This document shows, one piece after another, positions 1 through 64,000 of a stretch of DNA of 64,000 nucleotides. Origin of the DNA: Gemmiger formicilis (lineage in GTDB: Bacteria > Bacillota > Clostridia > Oscillospirales > Ruminococcaceae); assembly GCF_016900095.1 (NCBI RefSeq), contig NZ_JACJJP010000016.1, forward strand, positions 1 through 64,000, written 5' to 3'. The position numbers and the translations under genes are program-made. Positions within the stretch are counted from its first letter, which is position 1. Every line of letters starts with the position of its first letter. The notes beneath the pieces are model-generated. The model did not search any database. It saw only the letters and a program-made list of their open reading frames with translations, and was not told the origin of the DNA.

Positions 1-184
1 CGTGTTGGAACGGCTGAATCGGGAGATCCGTCGCCGTTCCAGTGTGGTAGGAATATTTCCCAGTGCAGATGCCTACACCAGACTGGTTTCCACTTACCTC
101 ATGGAATATGCGGAAGACTGGTCCGCCTCCAGAGCGTACCTCAGCGAACAGTCTGTTCAAGCCATACTGCAACCGGCGGCTTGA
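1..184 (+). pseudogene. IS256/mutator-type transposase, C-terminal end (cut by window edge)
   Basis: The frame is open from the window edge to a TGA at 182-184 and encodes about 60 residues. The stretch LERLNREIRRRSSVVGIFP followed by an aromatic, acidic tail is typical of the C-terminus of IS256-family (mutator/MULE) transposases. The catalytic DDE residues would lie upstream, outside the window, so intactness cannot be judged. A run resembling an IS terminus (TTTTACAGGAACCC, from about 193) follows the stop, but no partner inverted repeat is visible. The assignment to family is from recalled sequence similarity. Confidence 0.75.
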
Positions 185-373
185 CTTCTTGTTTTACAGG
201 AACCCTTTTTGCGAACAATACTTGACGCAGCCTTTCATTCATATTCCTGCCTCCTATACGGTTTTATAGATTTATTGTATAGGATGGGCATTTTGCACCG
301 GGAAATTACAGATATGTGCTTATCTGTCCCATGTCCTGCCGCAGTATCGGCTCTTTTTCCGTTCGTGGGCATA

Positions 374-403
374 GAAAAAAGACAGCCGTTTTTCCCGGCT
401 GTC
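374..403 (-). terminator. Rho-independent terminator, minus strand
   Basis: An 8-bp perfect stem (GACAGCCG at 381-388 paired with 396-403) is followed on the minus strand by a run of six T. It lies downstream of the minus-strand gene set that starts near 2.9 kb and probably ends that transcript. Otherwise I see nothing in 185-495. Confidence 0.7.
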
Positions 404-495
404 CCTTGCAGGCAGTTTGTTCGGTTTTGTTGTGATAAAGGGCCTTTTTGTACGGACCTGAAAACAGCCCTGTGCAGCAGGTATGGCGCTAATGA

Positions 496-729
496 TTATC
501 TTTCCTTCATAATGATTTTTTCCGGAGCAACATTTTCCGTTATATAGGACTCCATCTTTTCATAGCCCGTCATAAGGGTTTCCACCGAGACATGTCTGGA
601 CTTTGTATATATGGTCGTTTTGTTCAAGATCACTATCCCGGTGTTTCGATTAACCCTGCGTACCACTTCCCTTATGCTGTCGTAGCAATAACTTCCTCTC
701 AGCGTGCCGACACAGCCCGTCCGGTATGC
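496..729 (-). pseudogene. Open frame without a start codon, gene remnant
   Basis: This minus-strand frame stays open from a stop at 730-732 to a TAA at 496-498 and reads like real protein (SYCYDSIREVVRRVNRNTG, then TLMTGYEKMESYITENV). It overlaps the end of the membrane-protein gene at 699 and has no usable ATG or GTG near its beginning. It may be the C-terminal remainder of a frameshifted gene, possibly the original tail of the 699-1211 gene. I do not recognise the family. Confidence 0.4.
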
Positions 730-1211
730 TCATAATACACAAGAACCGCAGTTCCATTTCCTGTCTGGCTCATCATCGTATAGTCATCTGCTGATATTTC
801 CACACGGGTCCTTAATCCCTGAGAATCCGTCCCCATCAGATAATAATGATGCGAAAAAATGCTGGTATGCGCTTGTGTTTCACTTACTTCTATATCTGTC
901 AGCGTGACCGTCTTCGTACCCGACGCCAGATCAGCGGCAAAATCCTTCGTAAACCACATGCAGACTGCCGCACAGAAAACCGCGATGATCACTCCTGCTG
1001 TTTTGTTACTTTTTTCCCCTGTTTTCCAGTTATGTATGACCCGCACGACCACATAGATGCACACGATCCATATGACGGATATATTGCAGAATTCATCCAG
1101 TAACACCAGCTCTCCTGTCTTAGGCAGAAGCAGACCGGCAACTATGACCGCCAGTACAAGAACACAGAGAATGATCTCATATTTTGTTATTTTTCTTCTC
1201 ACTTTGCTCAT
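699..1211 (-). CDS. Hypothetical membrane protein
   Basis: 170 residues. Hydrophobic segments lie at about residues 12-30, 40-57 and 72-88, followed by a soluble C-terminal half (about 90-170) with a beta-rich look. The ATG overlaps the stop of the ankyrin gene by four bases (ATGA), so the two are probably translationally coupled. I do not recognise a family. The setting, after an immunity-like gene set, makes a role in toxin immunity possible, but nothing in the sequence proves it. An open frame without a start continues beyond its stop, so this protein could itself be a frameshifted, shortened form. Confidence 0.6.
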   Translation of the reverse strand: MSKVRRKITKYEIILCVLVLAVIVAGLLLPKTGELVLLDEFCNISVIWIVCIYVVVRVIHNWKTGEKSNKTAGVIIAVFCAAVCMWFTKDFAADLASGTKTVTLTDIEVSETQAHTSIFSHHYYLMGTDSQGLRTRVEISADDYTMMSQTGNGTAVLVYYEHTGRAVSAR

Positions 1212-1741
1212 GATTCGGTTCCTTCCATTAGACTTACAAGATCATTTCTCCATGAAAATTCCTTTGCATAATCAATGCATGCTTTCCCAAAATTGTCTTT
1301 TTCATAGATATTTGAACCGTGATCTATTAAATATTGATATACCGGCATAGCCGTCTCTGTCGGCAGCTTTACAACAGTAATCGCATAATTAAGTGGAATT
1401 GCCCCATATTTGTCTTTGGCGTTTATGTTCACCCCAGCCTCAACCAGCAGCTGAGTTACTTTTAATATGTACTGTGGATCGGGCCTCATAACCGAAAAGT
1501 AAAATATATGCAGTGCATTTCTTTGATCTTTTGGACTTTTAAAGTTAACATCCGCCCCCTCAGATATTAAAAATCGAATCATCTTTATTTTTTCGTCTGT
1601 GTTGTGGTCATTGACAAACAGTAACTGAAACAAACTTAATCCTGTATACTTATGGAATAGATTCGGATCACCTGTATAAAACTTCCGGAAGTCCGAATAA
1701 GTTGCGTCTCTTACCGCATCAAAAATGTCTGTAATCCTCAT
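1208..1741 (-). CDS. Ankyrin-repeat protein
   Basis: 177 residues when started at the ATG at 1741, which has GGAG eight bases upstream; an upstream GTG at 1762 would precede that ribosome site. Three to four ankyrin repeats are visible, for example FLISEGADVNFKSPKDQRNA, LLVEAGVNINAKDKYGAIPL and YLIDHGSNIYEKDNFGKA. Ankyrin proteins of this size are common as cytosolic immunity proteins in bacterial polymorphic toxin loci. The YezG-like gene 0.7 kb upstream on the same strand fits that reading. The actual partner is unknown. Confidence 0.8.
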   Translation of the reverse strand: MRITDIFDAVRDATYSDFRKFYTGDPNLFHKYTGLSLFQLLFVNDHNTDEKIKMIRFLISEGADVNFKSPKDQRNALHIFYFSVMRPDPQYILKVTQLLVEAGVNINAKDKYGAIPLNYAITVVKLPTETAMPVYQYLIDHGSNIYEKDNFGKACIDYAKEFSWRNDLVSLMEGTES

Positions 1742-1930
1742 AAATCTCACTCCTAAAATCACTCAATCTTGCTCAATAACTTTATCGTCCGTTTCCTGCA
1801 AATATCTTTCTGTAAGATCACAAGTTCTTTCGGGATATATCTTCCATTGATCCGGAGCCAGCAGGCACTTTCAGCAAAATCTGTCCGCCGCAGCGATCCT
1901 GACTTTAACTCGGTGATCGTCTCAAAATTT

Positions 1931-2206
1931 TCACATTCGAGCAGCTCCTCCTGCTCTTTTTTTTGTAAGCCGCCGGTTCAAAGCGGGCAGACACTGATAT
2001 GTAGTTCTGTAATATCCAAGCAGGCGCGGCAGCGAAAGGACTGCGCCCGCCAATGCAAGAACACACGCTGCCAGCGACGGAATATTCTCCGGACGCGCCA
2101 GTATCCCGGCGAAGCCTGCGAGCGCCAGCACTCCCCATGCACACAGGGCAAGGTTTTTCTTTATGGGGTATCCTCTCCGCCATTCTGTTTTTCTCAACTG
2201 TTTCAT
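1931..2206 (-). CDS. Small hypothetical two-helix membrane protein
   Basis: 91 residues with two hydrophobic helices (about 20-38 and 45-63) between basic ends (MKQLRKTEWRRGY and a KKRAG-rich tail). Its ATG shares the last A of the TAA stop of the 85-residue gene upstream (TAATG), so translation is likely coupled. No family recognised. Confidence 0.55.
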   Translation of the reverse strand: MKQLRKTEWRRGYPIKKNLALCAWGVLALAGFAGILARPENIPSLAACVLALAGAVLSLPRLLGYYRTTYQCLPALNRRLTKKRAGGAARM

Positions 2207-2463
2207 TATTTTCCCTCTGACAGCTTCGCAATTTTATCTATCTCAAAGAGTATAGGACTTTGATAATCCGTCGTTTCGTCAGCAAAACACCGCGCTAGGC
2301 TGTTCCAGTGGATATCCGGGAGTTCATTAACATTATCGCAGGATATGATCTGCAGCATAACGTCGTATATTTTTTTGATTATTCCCGAATACTGTAACTG
2401 CGTACTATAATCGGAACGGAGTATCTGTATGACTTTTTCACAATGCTGTTTTATCTCTTCCAT
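2206..2463 (-). CDS. Small hypothetical soluble protein
   Basis: 85 residues, acidic, mostly helical by composition (MEEIKQHCEKVIQILRSDYS at the N-terminus). It overlaps the end of the YezG-like gene by 13 bases and the next gene by one base, so the three form one translational unit. Small helical proteins in this position are often additional immunity proteins, but I recognise no family and assign no function. Confidence 0.55.
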   Translation of the reverse strand: MEEIKQHCEKVIQILRSDYSTQLQYSGIIKKIYDVMLQIISCDNVNELPDIHWNSLARCFADETTDYQSPILFEIDKIAKLSEGK

Positions 2464-2882
2464 GTGCTTTGGCGAACCTCATCTAACCACTTCATAAAAA
2501 TCTCGCTTGAATCTGTCCCCGTCTTTGCGGAACAGATACTTTCATACTTATATTCCGTGTCTATTTTACCGCTTTTACAGTCATAAATCATTCTTAATTC
2601 CGTGGGGACAGGTTTTTCGTAATGTATGCATATTTGTCTTATCTTCTCAAGATCCGCTTCCCCAAGATCCAGAAAATCCCATATCGCGTCCGGATCGGCA
2701 GCTATATTATTTGTTGTTTTTATCTGACCATCAATCTTGAAAAATGCATTGAACGAAATACTGCTTTCTTCGATAGAGCCATAGGCATAAACTTTATCAG
2801 TCCTATTCCCCGCAAATTCGACACATAGTGAAATAATCCGTGACTGCGCATCCATAAATTCATCTTCAAACACTCTATCCAT
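2451..2882 (-). CDS. YezG/DUF600-like immunity protein
   Basis: 143 residues. The C-terminal pattern TELRMIYDCKSGKIDTEYKY, preceded by a beta-rich half with KVYAYGSIEESSISF, fits my memory of the YezG/DUF600 family, whose characterised members neutralise LXG-type polymorphic toxins. The ATG at 2882 has AAAGGGGG about seven bases upstream. It heads an overlapping minus-strand set (85-aa, 91-aa, ankyrin, membrane protein). No toxin gene is present beside it, which is usual in arrays of orphan immunity genes. The family call comes from motif recall only. Confidence 0.65.
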   Translation of the reverse strand: MDRVFEDEFMDAQSRIISLCVEFAGNRTDKVYAYGSIEESSISFNAFFKIDGQIKTTNNIAADPDAIWDFLDLGEADLEKIRQICIHYEKPVPTELRMIYDCKSGKIDTEYKYESICSAKTGTDSSEIFMKWLDEVRQSTWKR

Positions 2883-2911
2883 AGCGTCCCCCTTTGAAAC
2901 AAAACTCTTTT

Positions 2912-4060
2912 TTAACTTCCGCTGTATTCTCCTGACAGAAGCATTTCTTTCACTTCATCGTATTCGTCCGGCAGCGCCTGCGACAACAAGCCGGACGCTT
3001 CTACACGGAAGACCGTTCCGTCATCATATAATACAGCCAGCACCATATGCTGGGGATCTGTAATTTCCTCTTCACCCGTTCCGGATTCCCAGCCAAAAAC
3101 ACCATACTTGTCTAACGCCTCAATGATCTGCTGTCCGTCCGCATAATATCCGCCCTGTATCTGGTAGAGGTCATCAAAGAGATACGCGTCCGACGTTTGA
3201 TACCTTTTTCTGTCCGGCAGATCATAATATACACATTCTGTACTTGTATTCTTATTTTCCATAAAAGCTACAGCATATACATTTTCTGTAAAATCAGATG
3301 TGCGTTCTTCTATGCCGTCTTCAATGAGATAACTTACATCATACATGCCGAATTTGCGTTCCGGTTCGTATTCTTCCAGGAGCAAAGGTATGTTGAGCGT
3401 ATCCACATCTTCTGTCGTGATGTCAAAATCCTCAATAAACTGTTCCAGATCAACTTTGCTGTACTGTTCTTTTGTAAGTCCTGCCGCCCGGATCAGTTCT
3501 TCCGGAGTGATCAGCCTCTGTTCCGAATACGTCTCTTCCCCGGTTTCTGTCACATAGATACCCGGTTTCTGATCCAGACTCCAGAGAAATTCATCCTTGT
3601 TAAAAGTTTCTTCCGTAGTGATCTCTATCGCAGTAAGCCCTTCTTTATCCGGTTCTTCTCTGTAAAAAGGAATATAAATATATGCGATTTCATATTGTGC
3701 TTCATCTGTAATAACCGAATAGTGCCCTCTCAATTCCCGCCATGTTATTTTTCCGTGTTCACTTTTTTCATGGGAACTTGCATTTCCTTTCCAGCTTTTA
3801 CATTCGCCCTGAAAAAACTCTATGAATTCTTCCGCCTGTTCCGTTAAGTTTAGCGTACTGTCCCCGGCATACTGCGAAAATAATCCCGTCAGCGCTTTTG
3901 CATCTTCCTTCTCTGCGCACCCGATAATGTTTTCTATCATTTCATCCGCCAATTCTTTATCAGAACGATATGCATTGGATGATCCCCGCCTGAAAACGAT
4001 GCATCCGCTCAAACTGCATACAAGGGCGCAGCATACGATAAGCAGTAATACCTTCCTCAT
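2912..4060 (-). CDS. DUF5104-like lipoprotein
   Basis: 382 residues. A signal peptide (LLLIVCCALVCSLSGC) ends in a lipobox with Cys19, so the mature protein should be anchored on the outer face of the membrane. The following segment (about residues 34-150, DKELADEMIENIIGCAEKED) matches my recollection of the DUF5104 lipoprotein domain, which resembles NTF2-like folds. The rest (about 180-382) is acidic and has no motif I know. It lies 18 bases downstream of a second lipoprotein gene on the same strand, suggesting co-expression. Function unknown. Confidence 0.65.
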   Translation of the reverse strand: MRKVLLLIVCCALVCSLSGCIVFRRGSSNAYRSDKELADEMIENIIGCAEKEDAKALTGLFSQYAGDSTLNLTEQAEEFIEFFQGECKSWKGNASSHEKSEHGKITWRELRGHYSVITDEAQYEIAYIYIPFYREEPDKEGLTAIEITTEETFNKDEFLWSLDQKPGIYVTETGEETYSEQRLITPEELIRAAGLTKEQYSKVDLEQFIEDFDITTEDVDTLNIPLLLEEYEPERKFGMYDVSYLIEDGIEERTSDFTENVYAVAFMENKNTSTECVYYDLPDRKRYQTSDAYLFDDLYQIQGGYYADGQQIIEALDKYGVFGWESGTGEEEITDPQHMVLAVLYDDGTVFRVEASGLLSQALPDEYDEVKEMLLSGEYSGS

Positions 4061-4078
4061 AAATTCTCTTCCTTTCAG

Positions 4079-5374
4079 CTAATATACGGTCACTTTCCCG
4101 CTCCCGGATATCGCGCACTCCGCCTCTTCGGTATAGATATCTTCCCGGAGCTTATCCTCATAATCAGATCTGCCAATCTGTTTCCACGCTTCAGACTCTG
4201 CCATGCGCAGATAGATCCCGGCCGGCACGCCCTGACAGTTCTCCGTCAGCCAGTCCGGCACAGCCTCCAGAAACGCCTCGTACTGTTCTGAACACAGGGC
4301 GTCGTCCATAAAAATATACGTCACGGCGGAAACCTCGTTCAGTATCGCTTCTTCTTCTGCCGCGCCGCTGCCGCCGTTCTTTATCTCCGTGTATATCTTT
4401 ATCCCTTCGGAAGGCAGATACTGCTCTGCAAATGCGCGTACCTGCTCTTCATAGGCGGGGCGCATCAGGATCGCCCCGTAATCGTCTTCATACCGGTACA
4501 TGCCGTTTTCATATGTGCGGTACACTGTCACAACATCCGATTCACCGCCCTGTTCCGGATACACCTTTAGGTGTTCCTGCTCGACGGCGTCTCCCGGCGC
4601 GTAGGATATATAATGAAACTGCTGCTCATATTTCCCTTCGATCCAGTCCAGCATCTGCACGACAGATGTAACGACCCCTTTCTGTGTATCGGTCAGTTCC
4701 TCATAAGGCCCGGTAAGGCCTGTCATGTCCATAACCTCTTCCTGTCTGGCACCAAGCCATGCGCCGCCGTCATAGCTGGCCTTCCATTCGTCGGGCCCGA
4801 AGGTGATGCTCCCGTCCGGAAATGTGCCTTCACCGACAGTCAGCCCCGTATGGCAGTTCACGATCTTTGCGCTGACACTCCAGCTTGGATCCCCTGTTTC
4901 CATGATTCCGGTCAGGACATCCGATGTCGTGATCGTCAACAGCATCTTTGCCTGTAGAATACCGTCGATATTCTCGTCGATATGATATATGAAACGGCTG
5001 TGATCGGTATCCACCTCTACATAATAGCCCTGTTCGTCTTTCTCCATATCTTCCAGCACATCGTCAATGGACCCGGCGTACATCTCTATAAGTTCTTCTT
5101 TCTGCGTCGGCGTCACTTCCAGAATTAGATCATCCCCGTCACGCCTTACATCGGTACAGTAATCTTCAAAAGCCTCCATGTTGTCCTCGATATCTGTATT
5201 GGCAAACTTAAATATCGAGGCAGGTATGGTAATCTTCTCTGTCATCTCCGGCAATGTTTTTCCGGCATCCGGGTCCTGGACCTGATCTGCTGCCGGAGCG
5301 CCCGCACAGGCGCTGCAGACGAGTACCGAAGCAGCTGTCACCGTTGCGAGCACTGTTTTATATAGCTTGTCCAT
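4079..5374 (-). CDS. Hypothetical lipoprotein
   Basis: 431 residues from the ATG at 5374 (MDKLYKTVLATVTAASVLVC), which places a signal peptide and lipobox (VLVCSAC) directly at the N-terminus; an upstream in-frame start at 5398 would bury the signal. The mature part is acidic and rich in beta-strand-like segments. I recognise no catalytic motif or named family. Together with the adjoining DUF5104-like gene it looks like a two-gene surface lipoprotein unit. Confidence 0.6.
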   Translation of the reverse strand: MDKLYKTVLATVTAASVLVCSACAGAPAADQVQDPDAGKTLPEMTEKITIPASIFKFANTDIEDNMEAFEDYCTDVRRDGDDLILEVTPTQKEELIEMYAGSIDDVLEDMEKDEQGYYVEVDTDHSRFIYHIDENIDGILQAKMLLTITTSDVLTGIMETGDPSWSVSAKIVNCHTGLTVGEGTFPDGSITFGPDEWKASYDGGAWLGARQEEVMDMTGLTGPYEELTDTQKGVVTSVVQMLDWIEGKYEQQFHYISYAPGDAVEQEHLKVYPEQGGESDVVTVYRTYENGMYRYEDDYGAILMRPAYEEQVRAFAEQYLPSEGIKIYTEIKNGGSGAAEEEAILNEVSAVTYIFMDDALCSEQYEAFLEAVPDWLTENCQGVPAGIYLRMAESEAWKQIGRSDYEDKLREDIYTEEAECAISGSGKVTVY

Positions 5375-5630
5375 CCTCTCACTCCTCTGAAAACACATTT
5401 CTATGCTGATAATAATACCATATTCAAGCTGTAAAAGTTACCGTTTTTATAGATCTTTTCATCTCAGATCTGCTGAGAACGGCAACACCCCAGGCAGTCA
5501 GGGTATCTGTGCGCAATGTATCTCCACTCTCTGTCCTGACAACTGTTCTTCCATGATTAGTACGAGTGCTCCACCGCCTTCTTCTGACTAGTATCCGGTC
5601 ACTACTGCCGTGATCTCATATTCATATACT

Positions 5631-5936
5631 ATGATTACCAAAGAGACCTTTTGTGCGGCGTTGGGCCAGATTATGGAGCAACGGGAGATCGACGAGAAGG
5701 TCGGCGCGGCGCTCGAATCTGTAGGTGACGGTCACTTTGTATTTGGATGTAAGAACCGATACCTGACTGCGCTCCTTCTAGTTTTGAAAGAGGCTGTCAA
5801 CGACCAGTATGATTACATCGACTGGTGGCTATATGATGCCTCTCCAGACTATAAAGTCTGGACTGACGATGGAACAAAAGAATAGTGTCTAAAAGAACCA
5901 GGAGCCTTATATGACTTCATTGTTGCCGGCACTTGA
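5631..5936 (+). pseudogene. Small accessory-element gene interrupted by an in-frame TAG
   Basis: The ATG at 5631 opens a frame (MITKETFCAALGQIMEQ) that meets TAG at 5883-5885. The same frame then continues for 16 sense codons (CLKEPGALYDFIVAGT) to a TGA at 5934-5936. As I remember relatives of this small family from Clostridia, a Trp occupies the TAG position, giving KEWCLKEP, so a single G-to-A change would explain it. Without readthrough the product is 84 residues and lacks its tail. Function unknown. The following two genes are from the same accessory cluster. Confidence 0.55.
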
Positions 5937-5955
5937 AAAGAAGGTGAAAAACAAA

Positions 5956-6185
5956 ATGAATCAAGCGGAAACCCTGCGGCAACTCCTGAAAGAAATCGAG
6001 GAACTGCTGGAACGTAACATAAGCGAAGACGGCGAGTGCCAATTCAGTTATCTCAAGGAAAAGATTGTACTTGAGATGGCCAAGGAAATAATCACAGACG
6101 GAGTTCCCGACCCTCCGATGTGCTTTACATCTTGCTGAATGAAGAACATCATAGATGGGAAAGGATGATTGCGAATATCGGATGA
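5956..6185 (+). pseudogene. Small accessory gene with a one-base frameshift
   Basis: From ATG 5956 (MNQAETLRQLLKEIEELLE) the frame runs to 6138, but the protein-like sequence switches frame at about 6114. After GVPDP the continuation DVLYILLNEEHHRWERMIAN lies in another frame and ends at TGA 6183-6185. Adding one base at the CCTCCG run would restore a single frame of about 76 residues. The N-terminal part is a probable coiled coil. Its shifted end overlaps the start of the next gene. Function unknown. Confidence 0.5.
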
Positions 6186-6471
6186 AGTGCTGAAGCAAGT
6201 GGTCTTTGATTCGGGCGATTGGGCCTCGATGCGTGAATTGTGTAAGAATCACGAGCAGTACCCTGTACCGCTCCTTGGGAAAACATCAATCGGAGAGGAT
6301 ATCATTATTGAGGTTCTGTCCGATCGTATCATTACGGAAGTCTACCAAGAAAACGGTTGGGTGCGAAAAAACTTCTATTACCCTGAAGAATGTACTACCG
6401 AAGAACTCTTCCAAGGGAAGTGGAAGCAGAGTCAGCAGCCCAGCAAAAAAAGGGCTCGTGGAGAACGATAA
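6169..6471 (+). CDS. Hypothetical small protein
   Basis: 100 residues from a TTG at 6169, with GGAAAGGAT just upstream. It begins RISDEVLKQVVFDSGDWASM and ends in a basic tail. It overlaps the restored end of the previous gene by 17 bases, as in an operon. I recognise it only as one of the small proteins that travel together in clostridial accessory regions. No catalytic motif seen. Confidence 0.5.
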   Translation: MRISDEVLKQVVFDSGDWASMRELCKNHEQYPVPLLGKTSIGEDIIIEVLSDRIITEVYQENGWVRKNFYYPEECTTEELFQGKWKQSQQPSKKRARGER

Positions 6472-6676
6472 CTCGAAGTAAAAGTGTTGTGTTTTCTCCT
6501 TGTACATGCTATAATTTAAGTGCAAAGAATAGGTATTTTGGCAGAGGATCTGGTCGGAGGATGCCTGGCAACAGTTGATTACTCCAAAAAGGCCGGTTTT
6601 CCAAGAATTGCCAAATATATCTATTCTGTTAGTTCATGCCATGTTGCCTTAACAAAAAAGATATAAGGCCGAAAAA

Positions 6677-6707
6677 GCCCGCAAACAAGCCGTTTGCGGG
6701 CTTTTTT
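6677..6707 (+). terminator. Rho-independent terminator, probably bidirectional
   Basis: A perfect 10-bp stem (GCCCGCAAAC at 6677-6686 with 6692-6701) is followed by six T on the plus strand and preceded by five A, so it can act on both strands. It follows the plus-strand trio of small genes. Confidence 0.75.
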
Positions 6708-7040
6708 CGTGCCCAAAATCAGGTGCGATTTAAAAAGATATATTTCGCCCTTTTCGGCCTTTGGTACAGACTTGAACTACCGACTACCGGTTTTTGACCC
6801 TGTTTCAGATCAATGTGGGCTGCTTTTTCTCATTTTTGGGCCTCTCAAATTGTAAACAATTTATGAACTTTTCAAAAATCGTCCCCAAAATCATTTTTTC
6901 TCTATCGAAGAACAGAATTTTCTGCTTTTCCCCCAAAATTCTATCGTAGAAAAAACAGCGGTATTTTTGTTTAGGATGCCGAAAATCACTTTTAAGGCAT
7001 ATCTTTGAGAAAAACTCGGGGCCGGATAAAGAATCAAAAA

Positions 7041-7077
7041 ACGGCAGATCCATGAAAAGGTCTGCCGTTTTCGTTTT
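7041..7077 (+). terminator. Terminator-like hairpin
   Basis: ACGGCAGA at 7041-7048 pairs with TCTGCCGT at 7061-7068, followed by a T-rich tail. No plus-strand gene directly precedes it, so it probably marks the end of a lost unit. Confidence 0.55.
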
Positions 7078-7211
7078 ATCGTTCTTGATCTGGTTTTTTG
7101 ATGCGATGGATTACGACTGGATTCTCTTCGATAGATGCTTTCACGAAGTGTTGCACAATCAAGATGAACCGGCTGTCCTATGACTAAACCGCTTTCCAGC
7201 AAATAAAGAAA

Positions 7212-7520
7212 TCAAAAATAATCCACATCCTGTCTGTACCCATATATTGTCGCTATCCCATCGGAAATTGTTCCAGGGACATGGATTCTTCTGAGTTCTT
7301 GTAAAACAAACTCCCGATTTTGCTCAGTCAGCTCAATCTGCAAACAACCGATGTTCTTCCAACTTCTCGGCTCACATCCGAAATGAGTCCAAGTCCCATC
7401 CCAATCACTGATAAACCCGGTTTCTAAATCTTTTGTACGCCAACGAACCAGCGGAATATTTCCGTCACACTCATTCTGATAGAACACCGCAAATAGTTCA
7501 TTCCACTTTGTGTCGTTCAA
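7212..7520 (-). CDS. Hypothetical protein, immunity-like
   Basis: 102 residues beginning MNDTKWNELFAVFYQNE. Trp-rich motifs (WDGTWTHFGCEPRSW) and the end DGIATIYGYRQDVDYF give it the look of the small cytosolic proteins found in immunity gene arrays. I cannot name the family with confidence. It stands alone on the minus strand, about 0.6 kb from the next gene. Confidence 0.5.
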   Translation of the reverse strand: MNDTKWNELFAVFYQNECDGNIPLVRWRTKDLETGFISDWDGTWTHFGCEPRSWKNIGCLQIELTEQNREFVLQELRRIHVPGTISDGIATIYGYRQDVDYF

Positions 7521-8130
7521 TGGTTTCCTCCCAGTTCATCTCAGTCGCTCTTTTTCTTTGTGAAAAGAGCTTGTAAAGCCTTCTTATTTAGACACGCAAT
7601 CAACACATGCTCTGCCGCGCCGGGAAAGTACTAATTCCAAAAAGCTTCTCTGGCAATTTCCTCGGTTCTGCTATAGTCTTTGATTTCTTCATAGCGAACC
7701 GTGATATCTATGCTTCATTATCCCCTGCCCTTTTGTTTTGGTGCCCGCTGTTCTCCTACGAAGCGAAACGGATCCTTGCCGATTTTTTAAGATACACCAA
7801 TAATAACAAAGGAGAGAAAGGTCGTCAAATGGTAAAGAACAGGGACTCATTAAACCAGTGTATGACGACTTTTCTAAAATATAAAAATCATACAATGATT
7901 ACGAATCGCAAATTCAAAGGGTTCGTGTTGAAACAGTCGATTGACCGATTTTCCTGTATTTTGAAGTGACTGCGGTTTGGAATTTTATCTTTCTGGAAAG
8001 TACGGACTGTGCCATCTTGAACCGTTCCGCGGCAAAGGCCGCAAATCGAAAGTGAAACACTCCCTTGACGCAGGAACATCTCCTGTGCCAAGAGGGTGTT
8101 TTGCTTCAGAAGAGGACATCCGACGGCCGC
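7521..8130. other. Intergenic stretch with no supported gene
   Basis: Several short frames exist on both strands but none has a good ribosome site together with protein-like composition. The composition shifts here from AT-rich accessory DNA to the GC-rich block that follows, so this may be a boundary of an inserted region. No clear terminator for the PAP2 gene was found. Confidence 0.4.
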
Positions 8131-9003
8131 TCAGACTGTTTTATGACGCGGCAGTATCGCGGCGGAGATGCCGAGAAATACGGCCAGTCCCACCGCAAAG
8201 CCCACCGTCGTGTCGGTCAGGTAGTGGGCCCCCATGACAATTCGGGAAACAGCCACAAGGACGGTCCAGGCCAACGCGATGAAAAACAGGAAATTTTGCT
8301 TATCCGCCAGTTTTGGGGAGAGCCTCGGCAGAAGACACAGCAGCATCAGACTAGACGCATTGGCGGTATGGCCGGAGGGAAAACTCTTGAACTCATCCGC
8401 GGCAACGCCTGCGGCGACCAGCGTATCACGCAGTCCCGTTCCTGCCTGCCACCACGGCATGAAGTACGCCCGGCTGTCTGAAGCCACAAGGCGCATTCTC
8501 GCGCGGCCCCAGGGGATTTTGATGAGGTTTACCACGAGAATGTCCGCGAAAATCACAAGCAGGAATACAGCGGCGATCCGGATCACGGTGCGGCGGTCAG
8601 AAGTCCTGCACAAGCGCAGTGTTCCCCACACCGTCAAGACGGTGCAGACCAGTCCGATGCCGCCAGACAGTCCGGCGGGGATATGCAGATAGTTCGTCGG
8701 AAGAATCGACGCCATGGCGGCGCCCGAGAAGATAAACCAGCACCCGGCGATAATCTGAAGTACGCCCGTCAGATGCTTTTCCCGGTTCCGTGCGGACAGC
8801 AGCATGGAGCCGGCCGCAGCAAATCCCAGCGCCGCGGGATACTCACCGAAGGCCGCGAAAAACAAGCCAAAGGGACTGTCCGGATTGTAGGCCGCCTGTG
8901 AGATGGAGTAATCCCAGACGGAACCGGCCGCCATCATGACAAGGAGAAGACTTGCAGTTCCTAAAAACAGCCGTTTTTGCGGAAAAAGGTTCCCGCTGCG
9001 CAT
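8131..9003 (-). CDS. PAP2-family membrane phosphatase
   Basis: 290 residues with about six membrane helices. The three parts of the PAP2 phosphatase signature are present in order: KIPWGRARMR (a K/R-rich first motif), FPSGHTAN (second motif with the catalytic His) and SRIVMGAHYLTD (third motif with the nucleophilic His). Enzymes of this superfamily dephosphorylate lipid phosphates or undecaprenyl diphosphate at the membrane. Its ATG overlaps the TGA of the hydrolase gene by one base (TGATG), so the two are translated together. The exact substrate is not shown by the sequence. Confidence 0.85.
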   Translation of the reverse strand: MRSGNLFPQKRLFLGTASLLLVMMAAGSVWDYSISQAAYNPDSPFGLFFAAFGEYPAALGFAAAGSMLLSARNREKHLTGVLQIIAGCWFIFSGAAMASILPTNYLHIPAGLSGGIGLVCTVLTVWGTLRLCRTSDRRTVIRIAAVFLLVIFADILVVNLIKIPWGRARMRLVASDSRAYFMPWWQAGTGLRDTLVAAGVAADEFKSFPSGHTANASSLMLLCLLPRLSPKLADKQNFLFFIALAWTVLVAVSRIVMGAHYLTDTTVGFAVGLAVFLGISAAILPRHKTV

Positions 9004-10124
9004 CAGAGGACCTCCTTCATCATGGCGGCAATCTCTGCCATCAGATCCTCCGCCTGCGGCATGACGCCGATCTGGTCGGCAAAGCCATGGCCAAGACCGC
9101 GATAGACGATTGTCCGGATGGGGACACCGGCCTTGACGGCGTGACGGGCGTATGCAAAATTCTCAAAGGCGAGAAAATCATGTTCCCCAAACGCAAGCAG
9201 CGTAGGAGGAATCTCGTGAAAATCGTCCAGAATGGGTGAGGCATAGCGGTGCTCCGGCTCGAGATAGCCCTGCAAATACACGTTCTCGAGCATATTGCCC
9301 CCGCTTCCGGTGAGCATCCCCATCATCCGGTACATAGCCTCCACCGGTTTCTTGCTGCGCCTCGTTGTATGGTAATCCGCAGGGTTGGTGCCGTGGTAGA
9401 ACTCTGTGTGCTTTCCGGAAATGTTCACCGCCGGGTAAATCAGGGCCTGCATCCCCACCATACCGGTGCCCTCATCCCGATCGCGCAGGGTGATGGCTGC
9501 CGCCAGATTGCCGCCGGCACTGTCTCCGCTGACGGCAATTTTTTTCTCAGCCGCGCCCAATTCCGTCCGATGGTCGTACGCCCATTTTGTTGCGGCCCAG
9601 CAATCGTCCAGCGGCTGCGGATAGTGCGCCGCGGGACACAGACGATAATCCACATTCAGCACAACACAGTCCAGATCGCGCACCAGAACTTTGCACATCT
9701 GCTCCACAATATCCGGGCCGCCGCCGAAAAATCCGCCGCCGTGATAATACACCAGCACGGGAAGCTCTTCCCCTGCCCGGCTGCGCTTGTAAATCCGGAC
9801 CGGCACATCATAACCATCAGCACTTTTTACGGTGATATGCCGGGTGTCTATGCCCTCGGTCACGACGAAATCGCCCTTGTATTCACCGAACATCTTCCGC
9901 GGCCCGGCAATCTGCTCTTCCACGGTAGCATTCTTCTTGGGCCTTGGCAGAAAGGGAAGGATCAGCGGGAGCAGCCGCATGGATTTGAAGAGCCGCGGGT
10001 CCACTTCGCCGTCGTCTCCTCCCTCGGGGATCGGCTTGACAAGAACTCTAACGCCTTTGTACATCGTCTCCTGCTGACCCTGCCTGATTTTGTCCAATAA
10101 GGCTGCGTCGTATCTGCGACCCAT
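9003..10124 (-). CDS. Alpha/beta hydrolase (HSL-type esterase)
   Basis: 373 residues from the ATG at 10124, which has GGGAGG eight bases upstream; an in-frame start five codons earlier would include that site. The hormone-sensitive-lipase signature is complete: oxyanion motif YYHGGGFFGG, nucleophile motif GDSAGGN, acid motif GEHDFL and the final GLGHGF with the catalytic His. No signal peptide, so it is probably a cytosolic carboxylesterase. It pairs with the PAP2 gene downstream and is divergent from the AraC regulator, which may control both. Confidence 0.88.
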   Translation of the reverse strand: MGRRYDAALLDKIRQGQQETMYKGVRVLVKPIPEGGDDGEVDPRLFKSMRLLPLILPFLPRPKKNATVEEQIAGPRKMFGEYKGDFVVTEGIDTRHITVKSADGYDVPVRIYKRSRAGEELPVLVYYHGGGFFGGGPDIVEQMCKVLVRDLDCVVLNVDYRLCPAAHYPQPLDDCWAATKWAYDHRTELGAAEKKIAVSGDSAGGNLAAAITLRDRDEGTGMVGMQALIYPAVNISGKHTEFYHGTNPADYHTTRRSKKPVEAMYRMMGMLTGSGGNMLENVYLQGYLEPEHRYASPILDDFHEIPPTLLAFGEHDFLAFENFAYARHAVKAGVPIRTIVYRGLGHGFADQIGVMPQAEDLMAEIAAMMKEVL

Positions 10125-10167
10125 TGTAAAACCTCCCAACTTTCAACCTGTTGTCATTAGGATAACA

Positions 10168-10180
10168 TGTCAAATTGACA
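10168..10180. promoter_or_regulatory. Candidate operator, palindrome TGTCAAATTGACA
   Basis: A perfect 6-1-6 palindrome lies in the divergent intergenic space between the esterase and the AraC gene. The half site TGTCAAAT recurs at 11471-11478, upstream of the GH3 gene. Sharing of the half site by the genes around an AraC regulator suggests an operator. This is inference from two sites. Confidence 0.35.
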
Positions 10181-10227
10181 AAGTATTTCAGAAATGTTAG
10201 ATTGATTACAGAAAAGCAGGTGATTTC

Positions 10228-11448
10228 ATGGACAGGGAAACCAGCATCGAACTGTGCCGCAGCCTGGCGAAGGCCTACAGCACCGGGGTTCGATTGTACG
10301 AAAAGGAGACTTGCCTTTTCTATTATGCCGTCAGCAATATGCAGCCCGATCCTGCAATCCCGTATTTGAGCGAAATCTTTTCAAGCGAGGCGGAAGCGGG
10401 AATCATCACCACCGGGCTGTTTCAGTTTTACGGATTCCTGACGCTTCCCGGAGCACAGCGGCTGATCCTGGGGCCGACCCGAATGATGCAGGAAAACAGC
10501 AGGGAGACGGAACTTCTGCTCGCCCGGCTGAACGTCGCGCAGGAGGCGCGGGAAAACTATCTGCGGCTTCTGCGCAGCGCGCCTCTCATTCATGCGGACC
10601 GGTTTGCGTGGCTTCTGACCTCACTCATGACGGCGCTGCGGGGAAAGCCTTTCCCTGTGGAGAATGTATGGTTCCAGATTCGTCCGGAGAGCAGCCGCGG
10701 GGCGATCCAGTCCGGTTATACCCGGCAGCAGCTGGATGACTCCGACGATGAGGATGTGCGCCAGACGGTGGCACAGAGCTATGCGTGGGAGCAGCTGGTG
10801 CTGTCTTATGTGGAAAACGGTCAGCCGCAGATGCTTCGGGAAGTCTTCAGCGCGCCGCCCAACATCCAGGCGGGACGGATCGCGCATGACGGGCTGCGTC
10901 AGATGAAGAATATGGGAATCTGCACGGCGACCGGCTTGGCAAGGGCCGCCATTCGGGGAGGCCTTGACCCCCAGGAGGCGTTCAGCATGTCCGATCTGTA
11001 CATCCAGCGGCTGGAGCTGCTGCGGGATGTGTTCAGCGTGGAACGCCTGATTCAGGATATGATGCTCGATTTTGCCGAACGGGTGGAGAAGCTGCTGCGC
11101 CCGGAAGGAGGCGGAAGCCAGTTCTACCGCCGGTGCGCACAATTTGTGTCGGAGAATCTTTTCGCCACGATCCGCGCCGAGGACATGGCGGCCAAGCTGG
11201 GATATAACCGGACATATCTGTGCAGCCGGTTCAAGCAGGAAGCGGGAATCTCCCTGACGCAGTTCATCCAGAAAGAAAAAATCGGCGAGGCAAAACGTTT
11301 GCTTCAATTTACGGATCAGGACCTCGGACAGATCGCAGCGCTGCTGGATTTTTCCTCCCAGAGCCACTTTCAGACGGTATTCAAGAAAATTGCCGGAGAG
11401 ACGCCCATGGCTTACCGGAGGCGGACCAGAATCCAATTGCGGCAATGA
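10228..11448 (+). CDS. AraC-family transcriptional regulator
   Basis: 406 residues. The C-terminal 100 residues carry the AraC double helix-turn-helix, including MAAKLGYNRTYLCSRFKQEA and the signature end IAALLDFSSQSHFQTVFKK. The N-terminal 280 residues are not a cupin I can recognise and may sense an effector. AGCAGGTG precedes the ATG. The gene sits between an esterase/PAP2 pair transcribed away from it and a GH3 gene transcribed with it, so it probably regulates use of a beta-glucoside or glycolipid. Confidence 0.88.
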   Translation: MDRETSIELCRSLAKAYSTGVRLYEKETCLFYYAVSNMQPDPAIPYLSEIFSSEAEAGIITTGLFQFYGFLTLPGAQRLILGPTRMMQENSRETELLLARLNVAQEARENYLRLLRSAPLIHADRFAWLLTSLMTALRGKPFPVENVWFQIRPESSRGAIQSGYTRQQLDDSDDEDVRQTVAQSYAWEQLVLSYVENGQPQMLREVFSAPPNIQAGRIAHDGLRQMKNMGICTATGLARAAIRGGLDPQEAFSMSDLYIQRLELLRDVFSVERLIQDMMLDFAERVEKLLRPEGGGSQFYRRCAQFVSENLFATIRAEDMAAKLGYNRTYLCSRFKQEAGISLTQFIQKEKIGEAKRLLQFTDQDLGQIAALLDFSSQSHFQTVFKKIAGETPMAYRRRTRIQLRQ

Positions 11449-11547
11449 ACCAAATATTCTGAAATGAGCCTGTCAAATCTGTAATCTTTTGCAGCTTTCA
11501 TCTGTTATGATGAGAACAGAACCAATGTGCGAAAGGAAGGGAAATTC

Positions 11548-13944
11548 ATGGCATCGGCAATCTCACAAAAGGCAAAGAATCTCGTATCGCAGATGACGCT
11601 GGAGGAGAAGGCGTCGCTGTGCTCCGGCAAAAATTTCTGGGAGACCAAGGCGGTGGAGCGGCTGGGCATCGCTTCGTTCATGGTCACAGACGGCCCGCAC
11701 GGCCTGCGCAAACAGGCGGGGGAATCGGATCATCTGGGCCTGAATGCTTCTGTGCCGGCGACGTGTTTCCCCACAGCGGCCGCAACGGCATGCAGCTTTG
11801 ACCCCGCCCTCATGGAGCGGATGGGTTCCGCGCTCGGAGAAGAATGCCGTGCGGAAAATGTGGGCATCATTCTCGGCCCCGCGGCCAATATCAAGCGCAG
11901 CCCTTTGTGCGGACGGAATTTCGAATACTTTTCCGAGGACCCGCTTCTCACCGGCGAAATCGCCGCGGGACTGATCCAGGGCATCCAAAGCCGGAACGTC
12001 GGCACCAGCATGAAGCACTATCTGGCCAACAACCAGGAAAAAGCGCGCGTCTCTTCGGATTCCATCGTGGACGAGCGCGCGCTCCGGGAAATCTATCTGA
12101 AGGGATTTGAGACAGCCGTCAAAAAGGCACAGCCGTGGACGCTGATGTGCTCCTACAACAAAATCAACGGCACGTATGCTTCCGACAACAAGCGGCTGAT
12201 GACTGACGTTCCCCGGGGCGAATGGGGCTTTGCCGGCGCCATTATGACGGACTGGGGTGCGATGAACGACCGTGTGGAAGCCGTCAAAGCCGGTCTGGAT
12301 CTTGAAATGCCCGGCCCGTGCAGCGGAAATGACGCCCGGATCGTGCAGGCGGTGCGGGACGGAGCACTGTCGGAAGAGCAGGTGGACGTCTGTGCAGCCC
12401 GGATGGTCGAACTGGCGCTGAGAGTGGCAGAGAATGCTGCGGACGCATACGACAGGGAGGCACACAACGAACTGGCGCGGCAGATTGCCCGCGAAAGCGC
12501 GGTGCTGCTCCGCAAGGGTTCGGCGCTGCCGCTGAAAGCGGGCGCCAGACTGGCCGTGATCGGCGATTTTGCAAAGAATCCCCGGTACCAGGGCGCGGGT
12601 TCCAGCAAAATCAATCCGACGGTGATCACAAGCCTGTGCGATGCGCTGGACAAGCGGAATATCGCCTATTCCTACGCGCAGGGCTTTGTCGCCGAGGGGC
12701 AGCCCGATGACGCGCTGGTGACCGAAGCAGTTGAAACGGCGAAAGGTGCCGACGTAGCCGTTGTGATGCTCGGTCTGCCCGACAGCTTTGAGAGCGAGGG
12801 GTTTGACCGTGCGCATATGAATCTGCCTGAGAACCAGAACCTGCTCATGGCGGCTCTGGTAAAAACCGGAACGCCCGTTGTGGCAGTTCTCAGCACAGGC
12901 TCTGCGGTCATTTTGCCGTGGCGGGAACAGGCGGACAGCATCCTTCTTCTGTATCTCGGCGGACAGAATGTGGGCAGCGCGGCGGCGGATCTGCTGTTCG
13001 GAGAAGCCAATCCCTGCGGCAAGCTGGCGGAGACCTGGCCGCTGCGTCTGGAAGATACGCCCTGCTACGGATTCTTCGGCAGCAAGGGCAATGTCGAGTA
13101 CCGCGAGAGCATCTATGTCGGTTACCGCTATTACGACAAGGCCGGCAAAGAGGTCGCGTACCCGTTCGGCCACGGCCTGAGCTACACGACGTTCGCATTC
13201 TCCGTCCTGCATCTCTCCGCCGCCGAAATCAGCGAAGGAGAGCGTCTCGACGTCAGTGTGACCGTCACGAATACAGGGGATCTTGCAGGCAAGACCGTGG
13301 TACAGATCTATGTTGCGCCTCCGGCCGACGGAATGTTCCGTCCGGTGCGGGAGCTGCGCGCGTTTGCAAAAGTGGATCTTGCTCCCGGAGAGAGCAAGAT
13401 CGTAACCATGCCTCTCGACAGCCGGGCGTTTGCCTACTTTGACACGGCTTCCGGAAACTGGCGTGTGGACAGCGGTGAGTACACCGTGGAAGCCGCCTTT
13501 TCCAGCCGCTGCATCGAACGGACGGAGAAGGTCACCGTCCGCGGCGCCGAGCCGAACACGGCTCTCAATGCCGAAGTTCCCGCGTACTGCAACCCTGCCG
13601 CAGTATGGCCTGTGCCCAAGGAGCAGTTTGAAGTACTGCTCGGGCATCCCGTTCCGGAAGAGAGACCGCTGCGCCCCTTCACGGCAAATTCCACACTGGG
13701 TGAAGTGCAGGTGAGCTTTGCGGGACGGATGTTTTATAAGGTCATCAAGAAGAATATGGCCAAGCAGTTCAGCGGCGGCGGCGCAGACGACATCACCAAA
13801 ATGATTGACGCGATGCTGGAGGACATGCCGCTCCGTCAGCTTGCCATGCTGTCCGGCGGCGCAATGACGCCCGCCGTTATGGCGGGCCTTGTGGATATGA
13901 TGAACGGCCATTATCTGAGCGGTTTGAAAAAGATGAAAGGATAA
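11548..13944 (+). CDS. GH3 family beta-glucosidase
   Basis: 798 residues from the ATG at 11548 (AAGGAAGGG upstream); an earlier GTG at 11527 would lie before that site. The order is the GH3 N-terminal barrel with KHYLANNQE, the nucleophile motif MTDWGA, the second alpha/beta domain with QGAGSSKINP, and a fibronectin-III-like domain (about residues 560-660, VTVTNTGDLAGKTVVQIYV). An extra C-terminal segment of about 110 residues is typical of clostridial members. No signal peptide, so it acts inside the cell on imported beta-glucosides. Likely regulated by the AraC gene just upstream. Confidence 0.9.
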   Translation: MASAISQKAKNLVSQMTLEEKASLCSGKNFWETKAVERLGIASFMVTDGPHGLRKQAGESDHLGLNASVPATCFPTAAATACSFDPALMERMGSALGEECRAENVGIILGPAANIKRSPLCGRNFEYFSEDPLLTGEIAAGLIQGIQSRNVGTSMKHYLANNQEKARVSSDSIVDERALREIYLKGFETAVKKAQPWTLMCSYNKINGTYASDNKRLMTDVPRGEWGFAGAIMTDWGAMNDRVEAVKAGLDLEMPGPCSGNDARIVQAVRDGALSEEQVDVCAARMVELALRVAENAADAYDREAHNELARQIARESAVLLRKGSALPLKAGARLAVIGDFAKNPRYQGAGSSKINPTVITSLCDALDKRNIAYSYAQGFVAEGQPDDALVTEAVETAKGADVAVVMLGLPDSFESEGFDRAHMNLPENQNLLMAALVKTGTPVVAVLSTGSAVILPWREQADSILLLYLGGQNVGSAAADLLFGEANPCGKLAETWPLRLEDTPCYGFFGSKGNVEYRESIYVGYRYYDKAGKEVAYPFGHGLSYTTFAFSVLHLSAAEISEGERLDVSVTVTNTGDLAGKTVVQIYVAPPADGMFRPVRELRAFAKVDLAPGESKIVTMPLDSRAFAYFDTASGNWRVDSGEYTVEAAFSSRCIERTEKVTVRGAEPNTALNAEVPAYCNPAAVWPVPKEQFEVLLGHPVPEERPLRPFTANSTLGEVQVSFAGRMFYKVIKKNMAKQFSGGGADDITKMIDAMLEDMPLRQLAMLSGGAMTPAVMAGLVDMMNGHYLSGLKKMKG

Positions 13945-14125
13945 AAGAGCCCGCCGGAAACGGAATCTATCCCCGAGCGGCTCCGCTGTTTCCGCAAGCA
14001 GTGATCCGCAGCCCGCAGGTAAATACAGGATGTTAAATCGGAGTTTGCAGGTGTGAATGGTGAAAATCTTATATCCGCGCAGGATAATATAGGCACTGTC
14101 CCTATCAGTATTCCGGAGGAATCGC

Positions 14126-14884
14126 ATGAGTGAATTAAAACAAAACTATTATGGCAGCTTGTGTACGGAAATGTACGAAATCTTACATGAACAGGCGCCG
14201 CAGGGCGAATTGGACTTTTATCTTTCCTATGCAGAAAAGGGAAAGAAAATCCTGGAACCCCTGTGCGGCAGCGGACGGTTTTTGGTTCCGTTTTTAAAGC
14301 GCGGCTTTGACATCAGCGGAATGGATTTGTCAGGAGAAATGCTGGCGAAATTAAAGCAGAAAGCACCGGACGCAAAAGTGATCCGGGCGGACATCATCAA
14401 CTATGCCGTACAGGAACAGTTTGATTATATTTTTATTCCCTCCGGCTCCATCTCACTGTTTACGGACATGCGGATGTGCCAGGGAATTTTGCGGAAGATG
14501 AAAGAAATGCTGGCTCCCGGCGGGAAATTTGTGTTTGCAGTTGATACCGTTTTTGACCGATGTGAAGAGGACAGTGACTACAAAGTAAACGTTTCGGTGA
14601 AAACAAAAGAGGGATACGACTTGATCCTGAAAGGGAAAAACCACTACGACGAAAAAAGCCAGACGCAGTTTTCCCCTTCCGTTTACGAACTCCGTCACGG
14701 ATCGGAATTGCTGCAAAGTGAAACCATGGATTTTCAGACACATCTGTACCGATACGGGGAGATGGACGAATATCTGCGGGCGTGCGGCTTCAAGAACATA
14801 TCCGTCTATTCCGGTTACCGGAAAGAACCCGCAGTCAATGACCGGTGCGAAATGTTTCTCTATGAGTGCAGCCAAGCGCTCTGA
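14126..14884 (+). CDS. Class I SAM-dependent methyltransferase
   Basis: 252 residues. The SAM-binding motif I is seen as LEPLCGSGRFLVPF, with ISGMDLSGEMLAKLK as motif II and the central FDYIFIPSGSISLF strand. GGAGGAATCGC precedes the ATG. Members of this group methylate small molecules or proteins, but the substrate cannot be read from the sequence. It stands alone between the GH3 gene and a terminator. Confidence 0.82.
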   Translation: MSELKQNYYGSLCTEMYEILHEQAPQGELDFYLSYAEKGKKILEPLCGSGRFLVPFLKRGFDISGMDLSGEMLAKLKQKAPDAKVIRADIINYAVQEQFDYIFIPSGSISLFTDMRMCQGILRKMKEMLAPGGKFVFAVDTVFDRCEEDSDYKVNVSVKTKEGYDLILKGKNHYDEKSQTQFSPSVYELRHGSELLQSETMDFQTHLYRYGEMDEYLRACGFKNISVYSGYRKEPAVNDRCEMFLYECSQAL

Positions 14885-15059
14885 GGGACCGGCCGTCCTG
14901 TCTGCCCGTTCCGCGGGACGGAGGGCGGCGGTCAAGGCCGGGTGTAAGCCCGTTCATTTCAGCCGTGACGGTTGCCGGCCGTTCTGCTGCTTTTCCAGGA
15001 GCGCGGTCGCAACTTACTATATCCACAAATATCTTTTTTGTTAACCCATTTCACAAAAA

Positions 15060-15098
15060 GAGCGTTGAAACGCAAAGTTTCAACGTTCTTCTCTTTTT
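15060..15098 (+). terminator. Rho-independent terminator
   Basis: A 12-bp stem with G-T pairs (15060-15071 with 15077-15088) is followed by a T-rich tail. It closes the methyltransferase transcript. The rest of 14885-15329 shows no gene; the composition becomes AT-rich from about 15.18 kb. Confidence 0.75.
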
Positions 15099-15329
15099 GC
15101 TTCTGGAGAAAAATGCGGGTTTGTCCGTGGGTGGTCCGTTGCAGCGTTTTAGCCCCTACACTGATGGTTAGATATCATATCTGTAAATTGCATTAACCAC
15201 ATTAACATGATAAAATAATATCGTTATTTATTATTCATCAACTAACTTTTCAGCCTTATAATCTTTTTATCGGCATTTCTATCTTTTAGGCGGAAAGTTA
15301 CTAGATCGAAAAATCGCAAGGATAAGTTT

Positions 15330-16396
15330 ATGGAAGATTTTGACTATAACGGCTTAGACACCGCTCTGAACAAATACATCAGTCTCTCATACACAATGCC
15401 TCCTTCTTGGAAATTTTCATTTGATAAGGTTGCTTACATCCTAGAAGCTAGCACATTACACAAAGATAGACCCAGTGATGTTTTGCTTGAGCGTCTAAAA
15501 ATTTCATGTTTAATTGACTTTGTTGCGACACAGCATCTTAAAAAAACTCTTTCTGTTATCAATTCCATTCATAGGGCTTCCATGCTCACGCAAAATTATC
15601 TTGATGCAACATCAAAAGCTTACGAGAATAGTTTAAAAGAAAATGTAATAGAACGCGTCTATTATTTTTATCCGTGGATAAGATGTTTTCAAGATGATAC
15701 TGCACTTGAAGTCACTTTCTTTTCTTTGATAGAATACCGAAATCATAGAAGAATATTTAAAATCACCAAATTGATTCCGGATAATTTAGCATCTGATACT
15801 TCAGTTTTTCAGTATTTGGAAGATGTATGGAAAACACCTATTCCCACAATCCATATTGATTCAGATATCTATCACTATTTTCCGCCAGATTTCGAGTTGC
15901 CCGCATCACATATGCTAATTTGTTTCAACTCTATATTTGAACTTTTTTGCGTCAAAATTTCAAATATTCTTTCCACCTTTCTGACGCTGACATTGGCTTA
16001 ATAGGCGTAGGCAAGTTATTAACTTCGGATGATAAAAAATCAAGGCGAGTAGCACGTAAATTTCAAGAAAGCACATGTTACGTTTCCGTAACGCCTTCCT
16101 CGTTTGATGACTATTTTTCGTACACTTATAAAGCGTATTTAGCTCTCGCAAACATGGAAACCTACAGAGATATCTTCTTTGCATATAAAAGATTATGTAG
16201 AAAGCATCACATGGATATTCGTCAAACACAGGCTAAGCAAGCATATGAAAGATTTTTGCTAAACTTTGCACATAATCAAGGAATTCGACTTGATATGAGC
16301 CTTGAGGAGCTTGTTCACCAGAAGAACAAACAAGAGCTACTCGATGTTATTGGGACATTTCTAGGGAAAATCTGCAGTGAACTCCTGCCATCTTAA
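15330..16396 (+). pseudogene. AT-rich unknown gene split by a homopolymer frameshift
   Basis: Two frames, 15330-16001 (begins MEDFDYNGLDTALNKYISLS) and the continuation up to 16396, join if one T is added to the T6 run at 15943-15948. The joint then reads IFELFLRQNFKYSFHLSDAD without interruption, giving about 355 residues. Candidates for the cause are a true mutation, slipped-strand phase variation, or a sequencing error. The gene is clearly more AT-rich than its neighbours, which suggests horizontal gain. It ends at a strong terminator and lies beside recombinase remnants. I recognise no family. An orphan in this position could be a defence gene, but nothing shows it. Confidence 0.6.
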
Positions 16397-16417
16397 ATGT
16401 TTTTTATCCAATGTTAT

Positions 16418-16457
16418 AAAAAGGGAAGCGCAGCCAAAAGTCTGCGCTTCCCTTTTT
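16418..16457. terminator. Bidirectional terminator
   Basis: An 11-bp GC-rich stem (GGGAAGCGCAG with CTGCGCTTCCC) is flanked by A5 and T5, so it serves both the plus-strand unknown gene and the minus-strand integrase remnant. Confidence 0.8.
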
Positions 16458-16473
16458 ATGTTTTATCTCCCTT

Positions 16474-16788
16474 TTAATCTGTTTGATGTACCGGATTCAA
16501 CAAATGATCCATCATCTCTGCCGAAGCCGCTGCTGCGCTTTGGATCGCATGGGCGTAGATCTTTGTGGTAGTGGCAGAATCTGCATGACCCAGATTGCTG
16601 GCCACGGTGGTAAGCGGAACGCCATTGGCAATCTGCAGCGTTGCATTTGTATGGCGCAAACTATGCAGGTGTATGGGCGGCAAGTCCGTCTTTATGATGA
16701 ATGCGTGAAACCAATTGGTCAGGGTATCCGGTCGCATGGTTTGACCTTCGCTTGTGGTAGAGTGAATTATTATTGAGTGAGATGACAT
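16474..16788 (-). pseudogene. Tyrosine recombinase (phage integrase), C-terminal fragment
   Basis: About 100 residues carry the catalytic C-terminal motifs of tyrosine recombinases: HSLRHTNATLQ (the R-H box) and GHADSATTTKIYAHA (His and the nucleophilic Tyr). The N-terminal core-binding domain and the first catalytic Arg are missing, so this is a remnant. It indicates that the CRISPR-side accessory region was once mobile or was a landing place for an integrating element. Confidence 0.8.
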
Positions 16789-16891
16789 CAGGCTGATTGA
16801 GATTGGAACCAGATTCGTTCCGTGCTATGAATTGCCGGTCTTTTCAAAGGTTTTGAATGTTTCAGTAGATTGGTTATTGGGATTATAAGAT

Positions 16892-16932
16892 AAGACCGCC
16901 CCTTGAACACAAATAGTTCAAGGGGCGGTCTT
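16892..16932 (-). terminator. Terminator-like perfect inverted repeat
   Basis: Seventeen bases at 16892-16908 pair perfectly with 16916-16932 around a 7-base loop. It starts six bases after the stop of the excisionase-like frame on the minus strand. The T-tail is weak. Confidence 0.6.
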
Positions 16933-16937
16933 CATAA

Positions 16938-17138
16938 TCAAAAGCTTGTACTCAGTTTCGGAAGATCCTTGCGATAAATTCGCCAGGACTTTCCCACACG
17001 AAAAGCGGGAAGAAGGCCCTGTTTGATCAATTTGTATACCGTATTTTTGTGGACACATAAAAACTCGGCAACTTCTTCCGGCTACAGAACTCTCGGCAAA
17101 TCCTGGCAATCATCGGGGTCAACGTCATAATAGAGCAT
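16938..17138 (-). pseudogene. Excisionase-type helix-turn-helix gene with an in-frame TAG
   Basis: The frame begins ATG at 17138 (MLYYDVDPDDCQDLPRVL), meets TAG at 17084-17082, and continues in the same frame with PEEVAEFLCVHKNTVYKLIK and then FRVGKSWRIYRKDLPKL to a TGA at 16938. The second part is a typical MerR-like excisionase DNA-binding domain. No ATG or GTG in good context follows the TAG, so the product is lost unless the amber codon is read. It pairs logically with the integrase remnant next to it. Confidence 0.65.
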
Positions 17139-17293
17139 AGGTATTACCACCAATCTGTGTACAAAGCAGCCCGGCGGAGCACAAAATTGCTATATCACAT
17201 CCAGGCACATTTTGCACACGAACTTTAACGTTTTGTAGAAGAAAAATTGACATTGCAGCACAATTATGCTACGCTTACATTGAGGTGATTACT

Positions 17294-17554
17294 ATGCCTG
17301 AAATCAGACCTATGCGCGACTTACGCGATACCAATGCCATTTCCCGTCTGTGCCATGCTACATCCGAACCCATCTTTATTACCAAAAACGGTTATCAGGA
17401 TTTGGTGATTATGAGCAACGAGGAATTTGAGCGCCGCTGTGCTCGAGAAGAAATCTATGCAAAACTTCTGGAAGCAGAAGGCGATGTGGCCCGCGGTGAT
17501 CTGACCGATGCTGATGATGTCTTTTCTGCGATGAGGGCCAAATATGAGTATTGA
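17294..17554 (+). CDS. Phd/YefM-type antitoxin
   Basis: 86 residues from the ATG at 17294, with TGAGGTGATT upstream. IRPMRDLRDTNAISRLCH followed by PIFITKNGYQDLVIMSNEEF is the standard Phd/YefM N-terminal DNA-binding fold; the C-terminal helix is the toxin-binding part. Its end overlaps the toxin start by 11 bases, so the two are coupled, and such antitoxins normally repress their own promoter. It sits between recombinase remnants and the CRISPR-linked WYL gene. Confidence 0.88.
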   Translation: MPEIRPMRDLRDTNAISRLCHATSEPIFITKNGYQDLVIMSNEEFERRCAREEIYAKLLEAEGDVARGDLTDADDVFSAMRAKYEY

Positions 17555-17870
17555 TCAGCCGTATGCCCTGCGCTTTACCCGCCATGCTGCCCGTGACCTA
17601 GATGAACTATTCCGCTATATTTCCTACGAACTGGATGCCGAAAAGGCCGCCAAAGAACTGATGCAGGAAGTGGAAACCTCTATTTCCAACCTGCGAGAGT
17701 TCCCCTATTCTGCCCCGCAATCCCGGGACGATTTGCTGGCCCGGAAAGGATATCGGACACTGACCGTACGGAAAAAATATGTGGTTGTGTATCGGGTATA
17801 TGAAGAAAAGCAGACAGTGATTGTCCATCGGATTTTTTATGGCAGACGGGATTACGGAAAATTATTATAA
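17544..17870 (+). CDS. RelE/ParE-family toxin
   Basis: 108 residues. ALRFTRHAARDLDELFRYI at the start, the central LREFPYSAPQSRDD and the end YVVVYRVYEEKQTVIVHRIF are standard for the RelE/ParE superfamily. Members either cleave mRNA on the ribosome or poison gyrase; the sequence alone does not decide. It is coupled to the antitoxin gene and followed by a strong terminator. Confidence 0.88.
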   Translation: MSIDQPYALRFTRHAARDLDELFRYISYELDAEKAAKELMQEVETSISNLREFPYSAPQSRDDLLARKGYRTLTVRKKYVVVYRVYEEKQTVIVHRIFYGRRDYGKLL

Positions 17871-17874
17871 AAAG

Positions 17875-17911
17875 GCAAAACAGCCGTATCAGAGCGATAC
17901 GGCTGTTTTGC
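17875..17911 (+). terminator. Rho-independent terminator after the toxin gene
   Basis: A perfect 16-bp stem (17875-17890 with 17896-17911) with A4 and T4 inside the arms. It separates the toxin-antitoxin unit from the WYL gene. Confidence 0.8.
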
Positions 17912-18002
17912 TTTGTATCTGCATATCTGCAAAAACATGTATAGCATATATATGTCATGTATGGTATGGTGTTATTAAGAAGCGGATGCGGAGGTGTCCC
18001 TT

Positions 18003-18995
18003 ATGAGCAAGGAAAATTTCCAGCGAATTTTGGCTCTAAAACTATATGAGATTTTACGTGAGGAAAGTGATGAGGAACATCCCCTTTCCCTGGCGGAGTT
18101 GCGGGAACTGCTTACCATGCGTGGGTATCCTTGTGATACGCGCACTGTTCGCACAGCCCTGAAAGCCTTGGTTGAGGGAGGATACGATATTCAAAAAGAA
18201 TTCCAGTATCCAAAAAACATGTACTGTCTGTTGGGGCGTGATTTTGATATAGCAGAGCTTCAGATTTTGGCGGATGCCGTCCGCTCTGCCACCTGCATTA
18301 CCGAAAAGAAAACCCACCAGCTTGTGGATAAGTTGTCGCTTTTGGCCGGGCGGCACTGTGCAGAAGTTTTGGAACACAAGCATCGGGTATACAGCGTTCA
18401 GAAATCAAGCAACGAAAACATTTTTCGCTACACCGACCAACTGCACCAGGCCATACAAACAGACCACCAGGTATCCTTCTTGTATCTGCGCAATCGGCAG
18501 CTCCGACAGGAGGAAGACGGCTTCCCCAAGCGGTATCTGGTAAGTCCGGTGGGTACCGTTTTCAACGATGGATTTTACTATCTGGTTGGAGAATCAAAGG
18601 ATCATCCTTCTTCACTGGTAAGCTACCGTGTAGACAGAATGCAAAAACTGGAAATATCCCCGTTGCCCCGCGCTTTAACCGGTATTGGCCGCCGTTTCAG
18701 CAAAGATCAATACCAAAAGAGAGTATTTTCAATGTATACCGGGCAGCCAACCCGTGTTACACTTCGGATTATTCCAAAATGGATTGATGCTGTTACGGAT
18801 GCCTTTGGCCCGGTTGTCCCGAAGAATCCGGAGCCAGATGGTTGGTACCTAGTTCCTGTGGAAGTTGACATCAGTCCCACGTTTTTTGCTTGGTGCTGTC
18901 ATTTTACGCATGGCTTCAAAATTGCGGCACCGGACAATGTTGTGCAGCAGATGAAGAAACACGTCAGTCAAATAGCTGATATGTATACAGAATAG
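18003..18995 (+). CDS. WYL-domain transcriptional regulator, CRISPR-adjacent
   Basis: 330 residues from the ATG at 18003, with GGAGG at 17990-17994; a GTG at 17994 overlaps that site. The N-terminal 65 residues form a winged helix-turn-helix (LAELRELLTMRGYPCDTRTV). The middle has the WYL ligand-binding region (VSFLYLRNRQLRQEEDG, then FYYLVGESKD), and a WCX-like C-terminal extension follows. Known WYL proteins sense nucleic-acid-like ligands, and some regulate CRISPR-Cas loci. The stop lies 18 bases before the first, degenerate CRISPR repeat on the same strand, so WYL transcription could run into the array. The cas genes face it from the other side. Confidence 0.88.
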   Translation: MSKENFQRILALKLYEILREESDEEHPLSLAELRELLTMRGYPCDTRTVRTALKALVEGGYDIQKEFQYPKNMYCLLGRDFDIAELQILADAVRSATCITEKKTHQLVDKLSLLAGRHCAEVLEHKHRVYSVQKSSNENIFRYTDQLHQAIQTDHQVSFLYLRNRQLRQEEDGFPKRYLVSPVGTVFNDGFYYLVGESKDHPSSLVSYRVDRMQKLEISPLPRALTGIGRRFSKDQYQKRVFSMYTGQPTRVTLRIIPKWIDAVTDAFGPVVPKNPEPDGWYLVPVEVDISPTFFAWCCHFTHGFKIAAPDNVVQQMKKHVSQIADMYTE

Positions 18996-19013
18996 GCCGA
19001 ATTTTATTGTGTA

Positions 19014-19712
19014 AATGTAGTTTGATGACAATTCTTGGTATGGTATAATTGAGGCGGATGTGTCTGCCAATTCCACCACTGTTGTAGCTCCCTGACAGTT
19101 CTTGGTATGGTATAATAGAGGAGCAACACAATGAAACTGTCTGAGCGTTGTAGCTCCCTGACAGTTCTTGGTATGGTATAATCGCCCAAAGGGTCACGAC
19201 CGGCAACAGGATGGTTGTAGCTCCCTGACAGTTCTTGGTATGGTATAATTTGCAGCAGCTGGCGTAAATCCGATGGTTCTGTTGTAGCTCCCTGACAGTT
19301 CTTGGTATGGTATAATTTCCCTGAGAGAGCATACTACAGGCCCATAGTTGTAGCTCCCTGACAGTTCTTGGTATGGTATAATCAAACGCTGCAGGGGTGC
19401 ATCATAGGGCCGGTTGTAGCTCCCTGACAGTTCTTGGTATGGTATAATTTTCAATGGGTTTGAATTTGAAGTTCTCGAGTTGTAGCTCCCTGACAGTTCT
19501 TGGTATGGTATAATTTAACTCCTTTCAGTATGGCCCGAACGTTTGTTGTAGCTCCCTGACAGTTCTTGGTATGGTATAATTTGCTGATCGACCTGGTGGA
19601 CAGCCCCATAGTTGTAGCTCCCTGACAGTTCTTGGTATGGTATAATAAGCCGAGTCAAACACCTGGAAAAAACTTTGTTGTAGCTCCCTGACAGTTCTTG
19701 GTATGGTATAAT
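19014..19712 (+). CRISPR. Type II-C CRISPR array, 11 repeats and 10 spacers
   Basis: Ten identical 36-bp repeats start at 19081, 19147, 19214, 19281, 19347, 19413, 19479, 19545, 19611 and 19677. An eleventh, degenerate copy at 19014-19049 differs at seven positions, nearly all in its first half. Spacers are 30 bp, with three of 31. The repeat begins GTTGTAGCTCCC, as I recall the Neisseria meningitidis II-C repeat doing, and ends GGTATGGTATAAT. By analogy with Neisseria crRNA and by complementarity to the tracrRNA, the plus strand is the crRNA sense, so the array is transcribed toward cas2. The degenerate repeat is therefore at the 5' end of the transcript and the perfect end abuts the cas genes. 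Confidence 0.97.
19014..19712 (+). promoter_or_regulatory. Extended -10 box at the 3' end of every repeat
   Basis: Each repeat, including the degenerate one, ends TGGTATAAT, a consensus extended -10 element (TGnTATAAT). In N. meningitidis the II-C repeats carry such elements and each crRNA starts inside its spacer. The same arrangement is expected here, with starts about 6-8 bases into each spacer. The conserved half of the degenerate repeat is exactly the promoter half, which supports selection on this element. No -35 box at proper spacing is obvious, as is usual for extended -10 promoters. Confidence 0.7.
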
Positions 19713-19721
19713 AGACTGTCA

Positions 19722-19757
19722 AAAAAGCGCTTCAGCATCACGCTGAAGCGCTTTTTC
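19722..19757. terminator. Bidirectional terminator between array and cas2
   Basis: An 11-bp stem (AGCGCTTCAGC at 19726-19736 with 19742-19752) is flanked by A and T runs. On the plus strand it stops array transcripts ten bases after the last repeat; on the minus strand it follows the cas2 stop. Converging cas and array transcription is thus insulated. Confidence 0.88.
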
Positions 19758-19770
19758 ATGTTGCTATAAA

Positions 19771-20091
19771 TCACAGAATTGTCAGCTGTTGGCTTTCAAA
19801 AGACTGGTCTGCCTCAGACAAATGGCCAAGCAAAATTTCGATGGAAGCATACTGTTTTTCTGTAATGACCAAAAGGCGGACAGCCCCATTATCCGGCAGA
19901 TGATCGTACAAACGGACCCGATGTTTTTGTACGGCATCGGCTCCGTTACAGATGCGGACATATACCGAATACTGCAACATATGGTACCCATCTTTCAACA
20001 AAAAATTCCGGAAGGCGGTGGCATCATGCCGCTGCTTTTTTGTTTTGACGGGCAGATCAAAGAGAACAACCAATCTCATGAATCTATTCAT
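19771..20091 (-). CDS. cas2: CRISPR-associated endoribonuclease Cas2
   Basis: 106 residues from the ATG at 20091, which overlaps the cas1 stop (ATGAATAG); a second ATG four codons on is also possible. The start FMRLVVLFDLPVKTKKQRHD carries the conserved strand and Asp of Cas2, and the middle HMLQYSVYVRICNG is the second beta-strand region. Cas2 bridges two Cas1 dimers in the spacer-integration complex. Last gene of the cas9-cas1-cas2 operon. Confidence 0.93.
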   Translation of the reverse strand: MNRFMRLVVLFDLPVKTKKQRHDATAFRNFLLKDGYHMLQYSVYVRICNGADAVQKHRVRLYDHLPDNGAVRLLVITEKQYASIEILLGHLSEADQSFESQQLTIL

Positions 20092-20974
20092 ACCTGTGTT
20101 GCTGCAATGGCACCAAACAGGGAAGGCACAGTTCTTTACTGCCACTGCGCAGGCTCTGTACCTGCCGTTCCATGGCGTGGGCAACACTGTACCGCTGTTT
20201 TCCGGAAAGGATGTCCATATTCAATAAGTTGAACAGACAACTTTTCAATATGGTATCCAATGCTGCCTCCTCCCTTATCTGTGATGCCACAAACAAATCG
20301 ACCACCGGACGATATGGTTCCATCATATCATCCGCCAGATTCCAGGCATTTAATGTACTGCTGTGATGCAGCCCCAGCCACGGAATGAACCCATACACCG
20401 CCAGACATCGCGCCATACAACCGCGCAGAATGGCATATCCATAGTTAAGCGCTGCGTTGCGTCCGTCCATATCTTCATTGCGGGTAAATCCTTTGCCAAA
20501 TAAGGATGGGAAATAAAGTGCCGCTGCCGTAGCTTCCCGATTTTCTTTATCTCCCCTGCTGACTGCCACAGCCTGGCTGTGTAAAACGGCGGCAACGTCA
20601 CAGATGCCGCATAAAGCCAGACACTCTGCCTGATTTTGTATTTTTGCCTTGACAAGCTGCTGCCACCAGCGGTTCCGTTCAGACTGTGTCCAGGCAAATT
20701 GTACTCTTGTCACCTCCAGCTGTCGGCTATGCTGCGCCAGCGGAAGAGTAATGGAGCAAGGAATATGCTTTTCATCGCATAGAAAAACGATTGTCCCATT
20801 TTTCGCCAATGCAGAAAGGGCTGCTGTCGTTACGGTACATTGGCGGCTTTCAATCAGGAGAGAGAGTAAATCTTCCAAGGGAAAGCTAGCGTTTGTTTCT
20901 CCTTGAATCACCAACTGCTCCCGCTGGCAGCTGATCCGGCAAGGTGTGGTGATTATCACGTTCCGGTAAGCCAT
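20084..20974 (-). CDS. cas1: CRISPR-associated integrase Cas1, type II
   Basis: 296 residues, the usual length for type II Cas1. An N-terminal beta domain is followed by the helical catalytic domain with Glu147 (KENREATAAALYF), His203/204 (WLGLHHSSTLNAWNLA) and Glu219 (DDMMEPYRPVVDLF), the expected metal-binding triad. The ATG comes 12 bases after the cas9 stop, with AAGGCGG between, so it is in the same operon. It captures and integrates new spacers together with Cas2. Confidence 0.96.
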   Translation of the reverse strand: MAYRNVIITTPCRISCQREQLVIQGETNASFPLEDLLSLLIESRQCTVTTAALSALAKNGTIVFLCDEKHIPCSITLPLAQHSRQLEVTRVQFAWTQSERNRWWQQLVKAKIQNQAECLALCGICDVAAVLHSQAVAVSRGDKENREATAAALYFPSLFGKGFTRNEDMDGRNAALNYGYAILRGCMARCLAVYGFIPWLGLHHSSTLNAWNLADDMMEPYRPVVDLFVASQIREEAALDTILKSCLFNLLNMDILSGKQRYSVAHAMERQVQSLRSGSKELCLPCLVPLQQHRYE

Positions 20975-20986
20975 ACGATCACCGCC

Positions 20987-23900
20987 TTATCGAAAAGATT
21001 GACGCTGTTCTTTTTTCACCTCTCTCACATTACCCAGGATATCTACTTCATATTTTTTCAAACTGGTCAGTGTTTTAACACCAAGTCCTCCAATGAAATA
21101 GGAATTATCATGATTGCATACACCTATTGCACCAGTAGAAATATTCATACCCGTATAATAACACAGCGTACTTTTTGTTTCCCATTTAGCCGGCAGAGTG
21201 CTGTCTTTATTCATAACTGCGAATGCAAGTTCCTTTTTATGTTCCACTGCAATCAAATCATCCGGATACAGTGAGAAAATAAAATTCTTATTTTCCATTA
21301 CCTTCCACACTGCATATTTTTTTGCCGCCACCACAGCCCGGTTAGGCAGTTCTTTCTTCTTTGTATCAGACACGTAAATGGGAACCATGTAATACCCGTC
21401 CCCCGGTACAAAAAACACATCCACACGCACCATACTGTCGTTATCGGCTGCACCATTTCCGCCATGGACCGGCACACACAGACTGGCCTTTTCGCACAGC
21501 TTGACCTTGCGCACCAGCGGTCCCGGCGTACCATCCGCCTTGGGCTTGTAAAATGGTTCGGTGAAAGCTTTCTTACCGTCCCCGTCAAATTCCAATAGCC
21601 GGGCGCGAAGGGCCTCATACAACAGCTTATCGCTTGACGGCTGGTAGTATCCCTCAATCTCGCCGGTCTTTTTATTCAGTTTCAAATCCGTCAACGGATG
21701 TTTGACGATCAGGAAGCCATCCTGCAGGGCTTTCGGGCTTTTGATGGTTTCCTTGTGGGCTGCCCCTGTCACCTTATGCTGCGGCATACGGGACACAAAA
21801 ACAGGCCGGATCGATTCCACATCAAAATTGGAATAAAACACCGGATTCCACTGCATCAGATTTTGCTGTGGTTCCTGGCTCAGGCGCTGAATCAGTTCGT
21901 CCCGGAAATGCGGCCACGGAGCCGGGAAACGCTCTCCGGTACGGGTATGCACGGAATAGGTGCCATCCGGCGACTGCTGATATTGGCCCTCAATGCGATG
22001 GTAGTAACCGGAAATCTGCTGTACCATCCCCTGGGTAGCACAGGCAATGACAGCCGCATCCAAGGCATGATGAAGATCACCGTCCGCCCGGACTTTGGTC
22101 AGGCCCCAACGTTTGCGAAGATGGCTGGTAACAGCACCCGCCAATGCCAAAACTCTCTGTTTTCCGGCAGCCGGGTGATCGGCAAAAGCAAGGTGATCCC
22201 GAATGTAATTCAGCAGAAAGCGAGCCATATACTGCGTGTCTTGCAGATTGCGCTGCTTGAAACCGTTTTGTTCTTCATCACTCAACGTTTCCCGCAGCAG
22301 ATTTTTCTGTTTGCGATAGTTGCGGACTTGTGACTTGGTCCACACGATAAATTTTTCGCGCCGTTCTCCCTGAAGATACTGTAACGGCAGCCGATTTCCT
22401 TTCTGACGGTTTTCAGCTGCCATCACCAGCACTTTGTTGCTGCGAGAATCATCAAAACTGATGCTGTATGGCACAATGTGGTCTACCTCGGCATAGCCGG
22501 GTTCAAACAGCCGTTCCGCTGCAATGCTCTGCTGAGAATAGGCACAAATCCCATCCTGCTCTTTCCACAGACGGTACTTGATCAAATCCTGTCCCGTAGG
22601 GTTCAACTTGTGGAATGTATCCCGGATTTCCTGCATCAGCCGTTCATTCTGCTTGGCATTGTCTTCCATGGATTTCTGGTCTTTGCGCCGTTCCTCAAAC
22701 GTGCGGCTCAGTTCTCGGGCCAGTTCAATGTGAATCCATACAGGCGACTGCCCCATTTCGCGGATGATAGCATTGATCAGCTTGATAGTCTGAGACACCG
22801 CACGGCGCACCACCGGACTGGTAATGTCCTCCAATTCCGGGGCCGAAGCCGGCAACTTAGATGTTTTTTCCGTATTTCCATGGCCATGGAAATTCAATCC
22901 GGCCTGGGCACACGCCTGGTCATAAGTAAGCCCCTGCATCAGCCATGGTTCCAACAACTGACAGGCCTTCAAAGAAATATGCCCGACACCGGAAAAATCC
23001 AGGCCAAGAACGGCTTCTATCTGCTCTGCAGTCAAACCTTTTTCTTCCAACAACTTCTTCCGGACATCTTCATCCCGATGGGATGCCAGGATCGTGATAA
23101 TATCATCCCACAAGGGAAGCTCTGGCTGTTGTGTGCCCAAGGCTTTGCGGAGCGCGTGATAGCCTTTCATCACCGGGAGCTTGTACTTTTTTTCTGCTAT
23201 TTCCGGTGCAGCATCTACGTCATATCGTACATCGGTGAACCGGATTTCCTGTGGCCATTTCAGCTCTTTACGAATCCGGGCATAAGGCACAGTCTCCACA
23301 CGATAGGCCAGATCTATTACTTTTTGACGCTCTTCATCAGAAAGAGCCCGGGTCTGCCCAGATTCCTGTACCCGGATATGATTAATCTTTTGCAGCAAGG
23401 TGAAGCGCTCAAAGCTGTATGTGTTTTTGAAGGCACGCTTTTCGTCCGGTAACAAGGTGCAAGGGCCAATTTTTTCTATCCAGCCTCCCCTATAAGGGCT
23501 ATTCCCGCCGGGGCCCTGATCAAAAGAACGTTGCCGCAAAAGAATAGAAAGATACTCTGCCTCCAGCTCCGGAGTTGCCCATGTCTGGCCCTTCTCACGC
23601 TGTGCAGCAAAGAGCAGTTGGGCTTCATTGGCAATTTCTTCCCGACTTACTGTGGAAAGATAATTTTCTCCCTTATTGCGTTTGCACGCTGCAAAAAGCG
23701 GATCTTTATACAGCATTTCACCAACAGTTCTATAGTCATTTTCCTGCATGCGCAAACGATTTTGTGTCACCGCTTGAAGAAGTGCTCCATCTTCCTTCGA
23801 CTTATCGGCCCGACGGTTGCTTTTAAAGCCACGACGCTGCATCAGATGCAGCAAAATACGCGCAAATTCCTGAGGTGTGACTGCCTCATCCAAGGCTCTT

Positions 23901-24223
23901 GTCCGCAACGCGTAAATATCCTCCAAACCGCCTGCCGCAAACAGCTGGGAAAGCTCTTCCTTGCCCGTCAGATGATTTTTCTCCAGAAGTTGATAGAAAT
24001 CCTGTTTGCGCAAAGCTTTGCGACGCAACCGACGACGCATACTGCGGGCCTCTCGCCTTGGTGCAGCCAGGCTTTCCCCCGTCTTCGGCTGCTCTGCGCG
24101 CTTGAACACACGGCTTCCAAGACGAATCAGACCACACGGCTGCGCCTTCTCATCCAAGGCAACGGTGGCCCATCCAATCGAAGCGACACCAATATCCAGA
24201 CCGATTCCATAAGGCCAATGCAT
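20987..24223 (-). CDS. cas9: CRISPR effector nuclease Cas9, type II-C
   Basis: 1078 residues from the ATG at 24223, which has AGGAGG nine bases upstream; the frame is open further but that part encodes the tracrRNA. RuvC-I is YGIGLDIGVASIGWA with Asp10. An Arg-rich bridge helix spans about 55-80 (REARSMRRRLRRKALRK). RuvC-II is WIHIELARELS with Glu500, HNH is EVDHIVPYS with Asp581 and His582 and a later NRQKGN, and RuvC-III is HHALDAAVIA with His719 and Asp722. The length and the absence of a fourth cas gene mark subtype II-C. All nuclease residues are present, so it should cut DNA guided by crRNA and tracrRNA. Its PAM cannot be read from this sequence. Confidence 0.97.
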   Translation of the reverse strand: MHWPYGIGLDIGVASIGWATVALDEKAQPCGLIRLGSRVFKRAEQPKTGESLAAPRREARSMRRRLRRKALRKQDFYQLLEKNHLTGKEELSQLFAAGGLEDIYALRTRALDEAVTPQEFARILLHLMQRRGFKSNRRADKSKEDGALLQAVTQNRLRMQENDYRTVGEMLYKDPLFAACKRNKGENYLSTVSREEIANEAQLLFAAQREKGQTWATPELEAEYLSILLRQRSFDQGPGGNSPYRGGWIEKIGPCTLLPDEKRAFKNTYSFERFTLLQKINHIRVQESGQTRALSDEERQKVIDLAYRVETVPYARIRKELKWPQEIRFTDVRYDVDAAPEIAEKKYKLPVMKGYHALRKALGTQQPELPLWDDIITILASHRDEDVRKKLLEEKGLTAEQIEAVLGLDFSGVGHISLKACQLLEPWLMQGLTYDQACAQAGLNFHGHGNTEKTSKLPASAPELEDITSPVVRRAVSQTIKLINAIIREMGQSPVWIHIELARELSRTFEERRKDQKSMEDNAKQNERLMQEIRDTFHKLNPTGQDLIKYRLWKEQDGICAYSQQSIAAERLFEPGYAEVDHIVPYSISFDDSRSNKVLVMAAENRQKGNRLPLQYLQGERREKFIVWTKSQVRNYRKQKNLLRETLSDEEQNGFKQRNLQDTQYMARFLLNYIRDHLAFADHPAAGKQRVLALAGAVTSHLRKRWGLTKVRADGDLHHALDAAVIACATQGMVQQISGYYHRIEGQYQQSPDGTYSVHTRTGERFPAPWPHFRDELIQRLSQEPQQNLMQWNPVFYSNFDVESIRPVFVSRMPQHKVTGAAHKETIKSPKALQDGFLIVKHPLTDLKLNKKTGEIEGYYQPSSDKLLYEALRARLLEFDGDGKKAFTEPFYKPKADGTPGPLVRKVKLCEKASLCVPVHGGNGAADNDSMVRVDVFFVPGDGYYMVPIYVSDTKKKELPNRAVVAAKKYAVWKVMENKNFIFSLYPDDLIAVEHKKELAFAVMNKDSTLPAKWETKSTLCYYTGMNISTGAIGVCNHDNSYFIGGLGVKTLTSLKKYEVDILGNVREVKKEQRQSFR

Positions 24224-24246
24224 TCGTCTCAACCTCCTATTGTGCG

Positions 24247-24345
24247 TATAAAAAAAGATGACGCCCTGCAAGCAGGGCGTCAGAGCTTTACGGTATACTA
24301 CCTTATTGTAGCAACCATAACAGTTCTTGGTATGGTATAAGAACT
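24247..24345 (-). ncRNA. tracrRNA
   Basis: On the minus strand an anti-repeat from about 24341 to 24305 includes 20 bases perfectly complementary to the 3' part of the repeat (TTATACCATACCAAGAACTG), then GGTTGCTACAAT complementary to its 5' part. It continues with AAGG, a small hairpin around GTAGTATACCGTAAAG, and a terminal stem GACGCCCTGC/GCAGGGCGTC followed by a seven-T run. The order anti-repeat, nexus, CTCTG, terminator hairpin is what I recall for Neisseria tracrRNA. It lies directly upstream of cas9 on the same strand. The 5' end is set by a promoter at 24352-24380. Confidence 0.9.
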
Positions 24346-24351
24346 GTATAT

Positions 24352-24380
24352 AGTATAGCAAATCTCAGCCCCGTTGTAAA
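24352..24380 (-). promoter_or_regulatory. Sigma-70-type promoter for the tracrRNA
   Basis: On the minus strand TTTACA (24380-24375) and TATACT (24357-24352) are separated by exactly 17 bases. The start point would be near 24345, just before the anti-repeat. No other promoter is evident before cas9, so cas9 may depend on readthrough of the tracrRNA terminator. Confidence 0.75.
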
Positions 24381-24500
24381 GATGCAAGCTTTGTTGAACT
24401 GATTCTAAAAGTATGATACCATGTGGCTTAGGTAAATTGCTATACCTATTTTTGAATACCAATATTCCCAATTTTGGGGCCAGGCACTTGTCCGTCCCCT

Positions 24501-24661
24501 GTCCGTGCAAACGGTTTCGTAAAATGTAAAATAGGGTCCACCCTATTTTTACATTTCAGATGCAATCGGCGGCTAACAGGCGAAAATCAAAGGCCGATTA
24601 CAGCGGTTTTGTGCCGGCCCAAAGGAATCCGGCCCTCATAACCCGGAAGTCGCAGGTTCAA
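24501..24661 (+). repeat. 161-bp direct repeat, left copy
   Basis: Matches 38822-38982 over 161 bp without gaps, with 17 differences by my count (about 89%). It contains a hairpin (GTAAAATAGGG with CCCTATTTTTAC) and ends in the 3' half of a tRNA-Met gene, starting CTCATAACCCGG. This copy then continues through the rest of the tRNA 3' end. The layout suggests an attachment site of an integrating element that targets tRNA-Met. Confidence 0.8.
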
Positions 24662-24682
24662 TCCCTGTCCCCGCAGCCGCCA
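24635..24682 (+). tRNA. tRNA-Met 3' half only (att-site-like fragment)
   Basis: From the anticodon loop CTCATAA (anticodon CAT) through CCCGG, the GCAGGTTCAATCC T-arm and CCCCGC, the sequence follows a clostridial tRNA-Met, but the acceptor 5' strand, D-arm and 5' anticodon strand are absent. It is therefore not a functional tRNA gene. Such 3' halves are left by integrating elements that use tRNA genes as attachment sites. Confidence 0.65.
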
Positions 24683-24720
24683 AAAGAACGGTAAAATGTC
24701 ATATTTTACCATTCTTTTCT
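24683..24720 (+). terminator. Terminator-like hairpin after the tRNA fragment
   Basis: GGTAAAAT pairs with ATTTTACC around a five-base loop, extended by AGAA/TTCT with one mismatch, and T runs follow. It resembles a former tRNA terminator. The rest of 24721-24868 has no supported gene. Confidence 0.5.
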
Positions 24721-24868
24721 TTTTTTCGGTTGTCGTCTTAAAATTCTCAGATTTTGACCCCAAAACGCTTTTTCTTTTCCACCGTTCATTTCTAATCGGT
24801 GGAAAATCGTAACGGACAATATAACGGACAACAGCCCCAGCCATCCGGCCAGGGCCGTTTTTGTTTAT

Positions 24869-25636
24869 TCAGGCTGTCTTCAGGAGGATCAGCACGCTGT
24901 TCTCCGGCACCACGATATTCTCCTGCCGAGTGGGGATCGGCGGATATTTGAACTGGCTTAGCGCCTTCTGGATCTGCTTTTTTGCTTCCATCAAGGCCGC
25001 TTCCATTGTGCCGGCTTGAATCTGTATTTTCGGAAAGTCCGGCGCAAAGGCTTTGCGTCCCTCTTCTGTGGCAGTAAACAGTACCGGGTAAGGCTGTTGC
25101 TCCACCGAGATTTCCAGGCTCATCCCGAACAGGTCATCCATTTTATCCATCTCGTTTCGCTTGTGCTCATCCATGCTGTGCACATAAGTATCCATCGTGA
25201 ACGATACGGAGTAACTCGCTGCTTTTTCATCAAAGAACAGTCCGTACAAACCTTTCCCGTGTACAGTTCTAGGAAAAGAGGCGTTTACCAGACCGGGAAT
25301 CGTTACCAGTAAATCATCCAATTCTATCAATTCCTCACAGACGCCTGTGCCAATCTTGTTCTTCCAATGGGCAATCAGTAGAATATCGATAGATTCTTCA
25401 TACGGCAACTGCTTATCCTTTTCTCCTTGGCTGCCCAACAATTCCCCATGATTCGAACTATAGAAAATGAGAGTATTTTCCAACATCTCCAACTGTTCCA
25501 GCTTACTTCCTATTTTCCTTACCTGCTCATTAATGGTCGTAATGGTCTTTGCCAGAACCACATCGTTGGTCTGCTTGTCCCGGACAAGGGTCAGATCGTA
25601 ACTCTGCTTGGTACCGACAAAATCTATAAGAAGCAC
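24869..25636 (-). pseudogene. In-frame chimera of adhesin, sulfatase, integrase and HicB pieces
   Basis: One open frame of 255 codons joins four unrelated pieces. It starts with the end of a SpaA-type adhesin domain (FVGTKQSYDLTLVRDKQTND). A C-terminal stretch of a sulfatase follows (LIFYSSNHGELLGSQG, PYEESIDILLIAHW, HGKGLYGLFF). Next comes the last helix of a tyrosine recombinase (VSFTMDTYVHSMDEHKRNEM), and finally a HicB-like tail (PVLFTATEEGRK, FAPDFPKIQIQAGTMEAALM). Each piece lacks its active-site half. I regard it as recombination debris that happens to stay open. Each family call rests on motif recall. Confidence 0.55.
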
Positions 25637-26083
25637 CGGTTTCTTCGATATGGTAACTGCCCAACGGCAAGTTCACCGCAACTTCACCTACCGCGCCACC
25701 GTGTTTGGCCGGGAGGAAAGCATAGGTGGAATTGGTACGCTCCGAAGCAAAGGCAGCAATGTCGCTGGTGCCATCACCGGTGCGGACAACGGCTTACCAC
25801 ATCGCCTTCGGCATACCAGAGAGATATGTTCCCATCGGCATCCGTCTGCCGTTCCTGAGTGCAAATATCCTCATTGGCTGTGATGGTATATTCGGCATAA
25901 GGGATGGGCCGTTCTTCATACACAAAGTAGCTGGGCTTTGCCGGAAAATGCCGGTTCAAGAGTGGCGCCCTCATCCTCCTGCCAGCCGGTAAAAACTTCG
26001 CTGGTCTTGCAGACTTTCAGAACCCCCAGCGTTGCGTTGTTCTGGTAATCCTCATCAATCACCAGAATATCCTGTCTATTTTT
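25637..26083 (-). pseudogene. SpaA/prealbumin-fold surface adhesin, frameshifted remnant
   Basis: Pieces in different minus-strand frames line up as one protein: ATLGVLKVCKTSEVFTGWQE near 26.03 kb, then KPSYFVYEERPIPYAEYTIT, then TDADGNISLWYAEGDVV, then VAVNLPLGSYHIEETGASY near 25.66 kb. This order is typical of prealbumin-like (SpaA/Cna-B) domains of cell-wall adhesins carried on clostridial mobile elements. At least three frame changes are needed, so it is dead. Confidence 0.6.
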
Positions 26084-26280
26084 GCTACACCATCATTTCT
26101 AAAATACTTCCTTAGTGACCCAGAATCCAATGTTGCAGTATTATTTACGCACCATCGGGGACGAGACCATCAGGACCTACTACTTAAGTCTCAGTTACTC
26201 TACCAAGTAGGCATTCTTATTCGCGTGCACTTTCACGCTACCAAAGCTTCTTGGTTCGCCTTCTAGTACTCAGCCATCTA
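26084..26280. other. Unassigned short stretch
   Basis: A plus-strand frame up to a TAG near 26264 reads FLKYFLSDPESNVAVLFTHH and then DHQDLLLKSQLLYQVGILIR, which looks protein-like. It has no visible start and I cannot place it in a family. It sits between adhesin debris and the HAD gene. Confidence 0.3.
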
Positions 26281-27081
26281 TTACTCTAAATTGGACATCA
26301 TACCATTCAGCAAGATTCTTTGCTGTTGTATTGTCCAATGCTCTTGTAAGAAATCCGCAAGTTCATGCTTGCCCAGCTGCATCCAGGACTGTGCTTCTTT
26401 GCCAGCCAGAATAGGATAGAACCAAACACCATTGCTCTGAGCAGCTTTCCAGTCACCGGGGGCATCCCCAATCATCAGGACATCCCCGTCGCCATAGCCT
26501 TCTGCTTTTGCGCAGGCAATGCACTGAGTTTTACTGCCGTCATTCTGAGAATAATACCGCCTTACATAGCCGTCCAGTCCACCGGCTTTCCATTCCTGCA
26601 AAATAGCGTCCCGATTAGCGGAGGAAACGACCACTATATCGGCAAAATCGGCTGCAGAAGCCAAGCAATCCGCAACATTGGCAAAAGGCTGAGCTAGAGG
26701 CAGCGCACTGATTTTTTCGTTCACACGCTGGGACCATTCCAGCGCCTGGCGGAATACAAGAGGTGCACCGTCCCTCACACATTTTTCCACCGCGCTGTTG
26801 GAAAGTTCCTCTGCCCGGGTGGTCCAGTGAACAAATTCTTGCACCTGCTGCGAAGGCACACTGCTCTCAATCTGCTGCAGAATAGCAGCCACACCCGCAA
26901 AACGGTTGATACCCCTTTGCGCGGAGAAAAGATTGATTTTTTCCCATCGGCGCTGCACTTCCGCATCGGGTATAGCAAATTTCCACACCTCATGCAGAGC
27001 CGGGCCAAAGCACAAGCGGTGCTTGGTATTCATGGAATCAATGGCGCAACCGTCGGAGTCTATGCAGAGAAGTTTTTTCAT
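26281..27081 (-). CDS. HAD-superfamily hydrolase
   Basis: 266 residues. Motif I is CIDSDGCAIDSM (Asp nucleophile and Asp+2 in DSDG), motif II the strand ADIVVVSSANRD, and motif IV VLMIGDAPGDWKAA. The large insert between residues about 20 and 140 is a helical cap. Likely a small phosphatase for a sugar phosphate. It follows the GH88 gene by 12 bases and ends the long minus-strand carbohydrate operon, so its substrate is probably a phosphorylated product of that pathway (inference). Confidence 0.85.
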   Translation of the reverse strand: MKKLLCIDSDGCAIDSMNTKHRLCFGPALHEVWKFAIPDAEVQRRWEKINLFSAQRGINRFAGVAAILQQIESSVPSQQVQEFVHWTTRAEELSNSAVEKCVRDGAPLVFRQALEWSQRVNEKISALPLAQPFANVADCLASAADFADIVVVSSANRDAILQEWKAGGLDGYVRRYYSQNDGSKTQCIACAKAEGYGDGDVLMIGDAPGDWKAAQSNGVWFYPILAGKEAQSWMQLGKHELADFLQEHWTIQQQRILLNGMMSNLE

Positions 27082-27093
27082 CTCCGTTCCTCC

Positions 27094-28203
27094 TTACCAA
27101 GCCCGGAATGCCTTCTGGCGCAGCCACAGCAACGATTCCACCAGGAAATAGTCACCATAGATGATAGGCACGTGGGTGTCTTCATGACCGTAGGCTGCGG
27201 TGCCATTCTGCAGAATACCGTCGCGGACAGGGTCCCAATCGCAGTGGCCGTCCAAGAGAGCCTGCAGCATCTTTTCCGCCGCCCGGCGGTACAGGGGGCG
27301 CTCCTCTGCCGTCACCAGCTCTTCCAGCGCCAGCAATCCGCAGACCGTGCAGGCCGTAGCGGTGGTATCCAGATACACTGGCGTCTGCGGCGAACGGAAA
27401 TCCACCCGGGATACCCAGCCATCCTCGGCCACGTTGGCGATAAAGTAGTTGGCAGCGCGGCGGGCAGCATCTAGGTACCGCTGTTCTCCAGTATGGGCCG
27501 CCGAGATAGCATAGCCGTACACGGCCCAAGCCTGGCCGCGGCTCCAGGAAGAGCCCTCGCTATATCCCTGCCCCGCCGGGCAGGAAAGCAGCTCTCCCGA
27601 ATCCGGGTCCAGTACCGCTATGTGGTTGGTGCTGCCGTCCGGCCGCGCCAGCACGCGCAGCGCCGTATCCGCATGGGCCCGGGCGATCTGCCCGAAACGG
27701 GGATCTCCAGTTTCCTCACTGGCCCAGTACAGCAGGCTCAGATTCATCAGACAATCCACGATCATCCAACCGGGCTTGTCCAGGTTCCAGGCCCGGATGT
27801 ACTGCCCGTTCAGGTTGAAACGGCCAGCCAGCAGCGTGGCCGCATGAAGGGCCCGCACCCGGCTTTTCTCGTTGCCAGTCAGGCTATAATCTGCCACGGC
27901 GGAAAGCCGCCACATAAATCCCACATCGTGGTGCAGACCCAGGAAGTTTTCCATCGCTTCGTCCAGCCAGCCCTCGGTCTTTTCCGCCACCCGGCGGTAG
28001 AGTGGGTCATGCGTGGCATGATACATCTGCCACAACATCCCCGCCCAGAAGCCGTTAGTCCACCAGGAAAGATTTTTCTGCCGCATATCGGTTTCGTACC
28101 GGCCGTCATGGGCAATATAGGGGATTTTATCGGCGTTGCGCTCCATTTCGGCACGGAGCTTTCGGTCCAGCACTTCCATCAGCGAATCGTCATAGATATT
28201 CAC
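27094..28203 (-). CDS. GH88 unsaturated glucuronyl hydrolase
   Basis: 369 residues from a GTG at 28203 whose bases overlap the TGA of the response regulator (GTGA), with AGAAGG six bases upstream. The (alpha/alpha)6-barrel features of GH88 are present: LSWWTNGFWAGMLWQMY, the catalytic region LHHDVGFMWRLSAVADY, and EGSSWSRGQAWAVYGYAIS. The family removes delta-4,5-unsaturated uronic acid from oligosaccharides released by polysaccharide lyases. No signal peptide, so it works in the cytosol on imported products. This is the clearest clue that the operon handles uronic-acid-containing glycans. Confidence 0.92.
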   Translation of the reverse strand: MNIYDDSLMEVLDRKLRAEMERNADKIPYIAHDGRYETDMRQKNLSWWTNGFWAGMLWQMYHATHDPLYRRVAEKTEGWLDEAMENFLGLHHDVGFMWRLSAVADYSLTGNEKSRVRALHAATLLAGRFNLNGQYIRAWNLDKPGWMIVDCLMNLSLLYWASEETGDPRFGQIARAHADTALRVLARPDGSTNHIAVLDPDSGELLSCPAGQGYSEGSSWSRGQAWAVYGYAISAAHTGEQRYLDAARRAANYFIANVAEDGWVSRVDFRSPQTPVYLDTTATACTVCGLLALEELVTAEERPLYRRAAEKMLQALLDGHCDWDPVRDGILQNGTAAYGHEDTHVPIIYGDYFLVESLLWLRQKAFRAW

Positions 28204-29795
28204 GTTGTACCTTCTTTCCAGTCTTTGGGATACACTCCCACATGTTTTTTGAACAGTTCGGAAAAATACTTTTTGTCGTGATACCCCACCAGTTCGCACA
28301 CTTCGTACACCCGGATATTGCCGCCGGACAAAAGTTCCTTGGCCCGTTCCATCCGTACGGTGGTGAGATACTCGTTAAAATTGACCCCCAACACCTCCTT
28401 GAAGGAGATGGAAAGATATGCGGGGCTGACAAAGGCCAGCGCGGCCATGTTTTTCAGGTTGATATTTTCGGCATAGTTCTGGTCAATATATCGCTTAACC
28501 TTGTACACCCCCGCCGCGATCTGGGATGCATTTTCGTCCATCTGGTCCTTCAGATAGGCTGTCAGACTGTCAAACCATTCCCGCAGCGCCGGAATGTTTC
28601 GTTTGCTACGGAACTGGTCCAGCGCACTGGCCACATGCAGATACTGGTCCAAGTCACATTCATGGAACAGGCGCAACAAAAAGGACAACAGGTGTTCCCG
28701 CAGCCCGACGGAGGGGGCCTCGGTCATGCCCATCAGCCGGTCAAACAGTTCTTCCAGCACTCGGCGGGCTTGATTCAATTCCCGGCGGCGGAGCAGCTGG
28801 ATTGCTTCATCCTGCAGGTTGTAGGGATACTTCTGTTCCCAGCCCACGGTTTCACCTGGCAGCCAGCAAACGGAAAAAACAGTCGGCTTGTCCATAAAGA
28901 AGTTGCGTTCCATAGCCCGCACCGCATCTTCCCAACTTGTACGCAGTTCTCCTGCATCGGCGGCACAGCTACCGATACCTCCGGCCAAGGAAATATGCAA
29001 GATCTCGCTGCACTTGTCTGCCAGGGAGGCGATCACCGCCTCCACTTGTCTGTTGACCTCCGCCCGGGTGCTTTGCCCGGGGTAGTTCAAAAGAAATGCC
29101 AGCCGGTCTTTGCCCAAGTCCACGCATTCGCAGGGGAAGGAAGCCCGGATCAATTCCAGACCGATGTTGGACACGGCATAGCGCATGAGTTCCTGCTCAT
29201 CGGACGCGGGAACTTCATCCCCATCCTCCGTCAGAGACACTACCACAAACAGAAGGTGGTTCGGTTTCAGGTCAAAGCCCAGTTCCGCCAGTTGGGTGCA
29301 CAGGGATTCCTGCTTCAGCATTTTTCCTTGGGCCAGGCTTTCCAGCCACTGCCTCCTAAGAGCGGGCAAGCTGCGCTGGTACCGACGCCACTCCTCCATC
29401 TGAGCATCCTTATCTCGGCGGTGCTGCACCGAAATTTTGTATTCGCGGTCGATCAGTTCCTGAATAGCTTCCACCCGGACAGGCTTGGTCAGATACTCCA
29501 CTGCCCCCAGACGCAGTGCTTCCCTGGCATAGGCAAAGTCCTCGTACCCGGTCAGCAGAACCACCCGGGTTTCCACGCCGTGCTCTTTCAGAGCGGCCAT
29601 CAATTCCAATCCCGTCATAAAAGGCATACGAATGTCCGTTATTACCAGATCCGGCTTATTGTCCAGGCAATAAGCTAACGCATCGGCACCGTTGAAAAAT
29701 CCGTGCATCTGAACATCTCGTGCCTTCCAGTCCACCGCCGCAGCAATTCCCCGGACAATGTCCTTTTTATCGTCGACCAAAACCACATCCATCAT
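28200..29795 (-). CDS. Response regulator with AraC DNA-binding domain (YesN-type)
   Basis: 531 residues. A receiver domain (about 1-120) has Asp8/Asp9 and the phospho-acceptor Asp54 in LVITDIRMP, Thr81 in VVLLTGYEDF and Lys104 in YLTKPV. A long middle region follows, and the C-terminal AraC helix-turn-helix ends VYEVCELVGYHDKKYFSELF. The ATG overlaps the histidine-kinase stop by four bases. With the kinase it forms a YesM/YesN-type pair that normally activates nearby glycan-use genes on sensing an oligosaccharide. Confidence 0.92.
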   Translation of the reverse strand: MMDVVLVDDKKDIVRGIAAAVDWKARDVQMHGFFNGADALAYCLDNKPDLVITDIRMPFMTGLELMAALKEHGVETRVVLLTGYEDFAYAREALRLGAVEYLTKPVRVEAIQELIDREYKISVQHRRDKDAQMEEWRRYQRSLPALRRQWLESLAQGKMLKQESLCTQLAELGFDLKPNHLLFVVVSLTEDGDEVPASDEQELMRYAVSNIGLELIRASFPCECVDLGKDRLAFLLNYPGQSTRAEVNRQVEAVIASLADKCSEILHISLAGGIGSCAADAGELRTSWEDAVRAMERNFFMDKPTVFSVCWLPGETVGWEQKYPYNLQDEAIQLLRRRELNQARRVLEELFDRLMGMTEAPSVGLREHLLSFLLRLFHECDLDQYLHVASALDQFRSKRNIPALREWFDSLTAYLKDQMDENASQIAAGVYKVKRYIDQNYAENINLKNMAALAFVSPAYLSISFKEVLGVNFNEYLTTVRMERAKELLSGGNIRVYEVCELVGYHDKKYFSELFKKHVGVYPKDWKEGTT

Positions 29796-31495
29796 TTCAT
29801 TGCCTCATTTCCCGGTTTCATCCCGCACAGCTCTTTTCGAATCCGGATTTCGATTTCCGTCTTCTGGTATGCTTCGCTCTGTATCAGCAGCTCCGCCGCC
29901 AGGCCATAGTGAGCGGACAGGCGCTCTTCAATATTTTTAAGTGCAAAACCAGCATACGGGCTGCGCCCTTGCTGCGATTCCGACAATGCAAAACCGCAGC
30001 CGTTATCCGCCACCTTCAAATGAAGATAATGCTCGTCCGCATCCACACTGATCCAGATCATACCCCCCCGCTCCATATTCTCGAAGCCGTGGTTGATACT
30101 GTTTTCTACCAAAGGCTGCAGCAGAACTTTGACCACCAGATACTCGTCCGGCACATTGCACCGAATCTCATAGTCAAACTTATCGCTGAAAATAATCTTC
30201 TGGATGCCCAGATAGTCCTGCACGTGGCGCAGTTCCTGGGACAAAGGAATGTATTCCGAGCCTTTGGAAAGGCCGATGCGAAGCATATCGGATAACTTCT
30301 CTACAATCATGCCGATATCTCTTTGGCGTCCGGACAACGCGTACCAGTATACCGAATCCAAGGTGTTATAGAGGAAGTGTGGGTTAATCTGCGCCTGCAG
30401 TACCTTCATTTCCGCCAGACGCTTTTTCTGCTCGCTTAAGGATATCTGCCGGTTCTTTTCTTCCAGCGCGGCAATATTCTGCTGAATCTGTCTGGTCATA
30501 TCGTTGAGGGTACGGCCCAACAGGCCCAGTTCATCCGCCCCCGTCACGCCGGTACGGGCTGAATAATCTCCCCTGGCCACCCTCTCGGTGGTCAGGGTCA
30601 AGCTCCGCAGTGGGCGCAGAATGCTCTGAGCCACAAAGTAGGACAGAAGCAGGCACACCACCGAAATTGCCGCCGACGCCACCAACATATTGGCCAGCGA
30701 CTCGTTTCTGCTGGCATACAGACGGCTGCGCTCCATCACGCAACATAAACTCCACCCGCTGATTTCCAGTTCAGTATCGTTCACCACATAGGCCGTGTCA
30801 TCGAAAGCCTGGGGAAACTGTTCATCGCCGTACAGCACATTATCTCCACTGTGCAGCACCAGGGCACACCCCAAGGATTGTTCCAGCCGATGGATATGCC
30901 CAAACAGTTCCTGGGCATCCAGATTGACCAGGATATAAGCTTCCCGGGTTTCGGAAAAGCTGCCGGTGGGCACACGCATGACCATGGGCAGGACCGTTTT
31001 GCCGGTACTTTCGTTGGTGATGGCGGTGTCCGTCCAGTAGGCCAGCTGGCTTTCCTGCGCGGCCTGCAGCAAGGGGGTCATGTCGTAGCTGACTTCGTGC
31101 AGGTCATCTGTAAAGACCTTGCCCTGAACCGTCAATGCCACCGACTCAATATAAGTGCTCTGGGATTTGAGGGACGCCAGCATGGAGATGATCACATCCT
31201 GAGCCTGGATATATTTGGCCAAGTCCCCGTCCAGATCCGTGAGCAGCGCCGCCTGCAAGCTCTGGTCCAGCAGGCTGAAATGCACCAGCGCCACCAGATT
31301 CCGCAGTTCCGCGCTGACATAGCGGGAGGTTTCGGTCACTGTCTGTTCGATGATCTGACTGACCTTGTTCTCATAGCTGTTCTGCACGGCTACGGTTCCC
31401 GCCGTCATCAGCCCCAGGCCCATCAACAGCACCGTTACCAGAGGGATGCACAGGATCTTCTGCGCCAGGCTCGCTTTCATAAACCAGCGTTTCAA
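29792..31495 (-). CDS. Sensor histidine kinase (YesM-type)
   Basis: 567 residues. A membrane helix at about 13-34, an extracellular sensor region, a second helix at about 270-292 and a HAMP linker (LRSLTLTTERVARGDYSART) are followed by the His-kinase-type phospho-acceptor region QAQINPHFLYNTLDSVYWYA. The ATPase domain has the N box PLVENSINHGFEN and the G box VADNGCGFAL. Co-translated with the response regulator. The ligand is probably an oligosaccharide made by the surrounding enzymes. Confidence 0.92.
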   Translation of the reverse strand: MKRWFMKASLAQKILCIPLVTVLLMGLGLMTAGTVAVQNSYENKVSQIIEQTVTETSRYVSAELRNLVALVHFSLLDQSLQAALLTDLDGDLAKYIQAQDVIISMLASLKSQSTYIESVALTVQGKVFTDDLHEVSYDMTPLLQAAQESQLAYWTDTAITNESTGKTVLPMVMRVPTGSFSETREAYILVNLDAQELFGHIHRLEQSLGCALVLHSGDNVLYGDEQFPQAFDDTAYVVNDTELEISGWSLCCVMERSRLYASRNESLANMLVASAAISVVCLLLSYFVAQSILRPLRSLTLTTERVARGDYSARTGVTGADELGLLGRTLNDMTRQIQQNIAALEEKNRQISLSEQKKRLAEMKVLQAQINPHFLYNTLDSVYWYALSGRQRDIGMIVEKLSDMLRIGLSKGSEYIPLSQELRHVQDYLGIQKIIFSDKFDYEIRCNVPDEYLVVKVLLQPLVENSINHGFENMERGGMIWISVDADEHYLHLKVADNGCGFALSESQQGRSPYAGFALKNIEERLSAHYGLAAELLIQSEAYQKTEIEIRIRKELCGMKPGNEAMK

Positions 31496-31577
31496 GAGAG
31501 GTCCTCCTTCAAAGCGACATTATTTTTCTCTTCCAATTTCGATTATAGCCGCTTTGAATCATCCGTACAAGCAAGTG

Positions 31578-33260
31578 TCAGGGAGTAATCCGGACCGTGA
31601 AGGCGGTTCCGGCGCTCAGTTTCCAGCGGTGTTCCTGCGCCAGAAGACCGCCGGCCGGCGAGAAGCATACCGCTTTCTCGGGTGATGCGGGTTCCGCCGC
31701 GCCCCCTGCCATGGGCAATAGGAAACAGCAGTCCGGACAGGAGGTCCATACCTCGATTTCCAGGCATTCCGGCCGGAAGCGATACCCCAATCGGTATTCC
31801 CCCTGCTCCGCCATGGCATCTCCCTGTATACGGGACAAAGTCCCCCGGGCTTCCAGATAAACGCCGCCTTCTTCCGAAACAGCCCGAATCACAGCGGTGT
31901 TGTCCCAGCAGCTAGCCCACAACTCCCCTGCCCGGCGGCACTCCACCCGCGGGGTCAGGCTTTTCTGCAGTTCCCGGTCCGTGAGCTGCTGCATGTTATG
32001 GGCTTCATACAGCGAGTAGCGGGTCATGCTTGATGCGATCATCAGGCCGTTCTTTTTGTGCCAGAGAAGAGAGAGTGTTCCACCGGATGCATGTCCGCCC
32101 AGGTGGTAGGTAAAATCGTAAGCGGTCACATCGGCATACCAGTCGCCCAGATGGACGCGCCAGGTGTCGATGGTGGGATAGTATTTCAGGGCGGGAGCCG
32201 CCTCACAGGGCAGAGGTGCATCCCCCTGCGGGATCAGGTCCTCGTCCAGCAGTTCCGCCAGCACCCGCGCGTGGGAAAAGCTGTGGTGGAGGCAGGCCCG
32301 GGCTCCCACCTTGGGGTAGTCGGGTCCACCGGCAAGCAGGCCGTCCCGGCTGCAGCGGCACATCAGTTCCAGATTGCGCGCAGCAGCTGCCGCACACTGT
32401 GGGTCCGTCTTGCCGAAATGGGCATAGGGCGCGATGCAGCCTTCCGACGTGCGGCTTCCCCAGTAGGTCCACTTGAAGTTGCGCGTGCCGAAGCTGTTGT
32501 CCCATCCGCCGTCGGGAAGCATAAACTCCAGATGGTCTTTCAAAGTCTTTTTTATCCAGCGGTAAACATCCTCATTGCCGCGCTGGCGGGCGTACAGCAA
32601 CAGAAGAGGCAGGCTTTCCTCCACATTGTAGCCAATGTCCACCGGCCGACACCCCTTGGCGGTCAGGCTTTCGATGGGTTTGCCCTCACCGTAAAATAAG
32701 CCGTCCGCTTCAACGTGGGTCACCGCGTAGCGGGCCATGCGGTCCGCATGTTCCAGGTATGCTTCGCAGTGAAAATAGTTCCCCAACAGAGCCAGACTTC
32801 CGGCGGCTGCGGCGTTGTAGTTGATATTGCTGTCAAAGTGTTCGTCGATATGAGTCAGGATCCAATCGCCGTGGGCCCGCAGCCGCTGTTCCCATCGCTG
32901 TTTTTCCTCTGCCGTGAGAAGATGCCCGTGCCGACGCAGCGCATCGCAGAGGGATACCGCCGCAAAAACGGTGATTCCCTTCCACATACTTTGACCATCA
33001 TTGAGCATAGCGCCGTCAGAACAGAATAGGCTCCCGCTCCAGTCAAACAATTTTCTGGCCGCATCCAAGTATTCTTGCCGTCCCAGGCGGTCGCACAGGG
33101 TCATCAGCGGATAGACCAATTCGCCGCAGCGGCCATGGATGGTCTGACATGCGGGGCACAGCAAGGCGCCATCCAGCTGCGGGTCTCCGGTATTCTTGAT
33201 CTGGTATTGCAGCAGCGCATCACACCAGCTCTTCAGCAGCGCGCACACATCCGTTTGCAA
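31578..33260 (-). CDS. (Alpha/alpha)-toroid polysaccharide lyase-like protein
   Basis: 560 residues from a TTG at 33260 with GGGAGG seven bases upstream; the frame is open further but only this start fits the ribosome site. It overlaps the GH3 gene by 41 bases. The first 350 residues are helical repeats with lyase-like motifs (SNINYNAAAAGSLALLGNYF, GGWDNSFGTRNFKWTYWGSR, HHSFSHARVLAEL). The last 190 residues look like a beta-sandwich. This matches the heparinase-like lyase architecture. I cannot name a PL family. No signal peptide, so it may act on imported chains. With GH88 downstream it would supply unsaturated uronides. Confidence 0.65.
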   Translation of the reverse strand: MQTDVCALLKSWCDALLQYQIKNTGDPQLDGALLCPACQTIHGRCGELVYPLMTLCDRLGRQEYLDAARKLFDWSGSLFCSDGAMLNDGQSMWKGITVFAAVSLCDALRRHGHLLTAEEKQRWEQRLRAHGDWILTHIDEHFDSNINYNAAAAGSLALLGNYFHCEAYLEHADRMARYAVTHVEADGLFYGEGKPIESLTAKGCRPVDIGYNVEESLPLLLLYARQRGNEDVYRWIKKTLKDHLEFMLPDGGWDNSFGTRNFKWTYWGSRTSEGCIAPYAHFGKTDPQCAAAAARNLELMCRCSRDGLLAGGPDYPKVGARACLHHSFSHARVLAELLDEDLIPQGDAPLPCEAAPALKYYPTIDTWRVHLGDWYADVTAYDFTYHLGGHASGGTLSLLWHKKNGLMIASSMTRYSLYEAHNMQQLTDRELQKSLTPRVECRRAGELWASCWDNTAVIRAVSEEGGVYLEARGTLSRIQGDAMAEQGEYRLGYRFRPECLEIEVWTSCPDCCFLLPMAGGAAEPASPEKAVCFSPAGGLLAQEHRWKLSAGTAFTVRITP

Positions 33261-34953
33261 CGGGCATCCTCCCTTCCGGCGTGATCCGACCGTACAACAC
33301 CCCGGCCGTAACTGCGATATTTTCCGGTGACGTGGCAAAAGTAACCACAACGTTTTCTGCATTGTAGGGAACGGAGATTTCTTCAAAGGGCGTGTTGCTT
33401 ACGATGATTACCTTTTTGTTGGTTTTTCCGATCATCTCCGCCAAAAAATCCCGGTTGGACAGGGTTCCGCGCAGAAAGTAACTGGTAGCCACGATCACAT
33501 CCGCCCCATCCACAGCCGCCATGATTCTCTGCTTGTCCTGCTCATCATAGGTATAGGCGGTTTCCAGATATTCTACGCGGGTGCTGTACCGCAGGCAGTC
33601 CTCGTATAGAATACCGGAATGCCAGGCGGCATCGTTGTATTCCTTAACCTTCTGTTCAATGACCAGTACCTTTCGGTCCGCGGACAGTGGCAGCACGCCT
33701 TCCCGGCTACGCGCCACTAACACCGACCGCCGAGCCACCGTTTTGGCTAGAGTGCGGATGGCGGGGTCATTCAGAACCGTTTCCGGCGCAATGTTGTGGT
33801 CCTCGGCATCATAGAACAGGCCGTATTCATATTTCAGGTTCAGAACTCGGTACACCTTGCGGTCCAGTTCTTCCCCGGAGATGCGGCCCTGTTCCACAAA
33901 GGAGCGGATGGCCTCCACCGTCTGGCCCACCAGTTCGTTTTCCGCCTTCATCAGCACCAGGTCGGCACCCGCTTCCAGAGCCAGGGCACAGGCATTGGCC
34001 ACCCCGTAGCGAGTAGCGATGGCACCCATGGTCATGCTGTCGGTGGTAATCACGCCTTCAAATCCCAGTTCCTCCCGCAGCAGTCCGGTGATGACCTTGC
34101 GGGACACGGTGGCAATGTTGTCCGGGTCAATGGCCGGGAAGATACTGTGTGCAATCATGACAGAAGGCAGCAGTCCCAGGCGAATCAGTTCCTTATACGG
34201 CAGCAGTTCCCGTTCCAGCAGCGTCTGGCGGTCCACATCAATGACCGGCACCTGGAAATGGGCGTCCACATCCGAATGGCCGCGCCCGGGAAAATGCTTA
34301 CCAGTGGCGATCATCCGACCGTCCCGGAAGCCGCGGCAGCTTTCCGCGGCATACTGTGCCACCACTTCCGCATCATCCGAATAGGAGCGGGTATAAATTT
34401 CCGGGTTTTTGGGTTCGCTGCACACATCCAACACCGGCGAATGGACCCAGTTGAATCCCACCGCGCGGCTCTGCCGGGCCACGGCCTGGGCTACTTCGTA
34501 AGCCAGATGGGGGTCCCCCGTTGCCGTCAGCCCCATGGGTTTGGGGAAAATATTGACCCCGCCGAAGCAGAAGTCAGCGCTGGAACCGCCCTCCTGGTCA
34601 TAGGAGAAATGCAGCGGAAGCCCCAGCGGGCGGCGGCGGGCAGCGGCCTGCAGGTCATCCAAGACCGCTTTATACTGGGAAGCCGTAGGCACCGGCGCCG
34701 CCGATTTGTATTTCACGCCTGTAGAACGCTCCACGCTGACCACCGTCTTGTTGCTCTTGGGATCCACATAGCTGCCGAACGCCCGCATATCGCAGGAAAG
34801 ACGCAGCCCGCCGCAGTGATACTTTTCGATAAACTCGTAAATATGGGGACGCGCCACCGTTCCCGCAAAACCAAGGGTCAGCAGGGCGCCAATCTTCTGG
34901 TCCAGCGTCATGCGCCGGATCAGCCCGCACACAAAGGTATTCTTGCTCTTCAT
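33220..34953 (-). CDS. GH3 glycosidase, NagZ/hexosaminidase-like
   Basis: 577 residues from the ATG at 34953, with AAGGAG upstream. SYDQEGGSSADF, then GKHFPGRGHSDVDAHF and the nucleophile motif GVITTDSMTMGAIA are the signature of beta-N-acetylhexosaminidase-type GH3 enzymes, where the His of GRGHSD acts as the acid/base. A C-terminal alpha/beta domain of about 200 residues follows. No signal peptide. It should remove a beta-linked hexosamine from the imported oligosaccharide, which fits a glycosaminoglycan-like substrate together with GH88. Confidence 0.85.
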   Translation of the reverse strand: MKSKNTFVCGLIRRMTLDQKIGALLTLGFAGTVARPHIYEFIEKYHCGGLRLSCDMRAFGSYVDPKSNKTVVSVERSTGVKYKSAAPVPTASQYKAVLDDLQAAARRRPLGLPLHFSYDQEGGSSADFCFGGVNIFPKPMGLTATGDPHLAYEVAQAVARQSRAVGFNWVHSPVLDVCSEPKNPEIYTRSYSDDAEVVAQYAAESCRGFRDGRMIATGKHFPGRGHSDVDAHFQVPVIDVDRQTLLERELLPYKELIRLGLLPSVMIAHSIFPAIDPDNIATVSRKVITGLLREELGFEGVITTDSMTMGAIATRYGVANACALALEAGADLVLMKAENELVGQTVEAIRSFVEQGRISGEELDRKVYRVLNLKYEYGLFYDAEDHNIAPETVLNDPAIRTLAKTVARRSVLVARSREGVLPLSADRKVLVIEQKVKEYNDAAWHSGILYEDCLRYSTRVEYLETAYTYDEQDKQRIMAAVDGADVIVATSYFLRGTLSNRDFLAEMIGKTNKKVIIVSNTPFEEISVPYNAENVVVTFATSPENIAVTAGVLYGRITPEGRMPVANGCVRAAEELV

Positions 34954-35011
34954 AAAAATGTTCTCCTTATTCAAAAGCGGCCCGCCGGGCAAGCGGGCCG
35001 CTGGTCTGCCA

Positions 35012-35857
35012 TCAGCCCTTCACGGAGCCGGAGGTCGTTCCTTCCACAAAATAGCGGTTGCACAACAGATACACCAGCAGCATGGGGATAATGGAAATGG
35101 CTGCGCCGGCCATCATCAGGTGGTATTCCGCGGCCGCCGAAGCACCGTACTTCAGCTGCACAACGCCCACCGTCAAAGGTCTCAGCTCAGGTCTGGTCAT
35201 AGTAAAGACCGAGGAGGTAATGTAGTCGTTCCAAGCAATACGGAACTGGAACAGGGCCACCGTTGCCAGAATCGGCTTAAGCAGAGGCAAAAGCACCATG
35301 TAGTACAGCCGGAACGGACCGCAGCCGTCCAGAATGGCTGCTTCATCCAGCTCTTTCGGCAGGCCGGAGACAAACTTGGTGACCAGGAACACATTGTTGC
35401 CCTGGGCACCGATAGTGATGAGGATGATGGGCCACAGGGAGTTCTGCAGGCCCGTCTGCACTGCCAAGGTGTACAAAGGACGGAGGGTAACCGCACCCAG
35501 CGCAATGAACATCGTCATCATGTACAGGTTTTTCAGGATTTTCCGACCGGGAAAATCACAGCGCGCCAGACAGAACGCGGTCATGGAAGAAAGGATCACC
35601 GCGCCGGCTGTGGAGAAGGCGGCGATAAAAACACTGTTGAAGGTGTACTGGGCAAAGTTTGCCTTTTCCCATACTTCGATAAAGTTGCCGAATTCCCAGG
35701 TGGTGGGCAGCAGGCTGCCGCCGCCCATCAGCTGCAGGTTGGTTTTCAAGCTGCCGCAAAGCACATATACCACCGGGTACAGGATCACCACGGCGAAGAT
35801 TGTGAGAAACACATACAAAAGGCCGTGCGTCAACCGGGTTCTCGCTTTGATTCCCAT
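35012..35857 (-). CDS. Carbohydrate ABC transporter permease (MalG-type)
   Basis: 281 residues with six membrane helices. The cytoplasmic EAA loop reads KELDEAAILDGCGPFRLYYM, the standard contact site for the ATPase. AAGGAGG precedes the ATG, and the gene follows the MalF-type permease by 12 bases. It ends in the GSVKG tail common to the CUT1 group. No ATPase gene is present, so a shared MsmK-like ATPase elsewhere must energise it. Confidence 0.93.
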   Translation of the reverse strand: MGIKARTRLTHGLLYVFLTIFAVVILYPVVYVLCGSLKTNLQLMGGGSLLPTTWEFGNFIEVWEKANFAQYTFNSVFIAAFSTAGAVILSSMTAFCLARCDFPGRKILKNLYMMTMFIALGAVTLRPLYTLAVQTGLQNSLWPIILITIGAQGNNVFLVTKFVSGLPKELDEAAILDGCGPFRLYYMVLLPLLKPILATVALFQFRIAWNDYITSSVFTMTRPELRPLTVGVVQLKYGASAAAEYHLMMAGAAISIIPMLLVYLLCNRYFVEGTTSGSVKG

Positions 35858-35869
35858 GTTCTTGCCTCC

Positions 35870-36787
35870 TTAGAAAGTTTCGTCCATTTTGCGGGACCAG
35901 CGCAGGTACAGCATGGTGATGATCCCCACGATGATGGCCGTGGCAAACGCAACGGTAGCGCCGTACCCGTAGTTCAGGACCACGTTGCCGTAGCTGTCGC
36001 CCATGGGGAACATCAAGCGATAGATGTACAGGTAGAGGGTCTCGGTGCAGTTGTTGGGACCGCCGCCGGTCAGAACCATGATGTTCTCGTAATCCTTGAA
36101 GGCCTGGATCAATGCCAGCATAATCACCGTCTGGGTGATGGGCGCCATCATGGGAATGGTAATGTGCCACAGACGCTTCCAGCCGGTGGCACCGTCCAGT
36201 TCCGCACTTTCGTAGATATCGGTGGGAATAGTGGCCAGGCCGGATAGGAAATAGGTCATGTAGTTACCCAAAGCGCCCCACACGGCAATGAGCAGAACCG
36301 TGACCATGGCGAACTGGTTGCCAAACCAGTTGATGGGTTCATCCACAATGCCCAGAGTCATGAGCAGCTGGTTCACAGAGCCGTTGTACGGGTTGAAGAT
36401 CAGGTAGAACACCGTGCTCATGATGGACACGCTGATGATGGTGGGCATGAAATAGATAGAACGGTAGATCATACGGCCGCGCAGCTTCATGTTGACGAAG
36501 TAGGCTAGCACGAAGGACAGCGGGATGGTGATGATCAGTTTGAAGAACGCATACACCAGGGTGTTTTTCAGCGCGTTCCAGAACATTTCGTCATGAATCA
36601 GGGTGGAGAAGTTTTTCAGGCCGGTGAAGTTGAAATCACCGAAGGAGGTGTACTGATAAAACATCATCCGCAGGATCCACACGATGGGATAGATTGCAAA
36701 CAGGACCAGGAAAATAAAGCCCGGCAGCAGCATCGCATATACCGTACGATTCTGCCGGATTCTTGACTTCAAGGATTTGGTATTCAT
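35870..36787 (-). CDS. Carbohydrate ABC transporter permease (MalF-type)
   Basis: 305 residues with six membrane helices and the EAA loop IPTDIYESAELDGATGWKRL. It is the partner of the MalG-type permease downstream. A 99-bp gap with a strong hairpin separates it from the binding-protein gene upstream, an arrangement that usually lets the binding protein be made in excess. Confidence 0.93.
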   Translation of the reverse strand: MNTKSLKSRIRQNRTVYAMLLPGFIFLVLFAIYPIVWILRMMFYQYTSFGDFNFTGLKNFSTLIHDEMFWNALKNTLVYAFFKLIITIPLSFVLAYFVNMKLRGRMIYRSIYFMPTIISVSIMSTVFYLIFNPYNGSVNQLLMTLGIVDEPINWFGNQFAMVTVLLIAVWGALGNYMTYFLSGLATIPTDIYESAELDGATGWKRLWHITIPMMAPITQTVIMLALIQAFKDYENIMVLTGGGPNNCTETLYLYIYRLMFPMGDSYGNVVLNYGYGATVAFATAIIVGIITMLYLRWSRKMDETF

Positions 36788-36817
36788 AACGGTTCAGACC
36801 TCATTTCCAACAAAATA

Positions 36818-36869
36818 GGCCTGTGCCGCGACCCTTTACATGGATACAGGAAGGGACGAAACACAGGCC
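36818..36869 (-). promoter_or_regulatory. Intercistronic hairpin between binding protein and permease
   Basis: GGCCTGTG at 36818-36825 pairs with CACAGGCC at 36862-36869, with further pairing of CCCTT and AAGGG inside. Such structures protect the upstream mRNA or attenuate transcription, raising binding-protein levels over permease. Confidence 0.55.
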
Positions 36870-36885
36870 CACACGAAAGATCCGC

Positions 36886-38274
36886 TTACTTCGTAATCGG
36901 TGCCATGCTGCCGGATTCCACAGCGGCAGTCAACGCGGTGTTGTATTTTTCATTCATCGCTTCGACCAGGCCATCCATGGAGGCTTGCCCCATAATGACC
37001 GCACCGAATTCGTCGTAGAAGCTCTTGCCCTCGATTTCCAGACCGGCCATTTCCGGCGCGAGAGGCTGGATAGTATCGGTATCTACCAGGTTGAAGAACT
37101 CGGAACCGTACACTTCGCAGGTACCGGCCTTCTCCGCCACGGAAGGAACCACGATCAGGCCGTAGCCCTTCTCCTGGTATTCGGACATGAATTCATCGCT
37201 GGTGATGAACTTGATGAATTCCCAGGCGGCTTCGGGATGTTCGCACTGGCTGGAGATGCAGTAGCTGCGTCCGGCGGAGTTCATGGTGTTGACACCGTCT
37301 ACCACGCCGTCATAGGTCGGCAGGACGCAGGCGCCCCATTCCTGATCGGTGGGGAACTGAGAATCGTAGACAGCCACTTCCCAGTAGCCGGACATATACA
37401 TGCCGATGTTGCCCAGAGCAAACTGGGTACGCAACGGGTCGATATCCAGGCTTTCCGCACCGGGGAAGAAGGAACCGTCGGCGTAGATGTCGGCAAAGGT
37501 CTGCACGACCTTGGCATATTCGCTGAAGTCGTAGGTGCCGGTTTCGTAGTCATAGTAGAACATATCCGACAGACGGGCCACTTCGTCCACAGAACGATAC
37601 ATGGCGCTGTAGGCGTTCTTCATGTTCATGGCGAAGCCGTAGATGCCTTCGTCCTTCAGGTTTTCGGTGATAATGCGCGCATACTCTCGCAGTTCTTCCA
37701 TGGTCTTGGGGGGCTTTTCAGGATCGAGCCCGGCTTTGCGGAAGACGTCCTTGTTGTAGATCAGACGGTAGTTGTTGCCGTAGGTGGGGATGCTATAGGT
37801 CTGGCCATCATACACGTTGACGTTCTGGATGCCCAGGGTGTCACCGTAGCGTTCCCGGTCTTCATCCGTCAGGAACTCGTCAATGGGAATGGCCATCCCC
37901 TTCTTGACATAGGGCACAATCTCGCTTTTGGGGCGGAAAATGTCCGGCGCCTGGTTGGACTGGAAGGCCAGTTCCAGGTTGTTGTCGTAGTTATCGGTCA
38001 TCGCCTCATAGGTGACCTCGATGTTCATGGTGTTGGTGGCGTTGAACTCTGCCACCTTCTCTTCCATGAATTCCAGGTCATGGCGCTGGGTGGTCCAGAA
38101 GGTGATGGGGATCTTCTCCCCTTCCTGCGCAGTGGTGGAGGTGCCCTCCGCACTTTCGCCGGTTCCTGCCGTGTCGGCAGGAGCGCCGCAACCGCTGAAA
38201 ACGCTCAGCAACAGGGCGCTTCCCATCGCCAAAGACGCCATCCGCATCAGTTGCTTCTTGGATTTCAACATCAT
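36886..38274 (-). CDS. Extracellular sugar-binding lipoprotein of an ABC transporter
   Basis: 462 residues from the ATG at 38274 (MMLKSKKQLMRMASLAMG), with GGAAGAG upstream. The signal peptide ends in the lipobox LLSVFSGCG, so the protein is tethered outside the membrane. The body is a type-1 solute-binding fold, with KIPITFWTTQRHDLEF near the start and NMKNAYSAMYRSVDEV in the middle. It is the first gene of the operon and delivers oligosaccharide to the two permeases. An extended -10 promoter lies 63 bases upstream. Confidence 0.93.
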   Translation of the reverse strand: MMLKSKKQLMRMASLAMGSALLLSVFSGCGAPADTAGTGESAEGTSTTAQEGEKIPITFWTTQRHDLEFMEEKVAEFNATNTMNIEVTYEAMTDNYDNNLELAFQSNQAPDIFRPKSEIVPYVKKGMAIPIDEFLTDEDRERYGDTLGIQNVNVYDGQTYSIPTYGNNYRLIYNKDVFRKAGLDPEKPPKTMEELREYARIITENLKDEGIYGFAMNMKNAYSAMYRSVDEVARLSDMFYYDYETGTYDFSEYAKVVQTFADIYADGSFFPGAESLDIDPLRTQFALGNIGMYMSGYWEVAVYDSQFPTDQEWGACVLPTYDGVVDGVNTMNSAGRSYCISSQCEHPEAAWEFIKFITSDEFMSEYQEKGYGLIVVPSVAEKAGTCEVYGSEFFNLVDTDTIQPLAPEMAGLEIEGKSFYDEFGAVIMGQASMDGLVEAMNEKYNTALTAAVESGSMAPITK

Positions 38275-38336
38275 TGATACTCTTCCTTCTTTCTTTTTTC
38301 TTGCAGCCTTTTGTCCGTAAGGCTTTTGCTGTTTGT

Positions 38337-38363
38337 AGTATAGCAAAATCCGGCAGCGTCCAA
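38337..38363 (-). promoter_or_regulatory. Promoter of the polysaccharide operon
   Basis: On the minus strand TTGGAC and TATACT are 15 bases apart and the -10 box carries the TGC extension (TTTTGCTATACT). It faces the binding-protein gene and is the only good promoter seen for the operon. Confidence 0.6.
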
Positions 38364-38487
38364 AATGGGACAGTTTTTGGTTTTTGGGTGGGTATTTTTT
38401 TACACTATTTAAGTAATACTCCCTCCATCAATTTAGTCAACCAGCCTATTTTCCCATATTTATATATACACTCATTCCTTAGTCCAT

Positions 38488-38706
38488 TTATATCATCAGC
38501 CATACACTATCCGCCGGGTTCAGCCAATACGCTTGTATCCGCCGGCCTTCCAATGTCCACAATGTGATATCGAACGGCCGACAGCTGTAATCATACATGA
38601 ACAGGTAATCCTTGCCGCCGAATACACTGAGCCGATTATACTTTTCCCCTTGGTCCGAAACCAACAGTTCCTGTCTGGGGCGTCCCTGCTGATACCCGAG
38701 TACTTA
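38488..38706 (-). pseudogene. C-terminal fragment of a DUF4038/GH140-type glycosidase
   Basis: A minus-strand frame with no start reads ELLVSDQGEKYNRLSVFGGK, then YLFMYDYSCRPFDITLWTLE and RRIQAYWLNPADSVWLMI to a TAA. This resembles the collagen-binding-like C-terminal domain that follows DUF4038 apiosidase-type glycosidases. The catalytic domain is gone. It suggests that the glycan cluster was once longer. Family by motif recall. Confidence 0.5.
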
Positions 38707-38821
38707 AACTCCCCCTTATTATTCACTTGTCCAAACCAAATGGATGCTTACTAAGCTATTTTCGCGGTTTCGCGTAAGAGTTCTCAAATCATATAGGGTA
38801 TTGTGATGCTGTCCGTTCATT

Positions 38822-38982
38822 GTCCGTGCAAATGATTTTACAAAGCGTAAAATAGGGTCCACCCTATTTTTACATTTCAGACGCAATCAGCGGCAAACCA
38901 GCGGGAATCAAAGGCCGATTACAGCGGTTTTGTGCTTGCCCAAAGGAATCCGGCCCTCATAACCCGGAGGTCGCAGGTTCAA
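38822..38982 (+). repeat. 161-bp direct repeat, right copy
   Basis: Same length and orientation as 24501-24661. It ends at GCAGGTTCAA inside the tRNA-Met half and passes directly into the truncated flavodoxin gene at 38983. The rest of the tRNA 3' end is missing in this copy. Confidence 0.8.
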
Positions 38983-39212
38983 TAGTCTGCCATGTCGGCC
39001 TTTCGGTCTGCCAGTTCCGGACGGGCGGCGGGATCTTTCATTTCCACGCTGCTGCGGGACTGTTTGTCCTGCCAGTTCAGATCCTTTCCGGTATAGGGAA
39101 CGGCAGGTTTGATCTCATACAGATCCGCATCAATCGCCTCTGCGAGCAACCGGGCCACTCCCGCCGTCGTACCACTGGCGGAAAAGTATGCCACCAAGGT
39201 TTTCTTTGCCAT
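38979..39212 (-). pseudogene. Flavodoxin, truncated at the repeat
   Basis: 77 residues from the ATG at 39212 (AAGGAGG upstream). [20 protein letters not shown] is the FMN phosphate-binding loop of a flavodoxin. The frame then continues through the typical [15 protein letters not shown] region but ends at ADMADY, where the sequence enters the 161-bp repeat. The rest of the fold, including the second flavin-binding loop, is absent. The gene was probably cut by the event that created the repeat. Confidence 0.75.
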
Positions 39213-39228
39213 AGAAAGTTCCTCCTTT

Positions 39229-40356
39229 TTACTCCATCCTATCAATTGTGAGGCTTCCGCTCATCCGGCTCACAAGTTCCTCACCAGAAACGATCTGTCC
39301 CAGTTCATAGAGCGCCGGATTTGTGTTGTACTCTCCATAAAACATCACCACATCGCCCCACGGCGCATAGTAGGCCAGGGTTCCTGCACCGCCTTCTGCC
39401 GTCGGGGTGTCCTGGGTATCCAGCGGCCTGGGCGGATAAAAAATCTTTTCGTTGGCGCCGTAGTCCTCCACTTCCATGGTCAACGGCAACTGGTCCAGTA
39501 AGGATTGAGCCTCCGGGCTGTCATTCAGTGCATAGATGACTCTGTTTTCCCCCCACCGGACCGAAATCTGCGCCCCTGCTGCATGGTTTTCACCGACGGA
39601 ATTTCTCTGTTGTGTGTACCCCAACTCAGCCACCCAGTTTTTGATTGCCTCCTCCGAAGAGGACGCCTCTTCCTCATAACAATCGAAAATCGCATTGGAA
39701 ATCACGGCTCCCGGCACAGCCTCCGTGATGATCTCCACACTGCGGGCCAATCCGCCGGTTCCATGGGAACAGAACAGGTAGACCTGCTTGCCGGACAAAT
39801 CGTTTTCTTCCAGGAACGAGAGCAGCGCCATGGGCACGCCATACCACCAGTTGGGGTAGCCCAGAAAAACCGTGTCATACTGATCCAGATTTTCCACCCG
39901 TTCCTGCAGTGCGGGCCGCGCATTATCTCCACGTTCCTCATTGGCTCTTTCCAGGCAGGCATCCCAATCATTGGGATACGGCTCGGTCACACGGATAGAA
40001 AACAGATCTGCGCCGGTTTCCTCCTGAACCCATCCCGCCAGCTGCTGTACATTTCCGGGGACCAGCACACTGGGGGAAGCCACAGCGTCCACCTCCCCTT
40101 CCAGAATGGCATTTTCCGCCCAGGAAAAGTAGGCCACCAGAATACTCGATTCTCCCTTTTCCTCTGTTGAGCCTTCCGTGGTTTCCACCTTTCCTTCCGC
40201 TTCGGCGGTGTCTTGCGGCATCTGGTCCGCACGTTGGTCCGAAACCGCTTGCGATGCCGGGGGTTCCTGCTGCTTTTCCGGATTTTGAGAGCCTTCACAT
40301 GCGGTCAACGCCCATACAAAAGTGAACATAAGAATCGCTGCAGCGACCTTCTTCAT
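39229..40356 (-). CDS. Flavodoxin-cyclophilin-like lipoprotein
   Basis: 375 residues. A signal peptide ends in the lipobox VWALTACEG; a Gln/Glu-rich linker runs to about residue 68. The flavodoxin-like domain (about 70-250) begins [15 protein letters not shown] and contains [22 protein letters not shown]-terminal cyclophilin-like domain (about 260-375) contains [19 protein letters not shown]. Such fused proteins occur in gut Clostridia, and an extracellular flavodoxin domain suggests surface redox work. Substrate unknown. The truncated flavodoxin gene lies directly downstream and a LysR gene upstream on the same strand. Confidence 0.8.
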
Positions 40357-40529
40357 GGTTCCTCATCTTCTTTTGGTTTCTTTTCTGTTCATGCGTACCA
40401 TACCGGGAGCTTCTTTACTTGCATTATAAAATCGCACCGATGAAATGTCTAATACCTATCTTTTATTATCAGTCATTCGTAAAAGGCATGGGGTTTCCAA
40501 AGCATTTCATGTTCGCCCGCACAAAAATA

Positions 40530-40556
40530 GCGCCAAGCCTAAAAGGCTTGGCGCCA
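40530..40556 (-). terminator. Terminator after the LysR gene
   Basis: GGCGCCAAGCC pairs with GGCTTGGCGC around a short loop and is followed on the minus strand by TATTTTTG. It lies 15 bases past the LysR stop, so the flavodoxin lipoprotein must have its own promoter. Confidence 0.75.
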
Positions 40557-40570
40557 CCCATGCTTGCGCA

Positions 40571-41461
40571 TTATCGCATCTGTGCTCGCATCATATTGAT
40601 TTCTTGAATAAAGAGGGAGGTTGCCGGAGAGAACAGCTGGTTTTTCTTCCAGACCAAGACACTCCTTGTGGTTTTTTCCGGGCGCAGAGGAATAAATTTC
40701 AGATTGGCGCTGCTTCTTACAGCCAGCGCTCCATCCAGACAGAACGCACAGCCCAATCCTTCTTCCACCAACAGCACGGCGTTGGACAGAAGGGTATAGC
40801 TCAAGGGAATATAGAGATCCTTCTCCTCCCTGCCAATCCAGTTCAGGACATCCTGCCTGACTTTATCCCGCAAGGGCAGAATCAATGGGTAAGACGCGAT
40901 CTGCTCCGGTGTAATGAATTTTTCATTGGCCAGTGGATGATCCTTCCACAGCAAAATCCCCCACGTTTCTTTCTGTGACAGACGCAGATATTCATATTTT
41001 TGCACGTCCACAGGCTCCAGAAGAAGGCCTATATCCGCCAGCCCTTTATCCAGCTTATCTTTCACGTTATCTGCCATTTCATTGTACATATGGAACTGTA
41101 CCAAGGGATAACGCTGTGCAAAGGAAGCAATGAGCTTTGACAGCATTCTGCTTCCTATGGACTCCGTAGCGCCAATGGTAATAATCCCACTGACTGATTC
41201 GCTTTTCTCTGCAAATTGCTGCTCCAGACGATCCGCCAGTTCCACAATCTCTTCCGCTCTTTGGCGGAAGTACATGCCGTCATCTGTCAAGGTAAGCCCT
41301 TTTTTCCCGCGCAGTACCAGGGTGGTGCCCAGCTCACGCTCCAAATCCACCAGCTGGCGGCTCAAGGTGGGCTGCGTAACATGAAGAACATCGGCGGCAC
41401 GGGTAATATTTCCTTCTGCGGCTGTCGTTAAAAAATATCTCAGTGTCCGCAATTCCATCAA
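40571..41461 (-). CDS. LysR-family transcriptional regulator
   Basis: 296 residues. The N-terminal winged helix MELRTLRYFLTTAAEGNITR with HVTQPTLSRQLVDLE is typical of LysR; the remaining 200 residues form the effector-binding domain. Members usually control a neighbouring gene, here either the flavodoxin lipoprotein downstream or the divergent beta-glucoside operon. The sequence does not decide between them. Confidence 0.93.
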   Translation of the reverse strand: MMELRTLRYFLTTAAEGNITRAADVLHVTQPTLSRQLVDLERELGTTLVLRGKKGLTLTDDGMYFRQRAEEIVELADRLEQQFAEKSESVSGIITIGATESIGSRMLSKLIASFAQRYPLVQFHMYNEMADNVKDKLDKGLADIGLLLEPVDVQKYEYLRLSQKETWGILLWKDHPLANEKFITPEQIASYPLILPLRDKVRQDVLNWIGREEKDLYIPLSYTLLSNAVLLVEEGLGCAFCLDGALAVRSSANLKFIPLRPEKTTRSVLVWKKNQLFSPATSLFIQEINMMRAQMR

Positions 41462-41636
41462 AAATCACTCCGATGTTGCTTTTGCATACAGAATAGCATA
41501 TCCCTTTTCCGGATTCAACATTCCGCCCCTCCCTCTTCGGCCGGGAGTGCCGTTCCACCCCAAACAACAGGCAAGTTTTATCCGCGCATCCTCTTCTTTT
41601 GTGCAACTCTACGTAAAATCCAAAAGAAAACTTGTG

Positions 41637-41806
41637 TATACTGCGTATAGACAAGAAAAAAAGCGCTTGCTAGAATAATACCAGACAAACAAACAAGCCG
41701 TTACTCTTCGGGAGGCGCTGCTTGCAGGAATCCGCACAGGGATCGTGGTATCTCTGTTCTGGTTTGCAGGCAGTTCTTTTTGAAGGGTATTTTTTTTATT
41801 TTTTTC
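41637..41806 (+). promoter_or_regulatory. Promoter, cre-like box and leader of the beta-glucoside operon
   Basis: An extended -10 box (TGTGTATACT, TATACT at 41637-41642) is followed by a CcpA-type box core AAAGCGCTT within 41657-41670. A leader of about 180 bases ends in a T-rich run at 41790-41806. A stretch beginning GGATCGTGG at 41740 and ending GCAGGCAGTTC loosely resembles a BglG/LicT antiterminator target. The promoter and cre core are reasonably clear; the antiterminator target is a weak match. Confidence 0.4.
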
Positions 41807-41846
41807 AGACACATCCCCCATGGATTTGTGAAAAGGAGTGCTTTCC

Positions 41847-42674
41847 TTGAAGATCATTCGCAAAATCAACAACAATGCCGCCATTGCGCAGGACAAGCGA
41901 GGCCGCGAATTGGTGGTTCTGGGGCGTGGTGTGGGATTTCATCCGGTACCGTATGAATTGACAGATCTCTCGGTGATTTATCGGACCTACTACGATGTCA
42001 ACCCCAAATACTTTGGCCTCGCCGGGGAACTTCCCCCTGAAATCATTCTGGCCGCCACCGAAATTTCTGAGCAGGCGGAATTCCAGTTGGATTGCGAATT
42101 GAACCCCAATCTTCCTTTTACGTTGGCAGACCATCTGAATTTTGCCATGGAACGCCAGCGCAAAGGTATTCAGTTGGCGGCCCCCCTGGGGTATGATGTA
42201 CGCCATCTCTATCCCAAAGAGAGTGAGCTGGGCCGTCAGGCGCTGGATCTGGTGGAACAGCGGGTGGGTGTCCGCCTGCCGGAAGCGGAGTCCATCAGTA
42301 TTGCACTGCATCTTGTCAGTGCCGAGCTGGAAAGCAGCGGCCTGGACAATATGATGCGGACGCTGGATATCATTGCCGACATCGACAAAATTGTGGAGAC
42401 CCGGCTGCAGATCCGTCTGGACCATACCAGTTACAACTATTCCCGGTTTGCCGTCCATCTGCAATATCTGATTCAGCGACTGGAAACCGGCACGCAGACA
42501 GAGGAGAAAAACGCCGATATTCTACGCGATATGGCAAAAGAATATCCGGATCTTTATACGTGTGCCTGCGAAGTAGGCGATTATCTGCACACCAGCTACG
42601 GCTGGAAATGCAACCAGGAAGAAATCCTGTACCTGATGCTGCACATCAACCGTGTGCAGGATCGGAAACTTTGA
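41847..42674 (+). CDS. BglG/LicT-family transcription antiterminator
   Basis: 275 residues from a TTG at 41847, with AAAGGAG seven bases upstream. The N-terminal RNA-binding domain (MKIIRKINNNAAIAQDKRGR) is followed by two PTS regulation domains with their His residues, for example in LADHLNFAME and in MLHINRVQ at the end. Such proteins bind leader RNA and prevent termination when the sugar is present, under control of PTS phosphorylation. It precedes the EIIBC and GH1 genes on the same strand. Confidence 0.9.
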   Translation: MKIIRKINNNAAIAQDKRGRELVVLGRGVGFHPVPYELTDLSVIYRTYYDVNPKYFGLAGELPPEIILAATEISEQAEFQLDCELNPNLPFTLADHLNFAMERQRKGIQLAAPLGYDVRHLYPKESELGRQALDLVEQRVGVRLPEAESISIALHLVSAELESSGLDNMMRTLDIIADIDKIVETRLQIRLDHTSYNYSRFAVHLQYLIQRLETGTQTEEKNADILRDMAKEYPDLYTCACEVGDYLHTSYGWKCNQEEILYLMLHINRVQDRKL

Positions 42675-42756
42675 TATCACATCATTTGGCATACCAAACG
42701 GAAGCGCGCACCGTCTTGTGTATCATACAGAGACCTGGCAACGGGAGGAAAATTGA

Positions 42757-44334
42757 ATGGGTTACAAACAGTTTTTATCCGATATCACACCGCTGGTGGG
42801 CGGTAACGGGAACATCAGCAACAGTGACTACCGGGATAACCGGATGATGCTGGCTTTGAAAGACTGTGACGCCGTTCAGTTGGACACCCTGCGGGCGCTT
42901 CCTGAGGTGGCGCGGGCCGAATTGACCCGCAACCGCCTCCGGATCGTATTCCAATCGGAGAACACGGGAACGGAGGAACATTCCATGGCAAAGAATTATG
43001 CAGAGATTGCCCAGTTTGTGGTAGAAAAAGTGGGCGGCAAAGAAAATATCGAAACCTATACCCATTGCATCACACGGCTCCGCTTTGTGCTGCGGGACAA
43101 AGGCAAGGTAGCCGAGGCGGACCTGAAAGCCAATCCGGCGATTCTGAGCATCGTGGACCAGGGCGGGCAGTACCAGCTGGTCATCGGCAACGATGTGGAA
43201 AAGCTGTACAACGCGGTCAAACAGATTCTGGGGGAGCTTGAAGGGAACGCCCCTTCCCAGGCTACGGAAAAAACCGCGGAAAAGAAAAAACCGCTGGATC
43301 GGGTCATGGGGTTTGTCCAGGCCAGCGTGGCACCGGCCATCCCGGTTATTGTGGCCTGCGGCCTGATCAATGCCCTGCTGGCGCTGGCGGTGCAGTTTTT
43401 GGGTCTGAGCACCGAAAGCGGCACCTACCAGGCCTGGAACTCGCTGGCCAGTGTGGGCTTTACCTATCTGCCGGTCTGGATGGCTTTTGCCGGTGCCCGT
43501 TATCTGAATGCCGATTCCTATGTGGCTGCCTTTCTGTCCCTGGGCATGATTGCCTGCTTCAACAATCAGGAAGCCCTGTCCATGTTCGGGCTGCCCATCC
43601 CCAACATCAAATATGACAGCAGCATCGTGCCGGTGTTGCTGATGGTCCCGGTCTTTGCCCTGCTGGACCACTTCCTGGCCGAGCATCTGCCCAAAAATCT
43701 GGTGTACATGTTCAAGCCGCTGCTGTGCAGCATCATCATGGCCCCGCTGATCCTCTTTGTCTTTGGCCCGGTGGGCGCGCTGTGCGGCACCATCCTTGTC
43801 AGCATCTGCACCGCCCTGATGAACTTCGGTCCCATCTCCATGGCCATTCTGGCCGCGGCCCATCCCATCACCGTCATCTTCGGCATGCACAGCCTGTTCA
43901 CCCCCATTCTGGTCAATGAGCTGGCTGAAAGCGGCATGACCTTTGTACTCTGCCGTGCCCTGGCTGCCAACTTTGCCATGGCCGGTGCCGCTCTGGGTGT
44001 GGGCATCAAGGCCAAAAAGATCCAGAATAAATCCACCGGCGTTACCTCCAGCGTCACAGCCCTGCTGGCCGCCACCGAGCCCGCCCTCTACGGCTGCCTG
44101 CTGCCCCTGCGCCGTCCGCTGATCGCCGCCTGCGGTGCCGCCGCGGTGTCCGGTTTCTTCATCGGCCTGTTCCAGGTGCACGCCTACGCCATGGGTTCCT
44201 TCAATGTGTTTACCCTGGCCTACTGCATCGGCGGCGATTCCATGACCAATTTCTTCCTGGCCTGCGCCTTTGCGGCTCTTGCCTTCGTTCTGGGATTGGT
44301 CTTCACCCTGCTGCTCGGCTTCAAAGAAGAGTAA
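42757..44334 (+). CDS. Beta-glucoside PTS transporter EIIBC with an extra, Cys-less EIIB-like domain
   Basis: 525 residues. A normal EIIB domain at about 78-160 carries the phospho-Cys in YTHCITRLRF, and the EIIC membrane domain spans about 185-525. In front, residues 1-70 look like a second EIIB (FLSDITPLVGGNGNISNSDY, then LDTLRALPEVARAEL), but the Cys position is replaced (DYRDNRMM in place of HCxTRL). No EIIA domain is attached, so phosphate must come from a separate EIIA. The transporter imports and phosphorylates a beta-glucoside for the GH1 enzyme downstream. Confidence 0.88.
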   Translation: MGYKQFLSDITPLVGGNGNISNSDYRDNRMMLALKDCDAVQLDTLRALPEVARAELTRNRLRIVFQSENTGTEEHSMAKNYAEIAQFVVEKVGGKENIETYTHCITRLRFVLRDKGKVAEADLKANPAILSIVDQGGQYQLVIGNDVEKLYNAVKQILGELEGNAPSQATEKTAEKKKPLDRVMGFVQASVAPAIPVIVACGLINALLALAVQFLGLSTESGTYQAWNSLASVGFTYLPVWMAFAGARYLNADSYVAAFLSLGMIACFNNQEALSMFGLPIPNIKYDSSIVPVLLMVPVFALLDHFLAEHLPKNLVYMFKPLLCSIIMAPLILFVFGPVGALCGTILVSICTALMNFGPISMAILAAAHPITVIFGMHSLFTPILVNELAESGMTFVLCRALAANFAMAGAALGVGIKAKKIQNKSTGVTSSVTALLAATEPALYGCLLPLRRPLIAACGAAAVSGFFIGLFQVHAYAMGSFNVFTLAYCIGGDSMTNFFLACAFAALAFVLGLVFTLLLGFKEE

Positions 44335-44347
44335 AGGAGGCTTCACC

Positions 44348-45820
44348 ATGGGGTTCCCGAAAGGTTTCTTGTGGGGCGGCGCCACCGCCGCCAATCAGTA
44401 TGAAGGCGGTTGGGATGCCGGCGGACGCGGTCCTGCCAACTCCGATGTCATCACCAATGGTGATCCCAAAAACGGTCGCATGGCCACCCGCCGGCTGGCG
44501 GACGGCACCGTGGAAACGGTCACCGCCATGCGCCCCGATCCCCTGCCGGACGGCGCAGTCTACGACACGGCCCCCGGCCACTACTACCCTTCCCACCAGG
44601 CAACGGACTTTTACCACCACTTCCGGGAAGACATTGCTCTGATGGGCGAGCTGGGTTTGAAAACCTACCGTATGTCCATCAGCTGGTCCCGCATCTATCC
44701 CACCGGTCTGGAGGAAACACCCAACGAAGAAGGCCTGGCCTTTTATGACGCGGTGTTTGATGAACTGCATAAGTACGGCATCGAACCTATGGTGACACTG
44801 CACCACTTCGAGGTACCGCTGGCCCTGAGCAACGCCTTTGGCGCCTGGCAGGACCGCCGGATGGTGGAGCTCTTCCTCAAATTCTGTGAAACGGTGTTCC
44901 GCCGGTATCGTGACAAGGTCCGGTACTGGCTGACCTTCAACGAGATCAACAACCTGCCCTTTGGGTTCCTGGCCAGCGGCATGACCCGCTTTGACCCCCA
45001 GGCGCTGGCCCAGGCGGCCCATCACCAGTTTGTGGCCAGTGCAAACGCGGTACGCTTGGGGCATCAGATCAATCCAGATTTTCGCATCGGCTGCATGCTG
45101 GCGGCATCCCGGGTCACGGTATATCCCAAGACTTGCGCTCCGGAAGACGTACAGGCGGCCTGGGAAGCGGCCTGTCGGAATTATTTCTATGCCGACGTAC
45201 AGTGCCGCGGTTTTTATCCCTCCTACCAGCTGCAGTATTATAAACGGCAGGGCATCCAGGTGCAGATGGAACCGGAAGATGCACAGATTCTGCGGGATGG
45301 CTGTGTGGATTTTATCTCCATCAGTTACTATCGCTCCACCCTGGCGGCGCGCCAGCAAGGCAAACAGAGCGGTGACCCGCTGAATCTGGGGGAACCCAAC
45401 CCCTATCTGCCCTGTACCGAGTGGGGCATCACCATCGACCCGCTGGGATTCCGAATTGTGCTCCACAATCTGTATGACCGCTATGGGCTTCCCATCATGG
45501 TGGTAGAAAACGGTCTGGGTGCCGTGGACACCGTGGCAGAAGACGGGAAGGTGCATGATCCCTATCGCATCGATTTCTACCGCACCCACATCCGGGCCAT
45601 GAAAGATGCCATCGAGCTGGACGGTGTGGACGTGATGGGCTACACGCCCTGGGGCTGGATTGACATCGTCAGTGCCGGCACCGGGGAAATGCGCAAACGG
45701 TACGGATTTGTCTATGTGGATATGGACGATACCGGTCACGGAACATTGGCCCGTTCCCGCAAAGACAGTTTTGCCTGGTACAAAAAAGTGATTGCGTCCA
45801 ACGGAGAAGATCTGGACTGA
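44348..45820 (+). CDS. GH1 6-phospho-beta-glucosidase
   Basis: 490 residues from the ATG at 44348, with AAAGGAGG upstream and 13 bases after the EIIBC stop. FPKGFLWGGATAANQYEG is the GH1 N-terminal signature. The acid/base is Glu199 in WLTFNEINN and the nucleophile Glu387 in MVVENGLGAVD. Following a PTS gene, it should hydrolyse the phosphorylated beta-glucoside in the cytosol. A terminator follows at once. Confidence 0.93.
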   Translation: MGFPKGFLWGGATAANQYEGGWDAGGRGPANSDVITNGDPKNGRMATRRLADGTVETVTAMRPDPLPDGAVYDTAPGHYYPSHQATDFYHHFREDIALMGELGLKTYRMSISWSRIYPTGLEETPNEEGLAFYDAVFDELHKYGIEPMVTLHHFEVPLALSNAFGAWQDRRMVELFLKFCETVFRRYRDKVRYWLTFNEINNLPFGFLASGMTRFDPQALAQAAHHQFVASANAVRLGHQINPDFRIGCMLAASRVTVYPKTCAPEDVQAAWEAACRNYFYADVQCRGFYPSYQLQYYKRQGIQVQMEPEDAQILRDGCVDFISISYYRSTLAARQQGKQSGDPLNLGEPNPYLPCTEWGITIDPLGFRIVLHNLYDRYGLPIMVVENGLGAVDTVAEDGKVHDPYRIDFYRTHIRAMKDAIELDGVDVMGYTPWGWIDIVSAGTGEMRKRYGFVYVDMDDTGHGTLARSRKDSFAWYKKVIASNGEDLD

Positions 45821-45825
45821 TAACG

Positions 45826-45862
45826 AAAAAGCGTGAATCTTTTCAAGATTCACGCTTTTTTG
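45826..45862 (+). terminator. Terminator of the beta-glucoside operon
   Basis: A 12-bp stem (AAGCGTGAATCT with AGATTCACGCTT) is followed by T6 and preceded by A runs. It lies six bases after the GH1 stop and may also serve the opposite strand. Confidence 0.85.
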
Positions 45863-45943
45863 TTTGCACATGCTTGTTTGCTCGCTTGCCCTTCCGGAAA
45901 AATAATCATCGACACTCCGCCAGTGATAACGGTAACAAGGATA

Positions 45944-46808
45944 TTATTGTACACCGCCAGGGCCACATAAGCGGCGGCATCGTAGAGCACGTTGTAGCCC
46001 AGCAGGCTCCAGGTAAAATCCACCCCGAAGAGATGCAGGGGAACCTAGGGCCACATGAATTCGGAAAGCAGAGGTATCTTCATATTGAAACGGGTAACTT
46101 TCGCTCAACCGTCCGGAAGGAATGAATTTTCCTGTAAGGATATCCCACATAGCGCCCGCACCGGCCTGTCCGTACAGATAGCCGTGGAGCAATAGGACAG
46201 CCAGGGCATTTCCAGCACGGAACCGGCACTGAGGACGCCCACAATATGAGGATTGACACGGGCCAACGCTTCCGACAACCCGATCTGGTTTTGCGGGATA
46301 CGCAGATGTTCCCGGTCGATTTCTTCCGATTCACCGTGTTCGTCCAGACCGAAGCAGTAAACAATTGCATCGGCGGATTTTGCCAGATCCAAGGCATTTT
46401 TTCCAGTTCCGGTGCCGGTGCACCATCTCTGAAATAGCCCTGTGACACCCCCGCCCATTCCCATTCACTTTCGGCCAACGCATCTTTCATGGTATCCACC
46501 TGGGTGGCGTTCACCATGCTGGAACCCGCGCCCTGATACCGAGGCGCAAAGGCAAAATTTCCGATGAGGGCCACCCGGGTACCGGGTTTCAGGGGCAGAA
46601 GATCCCCCTCGTTTTTCAGCAGCACGGCGCTTTCGGCGGCTGCGCGGCGGGCCAGAGCGTGGTGAGCGGCCTTGTCAAAGGATGTGGGGCGGTCCTGGGG
46701 TTCAGTCAGGGTCAGGGCGGCGCGGAGCAGCCGGGCGGCACAGGCGTCCACGGCGGCTTCCGGCAGGCGGTCGGACCGCACCGCCTCCACCAGCCGCCGG
46801 GCGTCGGC
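45944..46808 (-). pseudogene. GH3 beta-glucosidase, decayed C-terminal part
   Basis: Three minus-strand frames read as one GH3 protein: AAESAVLLKNEGDLLPLKPG and YQGAGSSMVNATQVDTMKD, then ADAIVYCFGLDEHGESEEID and RIPQNQIGLSEALARVNPHI, then ILTGKFIPSGRLSESYPFQY. At least two frameshifts separate them, and the catalytic barrel with the nucleophile is absent. It lies next to the intact GH1 operon and is unrelated in frame to the intact GH3 at 11.5 kb. Confidence 0.82.
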
Positions 46809-46843
46809 TCAATGGCCACGCACAAACCAGAGAGTCTTTTCTC

Positions 46844-46881
46844 AAAAAGTGCCAGAGGCAAAATTGCCTCTGGCACTTTTT
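46844..46881. terminator. Bidirectional terminator
   Basis: An 18-bp perfect stem (46844-46861 with its partner to 46881) with A5 and T5 at the ends, between the GH3 remnant and the AraC gene. It ends the minus-strand AraC transcript. Confidence 0.85.
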
Positions 46882-46890
46882 GAAACTTTT

Positions 46891-47946
46891 TCAGGATTCC
46901 TGCTCCCGATCCTCCATAAGACCAACAGATTGGGGCAGGCAGCCGATAGTCAGGAATTGATTCCGATACTCTGTGGGAAGCATCTGCGTCACATCCTTGA
47001 AGGCTTTTGAAAATTTTCCCTGGGTCCTGTACCCCACACGCTCCGCAATTTCCTGGATGGACATGCGGGTTTCTCTCAACAGTTTCATGGCGTACTCCAC
47101 ACGGTACCCTTTCATATACGTCCCGATGGGCTGCCCATAGACTGCCTTGAACACCTCCTTCAGGGTAGAGGTGTTCATCAGGTACTTCCGGGCAAGATCC
47201 TCAATGGTAAGGCGCTGTTCCAGATGCGTGGTCAGCTCCCGATGGATTTCTTTGATCATTTCTGTCTGTTGGGATTCACATGGCGGAAGCAGGTCCTTCT
47301 GGGGCTGCAGACGGGAAAGATAGAGCAGCAGTTCCTGCATTTTCAGGTACAGATAAGCCTTTTGCTGAACAGAAGGCGCCGAATAGATCGGTGAAAAGAT
47401 CTCTTCCAGCCTCTGGCTGGCCGGAATGGCAACGGGCTTTTCCGCGCAGAAAGTCTGATGCAGGGCCTGAACATCCACCCCGGAATCCCGCAAAACAGGC
47501 GGGAAAGTTTCCTGCAGGACTGCCAGATCCATCGAAACGGACAGACCCTCTGCATATCCCAAGGGAAACATCATGCAGGAATCCGCACAACAGCCGGCGC
47601 TGTGAACACTCAGGTCTCCCGCGCCCAAATATACCGATATGCCACCCCGCATATTCCAGCCTACCCGGCCACGGCGGCAATAAAACAGCTCCAGAATGGT
47701 GTCCGAAGCCTCATGGCATACTGTGACCTCTGTGCCGATCAGCCTGCTGTACGACGCCTCCACCCCAGGCAGAGGTTGATATACATCCAATTTTCCCTTT
47801 CCCTTTGTTCTGGCTGAAAACTGGCCGGTCAGAAGGACTTGTTCCTGACCGGGAAGAGTATGCCGGATTGTCGTCACGCTGCCATATGAAACATCCTGCA
47901 GCTGTTGTTCCAGGTTTTCCCGCTCTTCTTGCCTCATGTTCTGCAC
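46891..47946 (-). CDS. AraC-family transcriptional regulator
   Basis: 351 residues. The C-terminal double helix-turn-helix includes IEDLARKYLMNTSTLKEVFK and IQEIAERVGYRTQGKFSKAF. The N-terminal part (about 60-200) is an effector domain resembling those of siderophore and pyochelin-type AraC regulators, though I hold that loosely. Its start lies three bases after the ArsR gene stop, so the two regulators are likely co-transcribed. Target unknown. Confidence 0.88.
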   Translation of the reverse strand: MQNMRQEERENLEQQLQDVSYGSVTTIRHTLPGQEQVLLTGQFSARTKGKGKLDVYQPLPGVEASYSRLIGTEVTVCHEASDTILELFYCRRGRVGWNMRGGISVYLGAGDLSVHSAGCCADSCMMFPLGYAEGLSVSMDLAVLQETFPPVLRDSGVDVQALHQTFCAEKPVAIPASQRLEEIFSPIYSAPSVQQKAYLYLKMQELLLYLSRLQPQKDLLPPCESQQTEMIKEIHRELTTHLEQRLTIEDLARKYLMNTSTLKEVFKAVYGQPIGTYMKGYRVEYAMKLLRETRMSIQEIAERVGYRTQGKFSKAFKDVTQMLPTEYRNQFLTIGCLPQSVGLMEDREQES

Positions 47947-47949
47947 TCC

Positions 47950-48321
47950 TCACGGCTTTTCCTGGGAAGGACAGGCGATTTTCACCAGTTCCTCGACCAT
48001 CTGATGAAGCAGCCTGGCCTGTTCCGTATCCGCAGCCGTATAATATACCTCTTTGCCCTCCCTGCGGTTGACAATCAGACCGGCTGACCGCAGTTGCTTC
48101 AGATGATGGGATACGGCCGGGCTGCTCATTCCAACCATAGACGACAGATTGACCACACATTCCTCACAGTGGCACAATATCCAAAAAATGCGCAGTCGGC
48201 TGCCATCGCCCAGCTGCCTGAAGATTTCCGCAATCGTTTGGAAATTTTCCACGCTGGGCATATTCTGCAGCTTCCGCTCCATCATCTGCCCATGATCGTG
48301 AGGCAAATCCATCTTTCCCAT
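47950..48321 (-). CDS. ArsR/SmtB-family metal-responsive repressor
   Basis: 123 residues. The winged-helix core contains LRIFWILCHCEECVVNLSSM and SSPAVSHHLKQLRSAGLIVN, and KEVYYTA forms the wing. The CHCEEC cluster in the recognition-helix region recalls the metal-binding ELCVCDL box of CadC/CmtR-type sensors. It may sense Cd, Pb or Zn and control metal genes such as the P1B ATPase 5.4 kb downstream (inference). A His-rich N-terminus (LPHDHGQ) may add ligands. Confidence 0.85.
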   Translation of the reverse strand: MGKMDLPHDHGQMMERKLQNMPSVENFQTIAEIFRQLGDGSRLRIFWILCHCEECVVNLSSMVGMSSPAVSHHLKQLRSAGLIVNRREGKEVYYTAADTEQARLLHQMVEELVKIACPSQEKP

Positions 48322-48378
48322 CCAATCACCTTCCTGTTGGGCTTATCATACCACAAACGGGAACGGATGGGAACGTTC

Positions 48379-49215
48379 TTACCCTTCGCACGCCGACCGG
48401 AGTTCGGACAGAACCTCGCTCAAAGGGCCATCCAAACCAAAGGACCGGTCCTTTATGGCGTCTGTGATGAAAACTTCGCCCAGATTTACGGTGATATACG
48501 TGGCGCACGGTTCCCGTTCCACCAGGCGCATCATTGGGGCCTTAATGAGCTGATTGCGCCAGCCGATGCCCAGCTCCAGAACCACCAGCTTTTTCCCGTG
48601 ATAGGTTTTCAGAAAGTTTTGGAACCGTGCCCGGGCAGCGGTATCCGGAATCATTCTCTGCCCTGCGCCCATGTGGATGTCCATGGGGCCGCCGCACTTG
48701 GGACAGCGCGGCACCAACTCTGCAGGAACACGGCCGCCCTGCTCGGCAGTTGATAATTTTTGGGCCACTTCCAGACTGGGATAACGGGTATCGTGGCAGG
48801 GGCGGGCACACTGCATCGTGAGCCAGTTTCCCTCCATCTCATAGATTTTCGACGGATCGAAGCCACACAGTTCAAAGTGACCTTCTCCGTTTGATGTGAT
48901 GACAAAGTACTCCTTCTCCCCCACAATGGCCTTCAAATCCTTCATCACCGGCGTAGGCTGGTACTGCCCGCAGTAATGATAGATCAACCGGGCCCAGAAG
49001 GCCCACTTTTCCTCTTCCGATGGCCAATGGGCTGCCATCCCCTGCAGCAGACACCCCAGGCCGTATTTCCGTTTGAAGTCCCCAAACAACTTTTCAAAGG
49101 CCGCATTGTCCGCAAACAAGTGCAGTCCTTCGGTGATGGACAGCCCGTTGCTGGCACCGATCAGAATGGCATCTGCCTCACGGATTTTTTCCGCGATGGG
49201 GTTGAGATCATGCAT
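48379..49215 (-). CDS. Sirtuin (Sir2-like, class-M type)
   Basis: 278 residues. The Rossmann start ADAILIGASNGLSITEG replaces the usual GAGxS loop, the NAD site continues with YFVITSNGEGHFELCGF, and a Zn-binding module has CARPC and CPKCGG. LVVLELGIGWRNQLIKAPMM is the second half of the NAD fold. These features match macrodomain-linked class-M sirtuins, some of which ADP-ribosylate rather than deacetylate. No macrodomain gene is nearby. AGGAG precedes the ATG. Last gene of a three-sirtuin run. Confidence 0.82.
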   Translation of the reverse strand: MHDLNPIAEKIREADAILIGASNGLSITEGLHLFADNAAFEKLFGDFKRKYGLGCLLQGMAAHWPSEEEKWAFWARLIYHYCGQYQPTPVMKDLKAIVGEKEYFVITSNGEGHFELCGFDPSKIYEMEGNWLTMQCARPCHDTRYPSLEVAQKLSTAEQGGRVPAELVPRCPKCGGPMDIHMGAGQRMIPDTAARARFQNFLKTYHGKKLVVLELGIGWRNQLIKAPMMRLVEREPCATYITVNLGEVFITDAIKDRSFGLDGPLSEVLSELRSACEG

Positions 49216-49421
49216 TGCTGTATTCTCCTTTCTGTATCTGCCGAAGGGCTGCCAGCGTTTCCGCCAGGTCCCCCTGACGGGCCGGACAGCGCCGGGGACC
49301 AGTGATAGTGGTCATATCCGGCCGCGCTTGACAGGCCGGAACCACCGCCGATGACGACGGCGTCCGCTTGCGCCATACGCGCAGCAAGTTCCTGAATCAA
49401 CGCCTGGTTTCCCCCGCTCAT
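49208..49421 (-). pseudogene. Sirtuin with internal deletion
   Basis: The ATG at 49421 overlaps the stop of the upstream sirtuin gene (ATGA). It encodes a sirtuin start (IQELAARMAQADAVVIGGGS, then GLSSAAGYDHYHW). A few codons later the sequence jumps, in another frame, to a sirtuin C-terminus (DLAETLAALRQIQKGEYSNA) ending at 49208. About 200 residues between, including the NAD and Zn sites, are missing. A deleted middle member of the tandem set. Confidence 0.7.
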
Positions 49422-50398
49422 GGATTGTCCTCTTTGCTTTCCATGGTGTGCCGTGCATCCCGCAGTACTTGCGCAATATCGCACACAATGGTCATGCCCT
49501 TGTCCTCCAACGGCTTGGGCAGAAAGTCATACTGGTTATTGACCGCGATGTATCGGGCATGGGGAAGGCTGAAAGTCAGGTTCCAGAAGGGCTCCTGGAT
49601 GAACATGGGCGTCAGCCGGCCAACGCCCAGCTCCAGAAATAGAATCTGACTGTCTTTGTGTTCCAGTACATAGCGAGAAATTTTTTCGTACTGTTCTTCG
49701 TATTTCTTCCCCTGGAGGAAATTTCCATATCCCCGCACCCAGGGGAATGCCTCACCGCCGCAGTGGGGGCACCGGGGAATGAGATCGGTGGGGATCTTCG
49801 TGCCGTCCCCCATAGCGGCCACCATCTCAGCCACCGGCTGTACCGCGTCCCATGTATCATCGGTGCAGCAGTCGGCACACTGGAAGAAGCGGTGATCCCC
49901 CTAGATTTCCGCCACCTTGTCCGCCGGGTAGAGCTTGACAAACTGGGTATCCTGGTTGGTGGTCAGTACAAAGAAATCCTTGCCCTCCAGCAGCGCGTTC
50001 AAATCCAGATAGGGCGGACGCACCGGGGCGGTCTGGGTGGTATGCAGAAAGGTGGCCAGATACCCCCAGTATTCCTCCCGGGTTTCCCAGTGGTGCATCA
50101 TTCCTGCAAAAGCGCCTTTGAAGTGGTACTTCTCCGCAAAAGGGCGGAAATATTTCCGGTAGGAGTCATTGTCCTCGTAGTAAAAATCTCCGCCGCCGGC
50201 AGCGGACAGGCCGGAGGCTCCGCCCACTACCACACAGTCAGCTTCCTTTACCTCCTGTACCAACCGTTTGATCTGTTCGCTATACGGCAGCGGCTTTTTG
50301 TCAGTCAGCTGATACGGCGTACTGCCGGAAGCATAGACAGAATAATACCGGGAGTAATTCATCTGGGTCTGCATGACCAGATCTTCATAAAAGCTCAT
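49418..50398 (-). pseudogene. Sirtuin interrupted by an in-frame TAG
   Basis: From ATG 50398 the frame runs through CVVVGGASGLSAAGGGDFYY and FFVLTTNQDTQFVKLYPADK to VAEI, then TAG at 49903-49901. It then continues in the same frame with GDHRFFQCADCCTDDTWDAV, the Zn motif CPHCGG and ILFLELGVGRLTPMFIQ to 49418. About 326 codons are open apart from the single TAG, which replaces what in related sirtuins is a Gln or His before GDHR as I recall. Either a recent nonsense mutation or an amber codon that is read. Confidence 0.75.
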
Positions 50399-50524
50399 TG
50401 TCACCATTCCTTTCATTTGGGTGTTATTTTTATTCTTACTGCAAAGCATCTTAGCATCCGCTTGCGCCGCTGTCAATATGCTGTTATAATAAAAATAACA
50501 TCAAGGCAAAAAGGAGATCCGGCC

Positions 50525-50959
50525 ATGAAATACCCCACCCGCCTCAGCGATGCCGTTCATATTCTGGCTTTTATCGCTCTGTACCCGGACTGCGACCTGA
50601 CCAGCAACAAGCTGGCAGAGAGTGTTCAGACGAATCCTGCCTATGTGCGCCAGCTCATGTCCGCCTTGCGGAAGGGCGGGCTGCTGGTCAGCGTGAAGGG
50701 ACATCCCCGGCCTGCCCTGGCCCGTGAGCCGGAGAAGATCACTCTGCTGGATGCCTATCGGGCCGTGGAGGGCAATAAGCCCCTGCTCCATCAGGACATC
50801 CACACCAATCCCGCCTGTGGTGTGGGCGTGAATATCCAGCTGGTACTGCGTGATTATTACCTGGACATTCAAAAAACAGCTGAACACAAAATGCAGGAGA
50901 TCACGCTGAAAGATGTGCTGGAACAATATCACAAAAAGCTGGAAGGGATTCCCACATGA
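50525..50959 (+). CDS. Rrf2-family transcriptional regulator
   Basis: 144 residues. MKYPTRLSDAVHILAFIALY with the winged-helix LAESVQTNPAYVRQLMSALR is typical of Rrf2. A single Cys (NPACGVGVNI) stands where Fe-S-binding members have three, so redox sensing by thiol is more likely than an Fe-S cluster. AAAAAGGAG precedes the ATG. It is divergent from the sirtuin run and is the natural candidate to control it. Confidence 0.9.
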   Translation: MKYPTRLSDAVHILAFIALYPDCDLTSNKLAESVQTNPAYVRQLMSALRKGGLLVSVKGHPRPALAREPEKITLLDAYRAVEGNKPLLHQDIHTNPACGVGVNIQLVLRDYYLDIQKTAEHKMQEITLKDVLEQYHKKLEGIPT

Positions 50960-50995
50960 AAACGGGACTGGCTGTGGAGAGAGGCCACATTGACA

Positions 50996-51041
50996 AAAAC
51001 ACCGGAGCGGTTTTCCCATGCGGCAGCCACTCCGGTGTTTT
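50996..51041. terminator. Bidirectional terminator
   Basis: AAAACACCGGAG pairs with CTCCGGTGTTTT across a 22-base loop. It separates the converging Rrf2 and HxlR genes. Confidence 0.7.
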
Positions 51042-51075
51042 ACAGCTTTGTCCTGAATCCCTCTCTTGCCGGAAC

Positions 51076-51441
51076 TCAGGGAATATACTTCATCCCCCAC
51101 TGGGAGATGGCGTAGAAAACAGGCAGCAGATCCCGGCCTTTTTCCGTCAAAGAGTACTCCACTCTGGGCGGAATCTCATTGTACTGTTCCCGATGTACCA
51201 ATCCGTCCCCTTCCAGCTCTTTGAGCGCATTGGTCAGCATGGTATTGGTGATGGGGGTCAGCATCTTTTTCAGTTCCCCAAACCGCATGGGAGACTGGAT
51301 ACACAGTTCATAAATGATCTGAAGCTTCCATTTTCCCTGAAGCATCTGGATCACCGGTGTGACGGGGCAGTTGCCGTTTTCTGTCAGAATAACGCTGCTT
51401 ACCCGGCGCTGAAATTCCTCATAGGTCATGGACGGATTCAT
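51076..51441 (-). CDS. HxlR-family transcriptional regulator
   Basis: 121 residues. CPVTPVIQMLQGKWKLQIIY, then RFGELKKMLTPITNTMLTNA and EYSLTEKGRDLLPVFYAIS are the core HxlR winged-helix motifs. The Cys before PV in this position is used for redox or aldehyde sensing in some members. It is divergent from the radical-SAM pair, which it probably controls. Confidence 0.92.
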   Translation of the reverse strand: MNPSMTYEEFQRRVSSVILTENGNCPVTPVIQMLQGKWKLQIIYELCIQSPMRFGELKKMLTPITNTMLTNALKELEGDGLVHREQYNEIPPRVEYSLTEKGRDLLPVFYAISQWGMKYIP

Positions 51442-51593
51442 AGCTTTGCCTTCTCTCTATTGGTGTGGTTTTTCGTACCAGGTACAAATATTCTGCGTAC
51501 TTGAAGCTTATTTTGTTCTTAGTATAATAAGTATATCGGCTTCGCATTGAGCTGTCAAATTCACCTTGTGGTAAAGGAGCGGCGGAAATCTTC

Positions 51594-52283
51594 ATGGCTG
51601 TGTGTATCAAGTCCCAAATTCAGAACATGAATCTGGTCATCGGCTGTACCATCGGATGCAGCTACTGTTATGCCAGAAACAATGTGCGACGGTTCCATAT
51701 GATCGAAGATTTTGAGAAGCCGGAGTTTTTTCCCGGTAAGCTGCGGCTCATGGACAAACCCCGCCCGCAAATTTTTCTGCTCACCGGCATGAGCGATTTT
51801 TCCGGGTGGAAGCCGGAATGGCGGGAGCAGGTATTTGCCAAAATGGAACAGAACCCCCAGCATCAGTATCTGTTCCTGACCAAACGGCCGGAGGAGATCT
51901 GTTTTTCCACCCCGCTGGGCAATGCCTGGTTCGGGGTAACCGTCACTTCCCGAAAGGAGAAACACCGGATTGCCGATCTGCAGCAGCATATCCACGGTGG
52001 ACATTACCATGTCACCTTCGAGCCCATGTTTGACGACATCGGCACGGTGGACCTTGCAGGCATCGAGTGGATCGTCATCGGAACAGAAACCAGACATCGC
52101 AAGGGGAAATCCGTATCCAGGCCCGAATGGGTACGAAGCCTGACCGAACAGGCCCATGCCCTGGGCATACCGGTCTTTATGAAAGAAGATCTGCTCCCCA
52201 TACTGGGGGAAGCGCAGATGATCCAGGAATTGCCCCCGGCGTTCCACAAGGTTCTGGAGGAACAGCGAAAATGGCAGAAATGA
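51594..52283 (+). CDS. Radical-SAM-like mobile pair protein A (DUF5131-like)
   Basis: 229 residues. The cluster motif IGCTIGCSYCYARNNVRRFH has the three Cys of a radical SAM site in C-x3-C-x2-C spacing, and IFLLTGMSDFSG and HYHVTFEPMFDDI are strands of the partial barrel. It resembles the protein NCBI names radical SAM mobile pair protein A, as I recall. AAAGGAG lies 14 bases upstream. It overlaps the second gene by 13 bases. The reaction is not known to me; partners and phage-type DUF5131 relatives suggest nucleic-acid or metabolite repair. Confidence 0.8.
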   Translation: MAVCIKSQIQNMNLVIGCTIGCSYCYARNNVRRFHMIEDFEKPEFFPGKLRLMDKPRPQIFLLTGMSDFSGWKPEWREQVFAKMEQNPQHQYLFLTKRPEEICFSTPLGNAWFGVTVTSRKEKHRIADLQQHIHGGHYHVTFEPMFDDIGTVDLAGIEWIVIGTETRHRKGKSVSRPEWVRSLTEQAHALGIPVFMKEDLLPILGEAQMIQELPPAFHKVLEEQRKWQK

Positions 52284-53185
52284 TGGAAAACGGCGTCCTG
52301 ATCCGGGATGTCGAGACGAAAAATATCATGACCAAGTCCAGCCTGCCGGTGGGCGGGTACTCGGTGAACCCTTATGTGGGCTGCACCCATGGCTGCAAGT
52401 ACTGCTACGCCTCCTTTATGAAGCGCTTTACCGGTCATACCGAACCCTGGGGCACCTTTCTGGATGTGAAACACTGGCCGGAGATCAAAAATCCCCGGAA
52501 ATACCGGGGACAGCGGGTGGTCATCGGCTCGGTGACTGACGGCTATCTGCCCCAGGAGGAGCAGTTCCGGAACACCCGCAAACTGCTGGAACAACTGCGA
52601 GGTAGTGAGGCGGAAATCCTCATCTGCACCAAATCCGATCTGGTGGTGCGGGATCTCGACCTGCTGAAACAGCTGGGCAAGGTCACGGTTTCCTGGTCCA
52701 TCAACACCCTGGACGAGGCCTTCCACCTTGATATGGACAAGGCGGTCAGCATTGAGCGGCGTCTGGCTGCCATGAAAACCGTCTACGAGGCAGGCATCCG
52801 CACCGTCTGCTTTATCTCTCCCGTGTTCCCCGGCATTACGGATTTTACGGCGATCTTTCACCGGGTAAAGGACCAGTGCGATCTGGTGTGGCTGGAAAAC
52901 CTTAACCTGCGGGGCGGGTTCAAACAGGATATTCTGGACTATATTCAGGAAAAGCACCCCGATTTGGTTCCCCTGTATCGGGCCATCTACCAAAAGGGGG
53001 ACCGGAGCTATTTTCAACAGCTGGAAAAACAGGCGGCCCGGCTGGCGGCAGAAAACGACTGCCCCTTTGTGGACAACGAATTGCCTTACGGTCGGGCTGT
53101 CCCGGGCCATCCCGTGATTGTGGACTACTTTTATCACGAAGAGATACGGGGTTCGGATAATACCGGAAAGCGAAAGAAAGCCTGA
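52271..53185 (+). CDS. Radical SAM mobile pair protein B
   Basis: 304 residues from the ATG at 52271, inside the end of gene A. The radical SAM motif is VGCTHGCKYCYASFMKRF, again C-x3-C-x2-C, as in spore photoproduct lyase relatives. VVIGSVTDGYLPQEEQFRNT and LVWLENLNLRGG follow in the barrel. It is the partner in a conserved pair that is seen on mobile DNA and usually has a MarR-type regulator; here an HxlR gene takes that place. Function undetermined. Confidence 0.85.
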   Translation: MAEMMENGVLIRDVETKNIMTKSSLPVGGYSVNPYVGCTHGCKYCYASFMKRFTGHTEPWGTFLDVKHWPEIKNPRKYRGQRVVIGSVTDGYLPQEEQFRNTRKLLEQLRGSEAEILICTKSDLVVRDLDLLKQLGKVTVSWSINTLDEAFHLDMDKAVSIERRLAAMKTVYEAGIRTVCFISPVFPGITDFTAIFHRVKDQCDLVWLENLNLRGGFKQDILDYIQEKHPDLVPLYRAIYQKGDRSYFQQLEKQAARLAAENDCPFVDNELPYGRAVPGHPVIVDYFYHEEIRGSDNTGKRKKA

Positions 53186-53230
53186 GCAAAGAAGTATTCT
53201 CTCCTGCATCGCACCCATCCTCCTATCTGT

Positions 53231-53270
53231 CAAAGCCTTGTACGGATGCCATCCGCACAGGGCTTTTTTC
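53231..53270 (+). terminator. Terminator of the radical-SAM pair
   Basis: AAAGCCTTGTACGGAT pairs, with mismatches, to ATCCGCACAGGGCTTT, followed by T6. It separates the pair from the metal-transport genes. Confidence 0.75.
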
Positions 53271-53430
53271 TGTGGGGGGCTTTTGTTTGCCCAAAAAGAA
53301 AAATCCTTAGCCCAAACGGAAGGACCTTTCCTTTCTCCCTTGACGGCAGGATACAACGGGGGTATGATGCGCTTATAGTTAAACAGTTGCTTAACTGTTC
53401 ATAAATAAAAATCAAAAAGGGGTTTTCAAG

Positions 53431-53649
53431 ATGAAAAAGAGCTATAAGATCGAAGTGGACTGCGCCAACTGTGCCAACCTGATGGAGGAAGCCGCACGCA
53501 AAACCGCCGGTGTGCAGGCGGCCACCGTCAACTTCATGACCCAGAAGATGATCGTGGAATTCGAGGAAGGGCAGGCGCCCGCCGGGGTCATGCAGAATGT
53601 GGTCAAGGCCTGCAAAAAGGTAGAGCCCGACTGCGAAATTTACCTGTAA
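53431..53649 (+). CDS. Heavy-metal-associated (HMA) domain protein
   Basis: 72 residues, one ferredoxin-like HMA fold. The metal site is VDCANCANLMEEAA (C-x2-C), and MTQKMIVEFEEG is the second strand pair. AAAAAGGGG lies upstream. It precedes the P1B ATPase by 47 bases. That ATPase has no N-terminal HMA domain, so this protein likely serves as its detached metal-binding domain or chaperone. Confidence 0.9.
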   Translation: MKKSYKIEVDCANCANLMEEAARKTAGVQAATVNFMTQKMIVEFEEGQAPAGVMQNVVKACKKVEPDCEIYL

Positions 53650-53696
53650 GAGCCCATACAATAACTGACAAACCATAGAGGAAAGGAAGAGGAACC

Positions 53697-55697
53697 ATGC
53701 AGGAACTGATTGTGAATATTCTGCTGGTCGTGGTGGCGCTTCTGGCGGCGGTGCTGCAGGGGATCGGCAGCAAGCCGGACAGCGGTATGACCAAAAAGCA
53801 GAAGGTCATGCTCTGGCGTATTCTGGGGGCCACGGTATTGCTGTTGGCACTCCAGGTATTGGGGGCGCCCGCCTTTGCTGCGCTGGGCGCCGCAGGCCGT
53901 TGGGTGCGGCTGGCATGCTATCTGGTGGATTACTGGATCATCGGCCACGACATTCTGCGCAAAGCCTACAAGGGCATCCGCAACGGTCAGGTCTTTGACG
54001 AAAACTTTCTGATGGCCGTGGCAACGCTGGGGGCTCTGGCTCTGGCCATTTATGAAAACGGCGATTATCTGGAATCCATCGCCGTCATGCTGTTCTATCA
54101 GGTGGGCGAATGGTTTCAGAGCTACGCCGTGGGCAAGAGCCGCCGCAACATCAGTGACCTGATGGACATCCGCCCCGACTACGCCAATATCGAACGGGAC
54201 GGCAAACTGGAGAAGGTGGACCCGGATGAGGTGCCTATCGGCTCTGTCATTGTGGTCCAGCCCGGCGAAAAGGTGCCCATCGACGGCGACGTGGTGGAGG
54301 GCAGCTCCACTCTGAATACGGCAGCTCTCACCGGTGAGTCCCTGCCCCGGGAGGTGGGAACCGGTGATGCCATCATCAGCGGCTGCATCAACATGACCGG
54401 TGTGCTGAAGATCCGGACCACCAAGGAGTTCGGCGAATCCACCGTTTCCAAGATTCTGGACCTGGTGGAAAACGCCTCCTCCCGCAAGTCCAAGTCGGAA
54501 GATTTCATCTCCCGTTTTGCCCGGATCTATACCCCGGCTGTCTGCTATGCGGCCCTGGCGCTGGCCATTCTGCCGCCGCTGGTGCTCTGGTTCGGTCTGG
54601 GCCAGTCCCCTGCCTGGGAAACCTGGGTCTACCGGGCGCTGACCTTCCTGGTGGCCAGCTGCCCCTGCGCGCTGGTCATCAGCATCCCCCTGAGCTTCTT
54701 TGCCGGCATCGGCGGTGCCAGCAAGGCCGGTGTGCTGGTCAAGGGTTCCAACTATCTGGAAACCCTGTCCCAGACCCGCATTGTGGTATTTGACAAGACC
54801 GGCACCCTGACCCAGGGCGTCTTCGAGGTCAACGGCATCCACCACAGCGCCATGGAGAATGCCAAGCTGGTGGAGTACGCAGCGCTGGCCGAATCGGCTT
54901 CCAGCCATCCCATCAGCAAGAATCTGCAGAAAGCCTACGGCAAGGAGATCGACCGCAGCCGGGTGTCCGATATTCAGGAGATCAGCGGCAACGGCGTGGT
55001 GGCCAAGGTGGACGGCCACACGGTGGCGGCCGGCAACGACAAGCTGATGAAGCGGCTGGGCATTGACTACATCAACTGCCACAGCGTGGGCACCATCATC
55101 CATATGGCCATCGACGGCCGGTACGCCGGGCACATTGTCATCTCCGATGTGGTAAAACCCACCTCGCAAGCGGCCATTCAGGCTCTGAAGAACGCCGGTG
55201 TACGCCGGACAGTCATGCTCACCGGCGACGCCAAGCGGGTGGCCGATCAGGTTGCGTCCGAACTGGGCGTGGATCAGGTGTACAGTCAGCTGCTTCCCGC
55301 CGACAAGGTGGCGCAGGTGGAAAAACTGCTGGCCGGCAAACACGGCAAAGAAAAGTTGGCCTTTGTGGGCGACGGCATCAACGATGCGCCGGTGCTGGGC
55401 CGGGCGGACATCGGCATTGCCATGGGCGCCATGGGCTCGGATGCCGCCATCGAGGCCGCCGATGTGGTGCTGATGGACGACGATCCCCTGAAAATTTCCA
55501 AAGCCATCAAGATTTCCCGCAAATGCCTGGGCATCGTCTACCAGAACATTGTGGTGGCCATCGGCGTCAAGCTGCTCTGTCTGGTGCTGATCGCGCTGGG
55601 GTTTGCCAACATGTGGCTGGCCGTCTTTGCCGATGTGGGCGTGATGATTCTGGCCGTTCTGAATGCCATCCGGGCTTTGTTTGTCAGGAATCTGTGA
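53697..55697 (+). CDS. P1B-type heavy-metal ATPase (Zn/Cd/Pb exporter type)
   Basis: 666 residues, eight membrane helices expected. The dephosphorylation loop AALTGESLPREVG comes first, the metal motif is SCPCALVIS with Cys322 and Cys324, the phosphorylation site is Asp366 in VFDKTGTLTQ, and the nucleotide-domain motif is ESASSHPIS. GDGINDAPVLGRADIGIAMG is the hinge. ILAVLNAIRAL in the last helix matches the Zn/Cd subgroup. There is no N-terminal HMA domain, which is encoded by the small gene upstream. It should export divalent metal from the cytosol. Confidence 0.94.
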   Translation: MQELIVNILLVVVALLAAVLQGIGSKPDSGMTKKQKVMLWRILGATVLLLALQVLGAPAFAALGAAGRWVRLACYLVDYWIIGHDILRKAYKGIRNGQVFDENFLMAVATLGALALAIYENGDYLESIAVMLFYQVGEWFQSYAVGKSRRNISDLMDIRPDYANIERDGKLEKVDPDEVPIGSVIVVQPGEKVPIDGDVVEGSSTLNTAALTGESLPREVGTGDAIISGCINMTGVLKIRTTKEFGESTVSKILDLVENASSRKSKSEDFISRFARIYTPAVCYAALALAILPPLVLWFGLGQSPAWETWVYRALTFLVASCPCALVISIPLSFFAGIGGASKAGVLVKGSNYLETLSQTRIVVFDKTGTLTQGVFEVNGIHHSAMENAKLVEYAALAESASSHPISKNLQKAYGKEIDRSRVSDIQEISGNGVVAKVDGHTVAAGNDKLMKRLGIDYINCHSVGTIIHMAIDGRYAGHIVISDVVKPTSQAAIQALKNAGVRRTVMLTGDAKRVADQVASELGVDQVYSQLLPADKVAQVEKLLAGKHGKEKLAFVGDGINDAPVLGRADIGIAMGAMGSDAAIEAADVVLMDDDPLKISKAIKISRKCLGIVYQNIVVAIGVKLLCLVLIALGFANMWLAVFADVGVMILAVLNAIRALFVRNL

Positions 55698-55744
55698 GCA
55701 GGCTGTTCCTTTGCCCCGTCAGGCGTCGGTTACAAAAACATGGT

Positions 55745-56407
55745 TCACGAGGGTCTAGGCACCAAATGTGCTTCCTGTTCCATTCGGACATACCTCACAG
55801 TGGAGATGGCTACCAAATTCTGCAGAGCAACCAGCCGATGACGAGTTGCCGCGCGGATGGCGGAAAGCACTTTCTTGACGGCTCCTGCACTTTCTCTGGC
55901 CGCCTGCTGCGCCTGGTGGATTATCCTTTGTGTTCGTTGTGCTGCTTGGTTTGCCTGTTTTTCTTTGCGGGCGGCATTGGCAGCCGTGCGCCGTTGCCGC
56001 TTCCTCTTGGCGGTAGCTTGCGGATTGATGTTCAAAGACCCCCGAGTTGGTGTGTTTTTCTCCCTCAGTTCAGGGGAATCCCTGTACATCCAATCTCCCT
56101 GCTGTGATTCCTCCGGCTTTCTTTTGCGTGAGAGGCGACCGTTGGCATCAGCTTCTGTCTTTCGCAACGCAAGGATAGTTCCATCTTCCAGACGGAATTC
56201 ACTTTGCTGAACGGCGAATTCCTCCATCTCCTGTGCGGAAGCGTAGTTGCTGTCGGGCTTTGTGCGTGTTGCCGAAACAACCTTTTCCTTACTTTTCAAC
56301 CACGCCTGACGGGCAAGGGTTTTCGGCTGACGGTTCGTCGCGTTCCCTTTGGGCAACCGTCCGGAAGGCTTCTGTTTTGGCTCTTTATGATCATGACTTT
56401 CCTTCAT
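55745..56407 (-). CDS. Mobile-element protein fragment (CD1107/CD1108-like N-terminus)
   Basis: 220 residues from the ATG at 56407. Very basic and Ala/Gln/Arg-rich. KSKEKVVSATRTKPDSNYAS and EMEEFAVQQSEFRLEDG, followed by Arg/Lys-rich coiled-coil repeats (about 140-200), recall the N-terminal part of conjugative-element proteins annotated as CD1107/CD1108 family. The membrane and peptidase parts of those proteins are missing. It may be a truncated relic next to the metal genes, or a free DNA-binding protein. Not certain. Confidence 0.45.
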   Translation of the reverse strand: MKESHDHKEPKQKPSGRLPKGNATNRQPKTLARQAWLKSKEKVVSATRTKPDSNYASAQEMEEFAVQQSEFRLEDGTILALRKTEADANGRLSRKRKPEESQQGDWMYRDSPELREKNTPTRGSLNINPQATAKRKRQRRTAANAARKEKQANQAAQRTQRIIHQAQQAARESAGAVKKVLSAIRAATRHRLVALQNLVAISTVRYVRMEQEAHLVPRPS

Positions 56408-56430
56408 AAAATCACCTGCCTTTTGAAAAG

Positions 56431-56471
56431 GCAATAAATATCCCCCGGCAAAGCCGGGGGATATTTATTGC
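56431..56471. terminator. Long perfect inverted repeat
   Basis: Nineteen bases at 56431-56449 pair perfectly with 56453-56471, leaving a three-base loop. It lies just upstream of the minus-strand fragment gene. It is too strong to be chance; a terminator of something transcribed toward it, or the end of a small mobile unit, are both possible. Confidence 0.6.
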
Positions 56472-56642
56472 CTGTGGATAGGGAGGATTCTCCGGTGTCG
56501 CAGTCCCAATCGGCAGGGCCACGAAAGCGGAGCTTCGAAGAGTATCCAAAGGCTCTGCCGTATTTTTGGGCGGGGCACAAATTGACGGCCAAGCGTTTTT
56601 TGCCTATACTGAAAGTGAAACAATGCAAGGGAGGCGCGGCCT

Positions 56643-57311
56643 ATGAGCATACCGTACATCGTCGGAATGGGAGCGGCCTATACCGCCGCCCTGTGGCTGC
56701 TGGTGCGGCGGCTGCGCCTGCCGGGTCGGGGTTATCTGCCCGAAAAAGCACTGTGCAGCCTCTGCTTTGTGGCCGTGGCGGCGGTGTGCGCTGCCCTGGG
56801 CAGCCGTCCCGAAGCTTTTTGGCGATTACTGCCGGCGCTGCTGTGCTGTATGGTGGGGGATGTGGTGCTGGCGCTTTACAACAACCTGCGCCGTCCGGGC
56901 CTGTTTTTGGCTGGACTGGGGGCTTTTCTGGCTGGACACACCCTGTTTGTGTGGGGCCTGTGCCAGCTGCAGCCCATGGGTTGGCCGGTGCCGCTGGCCG
57001 CGGTGCTGGGGGCCGGCGGCGCGGCGGCACTGTCCGGCATGCCGGGAATGCAGACCGGGCGGATGCGCCCTTTGGTGGTGCTTTACGCAGCCTTTGTCTC
57101 GGCACTGCTGGGCAAGGGACTGCAGCTGGCTTTTGGCATAGGCCAGCCCTGGTGCTTTCTGGTACTGGCAGGGGCAGCGCTGTTTTGGATTTCGGATCTG
57201 CTGATCCTGTTCCTGTATTTTTACCCTTCAAAGCACCCTGCCGTGCACGTCGCCAATCTTTTGACCTACTACTATGCTATGTTTCTGATCGCAGTCAGCC
57301 TCGCGGTCTGA
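56643..57311 (+). CDS. YhhN-family membrane protein (lysoplasmalogenase-like)
   Basis: 222 residues with seven to eight membrane helices. RLLPALLCCMVGDVVLALYN with the polar GD and ISDLLILFLYFYPS near the end hold the conserved acidic residues of the YhhN/TMEM86 family. The human relatives hydrolyse lysoplasmalogens, and plasmalogens do occur in anaerobic Clostridia, so that activity is plausible here. AAGGGAGG precedes the ATG. Single gene. Confidence 0.82.
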   Translation: MSIPYIVGMGAAYTAALWLLVRRLRLPGRGYLPEKALCSLCFVAVAAVCAALGSRPEAFWRLLPALLCCMVGDVVLALYNNLRRPGLFLAGLGAFLAGHTLFVWGLCQLQPMGWPVPLAAVLGAGGAAALSGMPGMQTGRMRPLVVLYAAFVSALLGKGLQLAFGIGQPWCFLVLAGAALFWISDLLILFLYFYPSKHPAVHVANLLTYYYAMFLIAVSLAV

Positions 57312-57352
57312 GAACGGGGACACTCATGTCCTGTTTCCGCAACCACGGTCGG

Positions 57353-57582
57353 AACCCTGAAACAGGAAATTTCCGGCATCACTGACACGCTGCTGACCAA
57401 GTGCATTGCGGGAGCTGGAGCAGGACGGGTTCATCAACCGGGTGCAGTTCAATGAGATCCCACCCCATGTGGAGTATTCCTTCACTGAGCGGGAACGGGA
57501 CCTGATGCCGATTTTTTATCAGATTATGCTGTGGGGGTTCAAACATGAAAAAGACAACCTTCCCAAACGCGACGAGCAGTGA
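57353..57582 (+). pseudogene. HxlR-family regulator, frameshifted remnant
   Basis: LKQEISGITDTLLTKC and, one frame over, LRELEQDGFINRVQFNEIPP and VEYSFTERERDLMPIFYQIM are the second half of an HxlR protein. The first half is missing and one frameshift lies near 57403. The frame runs on to a TGA at 57580, overlapping the start of the next gene by 38 bases. An HxlR gene once preceded the YjbR-EVE gene as its likely regulator. Confidence 0.75.
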
Positions 57583-58330
57583 CCGGGCCGGGGTGCTGTC
57601 CTACGCAGCGCAGCGCTACGGCACCACGGCTGACTATCCCTGGCAGGCACTGCCGGGATCTGCGGTACTCCGCCACCATGACAGCGGCAAATGGTACGGG
57701 CTGATCATGGACGTCCCCCGGGACAAACTGGGGTTGCCCGGTCCCGGTCGGGTGGATGTACTGGAGGTCAAGGCCGACCCGGCCTCGGGAGGTTCGGTGA
57801 TGGGGCAGCCGGGTATTCTGCCCGCCTACCATATGGCCCGGGGCAGCTGGATTTCGGTGTTGCTGGACGGAACGGTCCCCCCGGCGCTGCTCTTTGCCCT
57901 GCTGGACGGAAGTTACACCGCCACAGCCTCCACCCGGCGTCGGGCAAAGCCCCGGGACCGGGAAGTCTGGATCATGCCCGCCAATCCCCGTTACTTTGAT
58001 CTGGAGGCTGCGTTCGCCCAGGGCCCCACAGTGCGGTGGCAGCAGCGGGTCAAAGCCGCTGTGGGGGACATCGTCTATCTGTATGTAACGGCGCCGGTCT
58101 GCGCGGTGCTGTACCGCTGCAAGGTGGTCCGGGCGGACATTCCCTGGCACTACGACGACGGACGCATTCGTACCGAATGGGGGATGGATCTGGAACTGCA
58201 GCAGCGATATGCCCCCGACTTTCTGCCGCGGGAAAAACTGCTGTCCTACGGTGTCCGGTCGGTACGGGGGCCCCGGCATCTGCCCCACCGGCTGGCCTGT
58301 CTGCTGGAGGAAGCCCATCATAAGCCGTGA
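57545..58330 (+). CDS. MmcQ/YjbR-EVE domain fusion
   Basis: 261 residues. The first 115 residues are a MmcQ/YjbR double-wing fold (TADYPWQALPGSAVLRHHDS, KWYGLIMDVPRDKLGL, AYHMARGSWISVLLDG). The last 125 read as an EVE/PUA-like domain (REVWIMPANPRYFDLEAAFA, WQQRVKAAVGDIVYLYVTAP, AVLYRCKVVRADIPWHYDDG). EVE domains bind modified bases and are often fused to restriction or defence proteins; YjbR proteins are DNA-binding by fold. GGGGG precedes the ATG. Function not established. Confidence 0.75.
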   Translation: MKKTTFPNATSSDRAGVLSYAAQRYGTTADYPWQALPGSAVLRHHDSGKWYGLIMDVPRDKLGLPGPGRVDVLEVKADPASGGSVMGQPGILPAYHMARGSWISVLLDGTVPPALLFALLDGSYTATASTRRRAKPRDREVWIMPANPRYFDLEAAFAQGPTVRWQQRVKAAVGDIVYLYVTAPVCAVLYRCKVVRADIPWHYDDGRIRTEWGMDLELQQRYAPDFLPREKLLSYGVRSVRGPRHLPHRLACLLEEAHHKP

Positions 58331-58438
58331 TATCCGGAATTTCCGGCACGGCCGCCGCCAATACAGCCATGGGCAGGCCTCAGTTCCCCATCATGTTTTT
58401 TCTGTTTCTCCAAAGACTTCTCCTCCGGTTTTCCACAA

Positions 58439-58483
58439 AAAAATCCGGCAAACACTTGCAAGCAAGTTGTTTGCCGGATTTTT
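58439..58483. terminator. Bidirectional terminator
   Basis: AAAAATCCGGCAAAC pairs with GTTTGCCGGATTTTT with a 15-base loop. It lies between the converging YjbR-EVE and adenylation-protein genes and can stop both. Confidence 0.8.
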
Positions 58484-58518
58484 CCGGATCAGCAAACCAA
58501 GTACGGTTGACTCCCGGC

Positions 58519-61500
58519 TCAGGACACCGTCTGGGTAAAGTGGATCTGTTTGGGCATCAGCACCGGCTCCACCTTCTCCTGAAGATAGGCGTTCAGCTTG
58601 TCCGGATCCGGCTGCTCCCGGCCGGTAATGTCAGCACACAGTTCCATGCGGTGTTCCAGGCCCCAGGTGATGTATGCCTGGGCAGATTCCACACCCTCAT
58701 AGGTGCGGAGTACCTGCTCCAGCTTGCCCAGATCCAGGAAGTCCCGTCCGGTGAGGGTCTCCATCATAATGGTGCGGCCGCACTGTTCCAGAATGTCCAG
58801 GCTGCCGTCCGGCAGAATGCGGGCATGCAGGCCGGTCTGGTACAGCACACCGGGACCGTAGGGGTTGGTGATCTTGTCGGTCCAGTTGCAGGTGGGATGG
58901 TCCATGATGTACAGGGCACCCCAGGCACCCAGAGGCTGTTTGCGGCAGGTCTCGTCAAAGACGTAGGCCTTCACCAGCTCTTCCCCGTCCACATCCTGGA
59001 GAAGGGCGCTGCCGGCGGCGGCGTTCACATCCGCTGCCTTCACAAAATAGTGATGGGGGAACAGATTCTGCGGCAGGTGCTTTTTCAGACGCCGCACCGA
59101 AGGTTCGGTGAGCATGGCCTTGACAATGACGTCCATGCACTCCATGAAAATTTCCAGCTGCTGGCGGTCAAACCGGTTGTTCCAGTACCGCAGCTCGTAG
59201 AAATAGAAGCCCTTGGCGTTGGACATGACCTGAAGATGGAACGGCAGGGAGTCCAGCTGGATGTGCTCCCGGTGGGCAGGGGCGCCGCCGATCTCGTCCA
59301 GGTTCAGGATGTCTCCCTGATACTGGAAGAACATTTCGTCCGAGTGCAGGCAGGAAATATGGCACCGCATGGTCTCCATGATCTGCCGGGCGGACCGGGA
59401 GAGCAGCTGGGGCACCGTCTCGTGGGCCAGGTTGGTGTACCGGAACAGGTAGCTCAGAAACAGCGGTCCGGCCAGGCGGGTCCAGCGGCTGTCGGTGCGG
59501 CCGCTGTGGATGCTGCTGCTGACCACGTCCTTCTCATTGCTGAAAATGGAGATGCAGTAGTTGAAGGCGGTGAGGAACATGACGTTCTCGGACACCTTGT
59601 GCTTGGCGCAGAAGGCGTTGAGCTGGTTGGGGCTGACGGTGAACCGTCCCCGGAGGGAGGCATTCTCCCCTTTATCCAGGTCGTGGAAATCCTTCCGGTT
59701 CAAAATACTCTTTTTGATGCGGGCCCCCTTCAGCAGTTCCCGGTAATACTGGATGTCCTGCTCCCGCTTGCCCTTACCGTCCCGGGCCTTCTCGTCCAGC
59801 ACATACTCAAACAGGGTGTAGGTTTCCTTTTCCACCGGCTCTCCGGCGTACAGACGGTTCAGGTCCTCAAACAGGATCTTCAGGGTCATGCCATCCCCCA
59901 CAATGTGGGCCACGTCCAGGAACAGGTAGTTGGCGCTGTCGGTCTGGTAGATGCCCGTATGGTACAGGGGCTCGTCCTTTCCGTAGAGGAAGGGCACCAG
60001 CAGGTGTTCCCGGGTCTGGGCAAACTCCTCATCGCTCTGGCGGTAAATGGGTACATTCACCCGCAGTTCGTCGTGGCGGAAGCTCTTATAGGCCCCGTCG
60101 TCCATCTGGATGACCGACTTAAGACCGGGGTGGACGTCGAACAGATCCTCCACAGCGGTCTTGAGCCGCTGCAGGTCCACGCTGGGGTCCAGATGGATGA
60201 GGGAGGGAAGGTTGGCGGTGGTATTGCCCCGCATGACGTAGGCAAAGTAGATCTGCAGGTTGGTGAGGGGGTACACCGCCCGGGGGGTGTAGTCCACCTT
60301 TTCTTCCTGCTGCTTTTCCTGGTAGTAGGCCTCCAGCTTTTGCACGCTGGCATGGGCCATCAGATCGTCCAGGGTGATGGAGAAATCCATCTTTTCGGAC
60401 AGATCGGTGAGCAGCAGCACGCTGCCCATGGAATCCATGCCGGCCCGGTAAAAATCGGTGTCGATGCCGAAATCCTGGTGGCCCAGCACCCCGGCTACGC
60501 TGTCATAGATCTTCTGCTGCAGTTCGTTTTGGGGGAGGATGCGCTTTTTCCGGTTTTCCTCTTCGGCCTGCTTCTGGCTGAAGTAGTTGGTGCGCTTGAT
60601 CTTCCGGGAGCTGGTCTTTTCAAAGGGGTTCTTGCGCACCCGGAAGTTGAGGATACGCTTGAAGGTGGGCAGCTTCTGGTTGATCTTGGCAATGCTTTCC
60701 CCCACGGCGGCCTGGATATCGGGGATGTCCAGGTCCTCGGCGTACCGGAAGTTGGGGTACACCTCGGCGGTGATGGTGTCGTTTTCCTCGAACACCAGGA
60801 TGTCCTCCACGATAGGCTCATCGTCAAACATGTTCTCGATCTGTTCCGGGGCCACGTTTTCCCCGTTGCTGAGAACAATCAGGTTCTTTTTCCGCCCGGT
60901 GAGGTACAAAAAGCCCTCCTCATCCAGATAGCCCAGATCCCCGGTGCGCAGCCAGCCGTCCTCGGTCATGGCTTCGGCGGTGTTTTCCGGGTCCTTGTAG
61001 TAGCCCATCATCACCGAAGGGCTCTTGACCTGGATTTCCCCGTCCACGATGCGCACCTGGCACCGGTCCACCACCTTGCCCACCGAGGCCACCTTGTCCG
61101 GACGGCTCCAGTCGGGGGCGGAGATGACGGGAGAACACTCGGACATGCCATAGCCCTGGCCGATGAGGATGCCCAGGTCCTGGTAGTTCTTGGCCAGTTC
61201 CGGGGTGAGATAACCGCCGCCGCAGACGATCTTCCGCAGGCGGCTGCCGAACACTTCCTCCTTCAGTTGCTGGGTGGTCATCTCCGGATGCTGGGTCCTG
61301 ATCATCATAAGCCGGTTGAACAGGGCTTTGGCCACCATGGGCACCGCCCGGAAGGAGGTAGGCTGGAACAGTTTCAGATGGTCCGCCAGCTTACTCAGGT
61401 CCCGGTTGAGGCAGAGCAGCACCCCGTACCGCATGGCCGCCAGCACATCGCTGTTGATGCAGAACACATGATGGATGGGCAGGATGTTCAGGTACACTTC

Positions 61501-62127
61501 CTGTACGCCCTCATCATTGACGGTGGAAGAGAAGGTGTTGTCAATCAGGTTCCGGTTGGACAGCATGACCCCCTTGCCCCGTCCGGTGGTGCCGGAGGTG
61601 AACAGGATCATGGCGCAGTCGTTCTCCGAAACGTCGGGGGTGACCCGGCGGCCGGCGAACTCTTTCAGCAGATTGTCCGAGCAGGGCACGTGCTTGCCGT
61701 GCTGCAGGGAAATGTAGGTCTTGACCCGAGGGCAGGAAGCTTTGACCCCTTCCACCAGGGGCGCATGCTCCCAGTCGTAGAACAGGATATCCACATCCGA
61801 ACGGGTCAGGCAGTCTGCCAGGCCCTCCACGTCCAGCTGCACGTCCAGGGGCACCACCGTGTTGCCGTTGGCCATGACCCCCAGCATCACCGCCAGGTAG
61901 TGGTGGCTGCTGCTGCCCAGCAGGCCCACCTGAACCTTGTGGCCCGCCACCGCATCCTGTTCCTTGACCCAGGCGGCAACGGCATGGCACTGCGCCACGA
62001 ATTCCGCATAGGTCACGTCATAGACGACGTCGTTGTCTTCATACCGCAAAAAGACCCTGTCGCCGTATTCCTTGCCCGCATTTTCTACCAGGTCATACAC
62101 TGTTTTGGTGTTCTCGTAGGTAATCAT
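58519..62127 (-). CDS. Acyl-adenylating, carrier and condensation-domain protein (NRPS-like)
   Basis: 1202 residues from the ATG at 62127, with AGGAGG upstream. An AMP-binding domain (about 1-520) has MILFTSGTTGRGKGVMLSNR, GQGYGMSECSPV and GWLRTGDLGYLDEEGFLYLT, in the style of long-chain acyl-CoA or acyl-AMP ligases. A carrier domain (about 560-640) has FYRAGMDSMGSVLLL, with the Ser for phosphopantetheine. A condensation domain (about 660-1060) has DVAHIVGDGMTLKI, keeping the catalytic second His. The last 140 residues look like the C-terminal part of another AMP-binding enzyme without its core (NPYGPGVLYQTGLH, LEQVLRTYEG). Probably joins an activated acyl group to an amine or alcohol acceptor. 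No reductase or thioesterase is attached. Confidence 0.82.
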   Translation of the reverse strand: MITYENTKTVYDLVENAGKEYGDRVFLRYEDNDVVYDVTYAEFVAQCHAVAAWVKEQDAVAGHKVQVGLLGSSSHHYLAVMLGVMANGNTVVPLDVQLDVEGLADCLTRSDVDILFYDWEHAPLVEGVKASCPRVKTYISLQHGKHVPCSDNLLKEFAGRRVTPDVSENDCAMILFTSGTTGRGKGVMLSNRNLIDNTFSSTVNDEGVQEVYLNILPIHHVFCINSDVLAAMRYGVLLCLNRDLSKLADHLKLFQPTSFRAVPMVAKALFNRLMMIRTQHPEMTTQQLKEEVFGSRLRKIVCGGGYLTPELAKNYQDLGILIGQGYGMSECSPVISAPDWSRPDKVASVGKVVDRCQVRIVDGEIQVKSPSVMMGYYKDPENTAEAMTEDGWLRTGDLGYLDEEGFLYLTGRKKNLIVLSNGENVAPEQIENMFDDEPIVEDILVFEENDTITAEVYPNFRYAEDLDIPDIQAAVGESIAKINQKLPTFKRILNFRVRKNPFEKTSSRKIKRTNYFSQKQAEEENRKKRILPQNELQQKIYDSVAGVLGHQDFGIDTDFYRAGMDSMGSVLLLTDLSEKMDFSITLDDLMAHASVQKLEAYYQEKQQEEKVDYTPRAVYPLTNLQIYFAYVMRGNTTANLPSLIHLDPSVDLQRLKTAVEDLFDVHPGLKSVIQMDDGAYKSFRHDELRVNVPIYRQSDEEFAQTREHLLVPFLYGKDEPLYHTGIYQTDSANYLFLDVAHIVGDGMTLKILFEDLNRLYAGEPVEKETYTLFEYVLDEKARDGKGKREQDIQYYRELLKGARIKKSILNRKDFHDLDKGENASLRGRFTVSPNQLNAFCAKHKVSENVMFLTAFNYCISIFSNEKDVVSSSIHSGRTDSRWTRLAGPLFLSYLFRYTNLAHETVPQLLSRSARQIMETMRCHISCLHSDEMFFQYQGDILNLDEIGGAPAHREHIQLDSLPFHLQVMSNAKGFYFYELRYWNNRFDRQQLEIFMECMDVIVKAMLTEPSVRRLKKHLPQNLFPHHYFVKAADVNAAAGSALLQDVDGEELVKAYVFDETCRKQPLGAWGALYIMDHPTCNWTDKITNPYGPGVLYQTGLHARILPDGSLDILEQCGRTIMMETLTGRDFLDLGKLEQVLRTYEGVESAQAYITWGLEHRMELCADITGREQPDPDKLNAYLQEKVEPVLMPKQIHFTQTVS

Positions 62128-62422
62128 ATGTTTCCTCCTGACAGTTTCATACCGTATACCCAATTGTCTGTTTGACCATCTGTTCAATTTTTCTCTTTCC
62201 TGCGCCCTTTTTCCCTGGAGCGCTATGGTTAAGTATACCACACAAAAACCGGAAATGTCCGTCGCAAAATGAACAAATCGTCAGAAAGTGATCAATTTTT
62301 GGAGGATCGCAAAAAATTTACCTAAAATAATGGAGATTATTTCGCAGGTTTCACAAAGCTTCTGCGCAAAGAAATCCCCACAAAAGCAGAATTTTGTCGA
62401 AAAGTCGCACAACCGACGAAAA

Positions 62423-62447
62423 AAGAGCCCGGGCCGAAGCCCGGGCT
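62423..62447 (-). terminator. Terminator after the ferritin-like gene
   Basis: AGCCCGGGC pairs with GCCCGGGCT around CGAA or its complement, followed on the minus strand by TCTTTTTT. The remainder of 62128-62473 holds the upstream region of the adenylation-protein gene and no other gene. Confidence 0.8.
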
Positions 62448-62473
62448 TTCAAAAAATTGGTTACTTTTTCGGG

Positions 62474-63733
62474 TCAGTTTTGGGGGGCGCCGGGCACACG
62501 GCCCAGCTGTGTGTTGTCGGTGGTACGGTCCGCCAGGGCAGGGACGGGGTGTTTTTTGGTCTGGTACCGGTAGTCCTCCCCGTTTTTCTCCTGGTAGGTG
62601 CGGATGATGCAGTGGCTGGGCACTGCATCGGGTCCGCCCTTATTGACCGCCTCCTGATACTGGAAGAAGGGAGAAGCCGGGTCGGCCTGGTCAACAGGCA
62701 GGTAATCCTCCCCGGCGGCGGTGAGCTCCACCGTATTCTTCAGCACCTTGCGCACATAGTCGATCTGAGGCGCAAAGCGGAGCAATTCCGGGAACTCGCC
62801 CTGGGGCAGCACCTGCTGCCACTCCTTACCCTCATACTTTTGCAGCAGTTGGGCCGCCTTGTGCAGGTGCCCCACCTCCATATCAAAATAGCGCTCCCAG
62901 ATCTTCTTCACCTGGTCATCGGTCTCAGTTTCAAAGCAGGACCAGTACAGATAGCATTCGTTGTACTCGTGAAGCAGCAGGTTTTCCAGCCAGGTGCAGC
63001 TGGGGTCCAGCAGGGCCCCGTACTGGGTGACGTGCTGCTCCTCGACCATGCCGATCTCCTGGTACAGCCGCCGGCCCAGGTCGTTGGGGTAGAAGGCGCC
63101 CAGATTCATATAGTAGTTCATGGTCTGCTGTTCGGCGGCGGTGATGGTGCAGGTATCCAGCATGGTAAGCAGATCCGCCTTCTTGAAATCGCAGGCCCGA
63201 CGCACACTGTCCACGGGATGGCGGTGATGGGCAATGGTGGGACGCCCGGGCATGATCTCGGTATAGCCCCCCACCAGCCGTTCTGCCCGGATGCCTTGCT
63301 CCATTTCCAACAGGTCCGCATACCGGTACAGATGGTCAAAGTCCTCCAGCAGGGCAAAGTTCAGGGCCTTCACCACATAGGGATCCGGCTCCCGCTGGGC
63401 CAGGATGGCGGTCAGGTCCACCGCCAGCTGCTCATAGGTGATGGTGGTTTCCAGCTGGGTCTCGTCGGCGGGCTTCAGGTAGGCCAGCTGATGCTGTTGC
63501 TGCTGCTCCTGCCGCCGGGCCACCGCCAGTTCCCGGCGCAGATCGTTGTCGGTGCAGTGGCGATGGAACTGGTGACCGAACCACACCGCCTCATACTCGG
63601 CCCCGGTCATCAGGATGATGCGCACCTTGGTGTAGGCATCTGTCTCATCCTTGCAGTAGGCTTTGGGATACAGGCTTTTCCAGCTCTGAAACGCCCCGGC
63701 CTTCCGGGAAGGTTTCTGTTCAAAAGGATTCAT
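62474..63733 (-). CDS. Ferritin-like diiron protein
   Basis: 419 residues. Four helices carry evenly placed acidic and His residues: ALLEDFDHLYRYADLLEMEQ, QEIGMVEEQHVTQYGALLD, LLHEYNECYLYWSCFE and FDMEVGHLHKAAQLLQ. The E, ExxH, E, ExxH pattern is the diiron signature of the ferritin-like superfamily. The N-terminal 130 residues and C-terminal 120 are unfamiliar. It may detoxify oxygen or peroxide or act as an oxidase. AGGAGG lies upstream of the ATG. It precedes the adenylation gene on the same strand but a terminator separates them. Confidence 0.7.
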   Translation of the reverse strand: MNPFEQKPSRKAGAFQSWKSLYPKAYCKDETDAYTKVRIILMTGAEYEAVWFGHQFHRHCTDNDLRRELAVARRQEQQQQHQLAYLKPADETQLETTITYEQLAVDLTAILAQREPDPYVVKALNFALLEDFDHLYRYADLLEMEQGIRAERLVGGYTEIMPGRPTIAHHRHPVDSVRRACDFKKADLLTMLDTCTITAAEQQTMNYYMNLGAFYPNDLGRRLYQEIGMVEEQHVTQYGALLDPSCTWLENLLLHEYNECYLYWSCFETETDDQVKKIWERYFDMEVGHLHKAAQLLQKYEGKEWQQVLPQGEFPELLRFAPQIDYVRKVLKNTVELTAAGEDYLPVDQADPASPFFQYQEAVNKGGPDAVPSHCIIRTYQEKNGEDYRYQTKKHPVPALADRTTDNTQLGRVPGAPQN

Positions 63734-63796
63734 ACCCTCTATTCCTCCTTATATTTTCTTCTTTTGTATTATAAGGAAGCAAAGGCGGGATTATAC

Positions 63797-63830
63797 AAAG
63801 GAGCCCGCAGCCTACGCTGCGGGCTCCTTT
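63797..63830 (-). terminator. Terminator of the RpiR-type gene
   Basis: A 14-bp perfect stem (AAAGGAGCCCGCAG with CTGCGGGCTCCTTT). On the minus strand it follows the stop of the gene entering from the right edge by 13 bases. Confidence 0.75.
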
Positions 63831-63842
63831 GGGTATGTTGTG

Positions 63843-64000
63843 TCATCTGCCGAATTCCTGTTTCATCCGGTGCAGTTCCTTCAGGCGGGCGGCACCGTCG
63901 GCGCCCAGCCGCTGGGAAGCCGCCACCACCAGGGTATCCACCATGGCGGCGGCCGCCGCCATGGAATGGTATTCCTTCTCGGTCCCGCGGTAGACATACA
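63843..64000 (-). CDS. RpiR/SIS-type regulator, C-terminal end (cut by window edge)
   Basis: The last 51 codons are inside the window: YVYRGTEKEYHSMAAAAAMV, then DTLVVAASQRLGADGAARLK and a TGA at 63843-63845. The Ala-rich helix and the VDTLVVAA strand resemble the end of a SIS sugar-phosphate-binding domain in MurR/RpiR regulators. The DNA-binding half lies beyond 64 kb, so the identification is provisional. Confidence 0.5.
   Translation of the reverse strand, partial: YVYRGTEKEYHSMAAAAAMVDTLVVAASQRLGADGAARLKELHRMKQEFGR

Follow-up and report, generated by a model that had tools for sequence, protein, structure and literature searches.

A type II-C CRISPR locus of a Gemmiger-like bacterium whose leader is predicted to pair with the newest repeat

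Several features of type II-C CRISPR-Cas systems have been described in a small number of bacteria. In C. jejuni, transcription starts were mapped inside each spacer, downstream of a −10-like box that closes the repeat, and N. meningitidis was named as being alike (Dugar et al., 2013; PMC3656092). Acquisition in C. jejuni was placed at the end of the array opposite to its upstream start, and a dominant start within one spacer was described as well (PMC4283603). C. cellulolyticum has a repeat-end box, and its array is transcribed opposite to the cas genes (PMC7038990). Transcription toward the leader (variable) end was also reported for F. columnare, whose repeats carry no −10 box (PMC8092290). 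Across type II-C, acquisition was placed at the last repeat, and 60% of first repeats were found to be mutated, mostly in the first 15 nt (PMC12080349). Publications on type II-C already cover promoters within the repeats, transcription running toward cas2, spacer acquisition next to cas2 and a first repeat with mutations (PMC3656092, PMC7038990, PMC12080349, PMC6008519). Orientation tools conflict for this type and subgroups have been suggested (PMC12638026). With regard to the leader, a report on type II-A and type VI states that II-C employs other strategies (PMC13187072), and the accessible sections of PMC3936727 and PMC13431127 hold nothing that bears on it.

The locus compared here lies in a 64,000-nucleotide stretch of a Gemmiger formicilis contig, referred to as the window (Table 1). 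cas9, cas1 and cas2 are consecutive, with no csn2 or cas4 in family scans of four proteins, and 58 bases separate them from the array. The start of cas2 was placed well inside its open reading frame because the Cas2 domain begins at residue 37. A compact Cas9, a type II Cas1 and a tracrRNA with an anti-repeat near cas9 characterize the locus as type II-C, and the nearest named relatives of its Cas9 are labelled Gemmiger and Subdoligranulum. Taken as a whole, this is very probably an ordinary type II-C CRISPR-Cas system of a Gemmiger-like bacterium with repeat-borne promoters. An Rfam search of positions 17000-26000 gave five matches up to E 1, none of them at gathering score.

Table 1. Coordinates of the features of the type II-C locus in the window.
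Feature	Position	Strand	Remarks
Oldest ("extra") repeat	19014..19049	+	7 mismatches in positions 1-18; extended −10 box and 3′ half kept
Ten identical repeats	19081..19712	+	crRNA sense; each ends in TGGTATAAT
cas2-proximal repeat	19677..19712	+	Predicted newest; positions 13-20 (19689-19696) pair with leader
Leader start, AGACTGTCA	19713..19721	+	19714-19721 pair with 19689-19696
Terminator-like hairpin	19722..19756	+	15 bp with T-run; abuts leader-repeat hairpin
cas2	about 19771..20091	-	ORF 19771-20187; start probably near 20091
cas1	20084..20974	-	Type II family TIGR03639, 275 bits
cas9	20987..24223	-	1078 aa from the ATG used in alignment; TIGR01865, 797 bits
tracrRNA	about 24252..24345	-	5′ hairpin, anti-repeat, terminator hairpin; ends predicted
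tracrRNA terminator hairpin	24282-24259	-	Just before cas9
Predicted tracrRNA promoter	24352..24380	-	TTTACA-17-TATACT; a consensus match (8 sites vs 7.6 in shuffles)

The array consists of 11 CRISPR repeats of 36 nt at 19014-19712, which start at 19014, 19081, 19147, 19214, 19281, 19347, 19413, 19479, 19545, 19611 and 19677 and are separated by spacers of 30-31 nt. All 11 share the 3′ end TGGTATAAT, as the original prediction had stated with exact coordinates. The window contains 13 copies of the motif TGNTATAAT, and 11 fall within the array repeats (shuffles: mean 1.0, maximum 4). The further expectation that every repeat carries a promoter sequence is thereby borne out (11 of 11 at the sequence level), and the same has been published for C. 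jejuni and C. cellulolyticum. By analogy with these species, an extended −10 promoter at each repeat end would start a crRNA a few nucleotides inside the spacer that follows, running toward cas2, and tracrRNA and RNase III would trim the product. Starts had been anticipated 6-8 bases into the spacer; those of C. jejuni are quoted as lying 4-5 nt in instead. The assignment of the crRNA sense to the plus strand, toward cas2, was upheld; the cas operon lies on the opposite strand. The proposed likeness to Neisseria also finds backing, in that the C. jejuni and C. cellulolyticum papers cite N. meningitidis as alike. The layout had moreover been called the opposite of the usual one, which is true of the transcript sense, but the order of cas genes, leader, new repeats and old repeat is the usual one.

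A gene for a WYL-domain regulator (17994-18995), read in the same direction, stops 18 nt short of the oldest repeat. No terminator was listed between this gene and the array in a scan from 18800, so read-through would enter the array. As a conserved array partner the gene was rejected, other neighbours being seen elsewhere (41 arrays, by eye). Searches with the spacers revealed no protospacer having a usable PAM, either in a phage collection (all 10 spacers) or in IMG/VR (five spacers). The 26 records returned from the phage collection all concern spacer 1, mostly carry a tRNA-Leu annotation and have E values of 0.7 or worse. Similarly, spacer 1 alone matched in an exact IMG/VR scan with 21-23 nt cores of five of the 10 spacers: the 21-nt core of this oldest spacer (19050-19080) was present in 73 viral stretches, the best with two mismatches over 31 nt. 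Spacer 1 resembles the 5′ end of tRNA-Leu genes, and no second copy of it was found in its own genome at up to three mismatches.

In the oldest repeat, mismatches occur at positions 1, 2, 8, 10, 11, 12 and 18, and positions 19-36 are unchanged. The original prediction that this degenerate repeat retains its promoter half is therefore correct; its first half does hold the seven mismatches, but to say that it lost most matches was overstated, since 11 of 18 positions still match. To place this decay in context, relatives were collected from 66 contig-search loci and genome-search matches, which yielded 47 II-C and 26 II-A arrays. Left out were 18 further contig loci and nine genome-search loci with no array, the unclear loci L099 and L104, and seven loci that are second copies of included arrays. 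Six of the 47 II-C arrays touch a contig end; L058 has a masked leader and L070 only Ns, and such cases were dropped before the counts. The repeat ends in TATAAT in 37 of the 47 II-C arrays, or in 19 of 27 distinct repeat types, and TG is found at the extended position in 44 of 47. None of the 26 II-A repeats ends in TANNNT. One II-C array, found as both L079 and L090, has 39 repeats that end in TTAGACG, with the −10 box absent at the usual place.

Excluding contig-end arrays, one or more mismatches are present in the cas2-distal repeat of 35 of 41 II-C arrays, vs two of 47 for the cas2-side repeat (L061 and L123, one mismatch each). The II-A control gave a mutated distal repeat in 21 of 25 arrays and a mutated cas-side repeat in 0 of 26. 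When a decayed repeat was defined by three or more mismatches, loss fell mainly in the half away from the leader in 25 of 27 decayed II-C and 12 of 14 decayed II-A repeats, the two II-A rows with 16 scattered mismatches each (L080 and L083) being retained. Mismatches in the proximal and distal halves numbered 23 and 198 in the 27 II-C repeats, and 19 and 90 in the 14 II-A repeats. Of the decayed repeats, 19 of 27 in II-C and 11 of 14 in II-A keep their first 12 nt unchanged.

The half-decay in the window is thus a general feature of the oldest repeat. The kept half had been read as a sign of selection on the promoter, but II-A arrays, which lack such a promoter, degenerate in that same half away from the leader, so half-decay alone is not evidence for it. 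Whether the unchanged half of the old repeat is nonetheless preserved by promoter selection is nearly an even question, with the balance slightly against it. In its favour, 20 of the 27 decayed II-C repeats keep the whole −10 hexamer and two of 27 keep the far 6 nt, and the same constraint is suggested in the discussion of PMC12080349, according to which the promoter in the first repeat has to be retained. However, positions 13-24 decay barely more in II-C than in II-A (14.8% vs 8.9%, p 0.066). In II-A the retained repeat half is required for the last crRNA, so that different selection could give the same picture and decay alone cannot decide.

By analogy with other II-C systems, acquisition is predicted at the cas2 side of the window array, with new spacers entering between the leader and repeat 19677. 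Entry at this point would make 19014 the oldest repeat, free to decay. Among related arrays, the cas2-side flank is closer than the distal flank in four of five comparable pairs (eight were tried), and in L062/L068 leader and distal flank are equally similar. No spacers are shared among the 47 II-C arrays besides one apparent case, L059/L060. This "shared spacer" was rejected and taken as leader, arising from a spurious first repeat kept by the script; the two leaders are identical.

A further feature of the locus is a predicted structure at its cas2 side, which the original prediction had not noted. Folding of the last repeat together with the leader gave an 8-bp helix, adjoined by a terminator helix (19722-19736 with 19742-19756), and the whole stretch scored z −5.4 vs shuffles. 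The terminator originally expected right after the last repeat is matched by a 15-bp hairpin followed by Ts, past the first nine leader bases. The flanking A-tract and T-tract suggest that this terminator-like hairpin could act in both directions. A terminator-like hairpin begins in the first 25 leader nt of 36 of 46 II-C arrays and is missing from 10; the chance level was 5.5 from mononucleotide shuffles, and the distal flanks gave 6 of 40. Of 16 plasmid records with a Cas9 match, 14 were included; five of these were without an array and L203 had just two repeats, read by eye. In II-C loci on plasmids of other phyla, similar hairpins were seen by eye, unscored, in several of nine arrays, and leader-repeat pairing looks absent on inspection at L202, L212 and L214.

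Further analysis indicated that the leader and the repeat change together. In 26 distinct and unselected Bacillota II-C repeat types, the first 12 leader nt pair with their own repeat at −8.17 vs −5.96 kcal/mol for swapped combinations (z −5.8), and 0 of 20,000 permutations were as low. Leader lengths of 8, 10, 16, 20, 24 and 30 nt were likewise significant (p 0.0002 or less), and a smaller test with 22 types gave the same answer. The distal flank, leader positions 21-36 and II-A leaders showed no excess of own over swapped pairing. The II-A leader-repeat hairpin, included as a positive control (n=20), was missed by the swap test, so that a hairpin may be present even where the test shows nothing. 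A threshold of −8 kcal/mol is reached by 13 of the 26 own pairs vs 20% of swapped ones; about half of the types therefore show clear pairing. In a count made without a control, 38 of 47 arrays fold with four or more repeat-leader pairs; pairing is weak or absent in L040, L054, L059/L060, L063, L066/L067, L091 and L120. A cas2-side leader-repeat pairing that co-evolves with the repeat seems to be new; no report of it in II-C was found in a paper library that covers a minority of subscription papers.

In 11 systems with the window's register, pairing holds for 95.5% of cells and two-sided changes for 14 cells (0 of 500 shuffles reached such levels); six of the eight pairs include changes of this kind. 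The covariation score of these systems is 0.557 vs at most 0.233 in slid registers. Further pair types are unremarkable (11 vs 9.3, a value reached by 54 of 500 shuffles). Since the 11-row alignment was hand-picked after the register was seen, its covariation supports the pairing and does not prove it. Wobble pairs were used to ask which strand is involved. The 77 core cells of these systems hold seven G-U pairs in the crRNA sense vs one in the antisense, and a looser tally that took in extended helices yielded 49 G-U vs 74 A-C, opposite to the core count. We think that the looser count is inflated, presumably by a C-run of the repeat facing an A-run of the leader. As the two counts conflict, the strand argument is modest.

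These data bear on whether the complementarity acts as RNA or is a DNA signal, for example an inverted Cas1-Cas2 site at the insertion point. A DNA signal would suit a complementarity that sits exactly at the predicted insertion junction, and both the looser wobble count and the antisense strand, whose pairing also beats swapped combinations (z −5.4 at 12 nt), point the same way. Yet the pairing register differs between systems, the core wobble is one-sided, and a protein site would need a change of specificity with each repeat. Such a signal is accordingly given roughly one chance in four; a hairpin of same-strand single-stranded DNA is possible. Pairing that acts as RNA is the favoured reading, held with moderate confidence. 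That the co-variation instead reflects relatedness or base composition, or a functionless inverted duplication repeated at the array edge, is improbable: the 26 repeat types are related and permutation leaves some shared ancestry, but the distal flank, leader 21-36 and a segment further upstream of the tracrRNA are all null by the same method, and two-sided pair changes are frequent. Conventional array transcription from a minus-strand leader promoter beside cas2, although the usual arrangement outside II-C, is most improbable here, because the minus-strand leader is also terminator-like in 32 arrays (with a wider start range), the boxes of the window repeats lie on the plus strand, and II-C arrays with published transcription are read toward the cas or leader side.

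A role for the leader can be proposed. All eleven promoters face the cas operon on the other strand, which makes the leader first of all a transcription stop. The leader hairpin probably stops transcription short of the cas genes, and the stop is likely to protect them from antisense transcription. Being tied to the insertion point, it would shield the operon however many spacers are added. The nucleotides upstream of the terminator would meanwhile capture the middle of the newest repeat in a second hairpin, which may slow tracrRNA pairing at this repeat until tracrRNA displaces it. What is gained by the repeat hairpin is not evident, because it covers a repeat required for the newest crRNA. 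The grip on this repeat may serve to make termination stronger, to hold back tracrRNA pairing or, as DNA, to mark the site of integration. Should the leader hairpin work as RNA, it would explain how many cas-facing promoters avoid silencing their own cas genes, and II-C would gain a kind of control by leader RNA that has until now been described for II-A and type VI.

A comparable self-pairing is predicted in the tracrRNA, which the original prediction had likewise not noted. Its anti-repeat is the repeat-like stretch at 24306-24341, in which TATAAG replaces the TATAAT of the array and the plus-strand −10 box is thereby disrupted. The anti-repeat pairs with its own 5′ flank at −6.56 vs −4.29 for swapped flanks (z −5.9, n=25; antisense z −4.3), and the segment further upstream is null. 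Its other half pairs with the stretch after it at −8.28 vs −5.96 (z −5.9, n=22, without a control segment). Five of 47 loci were dropped from the test because their best match was not a tracrRNA, and five more from that of the second helix for a missing anchor. The window tracrRNA alone is predicted to fold over both anti-repeat halves. Its predicted energy is −65.3 when combined with the first 30 repeat nt, whereas the tracrRNA and the repeat folded separately have −40.1 and −4.4; a duplex with the crRNA repeat would thus be far more stable than the separate folds. No report of a double tracrRNA fold-back in II-C was found in the same paper library. The tracrRNA terminator stands directly before the cas9 ribosome-binding site (24223-24282), and cas9 may therefore depend on read-through or on another promoter.

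From this, it can be suggested, tentatively and with the odds against it, that Clostridia-type II-C systems lock both of their RNAs. The tracrRNA would fold over its anti-repeat halves, and the leader would fold over the newest repeat while ending transcription. Maturation would then proceed by strand displacement, and the newest crRNA would be controlled separately. If true, this double lock would mirror the leader RNA of II-A. A self-folding tracrRNA is also relevant to guide design for compact Cas9s.

Among known systems, the II-C arrays of C. jejuni, N. meningitidis and C. cellulolyticum resemble the window array most closely, having an extended −10-like box at the repeat 3′ end, spacer-internal starts, which are predicted for the window, and a tracrRNA. 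C. cellulolyticum also has transcription opposite to the cas genes, as is predicted from the sequence of the window. Unlike theirs, the window box is a perfect TATAAT, and leader-repeat pairing is not described for them in the accessible text. The mutated extra repeat is likewise familiar, its mutations being concentrated within the initial 15 nt (PMC12080349); that study looked for structures upstream of the array, whereas the window hairpin lies at the opposite, cas2-side end. A hairpin masking a spacer-less extra repeat was not seen in the present arrays, as the extra-repeat flank pairs no better than swapped. The leader-repeat hairpins of II-A and type VI provide a further parallel (PMC13187072; Liao 2022 as cited there). 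Base pairing between leader RNA and the acquisition-end repeat is described there and predicted here. However, in II-A and VI the paired repeat is a spacer-less extra repeat and the leader lies upstream (PMC13187072), whereas in the window it is the last repeat, needed by the newest crRNA, that is paired, and the leader lies downstream and carries a terminator-like hairpin.
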